In this document: positions 1 to 64,000 of the stretch, piece after piece
Numbering within the stretch: position 1 is the stretch's first letter
Layout: the number at the start of each line of letters is the position of its first letter
Origin: Paremcibacter congregatus
GTDB taxonomy: Bacteria > Pseudomonadota > Alphaproteobacteria > Sphingomonadales > Emcibacteraceae
Length of the DNA: 64,000 bases
Reading direction: 5' to 3'
NCBI RefSeq assembly: GCF_006385135.1
Contig: NZ_CP041025.1
Location: 1,271,501-1,335,500, forward strand
The notes under the pieces: generated by a model
What the model was told of the DNA's origin: nothing
The model's input: the letters and a program-made list of their open reading frames with translations, nothing else
Databases searched by the model: none
Program-made: the position numbers and the translations under genes

Positions 1-851
1 CGTTGCCAACTGTCCAGAATAGGACTGTGTTTTTCCAGAAAATACAACAGGTTGGATTCGGGAAGTCCGAGTTTCTGAGCCAGATCACGTTCGATGGCGT
101 CGATTTCTTCGTTATTTTTTTTGGTGGTTTCCGGTAGAGTGCGCCACAGTTCGCTATATTGTGAACGTTCATATTCCTCCCGGTCAATTTGCCGCTGGCG
201 TTGGGCGGCAATATCGAGTTTCTGGCGCCGGGTGAATTTGTCGATCCCCTGATCCCGCAGGGCATGGGCGGAATCGAGGATCTTTTCGACTTCTTTTTTG
301 CCGTGGCGCTCTTCACATTTGGCAATATAGTTCTTGGCAAATTGAAGATATTCGAGGATGGCGTTGGCGTCTGTCCACTGTTGGAACAGATGATTGTTTT
401 TAAAGAAGTGGTTATGGCCGAATGCGGCATGGGCCATCACCAGCGTTTGCATGGTCATGGAGTTTTCTTCCATGATATAACAGATGCAGGGATTTGAATT
501 GATGACGATTTCATAGGCGAGACCGCTGAACCCTTTCCTGTAGCTGGTTTCATCACGGAGGAAGCTCTTGCCAAAGGACCAGTGATTATACATCATCGGC
601 ATGCCGACAGAAGAATAGGCGTCAAGCATCTGTTCCGAGGTGATGACCTCAATCTGGGTGGGATAGACATCAAGCCTCATTTCTTCCAGAGCAATTTTCT
701 CAATGGCCTGGAAGCAATTGTCGACTTTCGTGAAATCCCATTCGGCCCCCTCGAAAATGGGAGCCATGGCCGCTTTTCGGGTCACGGTTTTCTTGCGGGC
801 AGGGGCTTGAGATTTAGGCCCCGTGGCGCCATTTGATTTTGGTGCAGCCAT
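1..851 (-). CDS. spoVR: SpoVR family protein (partial, N-terminal part)
   Basis: The reverse strand encodes the first 283 residues of a SpoVR/YcgB family protein; the rest lies beyond the window edge. Family members are usually around 500 residues, so a little over half is present. After a basic, low-complexity start of about 25 residues comes the conserved region with MMYNHWSFGKSF and the segment YEIVINSNPCICYIMEENS followed by MVMAHAAFGHNHFF-like sequence, which is typical of SpoVR. The ATG follows directly on the stop codon of the yeaH-like gene with no spacing, so the two are translationally linked. SpoVR takes its name from a Bacillus cortex gene, but in Proteobacteria it travels with prkA and yeaH and is tied to starvation and stationary-phase stress; its biochemical role is not established. 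Identity is secure, function is not. Confidence 0.93.
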   Translation of the reverse strand, partial: MAAPKSNGATGPKSQAPARKKTVTRKAAMAPIFEGAEWDFTKVDNCFQAIEKIALEEMRLDVYPTQIEVITSEQMLDAYSSVGMPMMYNHWSFGKSFLRDETSYRKGFSGLAYEIVINSNPCICYIMEENSMTMQTLVMAHAAFGHNHFFKNNHLFQQWTDANAILEYLQFAKNYIAKCEERHGKKEVEKILDSAHALRDQGIDKFTRRQKLDIAAQRQRQIDREEYERSQYSELWRTLPETTKKNNEEIDAIERDLAQKLGLPESNLLYFLEKHSPILDSWQ

Positions 852-2168
852 TTAAGCGTCCTTGGTTTCTTTGTTTTTGGCAAACAGGTCATGCAGAACC
901 GGGAAAATATCTGCGGCTTTGGTGACTTTCTTGACAGCGAAGTTTTCATGGGTCTGACGTATTTCATCATAAACCTGCCACAGGCGGGTCAGGTTGCTGT
1001 CGTCGGAAAACATTTCTGCTTCATGGGTGTCCCAGACCTCCACGTAGGCGAAATACTGACATATTGGCAGGATTTCTTCGGTCAGAAGTTTTCGGCAGTG
1101 GGCGTTGTCACTGTTCAGGTTATCCCCGTCAGAGGCTTGCGCGGCGTAGATGTTCCAGTCTGCCGGGGGATAGCGATCAATGATGACCTGTTGCATGACC
1201 TCAAGGGCGGTGGACACAATGGTGCCGCCGGTTTCCCTTGAATTGAAAAAGGTGTCTTCATCGACTTCACTGGCCAGATGGGTATGGCGAATGAAAACCA
1301 CATCGACTTTCTTATATTGCCGATCCAGGAAAAGATGCAGCAGCATGAAAAACCGTTTGGCCAGTTCCTTATGTACTTCCCCCATGGATCCGGACACATC
1401 CATCAGGCAAAACATGACCGCGTGAGAGTTGGGTTTTTCCACCTCGGTGAAGCTGGTATAGCGCACATCCAGCGGATCAATGTAAGGCACAACCTTGCGT
1501 TTCCGCTTCAGGACCTCAAGCTCTTCCAGAAGGGCGACCAGTTCTTTCTTTTGCTTGTCTGTGGACCGTTTACGGGCGCGCAGGGCCGTTATTTTATCTT
1601 CCAGGTCGGCGATATCTTTGTCGCTGGGGCGGCGCAGACACAGTCGGCGCGCCAGACTGTTGCGCATGGTCAACTTCAGATTAAGGTTGCTGGGGGAACC
1701 CTGTTTTTTGTACCCCGCGCGAAGATATTCATGAACCACTTCTTCTTTAATGGATTTCTTGACAAAATCGGGCAGAGCCATGTCTTCGAAGAAAATATCG
1801 AGGAATTCCTCGCGGGTGAGGGTGAACTGGAAACTGTCTTCACCTTCACCGTCTTCACTGGCTTCCCGTCCGCCCTGACCGCCGCCCTGGGGAGGCGGGC
1901 GTTTTATTTTGTCGCCGGCCATAAACTCTTTGTTGCCGGGCAGAACGCGATCGCGCACGCCATGTTTGCTGTCGCCAACAAGGCGGGGTTCATGTAATCC
2001 ATCTGAAGGAATTTTAATACGTTCACCACCGTCGGTATTACTTATTTTTCGACTTTTGATCGCGTGATCGACAGCTTCCTTGATCTGTTTTTTCGCCCGA
2101 TCCATGAAGCGCTGGCGATTGGACAGACTTTTGCCTTTAGGGTTAAGTCTTCGGTCGATGATATGCAT
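852..2168 (-). CDS. yeaH: YeaH/YhbH family protein (DUF444)
   Basis: This 438-residue protein belongs to the DUF444 (YeaH/YhbH) family. It begins with MHIIDRRLNPKGKSLSNRQR, the usual N-terminus, followed by a glycine- and acid-rich linker near residues 85-110. The C-terminal half holds a von Willebrand A-like fold with the motif DVSGSMGEVHK near residue 260, a MIDAS-type metal-binding signature. In E. coli the homologous gene is co-transcribed with the kinase gene yeaG. The same arrangement is seen here: prkA lies 56 bases upstream and spoVR starts immediately after this stop codon. The likely role is as partner of the PrkA kinase in a sustained stress or nitrogen-starvation response. That role is inferred from the family and neighbours; no enzymatic activity can be read from the sequence. 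Confidence 0.93.
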   Translation of the reverse strand: MHIIDRRLNPKGKSLSNRQRFMDRAKKQIKEAVDHAIKSRKISNTDGGERIKIPSDGLHEPRLVGDSKHGVRDRVLPGNKEFMAGDKIKRPPPQGGGQGGREASEDGEGEDSFQFTLTREEFLDIFFEDMALPDFVKKSIKEEVVHEYLRAGYKKQGSPSNLNLKLTMRNSLARRLCLRRPSDKDIADLEDKITALRARKRSTDKQKKELVALLEELEVLKRKRKVVPYIDPLDVRYTSFTEVEKPNSHAVMFCLMDVSGSMGEVHKELAKRFFMLLHLFLDRQYKKVDVVFIRHTHLASEVDEDTFFNSRETGGTIVSTALEVMQQVIIDRYPPADWNIYAAQASDGDNLNSDNAHCRKLLTEEILPICQYFAYVEVWDTHEAEMFSDDSNLTRLWQVYDEIRQTHENFAVKKVTKAADIFPVLHDLFAKNKETKDA

Positions 2169-2224
2169 ATTCTACCCTTACTTTGCGAGACATGATCTCC
2201 ATTCAGTTAATGGTTTCGACGGGA

Positions 2225-4171
2225 TTATCCGGCTTTATTGACCCTCATATACCACTCAACCAGACGGTGAACCTGACGTTCACTGTAGCCGCGTTCGGTC
2301 AGGCGAGAGACAAACTCATGATGCTTGTGTTCTGTATCCTTGTCTTTTTTGGATCCGAAGCTGATCACAGGCAGCAGGTCCTCGACACTGCTGAACATGC
2401 GTTTTTCGATCACTTGGCGCAGTTTCTCATAAGACGTCCATTTGGGGTTCTTGCCGGCGTTGTTGGCCCGGGCCCTGAGGGTGAATTTCACCACTTCATT
2501 GCGGAAATCCTTAGGATTGGAAATGCCGGCAGGTTTTTCGATCTGCGACAATTCCTGATCAAGTATCTTGGTGTCGAGCAGCTGCCCGGTATCCGGATCC
2601 TTGAAGTCATGACCTTCTATCCAGCTGTCGGCATAGGAGATATATCGATCGAACAGATTCTGGCCAAAGTCGCCATATGATTCCAGATAGGCTTTCTGGA
2701 TTTCATTGCCGATAAATTCGGCATAACGGGGGGCCAGTTCGGCCTTGATGAAATTGAGATATTTCTTCTCGGTTTCTTCCGGAAGCTGTTCGCGCAGCAA
2801 GGCCTGTTCCAGGCAGTACATCAGGTGAACCGGATCGGCCGCGACTTCCTGGGTGTCGTAGTTGAAGGTTTCGGCCAGAACCTTAAAGGCGAAGCGGGTG
2901 GAAATCCCGTCCATGCCTTCATTAACGCCTGCGGCATCTTTATATTCCTGCATGGGCTTGGCTTTGGGGTCGACATCCTTCAGGTTTTCCCCGTTATAGA
3001 CCCGCATTTTTGAATAGAGGTTTGAATTTTCATGTTCCTTCAGGCGGGTGAGAATGCTGAAGCGCGCCATCATGTCCAGGGTTCCCGGGGCACAATGGGT
3101 TTTATCAAGTTCCGAACTTTTCAGAAGTTTCTCATAAATCTTGTTTTCTTCTGTATATCGCAGACAATAAGGCACCTTGATCACATAGACGCGGTCGATA
3201 AAGGCTTCATTATTTCGGTTGTTTTTAAAGGTCTGCCATTCGGATTCATTGGAATGGGCGAGAATAATACCCTGGAAAGGAATGGCGCCCATGTTTTCCG
3301 TGCCGATGTAATTGCCTTCCTGGGTGGCGGTCAGCAGAGGATGCAACATCTTGATCGGCGCCTTGAACATTTCGACGAATTCCAGAATGCCCTGAGTCGC
3401 GGTATTCAGGCCGCCACTATAAGAATAGGCGTCGGTATCATTCTGGGAGAAATATTCCAGTTTACGAATGTCAACCTTGCCGACCAGAGTTGAAATATCC
3501 TGATTGTTTTCATCGCCGGGTTCGGTTTTGGCGATACAGATCTGGCGCAGTTTTGACGGATGCATTTTGACAACGCTGAACTTGGAAATATCACCGCCAA
3601 ATTCATCGAGTCTTTTCAGGGCCCAGGGGGACATCAGACCGGTCAGACGGTGCCGGGCAATATTGTATTTCTCCTCCAGCAACTCGCCCATGGTTTCAGG
3701 ATTGAACAACCCCAGGGGCGATTCGAAAATAGGACTGATCTGGTCGCCAGCCTTCAGGACATAGATGGGTTCTTTTTCCATGATCGCTTTAAGCTGTTCG
3801 GCAAGAGAGGATTTCCCCCCGCCAACAGGGCCAAGAAGATAGAGAACCTGCTTGCGTTCTTCCAATCCCTGAGAGGCATGTTTGAAAAAGCCGACGATGC
3901 GTTCGATGGTTTCTTCCATGCCGTAAAAATCTTCAAACCCTTTATAGCGTTTAATGGTTCGATTCATGAATATCCGGCCCATGCGTTCGTCCTTGGCCGT
4001 GTCGAACATTTCCGGCTCTCCGATAGCATGAATCATGCGCTCGGCGGCAGAGGCGTACATCATGGGATCTTCCCGGCACCCTTTAAGATATTCTCGCAGG
4101 GAAAGCTCGGCTTCTTTTGCTGAATCATAATGGCTGGAATAAAGATCAAAAATATTTTGTTCGGCGGACAT
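2225..4171 (-). CDS. prkA: PrkA family serine protein kinase / AAA+ ATPase
   Basis: The product (648 residues from the chosen start) is a PrkA/YeaG protein, close to the usual length of about 640. The N-terminal AAA+ module carries the Walker A sequence LLGPVGGGKSSLAEQ near residue 115, and the C-terminal third is the PrkA-type domain once likened to a kinase. The reading frame opens four codons upstream at a TTG. I chose the internal ATG because a GGAG ribosome site sits seven bases before it and overlaps that TTG. PrkA is a cytoplasmic protein of general stress and sporulation pathways; kinase and protease-like activities have both been reported for the family. It is the first gene of the prkA-yeaH-spoVR operon, reading away from the AT-rich gap at 4172-4629. 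Confidence 0.95.
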   Translation of the reverse strand: MSAEQNIFDLYSSHYDSAKEAELSLREYLKGCREDPMMYASAAERMIHAIGEPEMFDTAKDERMGRIFMNRTIKRYKGFEDFYGMEETIERIVGFFKHASQGLEERKQVLYLLGPVGGGKSSLAEQLKAIMEKEPIYVLKAGDQISPIFESPLGLFNPETMGELLEEKYNIARHRLTGLMSPWALKRLDEFGGDISKFSVVKMHPSKLRQICIAKTEPGDENNQDISTLVGKVDIRKLEYFSQNDTDAYSYSGGLNTATQGILEFVEMFKAPIKMLHPLLTATQEGNYIGTENMGAIPFQGIILAHSNESEWQTFKNNRNNEAFIDRVYVIKVPYCLRYTEENKIYEKLLKSSELDKTHCAPGTLDMMARFSILTRLKEHENSNLYSKMRVYNGENLKDVDPKAKPMQEYKDAAGVNEGMDGISTRFAFKVLAETFNYDTQEVAADPVHLMYCLEQALLREQLPEETEKKYLNFIKAELAPRYAEFIGNEIQKAYLESYGDFGQNLFDRYISYADSWIEGHDFKDPDTGQLLDTKILDQELSQIEKPAGISNPKDFRNEVVKFTLRARANNAGKNPKWTSYEKLRQVIEKRMFSSVEDLLPVISFGSKKDKDTEHKHHEFVSRLTERGYSERQVHRLVEWYMRVNKAG

Positions 4172-4629
4172 AGGCAACTCCAATAAAATTAGGTTGAAGG
4201 TATTGCCAGTTCAGAAACATTACTACTGTGAGCGGTAAACAAAGCTGCTCTACTCTGTTCTGACAACAGTCAGGAGAGAAGTTGCGCCTATATTAAGTGT
4301 TCAATCCATATGTTGGAAAGTGGACTATGCGTCGCAACCTCCCTCCCCATAAATCGCTATTATTGGCGATTGTTGAACTTATTTTTCTATGAGCTTAAAT
4401 GGTAAAAGCTAATAGTTAAAATTTGATTAGCTACATGGTTAACACATTAAAAAGTTAAACACAATTTGGTGATATCCATGTTTGGCATCATATCATAGAA
4501 TATAAATTCTTACAATTGTATTAGGTGTTTATTATATTTGATAATCTTAGTAAGGGATATTTTTTGTAAAATCGGGTATGGTTTTGCAATGGTTAATAAT
4601 AGGTAAAAAAGAACGAACGGGGAGTTTTA
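4172..4629. other. AT-rich divergent intergenic region (prkA / permease)
   Basis: About 460 bases with no credible gene separate the prkA operon (minus) from the permease gene (plus). The sequence is much richer in A and T than its surroundings, especially from 4375 to 4620. Two small inverted repeats are visible: CTGAC-AACA-GTCAG at 4260-4273, upstream of prkA, and AATCGC-8nt-GCGATT at 4352-4371. It must contain promoters for both directions, but I could not pick convincing -35/-10 pairs, and no clean sigma-54 element was found upstream of prkA. Confidence 0.6.
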
Positions 4630-5952
4630 ATGACATTGAGCATGATCGGGTTGTTGGGTGGATTGGGGTTGTTGATTTATTTTACCTTGCGGGGGATGAA
4701 TATTTTGATTGCCGCCCCTTTATGTGCGCTTGTTGTGGCCTTGACCAGTGGTATTCCTCTTATGCCGCCTTTAACGGACGGGGCGGCCAGTTTTACGGCC
4801 GATTATATGACCGGTTTTGCAGCTTTTCTGAAAGACTGGTTTCTCGTATTTTTGCTGGGGGCCATGTTTGGTAAAGTGATGGAAGTCAGCGGCGCGGCGG
4901 ACAGTGTCGCCCATTGGGTTGTCCAGAAACTGGGCATGCGGCATGCGGCATTGGCGGTAATTCTGGCCTGCGCCATTTTGACATACGGCGGGGTGAGTGT
5001 TTTTGTCGTGGCATTCTCGGTATTTCCCATGGCGCTCAGCCTGTTTAAAGAAGCCAATCTGCCGCGACGTTTTATTCCGGCGGCGCTGGCCTTCGGGTCG
5101 GTGACTTTCACCATGACTTCGGCGGGGTCTGTGGAAATCCAGAATTTTCTGCCGATGGAACATCTGGGAACGACTCAGTTTGCCGGCTGGCGGGTCAGTA
5201 TTGTGGTTGCGCTTTTCATGGCTTTTACGGGCATTTGGTGGTTCGAACGCATGATGGCGCGCGCGGTGGCCAATGGGGAATGTTTCGACGAACGGGCCGA
5301 TGATCCGGCGCAGAAAAGCTATGACAATTTACCCAATCCCTTGTTGGGGCTGGTGCCGCTGGGTCTGGTGCTGGGAACCTCGTTCTATTTCAGTGTCATT
5401 TTGCATTTCGGCAAGTCTTCTCTGATCGTGGCGTTGCTGGTCGGGTTGCTAACGGCTATAGGGATTTACTGGAAAAAATTTACCAATCTGGGGGTGGCGT
5501 TATCGACGGCGACCTTTGGCGCGCTGATTGCGATTTCCAATACCTGCGCCGTGGTGGGCTTTGGCAGCATAGCAAAGTTGACGCCGGCATTTCATGACGC
5601 GCTGGCTTTCATGACGGCCATTCCGGGCAATGGTCTGATTGGCGCGGCGGTGGCGATCAGTGTCATTGTGGCGTTGACCGGTTCGGCGTCTGGCGGGCAG
5701 GCGATCGCTCTGCCATTGATTGCGCCCCATTATACAGATGCCGGTGTTGACCCGGACGCGTTGCACCGGGTGATTGCCATCACGTCTGGCGGGCTTGATT
5801 CTCTACCGCATAATGGGTATGTGGTGACGACGATCCGGGCCATTTGCGGGGAAACCCATCGCACGGCCTATCTGCCTTTGGCGGCCTTGACCGTGGTGAT
5901 TCCCTTCGTCGGGGCGATTTTGGCGATCGCTCTGTTTATTTTAGGATTATAG
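4630..5952 (+). CDS. GntP-family-like permease (organic acid:H+ symporter)
   Basis: A 440-residue, very hydrophobic protein with about a dozen predicted membrane spans. It resembles the GntP/gluconate and related carboxylate permease group: glycine-rich spans, the segment YGGVSVFVVAFSVFPMALSLF near residue 120, and the late motif TGSASGGQAIALPLI near residue 350. A ribosome site (GGGGAG) lies just before the ATG. It would import a small hydroxy- or keto-acid across the inner membrane; the substrate cannot be told. The next gene starts at the base after its stop codon, so the two are co-translated. Family-level confidence is fair, substrate unknown. Confidence 0.8.
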   Translation: MTLSMIGLLGGLGLLIYFTLRGMNILIAAPLCALVVALTSGIPLMPPLTDGAASFTADYMTGFAAFLKDWFLVFLLGAMFGKVMEVSGAADSVAHWVVQKLGMRHAALAVILACAILTYGGVSVFVVAFSVFPMALSLFKEANLPRRFIPAALAFGSVTFTMTSAGSVEIQNFLPMEHLGTTQFAGWRVSIVVALFMAFTGIWWFERMMARAVANGECFDERADDPAQKSYDNLPNPLLGLVPLGLVLGTSFYFSVILHFGKSSLIVALLVGLLTAIGIYWKKFTNLGVALSTATFGALIAISNTCAVVGFGSIAKLTPAFHDALAFMTAIPGNGLIGAAVAISVIVALTGSASGGQAIALPLIAPHYTDAGVDPDALHRVIAITSGGLDSLPHNGYVVTTIRAICGETHRTAYLPLAALTVVIPFVGAILAIALFILGL

Positions 5953-6939
5953 ATGACCAACAGTTATGCGGAAATCATTCGTACTCTGGGGCGCGGCCCC
6001 ACAAATTCGCGCCACCTGACCATAGAGGAAGCCGAGTATGCCTTCCGCGGGGTAATGTCCGGTGAGATGTCCGATCTTCAGGTGGGCGCGCTGTTGCTTC
6101 TGTTGCGGTACCGCAGTGAAAGCCCGGCGGAACTGGCGGGCATTGTTGCGGCAATCCGGGCGCAGATAGGGGGGGATACAAAGGCCGCGTGGCAGGATAT
6201 CATCGACTGGCCGAGCTATTCTTCCGGTAAAAGCCGGCGTCTGCCGTGGTTTTTGTTATCGGCGAAACTGTTGGCGGACAATGGTTACAAAATTTTCATG
6301 CATGGATTTAACAGTCATCTGGAAAATGGTTTACTGACCGAAGAATGTCTTCCGGCGATCGGGGAGGCACCGCTGACGTCGGTGGATGCCGCGAATAAAC
6401 ATCTGGCTGCTCATAATTTTGCCTATCTGCCCCTGCGGTGTTTTGCGCCTAAATTACAGGAGCTGCTGGAAATAAGGTCGGTGCTCGGGGTGCGGTCTAT
6501 CGTCAACACGGCTGTGAAGCTGGTGAACCCGTTACAGGCGCAGTTGATCTTCCTCGGTATTTTTCATCCGGCGTATATTACATTGAACATGGAGGCGGCG
6601 GCGTTGCTCGGACAGCCGGGGCTCGGGGTGATTAAAGGCGGCGGGGGCGAGGCGGAACGCAATATCCAGAAGCCGATCAAGCTGTTCAAGATCAGTGGTG
6701 ATCAAGAAACCACCAGCCAATGGCCGGCACTTCTGCCGGGGAAGGATAAATCGGATTATCCGGTGACGGTCGAATATCTGACCCGTATCTGGCAAGGGGA
6801 AACCCGGAATGACTATGCCAGCGCGATGATAACCGGAACGGCGGCGCAGGCATTGTTTCTGTCTGGTGCGGCATCGACTGTTGAGGCGGCGGAAGATCTT
6901 GCCCAGACCTATTGGGCCACTCATTTGCAAAAACCATAA
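5953..6939 (+). CDS. ybiB: YbiB/TrpD2-like protein (phosphoribosyltransferase fold)
   Basis: The 328-residue product resembles E. coli YbiB (TrpD2), a relative of anthranilate phosphoribosyltransferase TrpD. The N-terminal helical domain (IIRTLGRGPTNSRHLTIEEA) matches the TrpD/NP family dimer domain. The typical glycine-rich phosphoribosyl-pyrophosphate loop of TrpD is not evident; at that place the protein reads DWPSYSSGKSRRLPW. YbiB proteins are reported to bind nucleic acid and to lack TrpD activity, and in E. coli the gene is linked to the DNA-damage response. There is no spacing to the permease gene upstream, and a VOC protein gene follows 10 bases downstream, so the three form an operon. 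It is not an anthranilate pathway gene, because no trp genes are nearby. Confidence 0.8.
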   Translation: MTNSYAEIIRTLGRGPTNSRHLTIEEAEYAFRGVMSGEMSDLQVGALLLLLRYRSESPAELAGIVAAIRAQIGGDTKAAWQDIIDWPSYSSGKSRRLPWFLLSAKLLADNGYKIFMHGFNSHLENGLLTEECLPAIGEAPLTSVDAANKHLAAHNFAYLPLRCFAPKLQELLEIRSVLGVRSIVNTAVKLVNPLQAQLIFLGIFHPAYITLNMEAAALLGQPGLGVIKGGGGEAERNIQKPIKLFKISGDQETTSQWPALLPGKDKSDYPVTVEYLTRIWQGETRNDYASAMITGTAAQALFLSGAASTVEAAEDLAQTYWATHLQKP

Positions 6940-6949
6940 AGGATTACTC

Positions 6950-7342
6950 ATGACAAAAGTTGTCGGTTTTGGGGGTGTTTTTTTCAAGGCACAAGACCCG
7001 GAGGCCTTGCGGGCGTGGTATACAACGCATCTCGGGCTGGAATTTGATGCATGGGGTTCGGTCAGCTTCCGCTTTCCGGAAGCTTCGCCAGCCGGCCGGG
7101 ATGTTTATGCAGTATGGAGCCCGTTCAAGGCGGATACCGAGTATTTTAGCCCCAGTAAAGGATCATTCATGTTTAATTTCCGGGTCGATGATCTGGATGG
7201 CATGTTGGATAAACTGATAGCCGAAGGGGTGGAAGTCTTGCCGGATCGGGTGGACGAGGACGGCTGCGGTCGGTTCGGCTGGGCGGTTGATCTGGAAGGA
7301 AATAAAATCGAATTCTGGCAACCACCGCTCCTGGAACGGTAA
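6950..7342 (+). CDS. VOC (glyoxalase/bleomycin resistance) family protein
   Basis: A 130-residue single-domain protein of the vicinal-oxygen-chelate superfamily. The repeated beta-alpha-beta-beta-beta pattern is visible: KVVGFGGVFFKAQDPEALRAWY at the start and RVDDLDGMLDKLIAEGVEV in the middle, ending in the signature DLEGNKIEFWQPP. The final glutamate of EFW is the usual metal ligand of this fold. The frame is open further upstream, but the ATG at 6950 has an AAAGGA ribosome site and gives the normal family N-terminus. VOC proteins include lyases, dioxygenases and drug-binding proteins, so substrate cannot be assigned. It closes the permease-ybiB operon and faces the MATE gene, with 3 bases between the two stop codons. 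Confidence 0.86.
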   Translation: MTKVVGFGGVFFKAQDPEALRAWYTTHLGLEFDAWGSVSFRFPEASPAGRDVYAVWSPFKADTEYFSPSKGSFMFNFRVDDLDGMLDKLIAEGVEVLPDRVDEDGCGRFGWAVDLEGNKIEFWQPPLLER

Positions 7343-7345
7343 TAG

Positions 7346-8755
7346 CTACTCGGCGGGGCTTTGCTTCAGGGTGCCTTCCGGCGTGTCCGGCGCGAGCTGC
7401 CGTACTGTTTTCATAACCCAGTAATAGGCAATGATACCCGCCAGAATATTGGAAATACTGGAAGCCGCAATCAGGTAATTCAGTTCCCCGAAGACGAGTG
7501 ACGCCAGCAGGACGAGTGGGAACTGGAAAATTGCCACGCGCAGGGTCGACACCACCACGCCGGGCAGGGGTTTGCCGATGCCGTTAAAGGTGGCGTTGGC
7601 GGTCATGACGAAGCCGTAGGCGCCGTAGGAAACCGGTACAATATACAGATAATGATTGGCGACTTGCTGGATGGCGACATCATCGCCGAACTGCATGGTG
7701 ATATAAGGGCCGATCACCGCGATGAATGCCGCCAGAACAGCGCCGAAAATCAGGGTGAACATTGCGCATTGTTTCAGGGCCTGTTCGATGCGGTCATGGC
7801 GTTGCGCCCCAAGGTTTTGTCCGACAAAGGGGCCAATGACAGCGGAAAGGGCATAAAAGGCGATGATCGTGACAGATTCAATGCGGCTGGCGAGATTGAC
7901 CCCTGCCACCGCATCATTGCCGTAGCGTGCGACAATGGCAATCAGAACGCTGCCCGCCATGGGAATAATCATGTTGGTGCCCATAGCCGGCAGTCCGACA
8001 TGGATAATCTTGCGATATGAGTCCCCGAAATGACTGATCACCTCTTTCGTGATTTTTAGAACATGAAAACGATAGGTAAGGTAATAAATCACTGCCGCCA
8101 GGGTCCCGGCGCGGGTAATCAGGGTTGCCAGAGCCGCCCCGGCCATTTCCATTCGCGGGAAACCAAACAGGCCAAAAATCATGATCGGATCGAGAATAAC
8201 ATTGGCCATGGAGGCGATGATCATCAGTTTGCCCTGGAGCGAGGTGTCACCCAACGCCCGCATCACGCCCATGGCGACCATGGGTACGATCATAAAGATG
8301 GGTGACCAATACCAGACCTCCATATATTCCCGGATCAGAGGCAGGGTCACCTCGTCGGCGCCCAACAGGGTAAAAAGCGGATCAATGGTCAGCAGGCCAA
8401 CCACAGTAAAGATCAGAGAGATTATGACGGAAAGTATAAAGCTGTTGGTGGCGAGCCGGACCATTTCGGTATGATCATCCTTGCCCGATGCCCGGGCAAG
8501 CACGGAAGACGTCCCGGCGCTGAGGCCGATAGAGGCAGAGATGATGATCATGATGATCGGCCCGACAAAGCCGAGGGCAGCCAGTTCTGCGGATCCCAAT
8601 TCGCCTATAAAATACGTATCGGCAAGAATAAATCCCATGGAAGCGGAGATGCCGATTATCATCGGAGAGGCCATGCGGATCAGGTGTTTATGTATTGGCC
8701 CCTGGGTCAGATCAACGCGAGTATTTCTGTGTTGCGTGCTTTTGGTGTCTGACAA
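7346..8755 (-). CDS. MATE family efflux transporter
   Basis: A 469-residue inner-membrane protein with twelve likely spans in two similar halves, as in MATE drug/Na+ (or H+) antiporters. Family features are the first span with ASPMIIGISASMGFILADTYFIG, the charged loop after it, and the second-half start VGLPAMGTNMIIPMAGSVL. The start codon is a TTG with a weak purine-rich sequence upstream; no in-frame ATG gives a sensible N-terminus, because the first span begins about 30 residues in. It probably exports cationic or toxic organic compounds. It stands alone on the minus strand, converging with the VOC gene. Confidence 0.9.
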   Translation of the reverse strand: MSDTKSTQHRNTRVDLTQGPIHKHLIRMASPMIIGISASMGFILADTYFIGELGSAELAALGFVGPIIMIIISASIGLSAGTSSVLARASGKDDHTEMVRLATNSFILSVIISLIFTVVGLLTIDPLFTLLGADEVTLPLIREYMEVWYWSPIFMIVPMVAMGVMRALGDTSLQGKLMIIASMANVILDPIMIFGLFGFPRMEMAGAALATLITRAGTLAAVIYYLTYRFHVLKITKEVISHFGDSYRKIIHVGLPAMGTNMIIPMAGSVLIAIVARYGNDAVAGVNLASRIESVTIIAFYALSAVIGPFVGQNLGAQRHDRIEQALKQCAMFTLIFGAVLAAFIAVIGPYITMQFGDDVAIQQVANHYLYIVPVSYGAYGFVMTANATFNGIGKPLPGVVVSTLRVAIFQFPLVLLASLVFGELNYLIAASSISNILAGIIAYYWVMKTVRQLAPDTPEGTLKQSPAE

Positions 8756-8917
8756 TGGGGTCCCTAATCCTTAATTTCCGCATTTGTATAGGCTGAATAG
8801 ATGGGGCGTTTCCTCCAAACTGTCAATAGAAGACTGACACTTTTTCGTGAGCGTCGTCAGGAAGCTTCTGGTCATGGCAAGGGGAGGGCGATGCGGTGAC
8901 AGTAAACTGTCCCCGGA

Positions 8918-9445
8918 TCAGATGGCATAGGATGGTTTTGTGAATTTCCGGTAGAACATCTGGTCGGTAGCAGGAACCGCACATGGCGTGCAGTTGTCCA
9001 GCCGGTGAAGACTGAAGGTCATATTTCCCTGTGACCCGGTCAGATGGGTGAATTCCAAGGCGTGGTAACGGGCTTGCATGATATATTTTTCATCACAAAA
9101 ATCATTCAACATGCAACAGGCAAGGGACATATTACCGGCCTGGAAATTAGAGAAGATATTCAGGAGGGTCAGTTCATCCGGACTCAGGCCGCCTTTGAGA
9201 GGACAACTGATATCAATGGTGCGCTTGGCGCCGAAACTTAAGGCATACATGAAATGGGCAAGGAGAGTGCTTGCCTCGGGCACCTTGTAATGGCTATAGG
9301 CCCGGCTGATGTCATCCTGTACAGGCGCCTTGCGAATATAACCCAACACCCAGGTGCGCAACGACCAGAGTAACAACTGTTCCGTGGATGTCAGATCCGA
9401 GGTGACCAGGGTGACTTTTTTTGGCGTCAGATAAACCAGTTTCAT
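8918..9445 (-). CDS. Hypothetical protein behind a Fur-like box
   Basis: I do not recognise this 175-residue protein. From the ATG at 9445 (GGGAG seven bases upstream) it reads MKLVYLTPKKVTLVTSDL and is soluble-looking, with no signal peptide or membrane span. It has six cysteines, including a CC pair in SLACCMLNDFCDE and a C-x2-C in DNCTPCAVP near the end, which could bind metal. The frame is open 16 codons further upstream, but that extension is encoded by the AT-rich operator region and is unlikely to be translated. A 15-base palindrome resembling a Fur box lies 27-41 bases before the start, so iron-responsive expression is likely. A hairpin-like GACAGT-AA-ACTGTC lies just beyond the stop (8899-8912). 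Function unknown. Confidence 0.72.
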   Translation of the reverse strand: MKLVYLTPKKVTLVTSDLTSTEQLLLWSLRTWVLGYIRKAPVQDDISRAYSHYKVPEASTLLAHFMYALSFGAKRTIDISCPLKGGLSPDELTLLNIFSNFQAGNMSLACCMLNDFCDEKYIMQARYHALEFTHLTGSQGNMTFSLHRLDNCTPCAVPATDQMFYRKFTKPSYAI

Positions 9446-9471
9446 AGGTGGCTCCCAATGAGGATTTAATA

Positions 9472-9486
9472 TAATAATGATTATTA
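9472..9486. promoter_or_regulatory. Putative Fur-type operator (7-1-7 palindrome)
   Basis: TAATAATGATTATTA is a perfect palindrome of two 7-base arms around one base. The classic Fur 7-1-7 motif is TGATAATGATTATCA, so 13 of 15 bases agree. It lies 27-41 bases upstream of the minus-strand hypothetical gene, an operator-like distance, and about 130 bases upstream of yaaA on the other strand. AT-richness raises the chance of a random match. Confidence 0.55.
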
Positions 9487-9614
9487 ATAGCAATTATTCG
9501 ATATGTCAAGAAAATATGATCTGCACGGTATTGTCTTTTGGACGTGAGACTTGCTATGGTGAGTTCCTGGCAGCAAAGCCGCAACAATAAGCCCCGATTC
9601 AGGAATAAAGACAT

Positions 9615-10388
9615 ATGTTGGTTGTTACGTCCCCCGCTAAAAAACTCGATTTTTCAGAAGATGTCACCCGGTCCAGCTGGACAGTGCCGGATTTTCTTGA
9701 CGACAGCAGCATCCTGATCGAGGCGGCGAAGAAGCTTACCCGGGATGATCTGATGAAACTGATGAAAATCAGCGAAAATCTGGCGGAGCTGAATTATAAT
9801 CGCTATCGGTCATTTTCTCTTCCTTTTACGCCGACCAATGCCAAACAGGCGGTGTTCGCATTCACCGGCGATACCTATGTCGGGTTGGATGCGGACAGCC
9901 TTGATGAGGATGACCTTGCTTACGCGCAGGATCATTACCGGATCCTGTCAGGGTTATATGGTTTGTTGCGGCCTCTGGATCTGATGCAGCCATACCGCCT
10001 GGAAATGGGAAAAAAGGTGGCGACTGAGAAAAGCAAAAATCTTTATGAATTCTGGGGAGACAAGCTGACCGAAGCCCTGAATGAACAGATGAAGGCGCAA
10101 AATACAGATATTTTGGTGAATTGCGCCTCTAATGAATATTTTAAAGCAGTTCATGTCAAAAAACTTGAAGGGCGGGTTATTACACCGGTATTCAAGGAAG
10201 TCAAAGAAGGGCACGCGCGGATGATCGGCATGTTTGCAAAGAAAGCCCGGGGTATGATGGCGCGTTATATCATTCAGAACCGTGTTGAACAGGCTGAGGA
10301 ACTTAAAAGATTTAATCTGGGGGGGTATAAATTCCAACCCAGCCTCTCAGATGAAACGACACTTGAATTTCATCGGGTTACGGGGTAG
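9615..10388 (+). CDS. yaaA: Peroxide stress protein YaaA (DUF328/UPF0246)
   Basis: The 257-residue protein is a full-length YaaA family member. It starts MLVVTSPAKKLDF, the standard N-terminus, and carries the conserved SENLAELNYNRYRSF, AFTGDTYVGLDA and ILSGLYGLLRPLD segments, then MGKKVATEKSKNLYEFWGDKLTEAL and NCASNEYFKAV. YaaA in E. coli limits free intracellular iron during hydrogen peroxide stress and has been reported to bind DNA. The gene is divergent from a hypothetical gene with a Fur-like box, which fits an iron theme. The TauE-type permease gene begins 5 bases after its stop. Confidence 0.96.
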   Translation: MLVVTSPAKKLDFSEDVTRSSWTVPDFLDDSSILIEAAKKLTRDDLMKLMKISENLAELNYNRYRSFSLPFTPTNAKQAVFAFTGDTYVGLDADSLDEDDLAYAQDHYRILSGLYGLLRPLDLMQPYRLEMGKKVATEKSKNLYEFWGDKLTEALNEQMKAQNTDILVNCASNEYFKAVHVKKLEGRVITPVFKEVKEGHARMIGMFAKKARGMMARYIIQNRVEQAEELKRFNLGGYKFQPSLSDETTLEFHRVTG

Positions 10389-10393
10389 GCGGG

Positions 10394-11155
10394 GTGACAG
10401 ACCCTTTATGGTTTTATTTGCTGGCAGTGCCGGTGGTGCTGTTGGTGGGGATATCCAAAGGCGGGTTTGCCGGTGGTCTGGGCACTTTGGCGGTGCCATT
10501 ATTGACCCTTATGGTTGACCCGCGAATGGCGGCGGCGATTATGTTGCCGATCCTCTGCGCCATGGATATTTTCAGCGTCTGGGAATACCGCCGGGCCTGG
10601 GACAGGGAAACCCTGAAAATCCTGATTCCGGGGGCCGTTTTGGGCATTGTGATCGGGGGGCTGACATTTCACGTGATGAATGGCGATATGATCCGGATCA
10701 TCGTCGGGGCGATGTCAGTCTATTTTGTTGCCAATTATTGGTTTGTTCAGAGACGTAGGGGGGTGGTGGCGCCACAGCCTCAGAATGCTCTGCGCGGCGG
10801 TATCCTTGGGGGAATGAGCGGTTTTGCAAGCTTCATCGCGCACGCAGGCGGACCACCATTGTCGCAATATCTTTTTCCGTTGCAGCTCGACAAGACCCGT
10901 TTGGTGGGAACCTCGGTGATGTTTTTCATCATCGTCAATTATGTCAAGCTGATCCCTTATGCCTGGCTTGGACAACTGTCTTTTGAAAATCTGAAAATAT
11001 CGCTTTATCTGCTGCCTTTTGCGCCTTTGGGGGTGTGGCTTGGCATCTGGTTGCATAACCGGGTGTCCAATCGGTTCTTTTATATCGTGGCCTATCTGTT
11101 GCTTTTCCTGGTAGGGGTAAAACTGTTGGCGGAGGGATTATACGCGTTAGTTTAG
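10394..11155 (+). CDS. TauE/SafE family (TSUP) permease
   Basis: A 253-residue membrane protein with about eight spans, of the TauE/SafE/TSUP family of sulfite, sulfonate or sulfur-compound exporters. The family pattern is seen in VLLVGISKGGFAGGLGTLAVPLLTL near the start and its second-half counterpart GGILGGMSGFASFIAHAGGPPLSQYLF. Translation begins at a GTG 5 bases after yaaA, so the two are probably co-transcribed. The transported compound cannot be told. An imperfect hairpin with a one-base bulge lies after the stop (about 11155-11175) and may serve as a weak terminator. Confidence 0.88.
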   Translation: MTDPLWFYLLAVPVVLLVGISKGGFAGGLGTLAVPLLTLMVDPRMAAAIMLPILCAMDIFSVWEYRRAWDRETLKILIPGAVLGIVIGGLTFHVMNGDMIRIIVGAMSVYFVANYWFVQRRRGVVAPQPQNALRGGILGGMSGFASFIAHAGGPPLSQYLFPLQLDKTRLVGTSVMFFIIVNYVKLIPYAWLGQLSFENLKISLYLLPFAPLGVWLGIWLHNRVSNRFFYIVAYLLLFLVGVKLLAEGLYALV

Positions 11156-11217
11156 ACGGTTTGACTGTCAAAACCACCTCTGTACACTGAAAGGATATTT
11201 AATTCAGGAGGGGTGAA

Positions 11218-11562
11218 ATGCGACTGTTTATGATTATACTTCTGGTCATTCTGATCATATTAAGTCTCGCGGCGGGGGCGGCGAAAATTACCCAGATGGC
11301 GGATGACGTCCGCTATCTGCATGCAGTTGGCCTGACAAAGCCGTTGATCATTCTATTTGGCGTATTGCAGCTTGCGGGCGGCATTATGCTGATCTTTCCA
11401 CAGACCCGCCGCACAGGCGCTTTGGTTGTGCTGGTTACCTTCCTGATATCCAGCGTTGTTATTTTCCTGAGCGGGGCCTATATCTTCGGGGTGTTTTCCC
11501 TGATGCCGGTGATTCTGGCGGCAGTCTTTATTGATTATGGATACTGGCGCAGATTGACTTAA
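11218..11562 (+). CDS. DoxX-like small membrane protein
   Basis: A 114-residue protein with four predicted membrane spans, resembling the DoxX/DoxX-like family. The pattern is a first span ending in AAGAAKI, a short cytoplasmic loop with DDVRYLHAVGLTKPL, and a second span ILFGVLQLAGGIMLIFPQTRR, which is the usual DoxX_2 layout. AGGAGGGG precedes the ATG, a strong ribosome site. DoxX-like proteins are small inner-membrane components sometimes linked to oxidative stress; no function can be assigned here. Its stop overlaps the stop of the convergent DUF1134 gene by a few bases. Confidence 0.75.
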   Translation: MRLFMIILLVILIILSLAAGAAKITQMADDVRYLHAVGLTKPLIILFGVLQLAGGIMLIFPQTRRTGALVVLVTFLISSVVIFLSGAYIFGVFSLMPVILAAVFIDYGYWRRLT

Positions 11563-12182
11563 AACGGAATCCAGTCGCGTTTTTTCGACAGATGCAGGTA
11601 GCCGAGATTAACACCGGCGCGCAGGCCGACACCGACACGCATCGGCGCAATGATGATATCGCCGCGTTGCTGGTAATTCATGCCAACGCCGCCGACGAAA
11701 TAGAAACTGCCTTCTACGGCGGGATAGCGCTGATAGAGTTCTTCCACGTCATGGAGATTGTAGACCAGAGCGAAGACCCGAGACCCGTTGGCGCCGGCAT
11801 CAAAACCAATGCTCGGTCCTTTCCAGTATACGCGGCTGTCGCCTTCAATTTTATGGGACAGGGTGCCATCACCATAACGGACACCAACCACCAGCGCGGC
11901 GCTTACTTCTGTTCCGATGATATAGCCATTGGGCTGGCCGTGATCCTTGAAAGCTTTTTCCACCACCTTGGCGATGGCTTCGGATCCGCCGCCGAGAAAA
12001 TCTGATGCGGCGTTGACGATGCTTTTCTCATCGTAACTGTTGGCGTAATTGGTTTCATCCATATTCTGCCGGTGTTGCCGGCTTTCGGATGGGGCAACTG
12101 TATTGTTGCTGCTGCAGCCCGTAATGATCAGGGCCAGGATAATCGCGGAAAGGGACGTAAACTTTCGCAAGACTGAAGTCAT
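11559..12182 (-). CDS. DUF1134 family lipoprotein
   Basis: A 207-residue exported protein of the DUF1134 family, largely confined to Alphaproteobacteria. It has a lipoprotein signal peptide with lipobox LIITGC, cleavage before the cysteine near residue 23. The mature part holds the conserved core SIGFDAGANGSRVFALVYNL, the YPAVEGSFYFVGGVGMNY segment and the C-terminal IAPMRVGVGLRAGVNLGYL. The frame extends upstream, but the ATG at 12182 has GAGGA before it and begins the signal peptide. The gene ends a four-gene minus-strand operon: NUDIX, a 49-residue membrane protein, DUF2842 and this one. It likely sits at the periplasmic face of an envelope membrane; function unknown. Confidence 0.9.
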   Translation of the reverse strand: MTSVLRKFTSLSAIILALIITGCSSNNTVAPSESRQHRQNMDETNYANSYDEKSIVNAASDFLGGGSEAIAKVVEKAFKDHGQPNGYIIGTEVSAALVVGVRYGDGTLSHKIEGDSRVYWKGPSIGFDAGANGSRVFALVYNLHDVEELYQRYPAVEGSFYFVGGVGMNYQQRGDIIIAPMRVGVGLRAGVNLGYLHLSKKRDWIPF

Positions 12183-12208
12183 ATTTTCCTCATGTTTTGA
12201 TCGATGTC

Positions 12209-12415
12209 TTAATTTTTTTCTTCTGTGTCTTTCGGTCGATACCACCAGCGGATCAGGATCATGGCGGGAAAAATCCAGCCAATGCCCATCACGGCATAAT
12301 AGGTGATCTCTAAAGCAATATGCAGAGGAAATAAGGCATCAGCAAGGCCTGTGACCAGAAAGATATAGATGATCAATCCGACCATACCCAGTATATATCC
12401 GCCTAATTTTCTCAT
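12209..12415 (-). CDS. DUF2842-like small membrane protein
   Basis: This 68-residue protein has two membrane spans, GGYILGMVGLIIYIFLVTGL and YYAVMGIGWIFPAMILIRW, a short loop between them and a polar tail, RPKDTEEKN. Size, two-span layout and the central ALEITYYAVMGIGW-like stretch resemble the alphaproteobacterial DUF2842 family. No function is known. It lies 15 bases downstream of the 49-codon gene and 26 bases upstream of the DUF1134 lipoprotein gene, in one operon. The ribosome site is weak. Confidence 0.8.
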   Translation of the reverse strand: MRKLGGYILGMVGLIIYIFLVTGLADALFPLHIALEITYYAVMGIGWIFPAMILIRWWYRPKDTEEKN

Positions 12416-12430
12416 AATTCAACTTCTCAC

Positions 12431-12580
12431 TTACATATTTTTAAAATTGTCGACTACCCAGATCAGCAGATGAACGCCACCGTAGGCCGTCATGCCAAAG
12501 ACCACGGCAATGCCCGCGACTTTCAAATGGCCTTTCACGGATTGACCCAGTCGGGTCCATAAGGTCGGGGTATCTTCCAT
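12431..12580 (-). CDS. 49-residue single-span membrane protein (hidden small gene)
   Basis: A short gene encoding MEDTPTLWTRLGQSVKGHLK, then a hydrophobic span VAGIAVVFGMTAYGGVHLLI and the tail WVVDNFKNM before a TAA. Its ATG overlaps the TAA of the NUDIX gene by one base (TAATG), a coupling arrangement typical of real bacterial genes. It fills the otherwise empty space between the NUDIX and DUF2842 genes. The N-terminus is amphipathic and basic, so it would lie inside, with one span in the inner membrane. I do not recognise a family. The coupling, position and one clear span support a real gene. Confidence 0.72.
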   Translation of the reverse strand: MEDTPTLWTRLGQSVKGHLKVAGIAVVFGMTAYGGVHLLIWVVDNFKNM

Positions 12581-13020
12581 TAGGGTGTTTCCTCCGCCAA
12601 CAGACGTATCGCCTTATGGATCATATGTTCCGTTTCACTCCAGAGATTATATTCAGAAAGTTGATGCAAGGGAACCCATATTGCCTCCTGGGCGTCATCT
12701 CCCGGGTGAATTTCACCACTGCGATAGGTGGCGGCATAATCCACTAAGGTATAATGATGGCGAATATGCTTATCTTCATCTTTATCAATAAAGTCGAGGA
12801 TATCGAGAAACCGGGGAGCATTAATAGTGATGGCGGTTTCTTCGGCAACTTCACGGACGGCGGCCTCAACCACGGTTTCCCCGATTTCCTGTGCGCCGCC
12901 GGGAATGCTCCATTGATCAGGCTTGGGCGGTTTTCCGCGACGGATCAAGAGCACCTGATCGTTCCTGATTACAACAACGCCGACCGCGACGATGGGGCGG
13001 TCAGGATAATCCCTTTTCAT
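12580..13020 (-). CDS. NUDIX hydrolase
   Basis: A 146-residue NUDIX protein. The Nudix box lies at about residues 41-64: GGAQEIGETVVEAAVREVAE followed by ETAI. The glycine that normally follows the second glutamate pair (EExG) is replaced by alanine, while the catalytic REVAEE core is intact. The N-terminus VAVGVVVIRNDQVLLIRRGKPP and the WSIPGG approach to the box are typical of ADP-ribose/NTP-type members of the ADPRase subgroup. It would hydrolyse a nucleoside diphosphate-X compound in the cytoplasm; the substrate is open. First gene of the small-membrane-protein operon, overlapping the next start by one base. Confidence 0.93.
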   Translation of the reverse strand: MKRDYPDRPIVAVGVVVIRNDQVLLIRRGKPPKPDQWSIPGGAQEIGETVVEAAVREVAEETAITINAPRFLDILDFIDKDEDKHIRHHYTLVDYAATYRSGEIHPGDDAQEAIWVPLHQLSEYNLWSETEHMIHKAIRLLAEETP

Positions 13021-13082
13021 TTATCTCACCTTTTACTATTCTGGCCACACCCTATTCCAATTCCAATTGCGGGTATATAAAA

Positions 13083-13814
13083 ATGTGTGGCAGATACACG
13101 CTCTCTTCAGATGCTTACTTGAAATTTATGGGGCTTCTTGGTCTCAAGACAGATGATCAGGTGCCAAGCCGTTTCAACATCGCGCCCATGCAACCGGTCG
13201 CCGTAATCCGGGTGAAAGGGTCTGACCAGGATCAGGTGATGCTGCCCGGTACACCGTTGCCGGGTAAGGAAATGGCCTTGATGCAATGGGGACTGGTGCC
13301 GTCCTGGGCCAAGGAAATGTCTGTCGGGCGCCCATTAATCAATGCCCGCAGCGAGACCATCGCCGACAAGCCGTCTTTCCGCAGTTCTTTTCGCCGCCGC
13401 AAATGTCTGGTGCCGGCCAGTGGTTTCTACGAGTGGAAGAGGGGCGGTGCGTCACCGGTGCCCTATCATGTGAGCCTGCCGGGGCAGCAGCCCTTCGCCT
13501 TTGCCGCGATATGGGAAGTTTGGATGGGGCCTCATGGTGACGACTGGTGGGAGACGGTGTGTCTGGTGACCAAACCGGCAATTCCATCCATGAAGCCTGT
13601 CCACCACCGCAGTCCTGTGATTATCGACCCTGTGGACTATGACCGGTGGCTGATGCCCTGCGATCCTCCGGACAGAGAGGTTTTTAAAAGGTTGAGTACC
13701 CTGACCGAGCAGGAACTCCGGTTTCAGGAAGTCAGCGGTTATGTCAATAACGTGCGCCATGACGGGGCGGAATGCATCGCGCCGGCCCGGGGGAGCCAGT
13801 TCGACCTTTTTTAG
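13083..13814 (+). CDS. SRAP/HMCES family protein (YedK-like, DNA-protein crosslink)
   Basis: A 243-residue SOS-response-associated-peptidase (SRAP) protein. It begins MCGRYTL, with the cysteine at position 2 that becomes N-terminal and attaches covalently to abasic sites in single-stranded DNA. Other conserved parts are RFNIAPMQPV, LINARSETIADKPSFR, RKCLVPASGFYEWKR and PVHHRSPVII, which hold the asparagine, glutamate and histidine of the active site. The protein shields abasic sites at replication forks. The start is fixed by the requirement for Met-Cys, even though the ribosome site is weak. The gene is transcribed divergently from the NUDIX operon and converges with the hydrolase gene (3 bases apart). 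Confidence 0.95.
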   Translation: MCGRYTLSSDAYLKFMGLLGLKTDDQVPSRFNIAPMQPVAVIRVKGSDQDQVMLPGTPLPGKEMALMQWGLVPSWAKEMSVGRPLINARSETIADKPSFRSSFRRRKCLVPASGFYEWKRGGASPVPYHVSLPGQQPFAFAAIWEVWMGPHGDDWWETVCLVTKPAIPSMKPVHHRSPVIIDPVDYDRWLMPCDPPDREVFKRLSTLTEQELRFQEVSGYVNNVRHDGAECIAPARGSQFDLF

Positions 13815-13817
13815 AGG

Positions 13818-14684
13818 TTATCCATTTAACTTATTGAGAAAGCTGGATATTACTTCCTGGCTGTGGGCTTCTCGCAGGTCAGGTGTGTGGGCGCGATTGG
13901 CGATTGTGACTTTGGTGAACTCAGGGTGGCGCTCGGCCATTTTATTCAGGGTATCGGCGGACAGAATATCGCTGGCTTCACCGCGCAGGGTCATGATCGG
14001 AATCGGCGCAAGGGCGCCAAACAGGGGCCACAAATCAGGAGGAACGGCATTTTCCGCACTTTCGGCAATGGCGGTGCCGATATGAGGGTCGTAATCGGCG
14101 ACGATCTGGCCATCGTCCCGTTGTCGGAAACTGTTGCGGGTAAATTCTTCCCATTCGTCGGCGCTATAATCGGGGAACAGGGGGCCGCTGATGGTTTTTA
14201 CCCCCATGACCGCATGTGACCAGTTCTTCAGGGGCACGTTCTTTCCCAGATATTGAGAAATCCGGGCGATGCCTTTCGGGTCTATTTCAGGCCCGATATC
14301 ATTGAGAATAATGCCCTTGAGGACTGAGGGGTTCAGGACCCCCAAGGTCATCGAAATCAGCCCTCCCATGGAAGTGCCGACTGCAACGACTTCTGACAGG
14401 CCTTCTTTCTTTAACAGGGTTTGGACATCCTGGACATAGGTGGGGATCTGATAATTCACATAGACAGGATCATAATCGGACTGTCCGCGACCCCGCATGT
14501 CCAGACTGATGACACGGTAAGAGGGTCTCATTTTCAGGGCGAACTGGTGGAAATCCTTTGAATTCCGTGTCAGGCCGTGCAGACAGAGCAAAGGGGGGCG
14601 GGTTGTGTTTTCCCCAGAGGCATAATCACGATAATACAACGTCAGCCCGTCCTGACTGGTGTAATATTTTTCCTCAAATTCCAT
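13818..14684 (-). CDS. Alpha/beta hydrolase
   Basis: A 288-residue alpha/beta-fold hydrolase. The oxyanion region PLLCLHGLTRNSKDFHQFA, the strand with SLDMRGRGQSDYDP, and the nucleophile elbow GTSMGG (serine near residue 106) are clear. An acid near residue 240 (GEASDIL) and the histidine in NRAHTPDLREA near residue 266 would complete the triad. No signal peptide is present, so it acts in the cytoplasm. Substrate is unknown; esters, lactones or C-C bonds are all possible. It starts one base after the stop of the FAD-linked dehydrogenase gene, so the two are expressed together, and a metabolic link between a 2-hydroxyacid and an ester or lactone is plausible. Confidence 0.9.
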   Translation of the reverse strand: MEFEEKYYTSQDGLTLYYRDYASGENTTRPPLLCLHGLTRNSKDFHQFALKMRPSYRVISLDMRGRGQSDYDPVYVNYQIPTYVQDVQTLLKKEGLSEVVAVGTSMGGLISMTLGVLNPSVLKGIILNDIGPEIDPKGIARISQYLGKNVPLKNWSHAVMGVKTISGPLFPDYSADEWEEFTRNSFRQRDDGQIVADYDPHIGTAIAESAENAVPPDLWPLFGALAPIPIMTLRGEASDILSADTLNKMAERHPEFTKVTIANRAHTPDLREAHSQEVISSFLNKLNG

Positions 14685-14685
14685 T

Positions 14686-16134
14686 TTATGCCTTCTCCTG
14701 AGAAATCTCGGCCGGCAGGATCACACCGGGGTTCATGATGTCTTCCGGGTCCAGTGCGGCTTTGATACGACGCATCATGCCCAATTCTACGGAAGATTTG
14801 TAACGGGCCATGTCGGTGGTCTTCATTCTGCCTATGCCATGTTCGGCACTGAAACTGCCGTGAAAGTCTTTCACCAGGTCATGGATGTGGCGGTTAAGGT
14901 CTTCCCAGCGTTCCAGAAAATCGGATTTTGCCATTTCCCGGGGTTGGCTGACGTTATAATGGAGATTGCCGTCCCCAAGATGTCCAAAGGGCACAGGACG
15001 GGCCCCGGGGATAAGTGCTTCAACGATATCGGCCGCCTTGAGAAGAAACTCCGGGATGGTCGAAATGGCCACGGAAATGTCGTGCTTGATGCTGCCCCCT
15101 TCATGTTTTTGGGCTTCGGACAGATGCTCACGCAGGCCCCAGAGAGCCTCGCTTTCACTGTCATTCTTGGCGATGACGCCGTCCAGAACCAGATCTTTTT
15201 TCAGGGCGTCTTCAAGAATGCGTTCCATGACCCGTTCAAGGTCGAGAAGGTCGCGATTGAGAGAAGATGTGGTTTCCAGCAAGACATACCAGTCATAAGC
15301 AGTTTCAAGAGGGTCGCGACAGCCGGGCATATGATGTGTGACCATTTCAAGCCCCCGGCGCGGGACCAGTTCGAAGGCGGTAATACAGCCGCCACTGACC
15401 CGTCGGGCGATACTGAGCAGTTCAACTGCGGATTTCGGGTCGGGAACAGCAACAAAGGCGGTTTGTTTCTGATGAGGATAAGGCGAAAGTTTCAGTGTTG
15501 CGGCGGTAATAATGCCAAGGGTGCCTTCCGCACCGATAAACAGCTGTTTCAGGTCGTAGCCGGTATTGTCTTTCCTGAGTCCTGTAAGGCCGTGCCAGAT
15601 TTCACCGGAAGGGAGTACGACCTCGAGACCGAGCAAAAGGTTGCGGGCATTGCCGTAATGCAGCACATTGACGCCGCCGGCATTGGTCGACAGATTTCCG
15701 CCAATCATGCAGGATCCTTCTGCGGCGAGACTGAGCGGAAATATGCAATCAATATCCCGGGCCCGTTGCTGCACGTCGGCCAGAATACAGCCGGCTTCGA
15801 CGGTCATGGACTGATTGTCAGGGTCCGTATGACGCATTCTGTTCATTCGCTTAAGGCTGATCAGGACCTGGTCGCCGGCGAGGGTTGGAATGCTGCCTCC
15901 GACAAGACCTGTATTTCCGCTTTGCGGCACGATGGCGATTTTATGTTGCGCGCAATAGCGGACAATATCCGCAACCTTTTGCGTATTGTCCGGCAAGAGT
16001 ACCAGTGCGGTTTTGCCCTGATATTTACCGCGCGGTTCGGTAAGATAGGCGGACATTTCACGGGGGTCATCCTGCCAGCCTTTGGGGCCGGAGAGGTCTT
16101 TCAGGATATTCAGATGAGAGTCGGATAGGCACAT
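14686..16134 (-). CDS. FAD-linked D-2-hydroxyacid dehydrogenase (GlcD/D2HGDH-like)
   Basis: A 482-residue flavoprotein of the vanillyl-alcohol-oxidase superfamily. The FAD-binding PCMH domain occupies about residues 35-215, with VPQSGNTGLVGGSIP and GGNLSTNAGGVNVLHYGNAR as signature loops. The C-terminal FAD-oxidase domain ends with FGHLGDGNLHYNV and SAEHGIGRMKTTDM, whose histidines bind substrate and metal in D-lactate and D-2-hydroxyglutarate dehydrogenases. It would oxidise a D-2-hydroxyacid to the 2-oxoacid, passing electrons to a carrier. D-2-hydroxyglutarate or D-lactate are the likeliest substrates, not separable by eye. It lies 6 bases after the Sua5 gene and 1 base before the hydrolase gene, in one operon. 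Confidence 0.93.
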   Translation of the reverse strand: MCLSDSHLNILKDLSGPKGWQDDPREMSAYLTEPRGKYQGKTALVLLPDNTQKVADIVRYCAQHKIAIVPQSGNTGLVGGSIPTLAGDQVLISLKRMNRMRHTDPDNQSMTVEAGCILADVQQRARDIDCIFPLSLAAEGSCMIGGNLSTNAGGVNVLHYGNARNLLLGLEVVLPSGEIWHGLTGLRKDNTGYDLKQLFIGAEGTLGIITAATLKLSPYPHQKQTAFVAVPDPKSAVELLSIARRVSGGCITAFELVPRRGLEMVTHHMPGCRDPLETAYDWYVLLETTSSLNRDLLDLERVMERILEDALKKDLVLDGVIAKNDSESEALWGLREHLSEAQKHEGGSIKHDISVAISTIPEFLLKAADIVEALIPGARPVPFGHLGDGNLHYNVSQPREMAKSDFLERWEDLNRHIHDLVKDFHGSFSAEHGIGRMKTTDMARYKSSVELGMMRRIKAALDPEDIMNPGVILPAEISQEKA

Positions 16135-16140
16135 TGGCGG

Positions 16141-17142
16141 TTACTCTTTGTTATCAGCCGCCGCGCGGCTCAATCGGTCATTGATTGCTATCCCCAAGCC
16201 GTGAGGCGGGATAGGGCTTACCGCGATGGTTTCACATCCCAGGTCGTCCAGTTCGTGCAACAGGGAGAACAGGTTGGCCGCGGCCTCGTGCAGGCTGCCT
16301 TTTGGGCTTAAATTCCGCACTATTCTGGCATCTTTTGGGTAAAGGCTGCCAAAAGCCAGTAGCGCCTCATCAGGGTATACGGTGGTCGCGTTGAGGCGGA
16401 CATTACTGCGGGGGGCGTAATGGCTTTTGAGTTGCCCCGGCGCCGTCGGATTTTGCCCGTCTTCAAAGGGCACCACCCGCAGTCCGGTAACTTCTTCAAT
16501 ATCGCGTTGGGAAACGCTGCCCGGTCGCAACAGCCTGATTTCACTGCCCATTACCTGGGCGATGGTGGATTCAATTCCATTCCGGCAGGGGGGACCGTCC
16601 AGAATCATGGCGACCTCGTCTTTAAGGTCGCGGGCCACATGTTCAGGTCGGGTCGGGCTTAGCTTTCCTGACAGGTTGGCGCTGGGCGCGGCGATCGGAT
16701 ATTTGAAATTTTCAAGCAATTCCCGCACCACGGGATGTTCCGGCACCCGGACAGCGACCGTATCAAGACCGGCGGAGACCAGCGGTGACAGCAGGGTGCC
16801 GGGTTTCTTATTGAGCACCAGCGTAAAAGGACCCGGCCAGAAAGCCGCGGCCAGTTTGCGCGAGGTAATGTCAAAATCGACATATTTTTCAGCCTCTTCA
16901 ATCGAAGGCAGGTGAATGATCAACGGGTTGAAGGAGGGACGTTTCTTGGCCGCGAAAATGCTGGCGACGGCCTGATCATTGGTGGCGTCCGCCCCGAGAC
17001 CGTAAACGGTTTCTGTCGGGAAGGACACCAGTTTGCCCTGCAAAAGATATTTTGACGCCAAATGAAAATTTGCCAGTGTCGGGGGCATGATTTTCGCGGT
17101 GTCGTGTTTTTTGTCGCCAGTGTCCATAGTGATTTGTGTCAT
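16141..17142 (-). CDS. sua5: L-threonylcarbamoyladenylate synthase (Sua5 type)
   Basis: The 333-residue protein has a YrdC domain at about residues 25-205 followed by the extra Sua5 C-terminal domain, so it is the long Sua5 form rather than the short TsaC form. Conserved parts are LVSFPTETVYGLGADATND, KKRPSFNPLIIHL, WPGPFTLVL, VPEHPVVREL, PIAAPSANLSGKLSPTRPEHV and the late LRPGSVS and PGQLKSHYAP of the linker and C-terminal domain. It makes threonylcarbamoyl-AMP from threonine, bicarbonate and ATP for t6A37 modification of ANN-decoding tRNAs. A GAAGAG ribosome site precedes the ATG. First gene of a three-gene minus-strand operon, divergent from the acyl-CoA dehydrogenase gene across a region with two PsrA-like boxes. 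Confidence 0.95.
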   Translation of the reverse strand: MTQITMDTGDKKHDTAKIMPPTLANFHLASKYLLQGKLVSFPTETVYGLGADATNDQAVASIFAAKKRPSFNPLIIHLPSIEEAEKYVDFDITSRKLAAAFWPGPFTLVLNKKPGTLLSPLVSAGLDTVAVRVPEHPVVRELLENFKYPIAAPSANLSGKLSPTRPEHVARDLKDEVAMILDGPPCRNGIESTIAQVMGSEIRLLRPGSVSQRDIEEVTGLRVVPFEDGQNPTAPGQLKSHYAPRSNVRLNATTVYPDEALLAFGSLYPKDARIVRNLSPKGSLHEAAANLFSLLHELDDLGCETIAVSPIPPHGLGIAINDRLSRAAADNKE

Positions 17143-17162
17143 TACTCTTCGTCAGGATTATT

Positions 17163-17221
17163 AAACACTTGTTTTAATCGTGTAACTCATGTAAATTCTG
17201 TTTTCAAACGACTGTTTTAAT
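17163..17221. promoter_or_regulatory. Two PsrA-like (fatty-acid regulator) operator boxes
   Basis: Two sites share AAAC-N4-GTTTTAAT: AAACACTTGTTTTAAT at 17163-17178 and AAACGACTGTTTTAAT at 17206-17221, starting 43 bases apart (about four helical turns). The palindromic core AAAC-N4-GTTT matches the known binding motif of PsrA, a TetR-family fatty-acid sensor. They lie 110-170 bases upstream of the acyl-CoA dehydrogenase start. The regulator itself is not in this window. Confidence 0.6.
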
Positions 17222-17332
17222 TTTGGTCGTCTTTATGGCCTCTAGATAATTATAGGGGCAATGTTTTTCATAATAAACCGCTGCGGCACGTAAAGACATA
17301 TAAAACATAGAAAAATATTTAGGAGTACCCTT

Positions 17333-19129
17333 GTGGCTGACTATATTGCCCCGACCCGTGAGATGAAATTTGTCCTTAAGGATGTAATTGACATTGCTGA
17401 AGTGACGGCTTTGGGCAGGTTTCAGGATGCTTCCGATGATATTATTGACGCGGTTCTGGAAGAGGCGGGGAAGTTCTGCCGTGAAGTCCTGTCTCCGCTT
17501 AATGCGGTTGGGGACAAACAGGGGGCGCAGCTTACCGCGGACGGGGTTGTGGCTTCTCCGGGGTTTAAAGAAGCTTATCAGGCCTATGCGGATAATGGCT
17601 GGACCAGCGTGTGTGGAGATCCGGCCTATGGCGGCCAGGGGCTGCCACTGACCTTGGGGTCTGCGGTGTATGAATTTGTGGATGCGGCAAATATGGCCTT
17701 CAGCCTTCAGCCAATGTTGACCACGGGCGCCATCGAATCGATTCTGGCGCATGGAACGGCGGAACAGAAGGCTATATATCTTGAGAAAATGATCTCCGGT
17801 CAGTGGGGGGGATCAATGAATCTGACCGAACCCGGGGCAGGTACGGACGTTGGCGCGTTGAAGACCAAAGCCGAGCCCGCAGGCGATGGAACTTATCATA
17901 TTACGGGTCAGAAGATCTTCATCACCTGGGGAGATCATGACCTGACCGAAAATATCGTGCATCTTGTACTGGCCCGGACGCCGGGCAGTCCCGAGGGCAC
18001 GAAAGGCATATCCCTGTTTATCGTGCCGAAATATCTGGTGAATGAAGATGGCAGCCTGGGGGGGCGCAATGATGCGAAATGCATCTCCCTGGAACATAAA
18101 CTGGGCATTCACGGCAGTCCGACATGCGTGATGGCGTTTGGCGAAGAAAGTGACTGTATCGGGTATATGATCGGTGCTGAACATAAAGGCATGGCCGCGA
18201 TGTTTACGATGATGAATAATGCCCGCCTTAATGTCGGTATCCAGGGAGTGGGCAGTTCGGAACGGGCCTTGCAAATGGCGACAACTTTCGCAGCGGACCG
18301 GATACAGGGCAAGGCGATCGGGGCTACCGTTCCCGGGCCCCATGCCATTATTGAACATGCGGATGTGCGGCGGATGCTGATGACCATAAAATCGACAACC
18401 GAGGCCGCCCGGGCGTTGACCATGCTCAATGCCAAGGCCCTTGATCTTGCGGAACATCATCCGGATGAGGACGTCCGGCAAGCCAATAAAGGACTGGCGG
18501 ACCTGTTAACCCCGTTATCGAAGGCCTATGGGTCTGATATTGGGGTGGAGAACGCCTCATTGGCGGTACAGGTGCATGGCGGGATGGGGTTTGTCGAAGA
18601 AACCGGTATTGCCCAGGTCTATCGGGATACCCGCATCAATCCGATTTATGAAGGCACAAACGGGGTTCAGGCCATGGATCTTGTGGGTCGGAAATTACCA
18701 ATGCAGGGCGGACGGTTCTGGCGTGCCTTGCTGAAAGACATTGGTGAATTTACCACCACATTACCCGACACAGATGAATTTACAGGTTTGAAAGTCAATA
18801 TGCAGCAAGCGGTGGCGGCCAGTGAAGAATGTGCGGAATGGATAGTGGTTCAGCAGGGGGTGAATATGCGCAATGCTCTGGCGGGGTCATCCCCGTTTCT
18901 GCGCCTGTTGAGCGTCACAGTCGGTGGTTACCTTCTGGCCAAGGGGGCGCTTGCCGCGCGCACTCGATTAGATGAGGGGGACGAGGAACAAGATTTTCTG
19001 CAGGCCAAAATCATTACGGCCCGGTTTTATGCGGAACAGATTGTACCCACGACATTGGGGTTGAAAAGCAGTATCATGGCGGGGGACGAACTGTTTTTTG
19101 GCATCCCTTCTGAGCAGTTGACGCCTTAA
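17333..19129 (+). CDS. Acyl-CoA dehydrogenase (FadE-like, C-terminal extended)
   Basis: A 598-residue acyl-CoA dehydrogenase, longer than the roughly 380-residue mitochondrial type because of a C-terminal domain of the kind found in AcdA/FadE5-like enzymes. The N-terminal helical part, the central barrel with MNLTEPGAGTDVGALKTKAE and KIFITWGDHD, and the helical FAD part with EGTNGVQAMDLVGRKL are all present; the catalytic glutamate is probably in INPIYEGTNGVQ. It oxidises acyl-CoA to trans-2-enoyl-CoA and feeds electrons to ETF. The GTG start has AGGAG eight bases upstream. It is followed by an acyl-CoA ligase gene, giving activation and first oxidation of fatty acids, and lies under two PsrA-like boxes. 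Confidence 0.95.
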   Translation: MADYIAPTREMKFVLKDVIDIAEVTALGRFQDASDDIIDAVLEEAGKFCREVLSPLNAVGDKQGAQLTADGVVASPGFKEAYQAYADNGWTSVCGDPAYGGQGLPLTLGSAVYEFVDAANMAFSLQPMLTTGAIESILAHGTAEQKAIYLEKMISGQWGGSMNLTEPGAGTDVGALKTKAEPAGDGTYHITGQKIFITWGDHDLTENIVHLVLARTPGSPEGTKGISLFIVPKYLVNEDGSLGGRNDAKCISLEHKLGIHGSPTCVMAFGEESDCIGYMIGAEHKGMAAMFTMMNNARLNVGIQGVGSSERALQMATTFAADRIQGKAIGATVPGPHAIIEHADVRRMLMTIKSTTEAARALTMLNAKALDLAEHHPDEDVRQANKGLADLLTPLSKAYGSDIGVENASLAVQVHGGMGFVEETGIAQVYRDTRINPIYEGTNGVQAMDLVGRKLPMQGGRFWRALLKDIGEFTTTLPDTDEFTGLKVNMQQAVAASEECAEWIVVQQGVNMRNALAGSSPFLRLLSVTVGGYLLAKGALAARTRLDEGDEEQDFLQAKIITARFYAEQIVPTTLGLKSSIMAGDELFFGIPSEQLTP

Positions 19130-19212
19130 GATATTTGTTCAGAACTCGGGAGGTTTTGAACGAATTCCAACGACAAAAAAATAATATCAAAATATAGGAC
19201 AGACATAGGAAA

Positions 19213-20907
19213 ATGACACAAAAGCCTTGGTTGAAAAATTACCCCGCCCATGTGGCCTGGGATCAGAAGTTTGACGCAAAGCCACTTTATACGCTGGTTG
19301 ATGATGCGGCGGCCGAGTTTGGCGATTGTGTTGCCTATGACTTTATGGGGAAGGAAACCACCTATAATGATCTTTTGCAGCAGGTCAACCGAATGGCCCG
19401 GGGATTACAGGATATAGGGGTCGGCAAAGGCGTTCATGTGGGGATTTTTATGCCCAATTGTCCCCAGTTCTCTGTGGCTTATTTCGGTATCCTGAAGGCG
19501 GGCGGTACTGTGGTCAATTACAGTCCGTTGTATTCCGAACAGGAACTGATCAATCAGGTGGAAGAAACCGACACCGACATCATGATCACCCTTGATCTGG
19601 CGGCGCTATATCCGCAGATGGAAAAAGTGTGCCAGAAAAGCCGGCTGAAGCATCTGGTGGTGGACAGGTTCTGCAATGCTCTTCCCTTTCCCAAGAACCT
19701 GCTGTTTAGATTCTTAAAAAGCAGTATGACGGCGTCTGTGGTGAAAGACCGCTATTATACCAGCTATGAAAAGCTGATGGATAATGAAGGAAATGTAGAT
19801 CCGGTCAATATCGATGTTATGGAGGATGTGGCCGTTATTCAGAGCACGGGCGGCACGACGGGTATCCCGAAAGGCGCGATGCTGACCCACAGCAATTTGT
19901 TCACCAATGTCTTGCAACTGGAAGCCTGGGCCGTGGGGCTTAGGCCAGGGGAGGAGGTGGCTCCCGGGTTTTTACCATTTTTCCATGTTTTTGCCATGAC
20001 CGTCCTGATGAATCTCAGCATCCGTCTAGGCGCCAAGGTGGTGATCATGCCGAAATTTGAGCTCGAAGCCGCCATGAAGATGATCAAGAAATATAAACCA
20101 ACCCTGTTTGCCGGGGTGCCGACCATGTTTACCGCGATGCTCAACCACAAAGACATTCACAATGTTGGCATTGAATGCATTCGGGTCTGTTTGTCCGGTG
20201 GTGCGCCTTTGCCCGTGGATCTGGGGCAGGCATATAAGGAAAAACTGGGATTGTGCATTTCAGAGGGATATGGCTTGACCGAATCTTCCCCCGTATGTGG
20301 GGCGAATCCCTTTGACCGGGAAACTCGATATGGCTCAATTGGCCTGCCTATGCCGGGGACGGAATTGATTATTGTTGACCGGGAAGATCCGCTAAAAGAG
20401 ATGCCGCTGGGCGAGCATGGCGAAATCTGTATTCGGGGGCCGCAGGTGATGAAAGGCTATTACAAACGTCCGGAAGCAACGGCAGAGGTTCTGATTGACG
20501 GCATGTTCCGCACGGGCGACGTCGGGTATATGGATGAAGACGGCTATACGTATATAGTTGATCGCGATAAAGATCTGGTGCTGGTCGGGGGCTTTAACGT
20601 CTATCCCCGCACGGTGGAAGAAGCAATTTATCAGCATCCGGCGGTCAATGAGGTGACGGTGATCGGCGTACCGGATGAATATCTTGGGGAACGTCCAAAA
20701 GCTTTTGTTTCACTGAAAAATCCCGATGAACCACTCACGGAAGCAGAGCTTATGGCGTTTATCCATGACAAGCTTGGCAAGCATGAGCGTCCCAAGGCGA
20801 TTGAGTTCCGTAAAGAGTTGCCAAAGACAATGATTGGCAAGCTGTCAAAAAAGGAACTGGTGGCGGAAGAACGGGAAAAATATGAGAAGCTGAAAGCCAG
20901 TGCATGA
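19213..20907 (+). CDS. fadD: Long-chain-fatty-acid--CoA ligase (FadD-like)
   Basis: A 564-residue AMP-forming acyl-CoA synthetase. The P-loop motif STGGTTGIPKGAMLTH is at about residues 211-226, the linker motif YGLTESSPV near residue 355, and the A8 region with RTGDVGYMDEDGYTYIVDRD near residue 435, followed by GGFNVYPRTVEE. The catalytic lysine should be the one in KTMIGKLSKKEL near the end. It activates fatty acids to acyl-CoA at the inner membrane using ATP. A ribosome site AGGA precedes the ATG. It lies 83 bases downstream of the acyl-CoA dehydrogenase gene in the same direction, so both probably belong to one fatty-acid operon, likely under the PsrA-like boxes. Confidence 0.94.
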   Translation: MTQKPWLKNYPAHVAWDQKFDAKPLYTLVDDAAAEFGDCVAYDFMGKETTYNDLLQQVNRMARGLQDIGVGKGVHVGIFMPNCPQFSVAYFGILKAGGTVVNYSPLYSEQELINQVEETDTDIMITLDLAALYPQMEKVCQKSRLKHLVVDRFCNALPFPKNLLFRFLKSSMTASVVKDRYYTSYEKLMDNEGNVDPVNIDVMEDVAVIQSTGGTTGIPKGAMLTHSNLFTNVLQLEAWAVGLRPGEEVAPGFLPFFHVFAMTVLMNLSIRLGAKVVIMPKFELEAAMKMIKKYKPTLFAGVPTMFTAMLNHKDIHNVGIECIRVCLSGGAPLPVDLGQAYKEKLGLCISEGYGLTESSPVCGANPFDRETRYGSIGLPMPGTELIIVDREDPLKEMPLGEHGEICIRGPQVMKGYYKRPEATAEVLIDGMFRTGDVGYMDEDGYTYIVDRDKDLVLVGGFNVYPRTVEEAIYQHPAVNEVTVIGVPDEYLGERPKAFVSLKNPDEPLTEAELMAFIHDKLGKHERPKAIEFRKELPKTMIGKLSKKELVAEEREKYEKLKASA

Positions 20908-20988
20908 CGTCTTTCCCATAAAATGCCCCCCTTTATGATGTCGAATATGCTAAACTGCGGTTCTTTTTGATGCCAGCAGGAGACCAGT

Positions 20989-21912
20989 GTGACAACCGGG
21001 TTGTTTTATCATAAGGATTGCGAGGATCATATCACGCCGGAAAACCATCCGGAAACGCGCACGCGTTTATCGGTGATCATGGACCGTCTTGATCAGGCTG
21101 ATTTTAAGGCCCTGCATCGTTTTGAGGTGCGCCCGGGTGATTTGGATCTGTTGCGGCTGGTGCATACCGATGCGCATATCGCCAATGTCCTGGACCATAT
21201 TCCGACAAACGGATATTTCAAGCTGGACAATGATACCTGTGTGTCGCCGGGTTCGGGCATTGCCGCCTTGAAAGCGGTGGGGGCCACCTGTCAGGCGATA
21301 GATGCCGTTATGGCCGGGGATATCACAAACGGGTTTTGTGCGGTACGTCCGCCCGGGCATCATGCGGAACCCGATCAGGCCATGGGCTTTTGCCTGTTCA
21401 ATAATATTGCCATTGGCGCGCTTCACGCCCGCACCATGCATTTCCGCCACCGGGTGGCGATCATTGATTTTGATGTGCATCATGGTAATGGCAGCCAAAC
21501 GGTGGCGATGCAAAACAAGGGTCTTTTTTACGGGTCCAGCCATCAATCGCCGCTGTATCCGGGTACAGGCCATCTGCAGGACCACGGGGAGGGCGTGATT
21601 ATTAACGCTCCCTTGGCGGCCGGCAGTGGCAGCCGCGCGTTCCGGCATTGCTATGAAGAACGCATCCTGCCGGAGTTGCGACGCTTCGATCCGGACTTTA
21701 TTCTGGTTTCCGCGGGGTTTGATGCTCATAAAGACGACCCCTTGGCGGATTTGAATCTTACAGAGGATGATTTCTCCTGGGTCACGCGAGAGCTGAAACA
21801 GGTGGCGGAAGACCATTGTCAGGGCCGGTTGGTGTCTTGTCTTGAAGGCGGGTATAATCTGAATGTTCTGGGGGAATCTGTTGCCGCACACGTTTCGGCA
21901 TTGATGCCATGA
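20989..21912 (+). CDS. Histone deacetylase family protein (acetylpolyamine/APAH-like)
   Basis: A 307-residue arginase-deacetylase-fold enzyme. The catalytic histidine pair is in RPPGHHAEPDQAMGFC near residue 122, the zinc ligands lie in IDFDVHHGNGSQTVA near residue 160 and in SAGFDAHKDDPL near residue 240, and GGYNLNVLG is the late conserved loop. Start is a GTG with GGAG eight to nine bases ahead. Bacterial members deacetylate small acetylated amines, polyamines or acetoin-related compounds rather than histones. It sits between the fatty-acid genes and the isoprenoid cluster and has no clear partner there. Family sure, substrate unknown. Confidence 0.95.
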   Translation: MTTGLFYHKDCEDHITPENHPETRTRLSVIMDRLDQADFKALHRFEVRPGDLDLLRLVHTDAHIANVLDHIPTNGYFKLDNDTCVSPGSGIAALKAVGATCQAIDAVMAGDITNGFCAVRPPGHHAEPDQAMGFCLFNNIAIGALHARTMHFRHRVAIIDFDVHHGNGSQTVAMQNKGLFYGSSHQSPLYPGTGHLQDHGEGVIINAPLAAGSGSRAFRHCYEERILPELRRFDPDFILVSAGFDAHKDDPLADLNLTEDDFSWVTRELKQVAEDHCQGRLVSCLEGGYNLNVLGESVAAHVSALMP

Positions 21913-21964
21913 GCCGCTTTCCGGTATAAAGGAAAATTAACGATTCTTGTTTCAGGAGCTATAT

Positions 21965-22234
21965 GTGTCAGATACTACTGTTGAACCTACTTCCATCCCC
22001 GATGATATCGCCAAATTGAATTTTGAAGAGGCGTTGAATGCATTGGAGCAGATTGTGAAAAGCCTGGAAGGGGGGCAGGTGTCGCTGGAAGAATCCATAG
22101 ATATTTACACACGCGGGACACAACTTCGTCAACATTGTGATGCAAAACTGAAAGATGCCAGTGCCCGGATCGAGAAAATCACGAAATTGCAGGATGGTTC
22201 CCTGGGCACAACGGCCTTGGATGACGTTGAATAA
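21965..22234 (+). CDS. xseB: Exodeoxyribonuclease VII small subunit
   Basis: The 89-residue product matches XseB: LNFEEALNALEQIVKSLEGG followed by VSLEESIDIYTRGTQLRQHC, the coiled-coil pair typical of this family. XseB binds several copies to XseA to make exonuclease VII, which cleaves single-stranded DNA from both ends. The frame is open from 21947 (a TTG), but I prefer the GTG at 21965, which has CAGGAG six bases before it and gives the normal length. xseA is not in the window. The gene heads the xseB-ispA-dxs-tlyA run common in Alphaproteobacteria. Confidence 0.94.
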   Translation: MSDTTVEPTSIPDDIAKLNFEEALNALEQIVKSLEGGQVSLEESIDIYTRGTQLRQHCDAKLKDASARIEKITKLQDGSLGTTALDDVE

Positions 22235-22298
22235 AACTGCCGGCCTGGCGTGTGTTCTGGCTGCGGGTATGAAATAACCATAATACAGAGATCATATA

Positions 22299-23201
22299 AT
22301 GACCAATGATAATAACGATCTGGCAACCTTGGCCCTGCGCGATGTTGCCGAACTGGTTGAAGAAAAGCTGATAAAATTGCTGCCCAAAGCAGTAGACCTG
22401 GAACAGCAGGTGATTGATGCCATGGAATATGCGTTGCTGGCCGGAGGCAAACGGGTTCGACCGTTTTTGGTGATGGAAAGTTCGCGCATTTGCGGCGTGG
22501 GGGAAAGTTCGGCCCTGAGGGTTGCGGCAGCGGTTGAATGCGCCCATACCTATTCTCTGATCCATGACGATCTGCCCTGTATGGATGACGATGATATGCG
22601 TCGGGGGCAGCCGTCGGTACATAAGAAATTTGATGAGGCCACGGCGGTACTTGCCGGGGACGCCCTGCTGACGCTGGCGTTTGAAATTTTGGCGGATGAG
22701 CAGACCCATGCCAACCCGCGGGTGCGGTGCGAATTGATCACGGCCCTGGCCAAGGCGCTGGGGGCCAATGGCATGGTTGGCGGCCAGATGTTTGACTTGC
22801 TGGCGGAAAACCAGGATCTGGACAAAATACGTATTACCCGGCTGCAACGCATGAAAACCGGGGCTCTGATTGTATTTTCAGGCGAATCCGGGGCAATCCT
22901 CGGAATGGCGGAAGAACGCCGGTGTCAGGCGTTGCGGGGCTATGCCCATGATGTGGGACTGGCGTTTCAGATTGTGGATGACTTGCTGGATGAGGAAGGT
23001 GATTCAGATGACCTGGGTAAAACGGCGGGTAAGGATTCAAAGGCCGGAAAGGCGACTTTTGTGTCACTGGCCGGGGTGGATGCTGCGCGAACCAAAGCCT
23101 TTATGCTGACCGATCAGGCGATACAGCATCTGGACATCTTTGGCGACAATGCAGAAAACTTGCGTAATCTGGCAAAATTCATTATTAATCGGGCCAACTG
23201 A
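22299..23201 (+). CDS. ispA: Farnesyl/geranyl diphosphate synthase (polyprenyl synthetase)
   Basis: A 300-residue all-alpha prenyltransferase. The first aspartate-rich motif, DDLPCMDDDDMRRG, is near residue 90 and the second, FQIVDDLLDEEGD, near residue 225. GGKRVRPFLV is the usual substrate-binding arginine region. The length and the DDLPCMD motif fit a short-chain (C10-C15) synthase; the product is probably farnesyl diphosphate for ubiquinone, undecaprenyl phosphate and other isoprenoids. It stands between xseB and dxs, which makes its substrates via the MEP pathway, a standard alphaproteobacterial order. Confidence 0.96.
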   Translation: MTNDNNDLATLALRDVAELVEEKLIKLLPKAVDLEQQVIDAMEYALLAGGKRVRPFLVMESSRICGVGESSALRVAAAVECAHTYSLIHDDLPCMDDDDMRRGQPSVHKKFDEATAVLAGDALLTLAFEILADEQTHANPRVRCELITALAKALGANGMVGGQMFDLLAENQDLDKIRITRLQRMKTGALIVFSGESGAILGMAEERRCQALRGYAHDVGLAFQIVDDLLDEEGDSDDLGKTAGKDSKAGKATFVSLAGVDAARTKAFMLTDQAIQHLDIFGDNAENLRNLAKFIINRAN

Positions 23202-23258
23202 TCATAAGGCGGTGGCCAAATGATACGGGGGCGGAAAACATGAGAAAAGTAGGTTCTT

Positions 23259-25184
23259 TTGGATAGTATTAAAGGTACGGAATTACTGGATCAGATACAT
23301 AGCTCTGACGATGTAAGCAAGCTCCACCCGAATCAGCTGAAGCAATTGGCTGACGAGGTACGGATGGATATGATTAATGCGGTTTCGCAGACCGGGGGCC
23401 ATCTGGGCGCTGGTCTCGGGGTTGTTGAGCTGACGGTGGCTCTGCATCATGTTTTCGATATGCCCAAAGACCGGCTGATCTGGGACGTGGGCCATCAATG
23501 CTATCCTCATAAAATTCTGACCGGTCGCCGCGATCGTATGCGCACCATCCGTCAGGGGGGCGGCCTTGCCGGTTTTACCAAACGCAAAGAAAGCGAGTAT
23601 GATCCTTTCGGCGCAGGTCATAGTTCTACCTCTATCTCCGCCGGTCTCGGGATGGCGGTGGCGCGCGATCTGGCAGAAGGCGATAACAACGTGATTGCCG
23701 TGATTGGCGACGGCTCAATGAGCGCCGGGATGGCCTATGAGGCGATGAACAACGCCGGGGCCCTGAAATCGCGCCTGATCGTCATTCTCAATGATAATGA
23801 TATGTCGATTGCCCCACCTGTTGGGGCGATGAGCGCCTATCTGGCGCGGCTTTTATCATCACGGTCCTATCTTAACATTCGTGATTTCGCCAAGAATATC
23901 GTCAAGCGTTTCCCGCGCACCATTAGCGAAAAAGCCAAACGGGCCGAGGAATATGCCCGCGGCATGGCCACCGGCGGGACGTTGTTCGAAGAGTTGGGCT
24001 TTTATTATGTTGGCCCCGTGGATGGTCATAATCTGGAACATCTTCTGCCGGTGCTGGAAAATGTTCGCGACGCCGGCGAGGGGCCGGTCCTGATCCATGT
24101 GGTGACCCAGAAGGGCAAAGGCTATAAATATGCCGAGGAAGCCAATGACAAATATCATGGCGTGTCCAAGTTTAATGTGGTGACCGGCGCCCAGAGCAAG
24201 TCGACGCCCAAGGCGCCAAGTTACACCAACGTCTTTGCCAAGGCGCTGATTGCGGAAGCGGAGAAAGACGACAAGATTGTTGCCATTACCGCGGCCATGC
24301 CATCGGGCACGGGGCTTGACAAATTTGGGGCGGCCTTTCCGGATCGTTGTTATGATGTGGGGATTGCGGAACAACATGCCGTGACCTTTGCCGCCGGAAT
24401 GGCGACGGAAGGTTACAAACCTTATGTGACAATTTATTCAACCTTCCTTCAGCGGGCCTATGACCAGGTGGTGCATGATGTGGCGGTACAGAACCTGCCG
24501 GTACGTTTCGCCATCGACCGGGCTGGTCTCGTCGGGGCGGATGGCCCAACCCATGCGGGGTCTTTTGATATTACTTATCTGGCGTCCTTGCCCAATTTTG
24601 TCGTTATGGCGGCGGCTGATGAAAAAGAGCTGATGCATATGGTCGCGACGGCAAACAGCATTAATGACCGGCCGTCCGCCGTGCGGTATCCACGCGGGGA
24701 AGGCATTGGCATGCCGTTGCCGGATGCAGGAACGCCCCTTGAAATCGGGAAGGGACGGATCATTGAAAAAGGGAAGAATATCGCGATTCTATCCTTGGGA
24801 ACCCGGCTTCACGAAGCCCTTGCCGCAGCAGAAAGCCTGAAGGCGCACGGTCTGACGACCACAGTCGCAGATGCGCGGTTTGCCAAGCCGCTGGATGTGG
24901 AGATGATCCGGAACCTGGCCCTAGAACATGACGTTCTGGTGACCATAGAAGAAGGGGCGATTGGCGGCTTTGGAAGTCATGTGCTTGATTATTTGAGCAA
25001 TGAAGGTCTGCTGGAGAATGGTCTCAAGGTGCGGACCCTTAAATTGCCGGATATTTTTCAGGATCAGGACAGCCCGGATATCATGTATGAGCAGGCGGGC
25101 CTGTGCGCCAAGGATATCGTGGAAGTAAGCCTGAAGGCGTTGCGGCGTAACGATACGTCATCTTCTTCCGTTGGAAAAATTTAG
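23259..25184 (+). CDS. dxs: 1-deoxy-D-xylulose-5-phosphate synthase
   Basis: The 641-residue protein is full-length DXS, the thiamine-diphosphate enzyme that condenses pyruvate and glyceraldehyde 3-phosphate as the first step of the MEP isoprenoid pathway. The ThDP motif [18 protein letters not shown] is at about residues 150-167, the DVGHQ histidine at residue 79, and the second-half active-site signature [15 protein letters not shown] at about residues 368-382. The start is a TTG preceded by AGG; a nearby ATG at 23240 is out of frame. tlyA follows 18 bases after its stop. With ispA it forms an isoprenoid precursor unit. Confidence 0.97.
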
Positions 25185-25202
25185 GTCTCACAGGACGTCC
25201 TC

Positions 25203-25976
25203 ATGGCGAAGAAAAAACGCGTAGATCAGTTGATCGTTGACCGGGGACTGGCCGACAGCCGATCCAAGGCACAGGCGTTGATCATGGCAGGGGCGGTGTT
25301 CAGCGGCGAGAAAAAAATCGACAAGGCCGGGACTCAGGTGTCGGAAGATGTGGCCCTTGAAGTGCGTGGCAAACAGCATCCCTGGGTGAGCCGTGGCGGC
25401 CTGAAACTGGTGCAGGCGATTGAGGAATTCTCCCTGAACCTTCAGGATAAGACCGTCGTGGATGTGGGGGCCTCCACAGGCGGTTTTACCGATGTGTGTT
25501 TACATCACGGGGCGGCCAAGGTTTATGCGGTGGATGTCGGGCATGGGCAACTGGCCTGGAAACTGCGGAATGATGACCGGGTGGTGGTGCTGGAAAAAAC
25601 CAACGCCCGTTACCTGACCTCGGAACAGATCCCTGACCGGCTGGATATGATTGTCTGTGATGCAAGTTTTATTGGACTGCAGACAGTCCTGCCGGCGGCC
25701 ATGAGCCTGGCGGCGGAGGGCTGTATTCTGGCAGCCCTGATCAAGCCTCAGTTCGAAGTCGGCAAGGGCAATGTCGGCAAGGGCGGGGTGGTGCGCGACC
25801 CAGATCTGCATGCGGAAGTCTGCGATAAAATCGAACATTGGATTACTGGGGATATGCCGGGGTGGACCGTGCAGGGGATCACCACAAGTCCGATCAAGGG
25901 CCCGGAAGGCAACATCGAATTTCTGATTGTAGCAGAGTATCATAACACGGATGAGAGTGAACATGACCAGAGTTAA
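25203..25976 (+). CDS. tlyA: TlyA family rRNA 2'-O-methyltransferase
   Basis: A 257-residue protein with an N-terminal S4 RNA-binding domain (KKRVDQLIVDRGLADSRSKA, residues 3-60) and a C-terminal FtsJ/RrmJ-like methyltransferase domain. The SAM-binding loop is VVDVGASTGGFTDVCL near residue 85, and DASFIGLQTVLP plus LIKPQFEVGKGNVGKGGVVRD carry the catalytic aspartate and lysine. TlyA proteins 2'-O-methylate cytidines in 16S and/or 23S rRNA, which in some bacteria governs capreomycin sensitivity; haemolysin annotation is historical. The gene follows dxs by 18 bases and overlaps the next gene, a second RNA methyltransferase, by 14 bases. Confidence 0.95.
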   Translation: MAKKKRVDQLIVDRGLADSRSKAQALIMAGAVFSGEKKIDKAGTQVSEDVALEVRGKQHPWVSRGGLKLVQAIEEFSLNLQDKTVVDVGASTGGFTDVCLHHGAAKVYAVDVGHGQLAWKLRNDDRVVVLEKTNARYLTSEQIPDRLDMIVCDASFIGLQTVLPAAMSLAAEGCILAALIKPQFEVGKGNVGKGGVVRDPDLHAEVCDKIEHWITGDMPGWTVQGITTSPIKGPEGNIEFLIVAEYHNTDESEHDQS

Positions 25977-27216
25977 AATAGATCATATCGGTGCCCGGGG
26001 AGACGGTGTGGCGGAAACGCCGATGGGGCAGGTTTTTGTTCCCTTTTCCATCGATGGTGATGATCTGGAGGTCAAGATTCAGGGCAAACAAGGCCGCATA
26101 AAACACATCCATACCCCGTCCCCGCACAGGAGCCCGGCGAAATGCAGTCACTTCGGGAAATGTGGCGGCTGTACATTGCAGCATGTTGATCCGGCTTATT
26201 ACAGCCGCTGGAAACAGGATCAGATCAGAACGGCCCTCAGCCACCGTGGTTTTGACGATGTGACCGTTCTGAGCCCGGCAATAAGCCCGGAAGGCACGCG
26301 CCGCCGGGCCCGGTTGAATGTCATCGGGAAGGGGCAGGGGCAGGCGATTGTCGGCTTCTCGGAAAAAGCCAGTCACAATTTAATTGATATTACCGCCTGT
26401 CCGGTGATGGCGCCGGAGATTGAAAACTTTCTGGCGCCCTTGCGGACTTTTTTGGGGGCACAGTTAAAGCCGCGTCAGAAAATGGCGGTACAGATTAATT
26501 TGGCTGAAAATGGTCTTGATATCATTCTGGAAAGCGCAGGGGAACCTGACCTGGATTTGCGGATGGATGTGGCGGCATTTGCGGAAACACATGATGTGGC
26601 GCGGATTTGTTGGCTGGATACCAAACTGAAAAAGACATTTCACGAGATTATGTGTGAACGCCGCAAGCCCTGTGTCACTTTTGGTGGGCGCCAGGTCTAT
26701 ATTCCGCCGGGGGCCTTTCTGCAGGCGACAAAACATGGCGAGGCAGCGCTGACCGGTTTCATGCAGAAGGCAATCGGCGATGCGGACAAGGTTGTCGATA
26801 TCTTTGCCGGCTGCGGCACCTTTACCATTGCCCTGATTGGTGATCATGCGGTGCATGCGGTAGAAGGCAATCAGGATATGATTGGTTCTCTGAAAAGCAG
26901 CGCGCATCAGATGGGCAAGATACGTAATCTGACTACGGAAGTGCGGGATTTGTTCCTGCGGCCGTTATTGCCCCATGAGTTGAATAAATATGATGCGGTT
27001 GTTCTTGATCCGCCCCGCGCCGGGGCCCGGGATCAGGCGGTTGAAATTGCAGGGTCGGATGTCTCAAATGTGGTGATGATCTCGTGCAATCCCGCCACGT
27101 TTGCCCGGGATGCACGGGTGCTTGTCGATGCGGGATTTGACATGGGTGACATTCTGCCTGTGGATCAGTTTCTATACACCTCTCATCTGGAAGTTGTGGC
27201 GCATTTTACCCGTTAG
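25963..27216 (+). CDS. RumA/RlmD-like rRNA (uracil-5-)-methyltransferase
   Basis: A 417-residue class I RNA m5U methyltransferase. Near the N-terminus is a TRAM-like region, then a [4Fe-4S] set of cysteines, CSHFGKCGGC with a fourth in ITACP. The SAM-binding site is VVDIFAGCGTFTIAL and the catalytic cysteine is in MISCNPATFARD near residue 370; DPPRAGARDQ is the intervening conserved loop. It forms m5U in 23S rRNA or tRNA (RlmD, RlmC and RumB-like members are not separable by eye). An in-frame ATG at 25951 is possible, but 25963 gives the normal N-terminus. It overlaps tlyA by 14 bases, so both are translated together. Confidence 0.92.
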   Translation: MTRVKIDHIGARGDGVAETPMGQVFVPFSIDGDDLEVKIQGKQGRIKHIHTPSPHRSPAKCSHFGKCGGCTLQHVDPAYYSRWKQDQIRTALSHRGFDDVTVLSPAISPEGTRRRARLNVIGKGQGQAIVGFSEKASHNLIDITACPVMAPEIENFLAPLRTFLGAQLKPRQKMAVQINLAENGLDIILESAGEPDLDLRMDVAAFAETHDVARICWLDTKLKKTFHEIMCERRKPCVTFGGRQVYIPPGAFLQATKHGEAALTGFMQKAIGDADKVVDIFAGCGTFTIALIGDHAVHAVEGNQDMIGSLKSSAHQMGKIRNLTTEVRDLFLRPLLPHELNKYDAVVLDPPRAGARDQAVEIAGSDVSNVVMISCNPATFARDARVLVDAGFDMGDILPVDQFLYTSHLEVVAHFTR

Positions 27217-27510
27217 AAATGTTCTGGCGCCGGGGTTATCCGGAGGCATTATATGAGCAGGATTTTTTTATAATTCTTCTGTTTGTTGTCAGTAGCTTGA
27301 CAAAAATACGCATATATTATTCTACTTTTCTTTGTCAGAAAGCTAAAAATTTCGCCTTTCATTCATGCTCCCTTAAGGCTCTCGGTAATATACTCTTCTA
27401 CAGGGCAAAAAATGCCGCATATTGATGGTTAAGAAAACGTAAATATTCTTTTATTCATAATGTGTTAACCTTTGCCCGCAGAATTCTCCCTTTTTAAAGA
27501 GAGCGGGGAT
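27217..27510. other. AT-rich intergenic region upstream of sigma-54 promoter
   Basis: About 290 bases between the methyltransferase gene and the sigma-54 element. An ORF of 68 codons (27219-27425) has no ribosome site and an unlikely composition, so I do not call it a gene. GGTTAA at 27427-27432 and TTAACC at 27465-27470 form a long-spaced inverted repeat. The region would hold an activator site for a sigma-54 enhancer-binding protein, but I found no recognisable one. Confidence 0.55.
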
Positions 27511-27527
27511 TTGGCATGCTAATTGCT
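27511..27527 (+). promoter_or_regulatory. Sigma-54 (RpoN) -24/-12 promoter
   Basis: TTGGCATGCTAATTGCT matches the RpoN consensus TGGCACG-N4-TTGCW; only the C of CACG is changed (to T). The invariant GG (27513-27514) and GC (27525-27526) are 12 bases apart, as required. Transcription would begin near 27538, about 30 bases before the ATG of the next gene. Confidence 0.8.
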
Positions 27528-27566
27528 TAGGAATGGGCAAAGTATGTAACGAATGGAAAATAGTAG

Positions 27567-28043
27567 ATGAGCGTTAATATAGTGCAGAATGAGGTCAGGG
27601 ATTTTTCCGGCAACGAGGTACTGAAACCTACCAGTCAGGATAACTTGTCTGTGTCTGAAAATAAATCAGACCAGAAGTCTTCCGGCACGACTGCTCAGTC
27701 GGCTGCCGGAGATCGGGTTTCTGTTTCTGAAGTCTGGGAAAAAGCCGCCCGCGACTTTGATGTGCGTCACGCCACACCGCGTGATATCATCGCCCTGAGC
27801 CGTACTCTCTACAAAGCTGCTGCGATCACGTATGATGATCATATTAACCTGAGCTTCCAGCCGGAAGACAACGCTGACACCCCGACGGAAAGCAAACCGT
27901 TCAGTCATGACCGGAAAGATTATATCTCCGTCTGGCAAAATAAGCTCGATAATGTGGTGCGTTCAGGTGGCGACCGTACTCAAATTGAGGAAAGTCAACG
28001 CATTCAGGCGATCCTGATTTATGTCGATAGCCTGAAGGGGTAG
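27567..28043 (+). CDS. Hypothetical protein under a sigma-54 promoter
   Basis: I do not recognise this 158-residue protein. The first 50 residues are polar, rich in Ser, Gln, Lys and Asn, and look disordered. Residues 53-158 look folded and largely helical, with SVSEVWEKAARDFDVRHATP, LSRTLYKAAAITYDDHINLS and DYISVWQNKLDNVVRSGGD. There is no signal peptide or membrane span, so it is cytoplasmic. The ATG lies about 30 bases after the start site predicted from a strong RpoN promoter. In many alphaproteobacteria RpoN drives flagellar, nitrogen or stress genes, so this may be an unlinked flagellar or nitrogen-regulon member. The adjacent genes (RNA methyltransferase, aroC) offer no functional clue. 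Confidence 0.8.
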   Translation: MSVNIVQNEVRDFSGNEVLKPTSQDNLSVSENKSDQKSSGTTAQSAAGDRVSVSEVWEKAARDFDVRHATPRDIIALSRTLYKAAAITYDDHINLSFQPEDNADTPTESKPFSHDRKDYISVWQNKLDNVVRSGGDRTQIEESQRIQAILIYVDSLKG

Positions 28044-28062
28044 TAAGCCCCCGGCCTGGGAA

Positions 28063-29136
28063 TTAACCTTGTTGGGCCCTGTGAAGCAGAAGATGGTCGG
28101 CGATGACGCAGGCCATCATGGCTTCTCCCACCGGGACGGCGCGAATGCCGACACAGGGGTCATGACGTCCCTTGGTGATGATTTCAGTATCTTTTCCGTG
28201 TTTATCAACGGTCTTGCGCGGGGTCAGAATCGATGATGTGGGTTTCACGGCAAAACGGCAGACGATTTCCTTACCGGTGCTGATCCCCCCGAGAATGCCA
28301 CCGGCATGATTGGTTTTCAGGGCCGGTCTTCCGTCTTCATCCATATACATTTCATCGGCATTTTCTTCCCCCGTAAGGCAGGCGGCGTTAAAGCCTTCGC
28401 CAATTTCGACGCCTTTAACCGCATTGATGGTCATCATGGCGGCGGCGATATCGCTGTCGAGCTTGGCATAGATCGGGGCGCCAATGCCGACGGGAACGCC
28501 GATGGCATGTATTTCGATAACCGCGCCAATGGAACTGCCGCCTTTACGGATGCCATCCAGATATTTCTCCCATACCGGCACCATTTCCTTGTCCGGACAC
28601 CAGAAGGGATTATTACTTACTTCATCCCAGTCCCAATTGTCCTGGTTTATTTTTTTGTCTCCGATCTGCACCAAGGCGCCCTTAACCTGGATGCCAAGGC
28701 CGAGTATTTTACGGGCGAGGGCGCCGGCGGCAACCCGGCAGGCCGTCTCCCGGGCGGACGAACGGCCGCCGCCGCGATAATCGCGAATGCCGTATTTTTC
28801 CATATAGGTATAATCGGCGTGACCAGGGCGGTATTTGTCCTTGATATCGCCGTAATCCTTGGACCGTTGATCAGTATTTTCAATCACCAGGCTTATGGAT
28901 GTGCCGGTGGTCATGCCGTCGAACACGCCGGAAAGAATTTTCACCTGGTCTGCTTCCTGGCGCTGGGTGGTGAAACGGTTTTGTCCCGGTTTGCGCTGGT
29001 CGAGAAAATGTTGAATATCAGCTTCGTCGATCGGCAGACGGGAGGGGACGCCGTCGATGACACAGCCAATGGCGGGGCCATGGCTTTCCCCCCAGGTGGT
29101 GACCCGAAAGATATGACCGAAGCTGTTATATGACAT
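28063..29136 (-). CDS. aroC: Chorismate synthase
   Basis: The 357-residue protein is AroC, converting 5-enolpyruvylshikimate 3-phosphate to chorismate with reduced FMN, the last step of the shikimate pathway. It starts [20 protein letters not shown], the conserved N-terminus, and contains the second signature, [20 protein letters not shown], near residue 120, and the third, [20 protein letters not shown], near residue 325, both carrying active-site histidine/arginine or flavin contacts. It starts 26 bases after the stop of fabI, so the two probably share a transcript. Confidence 0.97.
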
Positions 29137-29162
29137 AATTCTGCTTTCTTATGGTTAGGGCG

Positions 29163-29975
29163 CTATGAAAGCGCAATATCCGGCGCGTCTTCGCGCTTCA
29201 TGCCCATGATGTTATATCCGCTGTCCACATGATGAATTTCGCCGGTCACGCCGCTGGACAGGTCGCTGAGCAGATAAAGCCCGCTGTTGCCGACTTCCTC
29301 AATCGTGACATTGCGGCCAAGTGGTGAATTGAGCTCGTTCCATTTCATGATATAGCGAAAATCGCCAATACCGGACGCGGCGAGCGTCTTGATCGGTCCG
29401 GCGGAAATGCTGTTGACGCGAATGTTTTTCGGCCCCAAATCACGGGCGAGATATTTGACGCTGGCTTCAAGCGCTGCCTTGGCGACACCCATGACGTTGT
29501 AATGGGGAATAACTTTTTCCGCGCCGTAATAGCTCAGGGTGATCATGCTGCCGCCTTCGGTCATCAGCTTCTCGGCCCGTTGGGCGATTGCGGTGAAGGA
29601 ATAGCAGGAGATATTCATGCTGCGGGCGAAATTATCGGCGGTTGTATCTACATAACGTCCGGTCAGTTCCGATTTGTCGGAATAGGCGATGGCGTGAATA
29701 AGAAAATCAATCTTGCCCCAACGTTTTTCCAATTCGGCAAAAACGGCGTCTATTGAGGCATCATTGGTGACATCGCAAGGCAGGATAATATCGGAACCGA
29801 TGGATTCCGCCAGGGGACGCACCCTTTTTTCAAGGGCCTCGCCCTGATAGGTGAAGGCAATTTCAGCGCCTTGTTCCGCGGCCTTGCTGGCGATACCCCA
29901 GGCAATTGAGCGATTGTTGGCAACTCCCATGATGATGCCGCGTTTTCCGGCAAGAAGACCATTATTTTTCGTCAT
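29163..29975 (-). CDS. fabI: Enoyl-[acyl-carrier-protein] reductase (NADH) FabI
   Basis: A 270-residue short-chain dehydrogenase-like enzyme that reduces trans-2-enoyl-ACP with NADH in fatty-acid elongation. The nucleotide-binding start GKRGIIMGVANNRSIAWGIA is the divergent glycine motif of FabI, and the catalytic tyrosine-lysine pair falls in SYYGAEKVIPHYNVMGVAKAAL (split here by the reader) near residue 150-170, with Y-x6-M-x3-K spacing typical of FabI. A clear GAGGA ribosome site precedes the ATG. The gene is upstream of aroC, 26 bases apart. FabI is the target of triclosan in other bacteria. Confidence 0.96.
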   Translation of the reverse strand: MTKNNGLLAGKRGIIMGVANNRSIAWGIASKAAEQGAEIAFTYQGEALEKRVRPLAESIGSDIILPCDVTNDASIDAVFAELEKRWGKIDFLIHAIAYSDKSELTGRYVDTTADNFARSMNISCYSFTAIAQRAEKLMTEGGSMITLSYYGAEKVIPHYNVMGVAKAALEASVKYLARDLGPKNIRVNSISAGPIKTLAASGIGDFRYIMKWNELNSPLGRNVTIEEVGNSGLYLLSDLSSGVTGEIHHVDSGYNIMGMKREDAPDIALS

Positions 29976-30059
29976 TATTATTCCTCAGCAATATTATGCA
30001 ATGTGCCGGCTGTTTATAGCCAGTGAACCTGCTTAATCCTACACATTTTTGAAGTATAT

Positions 30060-30923
30060 TCAATTAGGTGGACTGTCGTTACTCGTTTTTCTTAATCTTT
30101 GATGATAGAGCGCCGCATTGACCTCTGCGCCTAAAATAAAGGAAGCGCTGATAAAATAAAAGAACATTAAGGCGATAATGGCGCCGGCCAGGCTGCCATA
30201 CGTCACATCGTAATTGCCAAAATGCTTCAGATACAGGGAAAAGCCGCTACCGACCACCATCCATAAAGTCAATGTGGTCAGGGCCCCGGCCACCATCGGT
30301 GTACGGATGTCGAGGTTGCGGGGTTTCAGGATATAATAGGATAGACACAAGGCGCCAAAAATCAGACTGATGCTGACCAGCAGCCGGACAAAATTCCAGA
30401 GCAGATGCCAGTCGGCTTCGAGAGGAATATAGCTGATCAGGATTTTCCAGGCCACAGGCCCGAGCACCAGAATGGTCATGCCGATAATGATGCTGCTGGC
30501 GGAAAGGATCACGAGGAGCAGGCCTTCGGCGCGTCTGCGCAGATAGGGGCGGCGACTGACAGAACCAAAGGCGCGGACAATGGCGAGACGGGCGGCATCG
30601 ATGGCGGATGAGGATACCCAGAGCGCCCCGAGAATACTGAATGTCATGATGCTTTTGTCGGTGGTCTTGATCATTTTTTCGATCGGACCCCGCAGCACTT
30701 TGACCACATCTTCCGGCATGTTTTCAAACAGATAGGCCAACGCCTGGGGCCCGGCCTCCGACTGGCCAAAAAAACCGGCCAGGGAAACAAGAAAAATTAC
30801 GAAGGGGAACAAGGCCAGCATGGTCAGGAAGGCGAGGTATCCGGCCATAACCATACCATCATGCAGGGCAAAGCTTTTGACGGCTTCAGCCAAAAACTTG
30901 AAATTTAAAAGCCGTTCTTTCAT
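30060..30923 (-). CDS. YihY/BrkB family inner-membrane protein
   Basis: A 287-residue membrane protein with about six spans, of the YihY/virulence factor BrkB family. Signature parts are AYLAFLTMLALFPFVIFLVS near the start, WVSSSAIDAARLAIVRAFG and the late AGAIIALMFFYFISASFILGAEVNAAL. It was once called ribonuclease BN; that label is no longer accepted for the family. The role is unknown. It starts 15 bases after the DnaJ-like gene, in the same operon; the ribosome site is weak. Confidence 0.92.
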   Translation of the reverse strand: MKERLLNFKFLAEAVKSFALHDGMVMAGYLAFLTMLALFPFVIFLVSLAGFFGQSEAGPQALAYLFENMPEDVVKVLRGPIEKMIKTTDKSIMTFSILGALWVSSSAIDAARLAIVRAFGSVSRRPYLRRRAEGLLLVILSASSIIIGMTILVLGPVAWKILISYIPLEADWHLLWNFVRLLVSISLIFGALCLSYYILKPRNLDIRTPMVAGALTTLTLWMVVGSGFSLYLKHFGNYDVTYGSLAGAIIALMFFYFISASFILGAEVNAALYHQRLRKTSNDSPPN

Positions 30924-30938
30924 CAGCCGCGGTTTCCT

Positions 30939-31847
30939 TTACGCCATATGGGAACGCACATCTTGTTGTTTGCTTTTTGCCCATTTCCGGATGGCCTTTT
31001 CCAGGGTTTCGTCAGGACTTTCCGGCAACATGATCTGCAATTTTACATACTGATCGCCGCGGGTGCCGCTTTTGGGGTCGCGGGCGCCTTTCCCTTTTAG
31101 GCGTAATGTCCGCCCGGAACTCGATCCCTTGGGAACGGTCATGGCGACTTTACCATCTATGGTTGGAATATTGACTTTTGCCCCTGTGACGGCCTCTTCC
31201 AGCGTAATCGGCAGATCAAGATGGATATCGTTGCCTTCGCAGGAAAAGAATTTATGAGGCCGGATCAGGATTTCGATGATTGCATCTCCTGTCGGGCCCC
31301 CGTATTGGCCTTCTCCGCCTTGGCCTTTCAAGCGGATTTTCTGGCCTTCCTTGACGTTTTCAGGAATGGTGACATTGAGGGTTTTACCATTGCTGAGGCT
31401 TACCGGCTTTTTACCACCTTTAATGGCGTCGAGAAAATCTACCCGCAGCTGATAGACGGTGTCCTGTCCTTTTTGCGGGCGCGGTTGGCGTTGCTGCCGT
31501 CCTCCGCCAAACATGGAGGCAAAAATTTCTTCCGGGTCGAAGCCGGCGCCAAACCGGCCACCGCCCATGCCGCCCCCGGCGCCGCGGGGATGGAAACCGC
31601 CCCCCCCGCCAGCGAAGCCTTTTTCAGATCCGTCAGGGTTGATTTCCCCCCGATCATAACGGGCGCGCAGATCCTTGTCACGCAACAGGGCGTAAGCCGC
31701 AGAGACTTCCTTGAATTTCTCGGCGATTTTCTCATCCCCGGCATTGCTGTCCGGATGAAGTTTCTTGGCCAGACTGCGGTAGGCTTTTTTCAGTTCATCA
31801 TCAGAAGATGATTTGGGGACGCCCAGGACGCTATAGGGATCTCTCAT
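30939..31847 (-). CDS. DnaJ-like co-chaperone (CbpA-type)
   Basis: A 302-residue J-domain protein. Residues 1-70 form the J-domain with HPD in LAKKLHPDSNAGDEKIAEKF, followed by a glycine-rich stretch from about 75 to 105 (GGGGGFHPRGAGGGMGGGRF). The rest is the C-terminal substrate-binding domain (residues 115-300) with YQLRVDFLDAIKGGKKPVSL and repeated KVNIPTIDGKVAMTVPKG motifs. It lacks the zinc-binding cysteine repeats of DnaJ, so it is CbpA-like. It stimulates DnaK ATPase and carries clients in the cytoplasm. It precedes the BrkB gene; dnaK is not nearby. Confidence 0.93.
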   Translation of the reverse strand: MRDPYSVLGVPKSSSDDELKKAYRSLAKKLHPDSNAGDEKIAEKFKEVSAAYALLRDKDLRARYDRGEINPDGSEKGFAGGGGGFHPRGAGGGMGGGRFGAGFDPEEIFASMFGGGRQQRQPRPQKGQDTVYQLRVDFLDAIKGGKKPVSLSNGKTLNVTIPENVKEGQKIRLKGQGGEGQYGGPTGDAIIEILIRPHKFFSCEGNDIHLDLPITLEEAVTGAKVNIPTIDGKVAMTVPKGSSSGRTLRLKGKGARDPKSGTRGDQYVKLQIMLPESPDETLEKAIRKWAKSKQQDVRSHMA

Positions 31848-31889
31848 AGGGTTCGGTCAACTCACTTTTCGTATCGTCGTTTGACGGTG

Positions 31890-32387
31890 TTATTGGTTCA
31901 CAATCTTCCAGGTGCCGTCCGCCTGACGGCAGGCTGTGCCATATGCCGTTTCTGTTTTGCCACCGACAGAGACGGTCTGCTGATACTCGCGGCAATATTT
32001 TTCTTCGGCATTGGTATAAGCCGGTTGCGGCGTGATTGTACCACTGTGCCCACTATCGGGATTGTGCCAGGTTGCGGTTTGTCCCGACGGGTTTTTCTCA
32101 AGCGCATATTGGGTTTTCTGTTGCATGGCCAAGCGGTCTGCCTTGTCGAGAGATCTGCCGATTTCCCGACCAATATAGGCCCCGGCAAGGGTGCCTGCCG
32201 CGACGGCCACAACTTTACCCGTGCCGCCTCCTTTGCCACCGATGGCGGAGCCGACGGCGGCGCCACCAATGGCGCCAAGCAGTGTCCCAGAATCCTCTTT
32301 GGTGCAGGACGCTACTGAAAGTGACAGCGCAAGTATGAGTGTTGTGCTTTTTAAGACTTTCGGTCCGGTTTTACGAAGGATTGCCAT
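31890..32387 (-). CDS. 17 kDa surface antigen-type glycine-zipper lipoprotein
   Basis: A 165-residue outer-membrane lipoprotein of the Rickettsia 17 kDa surface antigen family. A signal peptide ends in the lipobox SVASC, with the lipidated cysteine near residue 29. Then comes a glycine-zipper region, LLGAIGGAAVGSAIGGKGGG and AAGTLAGAYIGREIGRSLD, and a C-terminal domain with CREYQQTVSVGGKTETAYGT and ACRQADGTWKIV. The frame is open 25 codons upstream; I chose the ATG at 32387 because GAGGT precedes it and the signal peptide starts there. Such proteins are envelope components with unknown exact roles. It diverges from pdxH by about 100 bases. Confidence 0.92.
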   Translation of the reverse strand: MAILRKTGPKVLKSTTLILALSLSVASCTKEDSGTLLGAIGGAAVGSAIGGKGGGTGKVVAVAAGTLAGAYIGREIGRSLDKADRLAMQQKTQYALEKNPSGQTATWHNPDSGHSGTITPQPAYTNAEEKYCREYQQTVSVGGKTETAYGTACRQADGTWKIVNQ

Positions 32388-32488
32388 ACAATGTACCTCT
32401 TTATTCAAATGATTGTATTTTTGCATTATTGCGACTATATAACATTCAGAATCAAATTCCATATTCTATTGCTAAATTTGGTAAATTT

Positions 32489-33088
32489 ATGACAGATTTC
32501 AAGGGAAGCATTGTGACCCAACCAGTTGATTTATTTAAAACATGGTTTGATAAGGCGGCAGAGACAGAAGATATGCCTGAAGCCGTGGCTCTTGCGACGG
32601 CAGATGCACGTGGTCGCCCGTCGGCCCGGATGGTGTTGCTGAAAGGCGCGGATGAGCGCGGCTTTACCTTTTATACCAATCTGGAAAGCCGTAAGGGGCA
32701 GGAACTTGCCGAGAATAAATTTGCGGCCCTGTGTTTTCACTGGAAGACTCAAAAACGACAAATCCGCGTCGAAGGTCCTGTGGTACGGGTGAGTGATGCG
32801 GAAGCCGACGCCTATTTCGCCAGCCGTGCAAAGGACAGTAAAATAGGCGCCTGGGCGTCTAAACAAAGTCGCCCGATGACAGGGCGTTTTGAATTTGAAG
32901 CCGCCATCGCCAAATATACGGCCAAATATGCTATCGGCGAGGTGCCGCGGCCGCCTTTCTGGTCAGGTTTCCGGATCGAAGCAACCCGCATCGAATTCTG
33001 GGAAGATCGAAAATTTCGTCTGCACATGCGCCATGTTTATGAAAAGGACGAGGCAGGTAACTGGACCATGGGAGAACTTTACCCATGA
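32489..33088 (+). CDS. pdxH: Pyridoxamine 5'-phosphate oxidase
   Basis: A 199-residue FMN enzyme that oxidises pyridoxine or pyridoxamine 5'-phosphate to PLP. The order of motifs is normal: ALATADARGRPSARMVLLKG, FTFYTNLESRKGQELAEN, CFHWKTQKRQIRVEGPVVRV, ASRAKDSKIGAWASKQSRPM, and the C-terminal PPFWSGFRIEATRIEFWEDR ending MRHVYEKDEAGNWTMGELYP. Two starts are possible: the ATG at 32489 and a GTG eight codons later (32513) with the stronger AAGGGA ribosome site; the latter would leave the family core intact. The stop overlaps the ATG of the CDF transporter gene (ATGA), so both are translated together. Confidence 0.94.
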   Translation: MTDFKGSIVTQPVDLFKTWFDKAAETEDMPEAVALATADARGRPSARMVLLKGADERGFTFYTNLESRKGQELAENKFAALCFHWKTQKRQIRVEGPVVRVSDAEADAYFASRAKDSKIGAWASKQSRPMTGRFEFEAAIAKYTAKYAIGEVPRPPFWSGFRIEATRIEFWEDRKFRLHMRHVYEKDEAGNWTMGELYP

Positions 33089-34008
33089 GCCAGCCGACGG
33101 AAAAGGAAGAGCAGAAAGCCGCTTCGTCGGGCCTGATGGTCCGGGCGGCGAATGCGGCGGTGATCATGGCGTTCAGTCTGATCCTGATCAAGGCATGGGC
33201 CTACCATATGAGCGGTGCGGTATCCATGCTGGGGTCTTTGCTGGATTCCGTGATGGATATTCTGGCTTCCCTGATTAATCTGGTGGCAATCCGTTTTGCA
33301 ATTGTTCCGGCGGACAATGATCATCGTTTTGGTCACGGTAAGGCGGAAGCCATCGCCGGTCTGGTTCAGGCCATGGTGATTTTCCTGTCTGCGCTGTTTC
33401 TGTTTGTTGAGGCCGGTCGTAAAATGCTGTCGCCGGAACCGTTGCGCGAAACAGGTATCGGGATATCCGTGATCCTGGTGTCGGTTCTGTTGACGGTGAT
33501 GCTGGTGCTATATCAGCGCCACGTGATTAGAAAGACCGGCTCTGTGGCGATTTCAGCCGATCACCTGCATTATTCAGGTGATATTCTGATGAATTTTGGC
33601 GTGTTAATCGCCTTTGTTTTAAGTGGTTACTTTGAACTTTATTACGCCGATCCGATCATTGGTATTCTGGTGGCCGGCTATTTGGCCTATAACGTTAAAC
33701 AGATTGCGCATAGCTCAGTTGATATGCTGATGGATCGGGAACTGGATGACGAAGAACGGGCGCCTATCCTGGCGCTGATCAGGGCTCATGAAGAAGTGCA
33801 TGGGGTTCATGACATAAGAACCCGAAAATCGGGTCTCGATCTGTTTATTCAGTTTCATCTGGAAATGGACGGCAGTATTTCCCTGGGGGAGGCTCACCGT
33901 ATTTCGGAAGAAGTGGAACAGGAAATTATCGCGCTTTACCCGGAAGCAGAAGTTTTGATTCATGCGGACCCGGAAGATCAGGTCGGGGCTGTCAGTTTTA
34001 GAGAGTAG
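33085..34008 (+). CDS. Cation diffusion facilitator (FieF-like) metal transporter
   Basis: A 307-residue CDF protein with six spans followed by a cytoplasmic domain. Zinc/iron-binding residues appear in LLDSVMDILASLINL (two aspartates four apart) and in ISADHLHYSGDIL near residue 155, with HRFGHGKAEAIAGL in the loop between spans. The C-terminal part has the ferredoxin-like fold with EVHGVHDIRTRKSGLDLFIQ and LEMDGSISLGEAHRISEEVE. It exports divalent metals such as Zn2+ or Fe2+ in exchange for protons. Gene overlaps pdxH by four bases and precedes the ArsC/Spx-like gene by 8 bases. Confidence 0.94.
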   Translation: MSQPTEKEEQKAASSGLMVRAANAAVIMAFSLILIKAWAYHMSGAVSMLGSLLDSVMDILASLINLVAIRFAIVPADNDHRFGHGKAEAIAGLVQAMVIFLSALFLFVEAGRKMLSPEPLRETGIGISVILVSVLLTVMLVLYQRHVIRKTGSVAISADHLHYSGDILMNFGVLIAFVLSGYFELYYADPIIGILVAGYLAYNVKQIAHSSVDMLMDRELDDEERAPILALIRAHEEVHGVHDIRTRKSGLDLFIQFHLEMDGSISLGEAHRISEEVEQEIIALYPEAEVLIHADPEDQVGAVSFRE

Positions 34009-34016
34009 GGGAAGAA

Positions 34017-34379
34017 ATGATCACCGTATATGGCATTAAAAATTGCGATACCATCAAGAAAGCATTGAAATGGTTGACGGACCAGAGTGTCGCACATCAT
34101 TTTCATGATTTTCGTAAAGATGGGCTGGAACGCCAGATGTTGCAGGGATGGGTAACGGAACTTGGGCTGGATGTCGTGTTGAACAAGCGCGGAACCACCT
34201 GGCGTAAGTTGCCGGACGCCGAGAAAGAAAGCCTGACCGAGGCGACGGCGATTGATCTGATGCTAGAACAGCCGGCAATGATCAAGCGCCCGGTTTTTGA
34301 TTTCGGTGACCATCGGCGGGTGGGCTTTGCGAAAAAGGATGTGGCGGAAATCGAAGCTTTGCTGCAATCCGGCCTTTAA
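34017..34379 (+). CDS. ArsC/Spx family protein (YffB-like)
   Basis: A 120-residue thioredoxin-fold protein of the arsenate reductase/Spx/YffB family. The N-terminal active loop reads YGIKNCDTIKKALKWL, with a single cysteine at about residue 10 (Cys-x-Thr) instead of the CxxC of thioredoxins, as in YffB. The later NKRGTTWRKL and the C-terminal PAMIKRPVFDFGDHRRVGF are typical. Such members are glutathione-linked or regulatory rather than true arsenate reductases. It is the third gene of the pdxH-CDF operon, and its stop overlaps the stop of the convergent SufR-like gene. Confidence 0.9.
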   Translation: MITVYGIKNCDTIKKALKWLTDQSVAHHFHDFRKDGLERQMLQGWVTELGLDVVLNKRGTTWRKLPDAEKESLTEATAIDLMLEQPAMIKRPVFDFGDHRRVGFAKKDVAEIEALLQSGL

Positions 34380-35044
34380 TCCTCTTCACCTTTTGGGACG
34401 ACTGTATAGGCACAACGACGGGCGCCTTTGATGATATGTTCCGTACGGTTGACGGAAACCTTATCCCCCAATACGCTTTTAAACAAATCCAGTTCTCTGG
34501 CGCAGATGCCGGAACAGACCCGGGCGGCTTCGCACACCGGGCAATTGTTTTCCACGAAAAGAAAACTGTCCTTCCTGTCTCCCGGCAGGATGTCCGTCAT
34601 ATAGCCTTCTCGGCTGCGCAGATCCGATAGGGCAGCAAGTTTTTCCGCCAGGGGATCATCAGCATCAATTTGTGTTTGGTAATCGGTCACTTGTTCCCGC
34701 AAACGTACGTCGAGCAATTTCTCCATGCCCTGATCGCCAAAGGTTTTCTTGATGGAGGAAATCAGTCCAGTGGAAAAATCCGCATGGGTATTGGGAAAAT
34801 GCGTTTGTGCCTGTTCCGTCAGCTGCCAGAGCTTCGCCGGGCGTCCCTTGGGGCGCGCCACTTTGCAATGGCAAATATCCCCCAGTTCTTCAAGCGCGTA
34901 TAGATGCTGTCGAATGGCCATATCAGTTACGCCGAGAGACGCGGCAAGGGCGGGGGCTTCCTGGGGGCCCTGTTGCTTTAGCAGGGTCAGAATGCGGGCG
35001 CGGGTCTTTTCTGCCGCAGTTTTTTTCTGTGTTTTCAAAGTCAT
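34376..35044 (-). CDS. SufR-like iron-sulfur transcriptional regulator
   Basis: A 222-residue DNA-binding protein. Residues 10-75 form a winged helix with RARILTLLKQQGPQEAPALA and SLGVTDMAIRQHLYALEELG. The C-terminal part carries cysteines at 168, 171, 177, 181 and 211 in NNCPVCEAARVCSGICAREL and KGARRCAYTVVPKG. This is the arrangement of the SufR family, which binds an Fe-S cluster and represses Fe-S assembly genes when the cluster is present. Here it is divergent from a 40-codon ORF and a Rieske protein gene rather than suf genes, so the regulated targets are probably these and itself. No suf genes are in the window. Confidence 0.85.
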   Translation of the reverse strand: MTLKTQKKTAAEKTRARILTLLKQQGPQEAPALAASLGVTDMAIRQHLYALEELGDICHCKVARPKGRPAKLWQLTEQAQTHFPNTHADFSTGLISSIKKTFGDQGMEKLLDVRLREQVTDYQTQIDADDPLAEKLAALSDLRSREGYMTDILPGDRKDSFLFVENNCPVCEAARVCSGICARELDLFKSVLGDKVSVNRTEHIIKGARRCAYTVVPKGEED

Positions 35045-35049
35045 AATTA

Positions 35050-35084
35050 TTTTCTAAAGAAAAAGATTTTAAAAGTAAAGAAAA
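35050..35084. promoter_or_regulatory. Candidate operator repeats in the divergent promoter
   Basis: The gap between the SufR-like gene and the 40-codon ORF has a palindrome TTTTCT-AA-AGAAAA at 35050-35063, and TAAAGAAAA occurs twice as a direct repeat at 35055-35063 and 35076-35084, starting 21 bases (two turns) apart. It does not match the CAAC-N6-GTTG SufR site described in cyanobacteria. AT-richness makes this a moderate call. Confidence 0.4.
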
Positions 35085-35129
35085 GAGTGTATTTTTTTTA
35101 TAGATAAAACTTTAAAAAAGGAATTGATC

Positions 35130-35252
35130 ATGCATATTACCATAGAAAACGCCGCTTCACCCGCTGTATCCTTTAGTGAAATTGTGGAGCGTTTATCTGA
35201 ATTGATGACTTTTATCAAGGCGTCCGATGCGGGTCCTTGGGTGCAGAAATAA
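35130..35252 (+). CDS. 40-residue small ORF ahead of the Rieske gene
   Basis: A short ORF encoding MHITIENAASPAVSFSEIVE then RLSELMTFIKASDAGPWVQK. A good ribosome site, AAAAGGA, lies eight bases before the ATG, and 33 bases separate its stop from the next ATG. It is a cytoplasmic peptide with an amphipathic helix in the middle and a polar end with a tryptophan; there is no signal peptide. It could be a partner or regulator of the Rieske protein, a leader peptide, or a modified-peptide precursor. No recognised motif was found. It is worth testing for conservation. Confidence 0.6.
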   Translation: MHITIENAASPAVSFSEIVERLSELMTFIKASDAGPWVQK

Positions 35253-35285
35253 TTGTGAGTAAAGATTCGAGGAAGGAATTTTTCC

Positions 35286-36872
35286 ATGAATAACGCGGAA
35301 AATTGGGTAAAAATTGAAAATACAACGGCACTCAAAGATAAGGGTCGAATGGTCTTCCGGCAAGAGGGGAAACAAATCCTGCTTATCCGGAGCGGGACGC
35401 AAATCTTTGCGGTGAATAACCGTTGCCCTCATGAAGGATACCCCTTGAGTGAAGGCAGTCTGTCGCAAGATTGCAGTCTGACCTGTAATTGGCATAACTG
35501 GAAATTTGATCTCAAGAGCGGTGACACGCTGGTCGGCGGGGACAGATTGCGCCATTATCCCGTGCGGCAAGGGGAAGACGGTCTGTGGATTGATCTGCAG
35601 GATATTTCTGCGTCACAAGTGCGTCAACAGGCGCTGGATAATATTCAGGCAAGTTTTGATCGGTATGAATATGACCGTATGGGGCGGGAACTGGCTCGTT
35701 TCAGGCGGGCTGGCGGCGCATATCAAGAGGCGGTTCTGGATAGCCTGCTGCGCAACTACGACCGGCTGGAATATGGTATGGGGCATGCTTTCGCCGCCGC
35801 GGCGGACTGGTTGGCTTATGGGCAGGAACTGGAGCAACAGGGGAAGGATGAAGACTCTTTGGCGACGGTGCTCGAAATTATCAGCCACGTGGCCTGGGAT
35901 TGCCAGCGTAATCCGTCCTATCCTTATACACAGAATGTTCTTCCCTATACCCCGGAAGGTCTTCGGGCGGCCATTGAGGCGGAAGATGAAAATCGCGCCA
36001 TCGCCTTGACGCGCGGGGCCTTAAAAGCAGGACTGACCTTTGGTGACTTAATGCCTGTTCTGTCCCGGGCGGCGCTGGATCATTACAAAGGGTTCGGTCA
36101 TGCCGCGATCTATACATATAAGGCGGGGCAGCTGGCAGATCTGTTAGGCGAAGAAGCCTGGGAAGCATTGCTTTTTCCACTAGTGCGTTATCTGGTTTAC
36201 GCCAATCGGGAAGATTTGATTCCTGAGTTTCGCGCTTACAGTAAACGGCTTGCCCTGTGGGACGGGAAAGGTGATCAGCCGATCTTTGCGGATGACCTGA
36301 AGGGCCTTTCCGTGTCCAAGAGCCTGGCGCGGGTGGTGCAGTCCTCGGCGCGTCCTGAGGAGGTTTTCCTGGCCTTGCAGGAGGTCCTGGCCTGGAACAT
36401 GCTGCATTTTGATGTGCAATTTGAACAGGCGACGGATAATGCCGTCGTGGATAATGTCAATTGGCTGGACTTCACCCACGGTCTGACATTTGCCAATGCG
36501 GTGCGGGTGCTCTGCGAGCAGGTGCCTGACCTTTGGCCGCGCGCCTTGTTGCAGATGGCCTGTTTTAATGGCCGTAACCAGTCCTATATCGCACGAAATA
36601 TGGACCTGAAAGACTGGTATGTTGCGGACAGGGACAAGTTTTTCGCTGAAACTTTTACCGATTTGCTGGATCACGGGCAGCCAGAGCCGATTATTTCCGC
36701 GCATCTGATGAAACTTAGTACAGCGGTGCGGACAGAGGTGGAACGGGCATCGGGTATGAGGCGGGACGTCATGCTGGCCGGTCTTAACCGGTTCCTGCAT
36801 AGCCCGATCAAGCGCAAGCATCTGTTGCGCACCGCCCGTCAGGCGTATCGGTTTGTCGCCCGTGAAGGGTAA
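35286..36872 (+). CDS. Rieske [2Fe-2S] protein fused to a large helical domain
   Basis: A 528-residue protein. Residues 5-105 form a Rieske domain with C47-x-H49 in NRCPHEGYPL and C67-x2-H70 in CNWHNWKF, the four cluster ligands. Residues 115-528 are predicted mostly helical and I do not recognise them firmly. They hold conserved-looking histidines in YGMGHAFAAAAD (H167), DHYKGFGHAAIYTYKAG (H266, H272), MLHFDVQF (H374) and DFTHGLTFANAV (H398), which look like possible metal ligands. This could be an oxygenase-like or questin-oxidase-like part, but that is a guess. The Rieske domain would pass electrons to it. It has no signal peptide. It follows the 40-residue ORF and lies near a SufR-like regulator, suggesting Fe-S-dependent expression. 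Confidence 0.82.
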   Translation: MNNAENWVKIENTTALKDKGRMVFRQEGKQILLIRSGTQIFAVNNRCPHEGYPLSEGSLSQDCSLTCNWHNWKFDLKSGDTLVGGDRLRHYPVRQGEDGLWIDLQDISASQVRQQALDNIQASFDRYEYDRMGRELARFRRAGGAYQEAVLDSLLRNYDRLEYGMGHAFAAAADWLAYGQELEQQGKDEDSLATVLEIISHVAWDCQRNPSYPYTQNVLPYTPEGLRAAIEAEDENRAIALTRGALKAGLTFGDLMPVLSRAALDHYKGFGHAAIYTYKAGQLADLLGEEAWEALLFPLVRYLVYANREDLIPEFRAYSKRLALWDGKGDQPIFADDLKGLSVSKSLARVVQSSARPEEVFLALQEVLAWNMLHFDVQFEQATDNAVVDNVNWLDFTHGLTFANAVRVLCEQVPDLWPRALLQMACFNGRNQSYIARNMDLKDWYVADRDKFFAETFTDLLDHGQPEPIISAHLMKLSTAVRTEVERASGMRRDVMLAGLNRFLHSPIKRKHLLRTARQAYRFVAREG

Positions 36873-36980
36873 AGGAAAAAAGAAAGACGTGAAAAACAAG
36901 CCTGCTGTTTGGGAAATGTTAATTCATCACAGGTATTTTCCTCATTAGTGAATAAAGAGACAACAAACCCGGATTTCAGT

Positions 36981-38069
36981 ATGAATCGCGTCATCGGCCT
37001 GACCAAGAAACTAGATATAGACCGTTCTATCGCTATGGGGAGCATCATGTTGCTCGGGCTTTTTGCCGCTCAGGCCGTTGGGGTGTATGTCACGCTCTGG
37101 CAGTATGGACTCCTCGGTCACTTCAAACCACAGCTTTACGCGGGAATACTCTATTACAGTCTGGGGCTGGTGGTGTTTGTCAAAGGCATTTCATACAGTT
37201 TGCGCTATTTGTCTTATGAGGACGGTGCCCGGGGCATAATCCGGGTCAGGCAGGATTTCAGGGAAGGGTGGTTCAATGTCAGCTATTTAGTGGCTTTTAT
37301 GGTGCCGATGGTCTGCCTGCCGACCTTTATGGCGCTGTTTTCTTCCATGAAATCGACTATTCATCTGATACAGCCATTCTATCTGGACGAGCTTTTGATG
37401 AAGGCAGACCGGTTCATCCATTTTGGAATTGACCCCTGGCGTATTACCCATGCCATTTTCAACAGTGCCATCGCATCGGCAATCCTGAATTATTTTTATA
37501 ATCTGTGGTTCTTTATCATGTTTTCTTATGTGCTGTGGCACATAGTGAACGTACATTTCGGTAAGGAACGTCTACAGTTTCTGCTTGCGTTTGTTCTTGT
37601 CTGGCCGGTGATCGGTTCGTTGCTGGCGGTATTGTTTTCTTCTGCCGGTCCGGTGTATTACGGCGATATTGTCGGGGATAACAGCATATACGGCCCCATG
37701 ATGGATATTTTACGACACTATCATAGCCAGTTCGAAAACAGTGCTTTCGGGATATTTGCCCTGAATACCCAGGATATGCTTTGGGCGGATTACCTGAAAA
37801 ACGATACCAATATTGGCAGCGGGATATCGGCGATGCCGAGCATGCATGTTGCGGTGACTGCGCTTCTGTATTTTTCCGGTCGTCAAATGCATCGATATAT
37901 CGGGTACGGTATGTTGGTTTTTCTCGTTATCATCCAGATTGGTTCAGTACATCTTGGTTGGCATTATGCTATTGACGGATATGTTTCGATCTTTTTGACC
38001 TGGCTTATTTGGCGGGTCAGCGGTTGGGTGGTGCGGCGGTTTGTTATGCCGAACCCGGCGCAGATTTAA
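36981..38069 (+). CDS. PAP2-type phosphatase / inositolphosphotransferase-like membrane protein
   Basis: A 362-residue membrane protein with about seven spans. The C-terminal part has the PAP2 superfamily motif: SGISAMPSMHVAVTALLYFS (PSMH of motif 2) and GSVHLGWHYAIDGYVSIFL (H-x3-D of motif 3); motif 1 is not obvious. The order fits the Aur1/Ipt1-like PAP2_3 type. Substrate would be a lipid phosphate or phosphoinositide. The frame is open from a TTG at 36909; I prefer the ATG at 36981 (a GTG at 36948 is also possible) since the upstream part has no ribosome site. It follows the Rieske gene by about 110 bases, and its role there is unclear. Confidence 0.78.
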   Translation: MNRVIGLTKKLDIDRSIAMGSIMLLGLFAAQAVGVYVTLWQYGLLGHFKPQLYAGILYYSLGLVVFVKGISYSLRYLSYEDGARGIIRVRQDFREGWFNVSYLVAFMVPMVCLPTFMALFSSMKSTIHLIQPFYLDELLMKADRFIHFGIDPWRITHAIFNSAIASAILNYFYNLWFFIMFSYVLWHIVNVHFGKERLQFLLAFVLVWPVIGSLLAVLFSSAGPVYYGDIVGDNSIYGPMMDILRHYHSQFENSAFGIFALNTQDMLWADYLKNDTNIGSGISAMPSMHVAVTALLYFSGRQMHRYIGYGMLVFLVIIQIGSVHLGWHYAIDGYVSIFLTWLIWRVSGWVVRRFVMPNPAQI

Positions 38070-38162
38070 CATCGCTGATAAAATAGATGCATATACAACC
38101 TTGAAGTGGTGTGTGCTTTCTATTAGTATAATATTCCTTAATAATAAGGGATAGAGGAAGTG

Positions 38163-39266
38163 ATGCGCTGGCCAATCATTCTTTTGCTTGGTGTACTGCT
38201 ATTGGAGTTGGCCCCGGATGGGGTGGCGGAAGAGAATCCATCAGAAAAGCAAAAACTCATTCAGCTCTATGACGAATATAAAACCGTTTTAAAGAACGGT
38301 TCATCTGATAAATCCATACCACTAGCCGTAGAGATTTATAATCTTTCGCGCCGGATTTACGGGGAGAAATCGAAGATACATGCCACAGCTGTTTTTAATC
38401 TGGCTCAGGTGCAGAGTCATTTCACTAACTATGAAGAGGCTGCGCACCTTTACCAGCAGCACCTTGATATTTTAGAGCACCTGGAAACGCCTGAAGATGA
38501 AACATACCTATTCAAATTTGGGCTGTTGGCTCAGACCTACCGGCAGGCCAAAGAGCTAAAGAAGGCTGTCGTTTGGGGCAAAAAGGCCTTAAATATGGCC
38601 AAGAGCTTGGAGTTGCCGCCAGAGAAAATCGCTCCCTATGAATTGGATCTGGGGCGGACTTACTATACGACTTTTGGCAAAGGGGGAATGGCGGCGCGCT
38701 ATTTTGAAAAAGCCTATAGTCATTTTGTGGACGCCTATGGGGAAGATCATATAAAGGTGGCAGACGCCTTATTTTGGCAGGCTAAAGTTGATTTCTATTA
38801 TCACGATTCTGAAAAGGCTGCTGAAAAATTTGAACGGGTGCGTATGATTTTTGAGAGAGAACTCTCGAATGGCCATCATCTCATCTGGGAACTTTATGGT
38901 TTATTGGTCGGCGCTTACGTGGAAATGGGAGATGCTGAGAAAGCCACCCAGCGCTCGATTGCCGCTGCTGAGCACCGCCCCGAAGGGTTTGATAAAGAAG
39001 TTATATCGCTTTTTAAAGTTGCGCCAGAATATCCCTATTCTGCTATGCTTAAAGGAATAGGAGGACATGTGATTGTTGAGTTCACGGTTACGGAGACAGG
39101 AGAAGTCGAGGGTATCAAAACGATTGACGGCGAAAATATAGAGATTTTCGAGGAAGCGGCTCATAATGTCGCGGCAAAATTTAGATATGTGCCCTCTCTC
39201 CAAAATGGCAAGCGTGTTAAGACAGAAGGTATTCTTCACAAAATCACTTTTGAATATAGGGAGTAA
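38163..39266 (+). CDS. TPR protein with C-terminal TonB domain (paralog 1)
   Basis: A 367-residue exported protein. A signal peptide lies at residues 1-23 (ending near GVAEE). Then a tetratricopeptide-like helical region covers about residues 30-265, with repeated motifs such as AAHLYQQHLDILEHLETPED. The end is a TonB C-terminal domain, residues 278-367, with YPYSAMLKGIGGHVIVEFTV and KFRYVPSLQNGKRVKTEG. A TonB domain without an N-terminal anchor is seen in periplasmic proteins of unclear role. A GTG three bases upstream is an alternative start; an AGAGGA ribosome site supports the ATG. It is closely similar to the gene at 39659, so the two arose by duplication. Confidence 0.85.
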   Translation: MRWPIILLLGVLLLELAPDGVAEENPSEKQKLIQLYDEYKTVLKNGSSDKSIPLAVEIYNLSRRIYGEKSKIHATAVFNLAQVQSHFTNYEEAAHLYQQHLDILEHLETPEDETYLFKFGLLAQTYRQAKELKKAVVWGKKALNMAKSLELPPEKIAPYELDLGRTYYTTFGKGGMAARYFEKAYSHFVDAYGEDHIKVADALFWQAKVDFYYHDSEKAAEKFERVRMIFERELSNGHHLIWELYGLLVGAYVEMGDAEKATQRSIAAAEHRPEGFDKEVISLFKVAPEYPYSAMLKGIGGHVIVEFTVTETGEVEGIKTIDGENIEIFEEAAHNVAAKFRYVPSLQNGKRVKTEGILHKITFEYRE

Positions 39267-39310
39267 AGGTGGTGAAGATGATATCTGAGGCATTAAAAAA
39301 AGAGGGTGAT

Positions 39311-39566
39311 ATGCCCCGTCTATCGCTAATTTTTCTGCCTCTGATACGGGGGACTTTGCCGGTGTCGTCCTTCGCGGTTGAGAATAACCTGAAAGATAGC
39401 ACCGGCCGAATTTTATACAGGCTATAAGTTAAGCCTGAAAGTTGGGGACAGTGAGGCGGGGTACGAGGCGCGAAGGCATTTCCAATATGCGCCAACCATT
39501 CGATAGGGAACGCGGGGTGAAAGGGAAGGGGTACGATTTAAATTGGCCTGTAAAATTTTGGAGTGA
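39311..39566 (+). pseudogene. Decayed third copy of the TPR-TonB family
   Basis: Between the two TPR-TonB genes is a remnant. It begins with a signal-peptide-like ORF of 38 codons (MPRLSLIFLPLIRGTLPVSS, then FAVENN), with a GAGGG ribosome site, which ends at 39427. A shifted frame then reads RHFQYAPTIR-stop-GTRGEREGV at 39474-39530. This aligns without gaps to KFRYAPSIQNGQRVRTEGV of the intact paralog, with seven of the central residues identical across the internal stop. The TPR part is missing, so the copy lost its middle and gained a frameshift and a stop. The call rests on this alignment by eye. Confidence 0.65.
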
Positions 39567-39595
39567 TTGACGTTATTCGATTTCACTCCAAAATT
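39554..39595. repeat. 13-base perfect inverted repeat (stem-loop)
   Basis: AATTTTGGAGTGA (39554-39566) and TCACTCCAAAATT (39583-39595) are exact reverse complements around a 16-base loop. It lies between the decayed copy and the second paralog. There is no T-run after it, so it is not a typical intrinsic terminator; it may be a regulatory or insertion scar. Confidence 0.75.
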
Positions 39596-39658
39596 ATCTC
39601 CTTGATGTAAAATGACTTCCTCTATACCCTGTTGGGATAAACAAAAAAAGGGGATATC

Positions 39659-40762
39659 ATGTATCATTTCATCAAAATCTTAATGTGTATAATTGTGATG
39701 ATGGCGCCGGTGGCCTCAGTCGCGGGTGACGATTCTGATCCAAAAGCCCATATCACACAACTCTATAAAACTTATATCACCACGCTGAAGGCGGGAGATG
39801 AAGAAAAGGCGTTGGGTCTGGCTCAGGAGATGTACAGTCTATCGCCGCCTGTATTCGGGGCTTATTCAAAGTCTCATGCCACGATGGCGTTTAATCTGGC
39901 CCAAATGCTGGAGAAACGGCGGGAATACCTTGCCGCGCTGCCTTATTATCAGGAGCATGTGGATATTCTTGAGAAATTGAAGGCGCCGGAAGACGAAACC
40001 TATCTCTATAAGCTCGGGTTGCTGGCCCAGGCCTATCGCAATGCGCGTGAGGAGGAAAAGGCGGCAAAATGGAGCATGAAGGCCTTGGTGTTGGCGAGAG
40101 ATCTGCAGTTGCCTAAAGAAGTGATCGGCGACTATGAGCTTGAGCTTGGCAGTTCTTATTATGGCGTTCATGGAGAGGTGAGATCGGCACGTCGATACCT
40201 CAAGAAAGCTCATGATCATTATTTAGAGGTCTATGGAGAAGATCACGTCAAAACCGCGCAAGCTTTATTTTGGTTAGCTAAAGTAGACGCCTCTTTCAGA
40301 AAACATCGACAAGCTGCGGAGAAGTTGGAAGCTGTTTTGCAGGTGTATGAAAAGAACTTCCCCAAAGGCCATGACATGACCTTGCAGGTCCATGCTTTTC
40401 TCGTGGGGGCATATGAGGGCAAGGGGGATAAAGATAAGGCGACGGAACATTGCATTGCGGTCGCCACGGAACGTCCCACGGATTTTGACCGGGAGATCGA
40501 TCCCCTCTACAAAATAGCGCCTACCTATCCCCTATCTGCGGCGCGCAGCGGTAAGGAAGGGTTTGTCATTGCGGAATTTGTGGTGACGGCGTCAGGGCAG
40601 GTAGAAAATATTAAAACCCTTGAAGGGGAAAATATACGGGATTTTGAAAAAGCCGCTCATGAAGCTTTGTCCAAGTTTCGCTATGCGCCTTCCATCCAAA
40701 ATGGCCAACGTGTTCGAACAGAAGGTGTCTTGCATAGGGTAACGTTTAAAATGGCGCAGTGA
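39659..40762 (+). CDS. TPR protein with C-terminal TonB domain (paralog 2)
   Basis: A 367-residue protein, the same layout and length as the gene at 38163. Signal peptide residues 1-22 (ending near VASVAG), TPR-like helices about residues 30-265 (GLLAQAYRNAREEEKAAKWS), and a TonB C-terminal domain in the last 90 residues with YPLSAARSGKEGFVIAEFVV and KFRYAPSIQNGQRVRTEG. GGGG precedes the ATG by five bases. Both paralogs keep the same hydrophobic core, suggesting a retained, possibly envelope-sensing or protein-binding role, such as contact with an outer-membrane transporter. No TonB-dependent receptor is adjacent; the nearest is at 61668. Confidence 0.87.
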   Translation: MYHFIKILMCIIVMMAPVASVAGDDSDPKAHITQLYKTYITTLKAGDEEKALGLAQEMYSLSPPVFGAYSKSHATMAFNLAQMLEKRREYLAALPYYQEHVDILEKLKAPEDETYLYKLGLLAQAYRNAREEEKAAKWSMKALVLARDLQLPKEVIGDYELELGSSYYGVHGEVRSARRYLKKAHDHYLEVYGEDHVKTAQALFWLAKVDASFRKHRQAAEKLEAVLQVYEKNFPKGHDMTLQVHAFLVGAYEGKGDKDKATEHCIAVATERPTDFDREIDPLYKIAPTYPLSAARSGKEGFVIAEFVVTASGQVENIKTLEGENIRDFEKAAHEALSKFRYAPSIQNGQRVRTEGVLHRVTFKMAQ

Positions 40763-40990
40763 TCCGGCTCAAAAATTGACCCGCGGGAGGTGAGAAGGCA
40801 GGATTAATCGTGATAGCGGAGGGGAGGTGCTTCCGTATAAGCTCTCGCATATTGGGGTGCAAATCGAGAAATTCACCCCAGTCGCGACAGGTTATAATTG
40901 GAGGTTCCGCAATGATGACTTAGTGCATCCATCGACAACGTTGTCCATGGGCGATACATCCTCCGCCGCGCGGGCGTTACCGCTAAGCTC

Positions 40991-41845
40991 TCAATCCAGA
41001 TAATCGAGGCCGATGTCGACGGCGGGGGCGGATTGGGTAATGCGGCCAACGGAGATAAAATCGACGCCGGTGTCGGCGATGTCGCCAATGGTGTCCAGCG
41101 TCACACCACCCGACGCCTCCAGCGCCACCTGGCCTTTGTAGCGGGCAACCGCATGGCAGAGTTGATCCAGGCTCATATTATCCAGCAACAGCCGGTCAGC
41201 CCCGGCCTGGACCGCTTCGGCGGCCTGATCCAGGGTGTCGCATTCCACCGTCAGGCCAATGGTGCTGGCCTTGATGTCGTAGGCCTGCGCGGCGTCAATC
41301 GCCGCCTTGATGTTGCCGACGCGGGCGATATGGTTGTCCTTGATCAGGACCCCATCATCAAGCCGCATGCGATGGTTCATGGCTCCGCCCATACGACTGG
41401 CGTATTTCGCCAGTTTGCGATAGCCGGGAATGGTCTTGCGGGTGTCGAGCAGACGGCAGTCCGTATGCTCAATCCTGCGGACGTATGCCCGGGTCAGGGT
41501 GGCGATGCCTGACAGATGTTGCAGGATATTCAGCGCACTGCGTTCCGCCGTAAGCAATTTTTGCGCGTTGCCCGTGATTTTAAGAAGGGTGCTGCCCGCC
41601 ATAACCTCAAGCCCATCGCCCGCAACGATTTCGATCTGGGCGGCGGGGTCGCAGGTCTTGATCACTTCAATGGCGAGAAACATGCCCGCGATGACAATAG
41701 GCTCGCGGGTGATCATGGCAGCTGAGAGATTGAGGTCCGCCGGAATGGTGGCCAATGTGGTCAGGTCGCCGCGCCCCACGTCTTCATCAAGGGCGTTTTT
41801 GATGAACTGGCGCATTTCTTCCTTAAACAGCGGACATTCTGACAT
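40991..41845 (-). CDS. nadC: Nicotinate-nucleotide pyrophosphorylase (carboxylating)
   Basis: A 284-residue quinolinate phosphoribosyltransferase that makes nicotinate mononucleotide from quinolinate and PRPP. The N-terminal ALDEDVGRGDLTT, RSALNILQHLSGIATLT, LLDTRKTIPGYRKLAKYA and LEASGGVTLDTIGDIADTGV all match NadC; the arginine/lysine set (RKTIPG) binds PRPP. The frame is open upstream, but the ATG at 41845 fits the family N-terminus and lies one base after the nadA stop. It is the second gene of nadA-nadC; nadB is not in the window. Confidence 0.96.
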   Translation of the reverse strand: MSECPLFKEEMRQFIKNALDEDVGRGDLTTLATIPADLNLSAAMITREPIVIAGMFLAIEVIKTCDPAAQIEIVAGDGLEVMAGSTLLKITGNAQKLLTAERSALNILQHLSGIATLTRAYVRRIEHTDCRLLDTRKTIPGYRKLAKYASRMGGAMNHRMRLDDGVLIKDNHIARVGNIKAAIDAAQAYDIKASTIGLTVECDTLDQAAEAVQAGADRLLLDNMSLDQLCHAVARYKGQVALEASGGVTLDTIGDIADTGVDFISVGRITQSAPAVDIGLDYLD

Positions 41846-41846
41846 A

Positions 41847-42851
41847 TCAGTAGGCCCGGCCGGATTTGGGCGGCCGGTTTTGAGCGATGGGCGGCGACAT
41901 TTCCAGCATCCGGTCGAGCGGCGCCTTGGCGGCGATGCGGTCGGCTTCGCTGATCTCAATCACCGGCGTCAGGTCGCGCAGACAATCACGCAGCTTTTCC
42001 AGGGTGTTGAGCGCCATATAGGGGCATTGGTTGCAGTTGCAGACGCCGTCCATGCCAGGCGCGCCGATAAAGGTCTTCTCCGGTGACATTTTTGCCATCT
42101 GATGGATGATGCCCGGTTCGGTGGCGATAATGAAAGTCTCCGCCGCATGCTCCAGCACATATTTCAGGATAGAGGAGGTGGACCCCACGTGATCCGCATG
42201 ATTGAGAATATGGGCCGGGCATTCCGGGTGGGCCGCCACCGGCGCATCAGGATGTTCGGCTTTCAGCTTGATCAGTTCTTTTTCCGAGAAACGTTCATGC
42301 ACGATGCAGGAGCCGGGCCACAGGACCATGTCGCGGCCAGTTTCCTTGGCGAGATAGCCGCCGAGATGTTGGTCCGGCGCCAGCAGGATGGGTTGATCTT
42401 CGGGGATCTGGTCGATGATATGGCGGGCGTTGCTTGACGTGATGATGATGTCGGAATGGGTCTTCACCGCGGCAGAACAGTTGATATAGGTCAGACTGAT
42501 ATGGTCAGGGTGCTTGGCACGGAATGTCGCGAATTCGTCAGCCGGGCAGCTGTCTTCGAGAGAGCATCCGGCGTCCATGTCCGGCAACACAACGGTCTTT
42601 TCCGGGCTGAGGATCTTGGCGACTTCCGCCATGAAGCGCACACCGCAAAAGACGATGACGTCGGCGTTTGTCGAGGCGGCCTTGCGGGATAAATCAAGGC
42701 TGTCGCCGACAAAATCCGCCAGATCCTGAATCTTGCCATCCTGATAGTAATGGGCCAGGATCACCGCATTTTTTTCGACCCGCAGCCGATTGATTTCTTC
42801 CAGAAGTTCGGCGTCACTAGGGGCCCCTTGGCCCGTCAGCGGTATAGACAT
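41847..42851 (-). CDS. nadA: Quinolinate synthase
   Basis: A 334-residue NadA, which condenses iminoaspartate with dihydroxyacetone phosphate to quinolinate using a [4Fe-4S] cluster. The three cluster cysteines fall in FCGVRFMAEVAKIL or YINCSAAVKTHSD-type loops, in AHPECPAHI and in GVCNCNQCPYMAL near the end. Other family parts are ILAHYYQDGKIQDLADFVGD and SSNARHIIDQIPED. The ATG opens just after the usual short N-terminus. With nadC one base downstream, it makes NAD from aspartate. The aspartate oxidase or dehydrogenase that feeds it is elsewhere. Confidence 0.97.
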   Translation of the reverse strand: MSIPLTGQGAPSDAELLEEINRLRVEKNAVILAHYYQDGKIQDLADFVGDSLDLSRKAASTNADVIVFCGVRFMAEVAKILSPEKTVVLPDMDAGCSLEDSCPADEFATFRAKHPDHISLTYINCSAAVKTHSDIIITSSNARHIIDQIPEDQPILLAPDQHLGGYLAKETGRDMVLWPGSCIVHERFSEKELIKLKAEHPDAPVAAHPECPAHILNHADHVGSTSSILKYVLEHAAETFIIATEPGIIHQMAKMSPEKTFIGAPGMDGVCNCNQCPYMALNTLEKLRDCLRDLTPVIEISEADRIAAKAPLDRMLEMSPPIAQNRPPKSGRAY

Positions 42852-42962
42852 AACTTACTCCAACCCAAATGAGTTTATTCCATATTCTTATAGATGGAGG
42901 TTTAGCCCGTGGTGTCAAGGTTGGCAAGGTAATTGCTGTCTTTGGGGTGTGAAATTTTTGTG

Positions 42963-44264
42963 TCATTCATGGAATTCGTCTTTTTGCGGAATACGGGTGA
43001 AGGCGATTTTACTGCCAGTGAAGCGGGCCATCGGCTCCGGCAGGCTGCCGACGACGATGGTATCAAAGCCAAATCGTTTATTGACACTATCCATGGCTTT
43101 GGACAAACGGTCATGCTTTTTATGTTCCCGGGACAGAGGGTCATTCAAGGCCTGAAACATGTCGGGCATGATATCATTTTGATGGATAAGGCCATACAGG
43201 GCCACGGAAACTTGCAGGATGCGTTGACTTTCGCGGCTATCGGGTATGGCGTTCCACAAGCTATTCAGATTGGTGAGAAGAGTGAAGTTATTCTGGGTCG
43301 GGGGCAATTTGACATAGCCTTGCCAACGGTCAGGTCCGGGCTTCTGATGGGGAGACCGCTTGACATCATAGCGCACATAAAGATTGTAAAATGTGGCGTG
43401 AAAACCCAGGCGGCGCATGCGGGTGGCGGCCTTGACCGTTAGACGCCGGGCAACATTACGGGCTTTCGCACGGGGACGCATGGCGGGGGATAACACATGG
43501 CTGTGGCCGACGGTCTGACGTTGATTTTCGGGAGGATCAGCGATTTCGACACCGCGTAAAGCATACCAGAAGCGTTCGCCTTCGACACTGTGCCAGAGCT
43601 TTCGGGCGTGGCGCGGGTCCAGGTCCCAGAACGCCTTCAGGCTGGTGATGCCCGCATCGCTGAGCCGCCTTTCCATGCGCCGGCCAATGCCGGGCAAATC
43701 ACGCAGGTTCAGGTGGACCAGCCGATCCGGCAATTCATGGGATTCGATCACGGTCAAACCATCGGGTTTGTGCAAATTGCTGGCGACCTTGGCGAGGAAA
43801 CGATTGGGGGCGATGCCGATGGAACTGCGTAAACAGATCCCGACATTATCTGATATCCCCTGTTTGATGCGGTGGGCGAGGGCAATGGCCTGTGTCTTGT
43901 CTTGTGTACTTCCCTGTAACCGGCAGGCGACTTCGTCGATAGAGCAGATTTTGGTCAAGGGAATATGATGTTCGATTTCCGCCATGATCAGATGGTGATA
44001 CTCGACATATCGATCATGGCGCGCCGGCACGACGTGAAGATCAGGGCAGAGGCGCCGGGCCTGATAGATCATGGTGCCGGTTTTGATGCCAAGCGCCTTG
44101 GCCTCGTAACTGGCGGCAATGGCGCAGGTGCTGTCCGTATTCATGGTCGGTACCACCGCCACAGGACGTCCCCGCAGATGCGGATTGAGATGTTGTTCCA
44201 CACTGGCAAAATAGCTGTTCAGGTCAATATAAATCCACCGCAAGGTGGAGGACGCTTTTAACAT
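42963..44264 (-). CDS. Y-family DNA polymerase (ImpB/DinB/UmuC-like)
   Basis: A 433-residue translesion polymerase. The N-terminal catalytic strand reads IYIDLNSYFASVEQHLNP, with N where DinB has a second D and the steric-gate aromatic F in place. The acidic pair is in CSIDEVACRLQG. HhH-type sequence LPGIGRRMERRLSDAGITSL and a little-finger region follow. It resembles the ImpB/MucB group often misnamed type VI secretion ImpB. It synthesises across lesions in the cytoplasm. It stands alone: no umuD, imuA or dnaE2 is nearby. No operator such as a LexA box was seen in the 44265-44372 gap. Confidence 0.9.
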   Translation of the reverse strand: MLKASSTLRWIYIDLNSYFASVEQHLNPHLRGRPVAVVPTMNTDSTCAIAASYEAKALGIKTGTMIYQARRLCPDLHVVPARHDRYVEYHHLIMAEIEHHIPLTKICSIDEVACRLQGSTQDKTQAIALAHRIKQGISDNVGICLRSSIGIAPNRFLAKVASNLHKPDGLTVIESHELPDRLVHLNLRDLPGIGRRMERRLSDAGITSLKAFWDLDPRHARKLWHSVEGERFWYALRGVEIADPPENQRQTVGHSHVLSPAMRPRAKARNVARRLTVKAATRMRRLGFHATFYNLYVRYDVKRSPHQKPGPDRWQGYVKLPPTQNNFTLLTNLNSLWNAIPDSRESQRILQVSVALYGLIHQNDIMPDMFQALNDPLSREHKKHDRLSKAMDSVNKRFGFDTIVVGSLPEPMARFTGSKIAFTRIPQKDEFHE

Positions 44265-44372
44265 CTTGGAGTCTCTGCTGGCTGAAGGGCCGACAGTATA
44301 AACTCAACAACAAGAACATATCAAGTACAAAAGGTAAAGATATATACTTATGCCACCTCGCGTCAGAGTCGG

Positions 44373-45491
44373 TCAGGTGCCGGATTTAATCACCACCTTT
44401 TGCCCTGGTTGCAGACGTTCCCCGCCGCGAATGATCACCTTGTCCCCGGCCTGTAGCCCTTTTTTCAGGGAGACCAGCAGGCCGACTGCGGCGTCAATTT
44501 CGACTTTGACCTGTTCAGCACTCATATCCGGGCCAACTTTGTAGACATAGACCGAGCCGGCCTTGTAGATCAAGGCGTCGCGGGGCACGGCAACCGCCCG
44601 TTTCGGCGTGCCTTTGGGCAGGCTGACCTTGACGGGGGTGCCAACGATCCACGGTTCTTCACCGGGGGCGAGTAGAACCTGTACCATGCGGGACACCATG
44701 TCACCGACCGGCACGATGCGTTTAATCGGCAACTGATGGATGCCCCGGTCATCCAGAACGGAAATTTTGTCGCCGCTATGAAGGTAGGGCGTGATGCTGA
44801 TCGGGGCGGGCAGGCTGATTTCCAGATTGCGGGTGTTGACCAGACGAATAACTTCTTCCCCGACAATCAGATATTCCCCGATATTGGCGAGGCGGGTGAC
44901 CACATGGCCGGGGAAAGGGGCGCGAATATTGGCGCGTTCCACATCGCCGCGGGCCCGTTCCACCAGGGCTTGGGCATTCTGAATTTCATGATGCAGCATT
45001 TCCCGTTGGGCGATGGTTTCTTCCAGTCGGGCCTTGGAGGCATTGTTACGGGCCGACAGGTCTTCGAAACGCTTTACTTCCTGATTGCGGAACACCATAT
45101 CGGCTTGTAACCGTTTCAGGTTGGCCTTTGCCTGACGCAGGGCAAGGGCCAGGAGCCTGTTATCCATACGGGCGATGATATCGCCTTTTTCAACAGCTGT
45201 CCCCACTTCGGCGATCCACTGCAGCGGGCCCTCCACCTCAACAGAAATGCGGGAATCCTGCAGGCTCACCACGGTTCCGGTGACGTCCATTTGTGGTGCC
45301 ATTAAATGCTCAGCGGCCGTGATGACTTCCACATGCGCTGGCGGCATTTGCGGCGGCGCCTGATAGGCGGCTGCGGGAGACATAAACAGACTTGATACGG
45401 CGGCGAGGCTCAATAGGTGGGCCGCTATTTTGCTCTTTAATTGATGCATGGGAGGGGTGTTTCTTCCGTGTTCCTTGTCAAGCACCATCAT
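44373..45491 (-). CDS. RND efflux periplasmic adaptor (membrane fusion protein)
   Basis: A 372-residue membrane-fusion protein. A signal/anchor segment lies near residues 22-42 (HLLSLAAVSSLFMSPAAAYQ). It is followed by the biotinyl-lipoyl-like piece with VTGTVVSLQDSRISVEVEGP and GDIIARMDNRLLALALRQ, a coiled hairpin (about residues 115-175), and beta-barrel parts with IRAPFPGHVVTRLANIGEYL and AVPRDALIYKAGSVYVYKV. The ATG overlaps the RND gene stop (ATGA), so the pump is translated first and the adaptor second, the reverse of the usual order. An inner ATG at 45449 would also leave the signal intact. No outer-membrane TolC gene is adjacent. Confidence 0.92.
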   Translation of the reverse strand: MMVLDKEHGRNTPPMHQLKSKIAAHLLSLAAVSSLFMSPAAAYQAPPQMPPAHVEVITAAEHLMAPQMDVTGTVVSLQDSRISVEVEGPLQWIAEVGTAVEKGDIIARMDNRLLALALRQAKANLKRLQADMVFRNQEVKRFEDLSARNNASKARLEETIAQREMLHHEIQNAQALVERARGDVERANIRAPFPGHVVTRLANIGEYLIVGEEVIRLVNTRNLEISLPAPISITPYLHSGDKISVLDDRGIHQLPIKRIVPVGDMVSRMVQVLLAPGEEPWIVGTPVKVSLPKGTPKRAVAVPRDALIYKAGSVYVYKVGPDMSAEQVKVEIDAAVGLLVSLKKGLQAGDKVIIRGGERLQPGQKVVIKSGT

Positions 45492-48400
45492 TCGGCGGGC
45501 TTGAGATTTGTTTGTTGTATTTCTGGTTGTGCGGGTGTAGGTCGCTTTCGATGAGTTAGTTGCAACAGACTGGGCAGCAGGATCAGGGTAAAGATTGTCG
45601 AGACGCTCATGCCCCCGACAATCGCCGCCGCCATGCCGCGATAAATCTCGCTGCCGGAGCCCGGTACAAGCAGCAAAGGCAGCATGCCGAACAGGCTGGT
45701 CAGCGTGCTCATGAAGATCGGGCGCAGGCGCAGGCGCAGAGCCTGACGCACGGCCTCCGGGCGGGTCATGCCACGGCTTTCGGCAGTACGGGTTTGAGCC
45801 ACCAGCAGGATGGCGTTATTGACCACCAGTCCGAGCAGGATGATGAAACCGATCATACCAAGGAGGTCGAGCGGCTGGAATTTGATCTTGTTCAGCAGCG
45901 TGATGGCGAGCACACCCCCAACACTGGCCAAGGGGATGGAAATTACCACCAGCAGGGCCGCTTTCAGAGAGCGAAACAGACCCGCCATGATCAGGATCAA
46001 CAGACCTAGCGCCATAAGCGCATTGCCGCCGAGAGTGATCAACGCCCGTTGCAGGTCCTTGGCGCTTCCGGCATAACTGATGGCGGCATCGGCGGGGAGA
46101 AGGGCGCGCAATTGCGGTTCAACCTTCTGTTCAAGCTGCCTAATCAATTCTTCCAGGGACATGCCGGGCGGCGGATTGACGGAAAGGCTATAGGCGCGGA
46201 TACGGTCAAAATGCACGATGGCGCTGGGGGCCAAAACCTTACTGATAGTCGCCAGTTCCCCGAGCGGCACCAGCCCCCCTTTCGGTGTCTGTACAGGCAG
46301 ATCAATCATCTCTTCCGGTGTCTGGAAGGTTTCCGATTTCAGGTAGATGTCGAGCCGATCCTGACCGTTGAAATATTCCCCGAGCCACGCGCCTTGTCCC
46401 AATTCCATCACCACCATAGACAGGTCCTGACGTGTCCAGCCCACTTCGGCCAGACGCACGTCATTGGGTTCAAATTTCAGCTCACTGGCGTCGGCAAAAG
46501 GGTCGGGCTGCGGGTTGGCGGTGGCGCCGGGAATGCTGCCCATGACAATGCCCATGCCCTGCATGGCGGCTTCCTTGACGGCGGAGAGGTTGCGGGAGGT
46601 CATGCGCAGTTCGACGCTGTTGGCGCTGTCAAAACCACCAAACAGGCTGCGGCGCATGGTAAAGCCGAACAGGTCAGGGATATTGGCGATGATCTCGCTC
46701 TGCACCAAGGCTTGCAGTTTTTCCAAGTCAGCCCCGTCTTCGCCGTTGAGCGCCAGCCAGCCGCCGGACATGCCGGGGAAGGACCAGAAGAAATATTCCC
46801 GCACCTTCGGTTGCTTTTCCCCGAAGAGGTATGGCTGAATGCGCTGATCAATCACCTGGGCAATTTCTTTGTTGGCGGTGTCCACATTGGTGCCGGGCGG
46901 GAAAAAGAGAAAACTGTCAACCGTATCCCGTTCCACGGCGGGGAGATAGTTACTTTGCGGCCACAGGAGGAACGTGGTTGCGAGCGAGAAAAACACCAGA
47001 CCGAACACCCAGCCGGCCTGCTTTTTCCTGCTGTTGGTCAACGTCATGAGGCGATCGGCCAGATGGTCCCAGAAGGTTTCATCTTTTTCGACTTCGGGCA
47101 GGGTTTTCATCCAGTAACGGGCGGCCGTCGGCAAAACGGTTACCGCCACCAGAAGGGAGACGCTGACGCTGATGGCGATGGTCATGGCCAGGTCGGCGAA
47201 CATCTGGCCTTCGGCGTCTTCGAGGAACATGATGGGAATGAAGATGGCGACGGTGGTTGCTGTGGACGCCAGCAACGCGCCCCAGACCTGGGTTGCCCCC
47301 TTGTCACTGGCCTCCGCGGCACTTTCTCCGCGCTCTCTCAGGCGAATAATATTTTCCAGCACGACAATCGCCGCATCCAGCACCATCCCTGAAGCGAAAG
47401 CAAGCCCGGCGAGCGAGATCACATTCAGCGTGCGGCCTGTCAGGCTGAGGATGACGAAGGTGGCGAGCAGCGACGTGGGGATCGCCAGAGAGATCAGAAA
47501 GGTCGCGCGCCATTGACGCAGGAAGGCCCAGAGTACGCCCACCGCCAAAATCATCCCGATCACCAGATTGCTGCCGAGCAGGTTAATCGACCGGTTGATA
47601 TAAAGGCCGGGGTCAAAAGAATATTGCGCCTTCATTCCCCGATCCTTCAGGGTGGAGTTATTGAGTTCTTCAATCTTTTGTTTTACACCGTCCAGGGCTT
47701 CAAGGACGTTGGCGTCATTGGTTTTGGAAATGGCCATGCGGAAACTGGGCTTGCCATTTTGATAGATAAAGCCGTCCAGACGACCCGGGCCGACTTCGAC
47801 CCGGGCGACGTCACCCAGTTTGATCGGCAGGCCATCACGCCATTCCAAAATCAGACCGGCGAGTTCATCGGCATCATAGCGGCCTTCAAAGCGTACGGAA
47901 TATTGCCGCCGCCCCACATCGACAAAACCGCTGGACAGGTCGGCGGAGCGTCCGATCCGGGCGGGCACCCGGGCGATATCAATTCCCAGTTCCGCAGCGC
48001 GGTAAGGGTCAAAAATAATCTGGAGTTGCTGGCCATCGCCGCTAAAGGAATCGTCAAATTCAATGCGGGATACACCGTAGAGAGATTGCAGTTCCGGCAC
48101 CACCACGTCGCGCATGTATTTCGAATTTTCCAGCATCCGGTCTTCATAACCGGGCAACATCTGGACATAATATTCGATCAATGTGTCATTGGCGTCGCCC
48201 CATTCGCCAACCATGATCTGCGGCTTTTCCGCATTGGCGGGCAGGGGGCGCAGCCGGTTCAGGCGGCTGATCACCTCGATCAATGCCCGGGTCATGTCGG
48301 TCTCCAGGGCAAACTCGAGCTGCATAAAGCCAAAATTGCCCAGACTCCAGGACACCATTTCGGTCATGCCGGGGGTGCCTTGCAAGACCTCCTCGACGGG

Positions 48401-48595
48401 CACGGTGATCTCGGATTCTATTTCTGCAGGTGAGGCGCCGGGCCAGGCATTAATGACGGTGATCACGGGCTTCTGGATATTGGGCAGCAGTTGTGCCGGC
48501 ATGTTAATCATGGACACAAAGCCGAGCACCATCATTACGGCGGCGACAATGGCGACGGCGGCCGGGTTGTTGAGACTTTGGCGGGTGAGTTTCAT
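45488..48595 (-). CDS. RND efflux pump, HAE1/AcrB-like
   Basis: A 1035-residue inner-membrane transporter with 12 spans and two large periplasmic loops, the classic RND layout in two halves. Span 4-type motif VISLAGLAFASGMVLDAAIVVLENI carries the proton-relay aspartate of the family, and the second half has LGLVVNNAILLVAQTRTA. The N-terminus NPAAVAIVAAVMMVLGFVS and the early APITPV-like INAWPGASPAEIESEITVPV fit AcrB/HAE1. It exports drugs, detergents or other amphiphiles, working with the adaptor below and a TolC-type channel encoded elsewhere. Starting ATG is preceded by a weak purine stretch. Confidence 0.95.
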   Translation of the reverse strand: MKLTRQSLNNPAAVAIVAAVMMVLGFVSMINMPAQLLPNIQKPVITVINAWPGASPAEIESEITVPVEEVLQGTPGMTEMVSWSLGNFGFMQLEFALETDMTRALIEVISRLNRLRPLPANAEKPQIMVGEWGDANDTLIEYYVQMLPGYEDRMLENSKYMRDVVVPELQSLYGVSRIEFDDSFSGDGQQLQIIFDPYRAAELGIDIARVPARIGRSADLSSGFVDVGRRQYSVRFEGRYDADELAGLILEWRDGLPIKLGDVARVEVGPGRLDGFIYQNGKPSFRMAISKTNDANVLEALDGVKQKIEELNNSTLKDRGMKAQYSFDPGLYINRSINLLGSNLVIGMILAVGVLWAFLRQWRATFLISLAIPTSLLATFVILSLTGRTLNVISLAGLAFASGMVLDAAIVVLENIIRLRERGESAAEASDKGATQVWGALLASTATTVAIFIPIMFLEDAEGQMFADLAMTIAISVSVSLLVAVTVLPTAARYWMKTLPEVEKDETFWDHLADRLMTLTNSRKKQAGWVFGLVFFSLATTFLLWPQSNYLPAVERDTVDSFLFFPPGTNVDTANKEIAQVIDQRIQPYLFGEKQPKVREYFFWSFPGMSGGWLALNGEDGADLEKLQALVQSEIIANIPDLFGFTMRRSLFGGFDSANSVELRMTSRNLSAVKEAAMQGMGIVMGSIPGATANPQPDPFADASELKFEPNDVRLAEVGWTRQDLSMVVMELGQGAWLGEYFNGQDRLDIYLKSETFQTPEEMIDLPVQTPKGGLVPLGELATISKVLAPSAIVHFDRIRAYSLSVNPPPGMSLEELIRQLEQKVEPQLRALLPADAAISYAGSAKDLQRALITLGGNALMALGLLILIMAGLFRSLKAALLVVISIPLASVGGVLAITLLNKIKFQPLDLLGMIGFIILLGLVVNNAILLVAQTRTAESRGMTRPEAVRQALRLRLRPIFMSTLTSLFGMLPLLLVPGSGSEIYRGMAAAIVGGMSVSTIFTLILLPSLLQLTHRKRPTPAQPEIQQTNLKPAE

Positions 48596-48863
48596 TTTTG
48601 GTCCCTGAATATCTATAGCTTGTTCTGCGAAAAAAGCGCCGGCTACTTGACCTTTATTAATGTATTAAATTTACCCAATACCAGACGGAGAACCAAGGTA
48701 AAAGTCTACCCCTGGGACCGGGGGAGCACTATAAAGGAGAAGGTTTGAACAAATCAAGAACGAAAATTAAAAAAATGGTGTAATGCAGATTAGTTATTCA
48801 GGTCATGGGCGAGTGGGGTTTCAGGATGCTGATCCTCTGCCGGGATTTTTTTCTTACTTATTA

Positions 48864-49763
48864 TCACGCGGCGGTTTGAGGGCGATAAAACAGGCTGTCC
48901 CGGGTGATCGGACCTTTGCAGATCACCCGGCCGGTATCAACCATGTGGATCAGATGGGAGAATATAGAACTTGCTGCTGCGGGGTGCAGGTAGCTCGGGA
49001 CATCGCAGTATATGATCTCGACCATTTCCGCGATGGTGTGGGGGCTGGTGTCAAGGATGGCGAGGATTTGTGATTCCCGGGCGTGACGGTGGTCAATCAG
49101 ACCCTGGACAAAGGCCTGCGGCTGATGAATGGGGGCGCCGTGGGTGGGGTAATAGATCACATCGTCACGTGGCAGCAATTTCTCCAGACTCGTGAGATAG
49201 GCCTGCATGTCGCCATCGGGTTGCGATACAACCGAGGTTGACCAGCCCATCACATGATCGCCGCTGAACAGGGCCTTTTCCTCCCGCAGGGCAAAACAGA
49301 CATGGTTCGACAAATGGCCAGGGGTATGGATCACGTCGATGGTCCAGTCCGGACCCGACAGCATATCACCATCCTTAACAATATGATCGGGTTTGAAATG
49401 ACGGTCACGGCCTTCTTCTGCGTGGCTTTCAATTTTGGCCTGCCCGGTGACATCAAAGGCGTAAACTTCCGCCCCGGTAACCTGTTTCAGGGGGGCGGCG
49501 GCCGGCGAGTGGTCCATATGGTTATGGGTAATGAGAATATGGCTTAATGTCCGGTCTTCCAGAAAGGTTTCCAGGGCGTGCAGATGCGAGGCGATTTCCG
49601 GCCCAGGATCAATAATGGCGACGTTGTCGGTGCCGATAATATAGGTGCCGGTGCCATGAAAGGTGAAGGGGGAGGGATTGGGGGCGACGAGTCGCCGGAT
49701 GAGCGGTGAAATCTGGGTGACTTCGCCATATTCGGGAGAAAAATCTTTATTGAATTTGAGCAT
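48864..49763 (-). CDS. MBL-fold metallo-hydrolase (LACTB2-like)
   Basis: A 299-residue metallo-beta-lactamase-fold protein. The metal motif is THNHMDHSPAAAPL (HxHxDH) near residue 79-84. Further ligands lie in TPGHLSNHVCFALREEKALF and GDHVMGWSTSVV, and a histidine in PTHGAP. A C-terminal winged-helix-like part of about 70 residues (LIDHRHARESQILAILDTSP) is typical of the LACTB2 group, which includes RNases and thioesters. It acts in the cytoplasm. It reads away from the methionine gamma-lyase-like gene (135 bases apart). Confidence 0.93.
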   Translation of the reverse strand: MLKFNKDFSPEYGEVTQISPLIRRLVAPNPSPFTFHGTGTYIIGTDNVAIIDPGPEIASHLHALETFLEDRTLSHILITHNHMDHSPAAAPLKQVTGAEVYAFDVTGQAKIESHAEEGRDRHFKPDHIVKDGDMLSGPDWTIDVIHTPGHLSNHVCFALREEKALFSGDHVMGWSTSVVSQPDGDMQAYLTSLEKLLPRDDVIYYPTHGAPIHQPQAFVQGLIDHRHARESQILAILDTSPHTIAEMVEIIYCDVPSYLHPAAASSIFSHLIHMVDTGRVICKGPITRDSLFYRPQTAA

Positions 49764-49898
49764 AAAGTTTCAATCTGTTTCCTTAATTTGCATAAATACC
49801 ACCTTATATTTCCTATATACTGATATATAGCATAATTTGTTCCCCGTCATGGTATCCTGCGTAAGTTCATTATATTACAGTAAATTACGAGGTACGTC

Positions 49899-51095
49899 AT
49901 GTCATCACTTGATCCGAAAAAAAGAGGTTTCGCCACCCGCGCCATCCATGCCGGTCGGGATCACAAAGACCCGCACGGAGCGCTGACTTCTCCCATTTAT
50001 ATGACGTCGACTTTCGAATTTGAAACCGCCGAGCAGGGCGGTGCACGCTTTGCCGGAGAAGAGGGGGGCTATATCTATAGCCGTCTGGGAAATCCGACCC
50101 TCACGGAACTGGAAAACAAGCTCGCCGACCTGGAAGGAGCGGAAGCCTGTCTGACGGTGGCGTCCGGCATGGGGGCGATTACTTCTGTCTTCTGGTCCTT
50201 CGTTGCCCCCGGGGATGAAATCCTGGTCGATGAAACCTTGTATGGTTGTACCTTTGCCTATTTCCGTCATGGCCTGGAAAAATTCGGCATCACGGTGCGG
50301 CATGTGGACATGCGTGATCCGGAAAATCTGGCGCAGGAAATCTCCGCCAAAACCAAGATCGTGTATTTCGAGACCCCGGCCAACCCCAATATGCGCATCG
50401 TGGACATCAAAGCGGTCTCCGAGATCGCCCATTCGGTGGACGCCCGCGTGGTGGTGGATAATACCTATATGACGCCTTATTTGCAGAATCCCATCACACT
50501 CGGCGCCGATATCGTCGTGCATAGCGCCACCAAATATCTTGGTGGGCATGGCGACCTGATGGCGGGCGTGATCCTGTCCAGCGCCGAGGATATGGAGCAG
50601 ATCCGCTATGTGGGTCTGAAGGATATGACCGGCGCGGTGTTGTCACCGATGAACGCGTTTCTGATCTCCCGGGGGCTGAAAACTCTGGAACTGCGCATGG
50701 AACGTCATTGCGATAATGCGGAAAAGATCGCTGCCATGTTCGAGGCCAGCAGCAAAGTGGAAAAAGTGTATTTTCCCGGCCTGCCTTCTTTCGAGCAGCA
50801 TGAACTCGCCAAGGCCCAGATGGCCCGGTTTGGCGGCATGGTGGCGTTTGAACTGACCGGTGGCCATGATGCAGGATTGAAGTTCCTCAATAGCCTGGAT
50901 CTCTGCAAGATCGCGGTCAGTCTCGGGGATGCGGAAACCCTGATCGAGCATCCGGCCTCCATGACCCATTCACCTTACGAGCCGGAAGAACGCGCTAAAT
51001 ATGGCATTACCGAAGGTCTGGTGCGCATTTCCGCCGGGCTGGAGAATGCCACCGATATTCTCGCCGATCTGGAACAGGCGCTGGCGCGGGTTTAG
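49899..51095 (+). CDS. Methionine gamma-lyase-like PLP enzyme
   Basis: A 398-residue Cys/Met-metabolism PLP enzyme. The lysine that binds PLP is in SATKYLGGHGDLMAG near residue 212. ETLYGCTFAYFRHGLEKFGI carries the tyrosine and the active-site cysteine typical of methionine gamma-lyase (YGCTF); cystathionine synthases and beta-lyases usually have another residue. It would cleave methionine to methanethiol, ammonia and 2-oxobutyrate, but a cystathionine or homocysteine role is possible. SSLDPKKRGFATRAIHAG is the N-terminal region. No SAM riboswitch was seen in the gap upstream. Confidence 0.9.
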   Translation: MSSLDPKKRGFATRAIHAGRDHKDPHGALTSPIYMTSTFEFETAEQGGARFAGEEGGYIYSRLGNPTLTELENKLADLEGAEACLTVASGMGAITSVFWSFVAPGDEILVDETLYGCTFAYFRHGLEKFGITVRHVDMRDPENLAQEISAKTKIVYFETPANPNMRIVDIKAVSEIAHSVDARVVVDNTYMTPYLQNPITLGADIVVHSATKYLGGHGDLMAGVILSSAEDMEQIRYVGLKDMTGAVLSPMNAFLISRGLKTLELRMERHCDNAEKIAAMFEASSKVEKVYFPGLPSFEQHELAKAQMARFGGMVAFELTGGHDAGLKFLNSLDLCKIAVSLGDAETLIEHPASMTHSPYEPEERAKYGITEGLVRISAGLENATDILADLEQALARV

Positions 51096-51114
51096 GCTTC
51101 TGAGCCATTTTTTT
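51095..51114 (+). terminator. Candidate intrinsic terminator
   Basis: GGCT-TCTG-AGCC at 51095-51106 is followed by A and seven Ts. It starts at the last base of the stop codon of the methionine gamma-lyase-like gene. The stem is only 4 base pairs, so it is a weak but position-correct candidate. Confidence 0.4.
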
Positions 51115-51381
51115 GTCACTGTTTTGCACTTCTATATCCTTCGTTACGAAACATTAATCTGCTCTCAAGTATCGGCGGGGCAGGCCAGAATACGCTGCGC
51201 CGCCGCTTCAATCTCTTATCTTCATCTTTTGTTAGCCACATTTCTTCACGGAACATTAGTTGTTTCTAAATTATAATGGTTCGTGAGAAGTTCCCGATCA
51301 TACCGGTTCATTCGGAGCGGCAGAACCAGGCGTCTTCTTATGGTAAAATATTGTTGAGGGGTGATGAGAAGGGTAGAGTAA

Positions 51382-52140
51382 ATGAGATTTTTTTGGATTG
51401 TAATCAGAAGTATGGCGGTGTCCTATATCATTATCGGGGCCTATTTATTCACTTTCCAGCGCGATCTTATTTATTTCCCTACGGCGGAAGAAAATCATCC
51501 CTACTATACTGAAAAGATGGCGATAGATGGCGAGATCCTGAATATTGTTACTCTGAACCGGGGAAAGTCTGATGCCATCCTATATTTCGGCGGGGTGGGG
51601 GAACCGGTGGTGAAAAACGGTCCGGATTTCACTAAAACTTTCCCTCATCATACGATTTACTTTGTCAATTATCGTGGCTATGGCGGCAGCAGTGGCGCCC
51701 CTTCTGAACATGCGCTCTATTCAGATGCGGCGGATATATATGACCGTGTCGCCCCGCGGCATGAAAGCCTGTCAGTGATTGGGCGAAGCCTCGGGACGGG
51801 CGTGGCGACTTATCTGGCGTCTATGAAGCCCATTGCGAAGCTTGTCCTGATCACCCCTTATGACAGTGTCGAGCATATCGCTCAGGACAGTTATCCGATT
51901 TTCCCCATGTGGCTTATTCTGAAGGATAAATTTAATTCTCTGGCGCAAGTCCGGAAAGTGACCGCCGCGACATTGGTGATCTTGGCCGAACATGACCTGA
52001 TGATCCCGGCTAAATATTCCAGCCATCTGATAAGAGCCTTCCCGACGGCGCAGGTGATGGTAGAGACCATCAAAGGCACCGGACATAATAATCTGCACGA
52101 AAAAGCCAGATATCATTCGTTGCTCGGAAATTTCCTGTAA
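51382..52140 (+). CDS. Membrane-anchored alpha/beta hydrolase (ABHD13/BEM46-like)
   Basis: A 252-residue alpha/beta hydrolase with an N-terminal anchor (residues 4-24, FWIVIRSMAVSYIIIGAYLF) that would place the catalytic part in the periplasm. The lid-proximal strand is AILYFGGVGEPV, the oxyanion loop VNYRGYGGSSGAPSEHAL, and the nucleophile elbow GRSLGTGVATYL (serine near residue 133). The acid is probably in LAEHDLMIPAKY and the histidine in GTGHNNLHEKAR. The resemblance to BEM46/ABHD13-type enzymes is fair; substrate is unknown. A purine-rich AGGGTAGAG precedes the ATG. Confidence 0.88.
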   Translation: MRFFWIVIRSMAVSYIIIGAYLFTFQRDLIYFPTAEENHPYYTEKMAIDGEILNIVTLNRGKSDAILYFGGVGEPVVKNGPDFTKTFPHHTIYFVNYRGYGGSSGAPSEHALYSDAADIYDRVAPRHESLSVIGRSLGTGVATYLASMKPIAKLVLITPYDSVEHIAQDSYPIFPMWLILKDKFNSLAQVRKVTAATLVILAEHDLMIPAKYSSHLIRAFPTAQVMVETIKGTGHNNLHEKARYHSLLGNFL

Positions 52141-52169
52141 TGGCGCGGCATGAGCATTGAGCCGCGGTT

Positions 52170-53564
52170 TTAGCCGCGGGCCGGACGGGCGCGGCGATTG
52201 GCAGGACGCCCGGCTTTGGCTTTTGCGCCATCAGGGCGTGCGCCCTTGGGCTTGGGGGTCATTTTATTAGGCCGACTGCCGCCGGGCTTGTCACTGTGGG
52301 CCTTGGGCTGGTTGATGCGCCGGTTCGGCTTGTGCTTGCCAGAGTTATTGCGCCGACGTGGGGCGCCGGGACGACCGTTATTGTCTTCATCGGTATGACC
52401 GGGAACAACCGGCATGTCTTCGACGCCTTCAAAGTGATAAGGATGCTCCACATAAAGCGGCACTTTTTTGCGGATAATCTTCTCGATATCCCGCAGATAT
52501 TCCCGTTCTTCATGATCACAGAAGGAAAAGGAAATGCCGGTGGCGCCGGCGCGGGCGGTCCGGCCAATGCGGTGAACATAGCTTTCCGGCTCGTTCGGCA
52601 GGTCATAGTTGATCACATGGGTGATGCCGTCGACATCTATGCCCCGCGCCGCCACATCGGTGGCCACCAGGGCGCGAATGCCGCCGGACCGAAAATCGTT
52701 CAGCGATTTCTGCCGGGCGTTCTGGGATTTGTTGCCGTGAATGGCGCTGGATGTGATCCCGAGTTTTTCCAGATGAGTTGCGACCCGGTTGGCGCCGTGT
52801 TTGGTGCGGGTGAAGACAATCACCCGTTTCAGGGCCTCATCTTTCAGCATATGGGCCAGCAGGTTGCGCTTGCGGGCCTTGGGCACCATCAATACATGTT
52901 GTTCGACCTTTTCCGCCGTTGTCGAAGCCGGAGCCACTTCAATGCGGGCCGGGCGATCACAAATATTGTTGGCGAGTTTTTCCACGGCTTTCGGCATGGT
53001 GGCGGAGAACAACAGGTTTTGGCGTTTTTGCGGCAGATAACGAATGATTTTTTCAATATCGCGGATAAAGCCCATGTCCAGCATCCGGTCGGCTTCATCA
53101 AGCACGAGATATTCGACCTGACCCAGGTTAATATGTTTCTGGTTCACCAGATCCAGCAGACGACCCGGGGTCGCGATCAGGATATCAACGCCGGGGAGCA
53201 TCGCCTTGATTTGTGGTTTGGAGGACGCGCCGCCATATACCATGGTCGTGCGTAGATGCAGATGCGTGGTGTAGGCCTTAATGTTCTCGGCGATTTGAAC
53301 CGCGAGTTCGCGGGTTGGCGCCAGGATCAGGGAACGGGCGGTGCGGTGATCGCGTTGACCTTCGCCTTTCAGCAACATCTGAATGATGGGCAGGGAAAAG
53401 GCAGCGGTCTTACCGGTCCCGGTCTGGGCCACGGCGATCAGATCCTGACCACCCAGAACTTTTGGAATGGCCTGACTTTGAATCGGCGTCATATCTTCAT
53501 AGCCGCTTTCCTTGACGGCCCGAAGGATCGGATCGCGCAGGTCTAGTTCCGCAAATTTAGGCAT
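52170..53564 (-). CDS. rhlE: DEAD-box RNA helicase (RhlE-like)
   Basis: A 464-residue DEAD-box helicase. The Q motif, motif I AQTGTGKTAAFSLP, motif II VLDEADRMLDMGF, motif III SATMPKAVEKL and motif VI YVHRIGRTARAGATG are all intact. The C-terminal tail of about 85 residues is basic and rich in Arg, Lys, Gly, Pro and Asn, as in RhlE. It unwinds RNA in ribosome assembly or decay. The frame opens 11 codons earlier; I chose the ATG at 53564 because it starts the canonical MPKFAELDL. The intergenic region 53565-53904 upstream (about 340 bases) holds no gene; a pair of CGTATA repeats near 53690-53710 is the only pattern I saw. A long 5' leader is possible. Confidence 0.94.
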   Translation of the reverse strand: MPKFAELDLRDPILRAVKESGYEDMTPIQSQAIPKVLGGQDLIAVAQTGTGKTAAFSLPIIQMLLKGEGQRDHRTARSLILAPTRELAVQIAENIKAYTTHLHLRTTMVYGGASSKPQIKAMLPGVDILIATPGRLLDLVNQKHINLGQVEYLVLDEADRMLDMGFIRDIEKIIRYLPQKRQNLLFSATMPKAVEKLANNICDRPARIEVAPASTTAEKVEQHVLMVPKARKRNLLAHMLKDEALKRVIVFTRTKHGANRVATHLEKLGITSSAIHGNKSQNARQKSLNDFRSGGIRALVATDVAARGIDVDGITHVINYDLPNEPESYVHRIGRTARAGATGISFSFCDHEEREYLRDIEKIIRKKVPLYVEHPYHFEGVEDMPVVPGHTDEDNNGRPGAPRRRNNSGKHKPNRRINQPKAHSDKPGGSRPNKMTPKPKGARPDGAKAKAGRPANRRARPARG

Positions 53565-53904
53565 GGTCTTAACTTTCAACAGTGATAGGGGCCCCAATAC
53601 TTACGGGCCGCGTGCAGGGGCGGTAGGTATCACCCGCCGGGACGAAAGTCAATCAATGGTTTGGTTTGTCGTGGGGCGAGCAGCACGGCGTATACATTAA
53701 GTATGACGTATAACATGTTTTGGGTGAAGGGCGGATTAAATTCTTTCTCCGCATTGGGCTGCATTCTTCTCTGGTCGATGAACAAGACTATGTTAAGGTA
53801 GCAAAAATTATAATCAGGCAAGATATATGCCGGGCCTGTGGCGGATCATTCTCTCGTTTGTATGATCCCGGTCACGTATGACATATCTGGATGAACAGGC
53901 CTAA

Positions 53905-54999
53905 ATGAATAGAAATCAGGGCGTTATGAGTAACCCAGCAGATGAATTAAGTAAATATGAGTATCTGGACTCCATTGAGGGGGTACAGCCGTACACAGGG
54001 CGTGATGTGGAGCCATGGGCCGATAAGATCAAGGCGGTGACCCCCGGGGTGTTGGTTTGTGGCGCAGTCGCCTTGGCGGCGACGTTTATTTCGCAGCATT
54101 ATGAGGCGCCTGTGATGTTGCTGTGTCTTTTGCTCGGTATGGTGTTTCACTTTATGTCTCAGGAAGGCCCGACGCGACGTGGCGTGCATTTCACGTCGCA
54201 AACTATATTGCGTGTCGGGGTGGCTTTGATCGGGGCGCGGATCATGCTTTCCGACTTCACGGCACTTGGATTTGGCACCTTGAGCCTGGTGGTGCTGGCG
54301 ACGGGGGGCATTATTGTCACAGGGGTGATTTTGGCGCGGCTGCTGAGGCTTGACCGGGAACAGGGGCTGTTGATTGGCGGAGCGACAGCAATTTGTGGCG
54401 CTTCTGCGGCTTTGGCGCTTTCGGCGGTGATGCCACCATCGAAAACCCTGGAGAAAAATACGCTGATCGCCGTGGTCGGCGTGACCGCCATGGGCACCAT
54501 GTCGATGGTGTTCTATCCGGTTATCATCGGGTTTCTGGGGTTTGCGGATTATGAGGCCGGAATGTTGATCGGCGGCACCATTCATGATGTTTCGCAAGTG
54601 GTCGGCGCGGGCTACAGCATATCGGAAGAGGCCGGGGATCAGGCGATTATTATCAAACTGATCCGGGTTTTTATGTTGGTGCCGGTATTGTTTTTATTTG
54701 CATTAGGGTTTAGCAAGCGGAGCGGGGAAGATGCCGCACCCCGTCGTTTTATCTTTCCTTTTTTTCTGATCGGCTTTTTGGTGTTGGTCGGGGGTAATTC
54801 CCTGCACCTTATCCCGGATCAGGTTTCGGGCCTGTTGCAGAACAGCAGCAAGTGGCTTCTGGTCATGGCCATTACAGCAGTGGGCATGAAAACATCCCTG
54901 AAGGTGATGTTCTCACTGGGCTGGCGGCCGATATTTCTTATTCTTGTGGAAACATTAGTTCTGGCGGGAGTATATTTCGCGGCGCTGTCCATAATGTAG
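53905..54999 (+). CDS. yeiH: YeiH family putative sulfate exporter
   Basis: A 364-residue membrane protein with about ten spans, of the UPF0324/YeiH family, proposed sulfate exporters. Key parts are FTSQTILRVGVALIGARIML, GGATAICGASAALALSAVMP, VFYPVIIGFLGFADYEAGML and GTIHDVSQVVGAGYSISEEA. No LysR gene is next to it, unlike E. coli. A second in-frame ATG at 53926 has a slightly better ribosome site (AGGG), so the true start is uncertain by seven codons. It converges with the hybrid kinase gene (8 bases). Confidence 0.9.
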   Translation: MNRNQGVMSNPADELSKYEYLDSIEGVQPYTGRDVEPWADKIKAVTPGVLVCGAVALAATFISQHYEAPVMLLCLLLGMVFHFMSQEGPTRRGVHFTSQTILRVGVALIGARIMLSDFTALGFGTLSLVVLATGGIIVTGVILARLLRLDREQGLLIGGATAICGASAALALSAVMPPSKTLEKNTLIAVVGVTAMGTMSMVFYPVIIGFLGFADYEAGMLIGGTIHDVSQVVGAGYSISEEAGDQAIIIKLIRVFMLVPVLFLFALGFSKRSGEDAAPRRFIFPFFLIGFLVLVGGNSLHLIPDQVSGLLQNSSKWLLVMAITAVGMKTSLKVMFSLGWRPIFLILVETLVLAGVYFAALSIM

Positions 55000-55007
55000 G
55001 CTGGGCA

Positions 55008-56891
55008 TTATGGCGTTTCCATCTGGGCCTGGTCCCCGAGAGCTGCTTGCAGCGTGTGGATCAGTTTCGGCAGATTGATGGGTTTTGTCAGATAGTCGTT
55101 AAAGTCCGAATTCTCCCCTCTGCGAATATCCTGTGGCATGGCGTTGGCGCTCAGGGCGATCACAGGTAGTTTTTTTGTGCCTTCGGCCTGTCTCAGACGT
55201 TTTACGGCTTCAAATCCATCCATTCCCGGCAAGTTGATATCAAGTATAATGATATCAGGCTTCAGTTCTTCCGCCAAAACCAGCCCCAGTTCGGCAGAAT
55301 GGGCGGAAACCAGGGTAAGGTTTGGAATTTCGTCGACGATGCCTTCCATCAGAGCCAGATTGGAAGGATTGTCCTCGACATAGAGCATCAGATGTGACTG
55401 GTCGGGAAGGGCATTTTCCGTCTCTTCTGCGTCAATGGGGGAAGGTTCATCCTTGTCTTCGTCTATGGTGGCCAGCGGCAGATCAATCCAGAAGGTGCTC
55501 CCCTTGTTTTCGGTGCTTTCAAAACCGATGGCGCCACCCATGCCTTCAACCATTCTTTTTGTGAGAACAAGCCCGATGCCGCTGCCTTCAATATCAGTGG
55601 TTTCAGCCCCCAGGCGTTGAAACGGCTGAAACAGGTCGACTTGCTTGTTTTTGGGAATGCCATAGCCTGAATCGCTAATGCTTATTCTCAGCATATTGTC
55701 CTTAACCCGTTCTGTCTCAACCCAGATGAGGCCGTTCTCATGGTTATATTTTATGGCGTTTGAAAATAAATTGAGAATAACCTGTTTTGCCCGCAGGTGA
55801 TCGGCGTGCAGCGCTGGCAGATTGGTGGGGCTGCGGTCTTGTATCTTGATTTTTTTCTTATGTGCTATGGGCTTGGCGAAGGTCAGGCAGTCATTGATCA
55901 GGCTTCGGCTGTTTATGGTTTCGAGGGACATAACCATTTTACCGGCCTCGATTTTTGACAAATCAAGAATGTCATTGATCAGGTTGAGAAGATGGTTTCC
56001 CCCTTTGGTGATATGCCCGAGGTGTTTTCTCTGCCGGTCTGATAATTTTTCTCTTTTGCTTGATTCAAGTAACTGGCTGAATCCCAGAATAGCATTCAGG
56101 GGGGTGCGGAGTTCATGGCTCATATTGGACAGAAACCGGGATTTTTCTTTACTGGCCTGATGGGCGACCATGGCGCGGCGGGCTTCTTCTTCCTTTTGGG
56201 TTCGTTCGCCCAGAGCTTCTTTTTGCAGATTAATATTGTCAATGGCGTATTTCTTGAACGTCTGTACCGCGGCGGCGACTTTGCCGATTTCATCATCCCG
56301 CTCAAGCGACGGAACGTTCACGGTATGGTCGCCGTTGGCCAACTGCATAATTGATTCAGTGAGTTCTTTCAGGGGACGTGCAAACAGGCGCAGGGCAATG
56401 AAAATTCCCCCAAGTGTAATGCTGACGAAGGCAATGGTGGCGATGATGCCACTAATGATCATTGTGGTTCGGAATTCATTAAGCGAGGCTTTGGAGAAAA
56501 CCAGAGACAATGTGCCGAGGGGGATTTCTTTCTCGCCAACGGTATGAACAATTTTACGGCTTACATTAATCACATCAGAAGACGGTGCCGGTTTTTCTCC
56601 GACTGCTATCGAATGATTGGCGTCGCCCGTTTCAAGTGCGGCATACAGGAGATCCTCATCGGTTTTCAAGGCGTTCAGCAGGGCTCTTTCAGCGGCTTTA
56701 TCCAATTCCCAGCGCGGGCGTACCAGTGCATTGGCTTGTAAATCGACCGTACGCTGGGCGCGAAGCTCAAGTTCGGCGAGTTTATCGTTTTGGACATATT
56801 GTAAGGTTGTGATAGCGGCGATGGCGGTAATACTCGTAACAAGCATTCCGATGAGAATATGAAGGCGACTGTTCAGCGATAAATTAAGCAT
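55008..56891 (-). CDS. Hybrid sensor histidine kinase / response regulator
   Basis: A 627-residue membrane kinase. Two spans (about residues 9-32 and 145-168) flank a periplasmic sensor of about 110 residues. Then a HAMP-like linker (PLKELTESIMQLANGDHTVN), a coiled stretch, HisKA with FLSNMSHELRTPLNA (H259), HATPase with NLFSNAIKYNHENG and GSGIGLVLTKRM, and a C-terminal REC with LYVEDNPSNL (acid pair 506-507), IILDINLPGMDG (D551) and LTKPI. No output domain follows, so a phosphotransfer partner elsewhere is needed. An upstream GTG (56900) is an alternative start; neither has a good ribosome site. The promoter has phased repeats. Confidence 0.94.
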   Translation of the reverse strand: MLNLSLNSRLHILIGMLVTSITAIAAITTLQYVQNDKLAELELRAQRTVDLQANALVRPRWELDKAAERALLNALKTDEDLLYAALETGDANHSIAVGEKPAPSSDVINVSRKIVHTVGEKEIPLGTLSLVFSKASLNEFRTTMIISGIIATIAFVSITLGGIFIALRLFARPLKELTESIMQLANGDHTVNVPSLERDDEIGKVAAAVQTFKKYAIDNINLQKEALGERTQKEEEARRAMVAHQASKEKSRFLSNMSHELRTPLNAILGFSQLLESSKREKLSDRQRKHLGHITKGGNHLLNLINDILDLSKIEAGKMVMSLETINSRSLINDCLTFAKPIAHKKKIKIQDRSPTNLPALHADHLRAKQVILNLFSNAIKYNHENGLIWVETERVKDNMLRISISDSGYGIPKNKQVDLFQPFQRLGAETTDIEGSGIGLVLTKRMVEGMGGAIGFESTENKGSTFWIDLPLATIDEDKDEPSPIDAEETENALPDQSHLMLYVEDNPSNLALMEGIVDEIPNLTLVSAHSAELGLVLAEELKPDIIILDINLPGMDGFEAVKRLRQAEGTKKLPVIALSANAMPQDIRRGENSDFNDYLTKPINLPKLIHTLQAALGDQAQMETP

Positions 56892-57241
56892 AGTATACAC
56901 AAGTTTCTATGTCGGAATGTCCGGTCTTTTTTATTCAGTATACATTTTCTTTATTCAACTTTATTCAATATATACTGCCCGGAACACATATCAGTAAACA
57001 TGTTACAGTGGAGGTATACTGATTGTGATCCTTTTTGGCCAATCTGTCAAATAGTGCGTGTTTTGCCTGATGAAGGACTGCCTAAGATTGCAGAATTTTT
57101 TTCAGGACGATGATAAATGTATGACAAGAGAGAAAGCTTAATATATTGATTATGGTCAAGAAAAATATCTGGTTCATGGGGTAGGCTTGCCGGGTGTTAA
57201 ATGTGAAGAGCATAAACGTGATTATGAAAAGGAGATAAATA
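56892..57241. other. Divergent intergenic region with phased repeats
   Basis: About 350 AT-rich bases between the kinase (minus) and the Usp gene (plus). TTTATTCA occurs at 56930, 56950 and 56960, and CTTTATTCAA is an exact tandem 10-base repeat at 56949-56968. CAGTATA (56936-56942) and TATACTG (56971-56977, again 57015-57021) form inverted and direct repeats. The spacings are multiples of about 10 bases, so this is a probable regulator site. No gene was found. Confidence 0.55.
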
Positions 57242-57679
57242 ATGAGTAAACCGGTATATTTGGTTGCGGTCGACGGCAGCGATTGTAGTGAGCGTGCAGC
57301 CGAACGGGCGGTGAATATTGCTCAGAAAACGGATGCGGAAGTTCGGTTTGTCACAGTTGTTCCGTGGGCGAAATACTACCCGCTTTATATGCCGGAAGTC
57401 TCACCGCCTATTGTAGATAAAAAAGCTGATGAAGAAACAGAACGCAAAGAAATACTGGAACCTCTGATGCGGCGGTTTAAGGATTCCGGGGTCCCACTGT
57501 CAGCGAAAATTTTCTGGGGACACCCTGTCGAAGTTATTCATGAACAGTCCAAGAAAAATCATGCGAATATGATTTTTGTGGGTCGTCAGGGGCGGTCGAA
57601 AGTGAAAGACCTTTTGTTGGGCAGCGTAGCCAATTCCCTCGCGCATAAGGCTGGGATTCCAATCGTTCTAGTCCCTTAA
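57242..57679 (+). CDS. Universal stress protein (UspA family)
   Basis: A 145-residue single-domain Usp. The N-terminal strand KPVYLVAVDGSDCSERAAER, the HPVEVIHEQSKKNHANMIFV region and the ATP-site GRQGRSKVKDLLLGSVANSL-like glycine motif (G-x2-G-x9-G-S) near residue 119-134, ending AHKAGIPIVLVP, show an ATP-binding type Usp. It would act in the cytoplasm under stress. A ribosome site AAAGGAG precedes the ATG. It faces the P-type ATPase gene with 4 bases between stops. Expression may be controlled from the repeat-rich region upstream. Confidence 0.95.
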   Translation: MSKPVYLVAVDGSDCSERAAERAVNIAQKTDAEVRFVTVVPWAKYYPLYMPEVSPPIVDKKADEETERKEILEPLMRRFKDSGVPLSAKIFWGHPVEVIHEQSKKNHANMIFVGRQGRSKVKDLLLGSVANSLAHKAGIPIVLVP

Positions 57680-57683
57680 AAGG

Positions 57684-60290
57684 TCAGGATCTGCTCGGGG
57701 GGGTAAATTTAAAAATCTGCCCAAGCAGCAGAGGGATAAGGCTGGCGAACACAATGACCAGCCATCCCTTTTGATCAGGAATTTCAAGATGCAGAACCGT
57801 CGCCAGAAGCGGCCAGTATAAGGCGGCGGCCAGCAGGCTCAGACAAATCCCGATGGCACCCCAGACATAGGGGTTCTGCATAACCTGATTTTTCAGCAGG
57901 GCTGCCCGGCGGCTGCGCATGTTAAAGACGTGCCAGAGCTGTCCGAGGGCGAGACTTAGAAACGCAATGCTGTTGGCGCCGTCGGCACTGTAATCCGGAT
58001 GTCTGTGCGCCCAGAGAAATGCCCCGACAACAGACAAAGTCATAATGATGGCATAGGCGATAATAGCCTGCCAATGGCGTGGTTCAATAAGGGCGGCGCT
58101 CCGCGCCCGAGGAGGGCGTTTCAGGATTTCCGCATCGCCCTGACCAAACCCCAGAGCCAAGGCCGGAAAAACATCCGTGACCAGATTGAGAAACAGGATT
58201 TGCAGAGGGAGTAGAGGCAGGGGAAAGCCGGCCAGAAGGCATGTGGTGACCACCAGGACTTCACTGAGATTACACGACAGCAGATAGATTACAAATTTTC
58301 GGATATTGGCGTAAATTACCCGGCCTTGCTGGATGGCGATGACAATGGAGGCGAAAGCATCATCCTTGAGGATCATCTCGGCGGCCTGTTTGGCGACTTC
58401 CGTGCCGCGCAGACCCATGGCAATGCCGACGTCGGCTTTTTTCAGGGCAGGGGCATCATTGACACCATCCCCTGTCATGGCGACCACGGCGCCATTCTTC
58501 TGATGCAGATCAATCAGATTGAGTTTTTCAGACGGGGACATTCGGGCAAATACCGAGGTCTTCAGCAATTGTGCTTGCGCGGAAGGAGTAAGGTTGCCTT
58601 TGGCCAGTGCGGTTCCTTCCTGCGCGGCACCGGGACCGGCCCCTTCAATGCCGACGGCTCTTGCTATGGCGCTGCCAGTCACCATGTTGTCGCCTGTGAC
58701 CATGATAACCCGAATGCCGGCCTCTTGTGCGGCCTTGACAGCGGCGGCGGCATCCTTACGGGGAGGATCCTCCAGACTAAGCAGACCAAGGAAGGTTAGA
58801 TCTTCAAAAACAGGGGTGTCCGTCTTTGCCGTGGTCTTTTCGGCCAGAGCCAGAATGCGCAAGCCGTGTTGCGCCAGATTTTCCGTGCGGGACAGCCACT
58901 GGGCTTTCTCCTTGGCGGTTAAGGGAGGATCATGCCCGTCGCCCGCTATTTTTGTGGCCTTTGCGAGGATGGCTTCCGGGGCCCCCTTAACCAGATAGAG
59001 GACTTTTTTTTCCTGTTGGTGCAAAGTCGCCATCATCCGGACATCGGGGTCAAAGGATATTTCCCGAACGCGCGGCAAGGCGTTGAGCAGTTGCTTTGCA
59101 AAGACGCCGGCTTGTTCTGCGGCCTCGACCAAGGCTTTTTCCATTGGATCGGTCAGGCGGCGAGGGTCAGGACCGCTGGTACAGAGAGCGCAAACTCTGA
59201 GAGCTCTCTGTTTTGCAGAAACAGGGGCGGCGGGCGAGCCTCCGTCCGAGGGTAATATGAAATCGATGACCTTCATTTTATTTTTCGTCAGGGTGCCCGT
59301 TTTATCAGTAAAAATAATATTGACTGCGCCGAGGGTTTCGACGGCGGACAGTTGTTCAATCAGAGCATTGTTCCGGGCCAGACGCCACATCCCCCGGGCC
59401 AAGGCCATGGTGGCGACAATCGGCAGGCCTTCTGGGATTGCCGCCACAGCCAAGGCTATTCCCGTCTTGATCATTACCAGCAATTCCCGACCTGTGCCGA
59501 GTCCGATCAAGGTCAATAGCGTCATCAGTACAAGCACGGCGTAGGCCAGCTGGGCGGAGAGTTTTTGCAGGCGATATTCCAAGGGAGATGTCGCGGCGGT
59601 GGCCTCCTGGGCTAGATCCGCGATTTGTCCCAATTCCGTCGCGCGTCCTGTTGCGACGCAAACCCCGGTACAGCTTCCTCTGGTGATGGACGTGCCTTTA
59701 AATAACATATTATGGCGCTCATAAAGGTTAGTCTCCACAGGAAGGGGGGCTGCTTTTTTATTGACGGGAATTGCTTCTCCTGTTAGGAGAGATTCATTGA
59801 TCTGCAGACTGTGGCATTCAATAATTCGTATATCTGCTGTGACAATGTCTCCGGCCTCCAGAAGAATGATGTCGCCGGGGACAATATCTTCACCAGGGAT
59901 AGCAACGGATTTGCCTTCCCGTCGTACCTGGGTGTGGGCGCGGCCCATTTTACGGAGAGCGGCCATTGATCGGATGGCCTTGCTTTCGGCCCAATAGCCA
60001 ATGGTTGTGTTTAGGGCGATGACCACCAGTATGGCCAGACCTTCGGCAGTATCTTGAAAAGCGAAAGAAATTGCGGCGGCGCCGATGAGCAAGGCGGCCA
60101 GGATATTTCTGAACTGGTCAGCTAAAATGGCCAGAGCGCTTTTTTGTTTGTGTCTGCCCAGACGATTGGGGCCATATTGCGCCCGACGTTGTTCCACATC
60201 CTCAGCCGACAGCCCTGTGGCTGTGGTGACTTTAAAAAGACATGTGACAGCGTCTGCTGTCTGTGCGTGATAGGAACCTGATTTTTGCAT
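57684..60290 (-). CDS. P-type cation-transporting ATPase (P2A, Ca2+-type)
   Basis: An 868-residue P2-type ATPase. An N-terminal cation-ATPase segment is at residues 15-75. The actuator carries NESLLTGEAIPVNKKA, the motif AAIPEGLPIVATMALARG (PEGLP, as in Ca2+/Na+ pumps) is at about residues 283-300, the phosphorylated aspartate is D329 in DKTGTLTKNKMK, and MTGDGVNDAPALKKADVGIA is the hinge. Ten spans are expected, ending with the C-terminal four-span block. It probably moves Ca2+ (or Na+/Mg2+) across the inner membrane. It converges with the Usp gene, 4 bases apart. Confidence 0.94.
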   Translation of the reverse strand: MQKSGSYHAQTADAVTCLFKVTTATGLSAEDVEQRRAQYGPNRLGRHKQKSALAILADQFRNILAALLIGAAAISFAFQDTAEGLAILVVIALNTTIGYWAESKAIRSMAALRKMGRAHTQVRREGKSVAIPGEDIVPGDIILLEAGDIVTADIRIIECHSLQINESLLTGEAIPVNKKAAPLPVETNLYERHNMLFKGTSITRGSCTGVCVATGRATELGQIADLAQEATAATSPLEYRLQKLSAQLAYAVLVLMTLLTLIGLGTGRELLVMIKTGIALAVAAIPEGLPIVATMALARGMWRLARNNALIEQLSAVETLGAVNIIFTDKTGTLTKNKMKVIDFILPSDGGSPAAPVSAKQRALRVCALCTSGPDPRRLTDPMEKALVEAAEQAGVFAKQLLNALPRVREISFDPDVRMMATLHQQEKKVLYLVKGAPEAILAKATKIAGDGHDPPLTAKEKAQWLSRTENLAQHGLRILALAEKTTAKTDTPVFEDLTFLGLLSLEDPPRKDAAAAVKAAQEAGIRVIMVTGDNMVTGSAIARAVGIEGAGPGAAQEGTALAKGNLTPSAQAQLLKTSVFARMSPSEKLNLIDLHQKNGAVVAMTGDGVNDAPALKKADVGIAMGLRGTEVAKQAAEMILKDDAFASIVIAIQQGRVIYANIRKFVIYLLSCNLSEVLVVTTCLLAGFPLPLLPLQILFLNLVTDVFPALALGFGQGDAEILKRPPRARSAALIEPRHWQAIIAYAIIMTLSVVGAFLWAHRHPDYSADGANSIAFLSLALGQLWHVFNMRSRRAALLKNQVMQNPYVWGAIGICLSLLAAALYWPLLATVLHLEIPDQKGWLVIVFASLIPLLLGQIFKFTPPSRS

Positions 60291-60487
60291 CTGCTTTATC
60301 CATGGGTCTTGAACAGGATACTATAACGGATGTGTGTAGCTTGTTGATTGATTTCACGAAACCATGTTTTGTTATAAGGATAAGCGAATATCTTGATATA
60401 TTATAGCATATATGATATTTCCTTAGTCGTGAGATGTTGGGACAGGTGTCATTTCATTTTTAGTATGTGTATTAGTTGTTAAAGAAC

Positions 60488-61522
60488 ATGAAACCAATGC
60501 AAGACCCCACGCGGAAAGATATTAACCGCATTTATGCGGGCTTTAATCAGGCCTATCGTGCAGAACCCGAACGCTATGAATTTCTTAACATTAGCCAGTT
60601 TTGCGATACCGATAACGGGGTGCGCCTTGAGCTGAATGATGATAAGGCGCGGGGGTACTGGGAACTTTACCGACCAAATAATGATATGCTGATCTGCCTT
60701 GCAGAAGGCCATTATCATGCCCGATATGATCAACGGATCATGCCGACGGAAGATATCGTTACTTTGCGGTTTGTCTTGTCCGGGAATTATGGGCTGACAT
60801 TTAAAAGTGAGGGTCGTGTGGAAATCCCGCAGGCTTCTGCCTCCATTCTCTACACAAAAAAAGAGCGCGAATTTGATCTGTCGATCGCCAATGACAGTCA
60901 CTTGAGTTCCGTAACGCTGCATATGAAGCCGAATTTTCTATATAACAGTTTCGGGATAAACCGGTCGAAAATGCCGTCTCATTTGCAGGATGTGGTTTTT
61001 GGCGGGAAATTAAATAAGAATCTTTATAACTTTCCCCTGTCGCCCGGAATGATGAATAATATTATTGACCTGTTGAGGATGCCTTATGAAGGGGCCCGTC
61101 GTCGGCTGTTTACGGAAGCGAAATCAGCAGAACTGACCTGTCGCCTGTTTCAGGAAATAGAAGATGATTTCAAGGCGATCCCGGTTATGGCTACTCCGGC
61201 GCATACGTTGAAAATAAAATTATATGAAGCGCAACGCATTCTGGTGGAACGCTATCAGGCGCCACCAACAATTGCCGCTCTGGCCCGAGAAGTTGGTTTA
61301 AACCGGACGACGTTATGTGCTGAATTCAAAGAAATTTTTGGGTCGACAGTTTCTGAGTTCTGTCAAAGCTACCGGATGAACAAGGCGCGGGAACTTTTAC
61401 AGGATCGTAATCTCAGCATTTCCCAGGTGGCGGAAGAGGTGGGTTATGAGCATCCAAGCAACTTTACCGCCGCTTTTAAGAAGCAGTTTGGCTTCCTGCC
61501 CAAGGCGATCCGGGCCTTTTAA
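60488..61522 (+). CDS. AraC family transcriptional regulator
   Basis: A 344-residue activator. The C-terminal third has the two AraC helix-turn-helix units, IAALAREVGLNRTTLCAEFK and ISQVAEEVGYEHPSNFTAAF, ending KKQFGFLPKAIRAF. The N-terminal 230 residues form an effector-binding part of no recognised fold. The frame opens at a TTG, but the ATG at 60488 is more likely. It lies upstream of a TonB-dependent receptor, whose promoter holds three TTATTCG sites, so it probably activates that gene in response to an imported ligand. It may self-regulate; a partial GCGAATA site lies at 60384-60390. Confidence 0.93.
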   Translation: MKPMQDPTRKDINRIYAGFNQAYRAEPERYEFLNISQFCDTDNGVRLELNDDKARGYWELYRPNNDMLICLAEGHYHARYDQRIMPTEDIVTLRFVLSGNYGLTFKSEGRVEIPQASASILYTKKEREFDLSIANDSHLSSVTLHMKPNFLYNSFGINRSKMPSHLQDVVFGGKLNKNLYNFPLSPGMMNNIIDLLRMPYEGARRRLFTEAKSAELTCRLFQEIEDDFKAIPVMATPAHTLKIKLYEAQRILVERYQAPPTIAALAREVGLNRTTLCAEFKEIFGSTVSEFCQSYRMNKARELLQDRNLSISQVAEEVGYEHPSNFTAAFKKQFGFLPKAIRAF

Positions 61523-61555
61523 CGAAATAACCTTACTTTTTGAAGAATTCATTAT

Positions 61556-61617
61556 TTATTCGGACGATCTCATCATTATTCGCAGATTGTTTCTGTTATT
61601 ACTCCTTTTCCGAATAA
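61556..61617. promoter_or_regulatory. AraC-type half-sites upstream of the TonB receptor
   Basis: TTATTCGGA (61556-61564) and TTATTCGCA (61576-61584) are direct repeats 20 bases apart (two helical turns), and TCCGAATAA (61609-61617) is the exact reverse complement of the first. AraC-type activators bind such phased direct half-sites. The set lies 51-112 bases before the receptor ATG and follows the adjacent AraC-family gene. Confidence 0.6.
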
Positions 61618-61667
61618 TATAAGCATCGCCGTTTCGTGATGCATAGTATCTCCCGAAAGGATGAGGA

Positions 61668-63932
61668 ATGAATACAACACCAACTTTTAAGGGCCGGGGC
61701 CGCGTTTCCCGGAAATGGACAGAGACTACGGCATTGGCCAGCGTTTTGTTGATGAGCAGTTTTGCTGTATCCAGCACAGCCTCTGCTGAAGCTGTTGAAT
61801 CTCAGCCTAAATTTGATGAAATCGTGGTTACAGCCCGGAAGCGTTCTGAAACGCTGCTGGATATTCCCATGAGCATCAATGTGGTATCCGAAACAACGAT
61901 CGAAAAAATGGGCGCCAATGACTTTACCGATATTCTCGGGACTGTACCAAGTCTGACAGCCTATCAAAACGGTCCGGGCCGGACACGTATCTCCATTCGT
62001 GGCGTCTCAAACGGAGGCGGCAACGATAATGATACACAGAACCAGGAAACTGTAGGTGTTTATCTGGACGAGATTCCGATTTCCATGGGTGCGATGAACC
62101 CGGAGTTGAGCCTTTTTGACCTGGAACGCGTTGAAGTTCTGCGTGGTCCACAGGGTACTTTGTACGGTGCGGGTTCCATGTCCGGGACCATTCGTCTGGT
62201 CTCCAAAAAACCAAACCTGAATGAAATTGAAGGCAAGGTGGAAGCCAGCCTGTCAAGCATTAGTAAAGGTAGCGAGAATTATTCAGTCAAAGGTCTGATT
62301 AACATTCCGGTCATTGAAGATAAATTTGCTCTGCGCACCAGCGCTTACTATCTGAGCAATGGTGGTTACATTGATAATGTTCTGGAAGGACATGAAGCAA
62401 AAGACCTCAATGATGGCACGTCAAAAGGCTTAAAAGTAGCTGGCCGCGTTCAGGTCAGTGATGCCTTCACGGTCGATTTTAACTTCATTCATCATGACTA
62501 TTCCGACAATGGTCGTCCGGAAGATGTTGATGCCGCAGGCGAACTGGCCCGGAACTATCCTTCCTTCGATGGTTATGATGATGAAATGCAGATTTATAAC
62601 CTGACCATGACATATGATCTGGACACGGCAGAGTTTGTATCTTCGACATCCTTCTTTAAGCGGGATATTATTAACCCACGGTCTCTGGATCAGTTTTATA
62701 TTCTAGTTCCTGGCTTTGGTGATCTCGTGCCGCACGAGTTGGTTGATTATACCCAGACAGAGACGTTTGTTCAGGAAATGCGTGTGGCTTCCACAACGGA
62801 TAGCGCTCTGCAATGGACTGTTGGTACTTATTTTGACCAAAAAGATGTTGCTTACCAGAACACATGGCCCGTCCCGGGGTCTGATGATGTATTGGGCGCG
62901 CCAGCGGCTGGCTTTGGAGCGCCAACGGATCATCTTTATTACGGTACAGATGATCTGACTGTAAAAACTTTTGCTGTATTTGGCGAAGCTTATTACAGCT
63001 TTGATAAGTTTACAGTGACCGCAGGGCTGCGTTATTTTAACTGGAAACAGGATATCTCTACTTATGTTTCAGGTATTCTTGCCGGTGGTGCGGAAATAGA
63101 CAACCCTGCACAAGGTAAAGCAGATGGCTTTAACCCTAAACTGAACATATCCTACGATGTCACCGACGATATGCTGGTCTATGCTCAAGTGGCCCGCGGC
63201 TTCCGTTATGGTGGAGTCAATGCCTCTATCCCATTGGCCACCTGTGGCGATGAAGTCGAAGCGTTGGGTATTGATGTCGCAGACCTCAAAACTTTCGCTC
63301 CAGACAAAACCTGGAACTACGAAGCGGGTGTCAAAGGCCGTGCGATGGATGGTAACCTGATGGTCAATGCCGCTGTATTCCATATTAAATGGGATGATGT
63401 GCAGACAAGCCGTCGTTTTGAGTGTGGTTTTGGTTACCGGGAAAACGTGACAGATCTGACCAGTCAGGGTGTTGAGTTTGAAGTAACCGCCAATCTGACA
63501 GAAGGTCTGACATTGACCACTGGCGGAACATACATGACATCAAACCTGGATACTGATATCCTGAGTTTGAGCGCCGTAAAAGGTGACCGTGCACCATATG
63601 TGCCGGAATTCAGCCTGAATGCGACGCTGGAATATGTATATCCTCTGACAGATACAATGGACGGCTTTGTCTGGGCCAACTATCAGCATACAGGACACCG
63701 TCAGACCGAATTTAATGCAGCCAATGCGGATTACCGCGATATGGAAGCATATGATCTGGCCAATGTACGTGTCGGTGTAACATGGGATAACCTCGAAGTG
63801 TCCTTGTTCGCCAGCAACCTGTTCGATAGTCGTGGTGTCGTACGTTCCTTGCGTCGCGCACCGTTCGATCCAGATGGCGCGATCCGCGTGCAGCCTCGCA
63901 CCATGGGTATCACCGTAAAAGGCAATTTCTAA
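61668..63932 (+). CDS. TonB-dependent outer-membrane receptor
   Basis: A 754-residue receptor. A signal peptide occupies about residues 1-41 and a TonB box candidate, DEIVVTA, follows at residues 50-56. The plug region has SETLLDIPMSINVVSETTIE, GRTRISIRGVSNGGGNDND and EVLRGPQGTLYGAGSMSGTI; the barrel ends PRTMGITVKGNF with a C-terminal phenylalanine, as outer-membrane proteins need. This style is found in receptors for siderophores, vitamin B12 or carbohydrates; the ligand is not told by sequence. GGATGAGGA precedes the ATG. It is likely activated by the AraC regulator upstream. Confidence 0.96.
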   Translation: MNTTPTFKGRGRVSRKWTETTALASVLLMSSFAVSSTASAEAVESQPKFDEIVVTARKRSETLLDIPMSINVVSETTIEKMGANDFTDILGTVPSLTAYQNGPGRTRISIRGVSNGGGNDNDTQNQETVGVYLDEIPISMGAMNPELSLFDLERVEVLRGPQGTLYGAGSMSGTIRLVSKKPNLNEIEGKVEASLSSISKGSENYSVKGLINIPVIEDKFALRTSAYYLSNGGYIDNVLEGHEAKDLNDGTSKGLKVAGRVQVSDAFTVDFNFIHHDYSDNGRPEDVDAAGELARNYPSFDGYDDEMQIYNLTMTYDLDTAEFVSSTSFFKRDIINPRSLDQFYILVPGFGDLVPHELVDYTQTETFVQEMRVASTTDSALQWTVGTYFDQKDVAYQNTWPVPGSDDVLGAPAAGFGAPTDHLYYGTDDLTVKTFAVFGEAYYSFDKFTVTAGLRYFNWKQDISTYVSGILAGGAEIDNPAQGKADGFNPKLNISYDVTDDMLVYAQVARGFRYGGVNASIPLATCGDEVEALGIDVADLKTFAPDKTWNYEAGVKGRAMDGNLMVNAAVFHIKWDDVQTSRRFECGFGYRENVTDLTSQGVEFEVTANLTEGLTLTTGGTYMTSNLDTDILSLSAVKGDRAPYVPEFSLNATLEYVYPLTDTMDGFVWANYQHTGHRQTEFNAANADYRDMEAYDLANVRVGVTWDNLEVSLFASNLFDSRGVVRSLRRAPFDPDGAIRVQPRTMGITVKGNF

Positions 63933-64000
63933 TCTTTACGGATTGGATAACGCGTTCGTCTTTTAAGTTGGATTGATACCAGATGTCGATGATTGTACTG

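Follow-up and report, generated by a model that had tools for sequence, protein, structure and literature searches.

A Rieske ferredoxin domain fused to a predicted BTG13-like iron oxygenase beside a SufR-type regulator gene in Paremcibacter congregatus

The window analysed here, a stretch of 64,000 nucleotides from the Paremcibacter congregatus genome, encodes a 528-residue protein which, judged by sequence alignments and a structure model, is a Rieske ferredoxin domain followed by a BTG13-like iron oxygenase with predicted metal ligands. The protein is probably a single-chain, reductase-dependent iron oxygenase, its Rieske domain serving a BTG13-type iron, under a dedicated SufR-type repressor that would act at two dyads. 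Enzyme and repressor together look like a self-contained inducible oxygenase system that so far has no name. The chances appear about even that they represent a second kind of Rieske oxygenase of independent evolutionary origin, with a four-histidine and carboxylated-lysine iron on a questin-oxidase fold and SufR-type induction, forming an undescribed family with nearly 300 GTDB loci.

The initial annotation had called a regulator, a 40-residue ORF and a Rieske ORF at this place, and all three proved genuine, with the coordinates listed in Table 1. Its description of the genes was likewise borne out as regards the five C-terminal cysteines of the 222-aa regulator (C168, C171, C177, C181 and C211), the strong ribosome site before the short ORF (AAGGAAT-type) and the complete Rieske domain (C47/H49/C67/H70; Pfam Rieske E 3.6e-16, residues 6–81). 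The locus is flanked by Spx/ArsC-like and cation-efflux genes upstream and by a gene for a PAP2-family membrane protein downstream. The Spx/ArsC-like gene (34017–34379, plus strand) overlaps the minus-strand regulator gene tail to tail by 4 bases (34376–34379). Further along, the plus-strand genes at 38160–39266 and 39659–40762 form a tandem pair encoding similar proteins of 367–368 aa, apparently a local duplication, in which TPR-like helical repeats and a TonB-C-like end can be made out by eye.

Table 1. Features of the locus, in positions of the window
Feature	Position	Strand	Evidence
SufR-like winged-helix repressor gene	34376–35044	(-)	222 aa; TIGR02702 and Pfam HTH_5 matches, cysteine counts
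Operator 1 (putative), TTTCTAAAG-N6-ATTTTAAAA, degenerate dyad	35051–35074		motif search of divergent gaps
Operator 2 (putative), TTTTTATAG-N6-CTTTAAAAA, 44 bp beyond operator 1	35095–35118		motif search of divergent gaps
40-aa microprotein ORF, MHITIENAASPAVSFSEIVERLSELMTFIKASDAGPWVQK, conserved tail GPW-x-[YQ]-K	35130–35252	(+)	same length and frame in relatives
Rieske / questin-oxidase-like fusion gene	35286–36872	(+)	528 aa
Rieske [2Fe-2S] ferredoxin domain, residues 6–105	35301–35600	(+)	Pfam PF00355; VIA Z 15.1 vs Rieske ferredoxin of naphthalene dioxygenase, 2qpz
BTG13-like helical iron-oxygenase domain (predicted), residues 140–516	35703–36833	(+)	VIA Z 16.9 vs 7y3w, 334 residues
H167, proposed Fe ligand; PF14027 'NH' motif, = H30 of A3	35784–35786	(+)	invariant, n=90; equivalence from motif order
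H266, proposed Fe ligand, = H120 of A3	36081–36083	(+)	invariant, n=90; equivalence from motif order
H398 in F-T-H-x-[IL]-T, proposed Fe ligand, = H248 of A3	36477–36479	(+)	invariant; hhalign
H473-x-x-K476, proposed Fe-ligand His and carboxylatable Lys, = H316-x-x-K319 of A3 and DDGHLAK377 of BTG13	36702–36713	(+)	invariant; hhalign

The C-terminal domain of the fusion protein

Pfam and NCBIfam scans gave no match above cut-off beyond approximately residue 107, a PDB profile search returned Rieske proteins only, and the gathering cut-off of PF14027 was reached neither by the window protein nor by 11 homologues. In an alignment of 90 homologues, H167, H266, H398, H473 and K476 are invariant, and they occur in the same order as the four invariant histidines and the HxxK lysine (H30, H120, H248, H316 and K319) of an alignment of bacterial PF14027-like proteins, here called A3. 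Alignment of the window family to A3 by hhalign placed FTH on FTH and HxxK on HxxK, with a score (31.1) above those of all 40 column-shuffled controls. Since one of these controls came close at 30.7 (the others stayed at or below 21.8), the sequence evidence is weak when taken alone, and the profile-profile probability between the C-terminal part and the PF14027-type alignment was only 6–9%. The BTG13 segment that corresponds to H473-x-x-K476 is DDGHLAK, and its lysine at position 377 is the carboxylated lysine ligand of the BTG13 iron. The title of a 2024 paper in ACS Catal., cited in PMC12186474, agrees with Kcx377 in BTG13. Six spaced histidines had been singled out in the initial annotation, among which H167, H266, H272 and H398 are invariant and H201 is mostly kept, while H374 is not conserved; H473 and K476, both invariant, were missing from that list. 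H272, invariant in the fusion family, is nevertheless no PF14027-wide ligand.

Folded as a single sequence, the protein gave an uninformative model (pLDDT 39.8). The AlphaFold model built from the alignment of 90 homologues reached a pLDDT of 95.7 and a pTM of 0.92, and its residues 140–516 matched in VIA the structures of BTG13 (7y3w, Z 16.9 over 334 residues), an AflY-type dioxygenase (8yxs, Z 16.5) and the hydroquinone dioxygenase PaD (8z4q, Z 14.3, and 8z4r, Z 14.1). Among the VIA matches listed, only these four, all of questin-oxidase type, align to the C-terminal domain; the remainder cover the Rieske part, and the Rieske oxygenases in the list align to residues 1–114 only. The four alignments span 325–335 residues at an rmsd of 4.5–4.8 Å and 10–13% identity, and because helical folds can reach a Z of about 14 by chance, Z alone is not proof of fold kinship. 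The top 50 Foldseek matches listed were Rieske matches only, the C-terminal match surfacing solely in VIA. The questin-oxidase idea had come from the sequence motifs before the structure model existed, and A3 finds by sequence the same solved enzymes as VIA does. It is the fold match together with the corresponding invariant ligand set that points to a protein in which a BTG13-like iron oxygenase follows a Rieske ferredoxin domain. The metal site suspected at the outset in this part of the protein has thereby gained a counterpart, the match being no non-metal domain but an iron-oxygenase fold with conserved histidines.

The Rieske-fusion protein is found at 293 loci in the GTDB species set. 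The best 80 of these are mostly from Alphaproteobacteria, the closest being Emcibacter sequences with 58–60% identity, and they also include some gammaproteobacterial, SAR324 and Calditrichaeota MAGs. Cultured carriers include Parvibaculum indicum and Pelagibius litoralis. Of 289 genomes from the class, 26 had relatives when the C-terminal part alone served as query, and the fusion was far rarer in a phylum-wide sample (5/398 genomes, including its own). The gene is single-copy in its own genome, where two other proteins match weakly and through the Rieske part only, and a search of viral contigs and plasmids for relatives of the fusion protein found none. A comparison of 25 full-length sequences, the window protein among them, showed both halves throughout and no exception to the four Rieske ligands, so that within this set the C-terminal domain is not seen without its Rieske partner. 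A fusion copy in one genome (G163; L028/L053) has an internal TAG and is possibly a pseudogene or an assembly error.

The SufR-type regulator and its putative operator

The regulator matches TIGR02702 with 125.4 bits over positions 2–208 of 208, below the SufR equivalog cut-off of 178.8. Four of its cysteines (C168, C177, C181 and C211) are present in 81–82 of 82 homologues, and C171 in 75. In Mycobacterium Rv1460, three cysteines are required, with the arrangement C203-x12-C216-x27-C244 (PMC6034842); the corresponding C168, C181 and C211 are present here with spacings of 13 and 30, compared to 13 and 28 in Rv1460. The SufR-type cysteines would be consistent with the earlier suggestion that expression follows cluster supply.

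Among 97 distinct loci whose upstream sequence extends to 900 nt or more, 54 have regulator and fusion gene divergent and no more than 300 nt apart (median gap 122 nt); four further loci have the regulator nearby, and approximately 40% are without an adjacent one. The two genes also co-occur between genomes, the lack of which would have counted against the initial annotation: the regulator is present in 17/26 genomes with the enzyme and in 16/263 without it (289 genomes; Fisher p 1.8e-12). Clustering of the neighbours around the fusion loci left the regulator as the only constant partner, the other clusters being SDR, cation-efflux and antisense ORFs, and it revealed no constant substrate, reductase or pathway gene.

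The dyad AAAG-N6-CTTT has an exact match in 33 of 55 divergent gaps, compared to a mean of 0.63 and a maximum of 3 in shuffles, and was the only motif enriched at spacings of 2–11; gaps lacking an adjacent regulator had it in 3 of 40 cases (p 1e-7). In 38 gaps the dyad is present twice at a distance of 38–50 bp, each copy deviating at no more than one position; the extended consensus is TTTCTAAAG-N6-CTTTAGAAA. Site 1 merges at its right half with a TTGACA-like hexamer in the Emcibacter relatives. The operator of Synechocystis SufR, CAAC-N6-GTTG, has the same geometry (PMC13421787); it was found in none of the 55 gaps. Both sites in the window are degenerate. Even so, the 4.19-Mb genome holds only five matches, and two fall in this gap, 44 bp apart, while a reversed control pattern has three matches genome-wide; for the window as a whole, 0.02 matches were expected against the two observed. 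This concentration favours a local repressor, which appears to control the fusion gene through its own putative DNA sites. A global SufR role was judged unlikely for the same reason.

The same regulator type also stands before other genes. In two genomes without the fusion (G123 and G227), it is divergent from a stand-alone PF14027 gene (L177 and L178; regulator identity 45% and 43%), and in both gaps the two dyads recur at a distance of 38 bp. The stand-alone and the Rieske-fused enzyme thus seem to be controlled by one and the same type of regulator, and this gives independent support for placing the C-terminal domain in the questin-oxidase group. Other relatives of the regulator (L183, L185 and L192–L194) are, by eye, divergent from genes resembling multidrug/MFS-type transporters, and several of these gaps contain AAAG-N6-CTTT; the family may have a wider type of regulon. 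Neighbours of this kind would fit if the regulator sensed some toxic, redox-active compound.

Proposed mechanism and alternative readings

The best reading of the fusion is that the Rieske domain feeds the metal site in the second domain. Electrons would pass from a reductase to the N-terminal [2Fe-2S] cluster and on to a mononuclear non-heme iron in the C-terminal helical domain, presumably held by H167, H266, H398, H473 and K476, the lysine probably carboxylated as in BTG13. The iron would activate O2 for the oxygenation, probably a cleavage or hydroxylation, of a cyclic substrate, (hydro)quinone-like or otherwise. A [4Fe-4S] dimer of the SufR-type repressor may bind the two AAAG-N6-CTTT dyads about 44 bp apart, at the -35 region and close to where transcription starts; loss or change of the repressor's cluster would relieve the repression so that the gene is expressed. 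Candidate signals are a redox-cycling compound, oxidative or nitrosative stress, and iron shortage.

The strongest competing view takes the Rieske domain for a reactivase outside the catalytic cycle: it would only re-reduce Fe(III), and the substrate would supply all electrons, as the fungal enzymes are assumed to work. There are precedents for ferredoxins reactivating extradiol dioxygenases (XylT), and the stand-alone PF14027 proteins that share this regulator and operator do without a Rieske domain. An optional repair part would, however, hardly need to be kept in every fusion homologue examined with its four ligands invariant, and this alternative is considered unlikely. Still less probable is a C-terminal domain which keeps the fold but serves as redox sensor, scaffold or non-oxygenase, for example a hydrolase or reductase, with another metal. 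The very low identity to known oxygenases (10–13%) would allow for it, but 90/90 sequences retain the whole putative ligand set, and the domain comes joined to an electron-transfer partner.

The role of the 40-residue ORF bears on a further alternative, in which the enzyme belongs to a peptide-modifying system with this ORF as its substrate or small subunit. The ORF is co-directional with the enzyme gene and lies just upstream of it, and its conserved C-terminal GPW-x-[YQ]-K offers modifiable aromatic residues. It is also coding: four species keep it in frame, each time with 40 aa, and length, start, ribosome site and frame are kept in the window and at L056, L057 and L059 (partially at the contig edge of L058), with differences fewest at codon position 2, as in coding sequence. 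Its matches are nonetheless confined to the genus level; moreover, L055 carries a frameshift in it and L060 lacks it, though enzyme and regulator are kept at both loci. These points make the peptide-modifying alternative very improbable. A general role as peptide substrate was rejected, the GPW-x-x-K tail being found in the Emcibacter group only. The initial annotation had grouped the ORF with the other two genes in a possible redox system; it is genuine, but its restriction to the Emcibacter genus takes it out of any conserved three-gene core. It is a genus-level accessory, either a microprotein or a leader peptide. Upstream of position 7995 in L055, the frameshifted ORF still ends, in a different frame, with the codons GPWVQK-stop, which resembles recent decay.

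With the reductase-dependent oxygenase remaining the preferred reading, approximately 400 residues common to hundreds of proteins that were recognisable only by their Rieske domain gain a fold and a predicted metal site. If the reading is true, Rieske domains pair with a second oxygenase fold, and a branch of bacterial enzymes carrying its own electron donor would take questin-oxidase chemistry past substrates that supply electrons themselves. Now that fold and metal site are predicted and the operator sites of the regulator are defined, enzyme and sensor alike are directly testable.

Comparison with known systems

Research on questin-oxidase-type enzymes has treated them as fungal enzymes with an unusual iron site, and to our knowledge their fold has so far been solved only in fungal-type ring-cleaving enzymes. 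Among the papers searched, none contains both 'Rieske' and 'questin oxidase'. The window protein resembles BTG13, GedK, AflY and PaD (PF14027) in its fold over 325–335 residues (Z 14.1–16.9 to BTG13, the AflY-type enzyme and PaD) and in the order of the four histidines and the HxxK lysine, the equivalence of H167 and H266 being by motif order only. It differs from them in being bacterial, in its added N-terminal Rieske domain and in the invariant H272, E197, R134 and R138 of its family, and it is not filed under PF14027 because it lies below the sequence cut-off.

With Rieske non-heme iron oxygenases such as the carbazole and naphthalene dioxygenases, the protein has in common that a single chain combines a Rieske domain (CxH...CxxH) with what is presumably a mononuclear iron oxygenase site. 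In contrast to theirs, its catalytic domain is all-helical and fits the BTG13-type fold, with four histidines and HxxK in place of a 2-His-1-carboxylate site; this difference in catalytic fold keeps it out of the classical Rieske oxygenases. Similarly, the regulator resembles SufR of cyanobacteria and Mycobacterium (Rv1460) in its winged helix, its C-terminal cysteines (C168-x12-C181-x29-C211) and an operator built as half-site-N6-half-site, but it stays below the equivalog cut-off, has other half-site letters and appears to control an oxygenase gene rather than suf genes.
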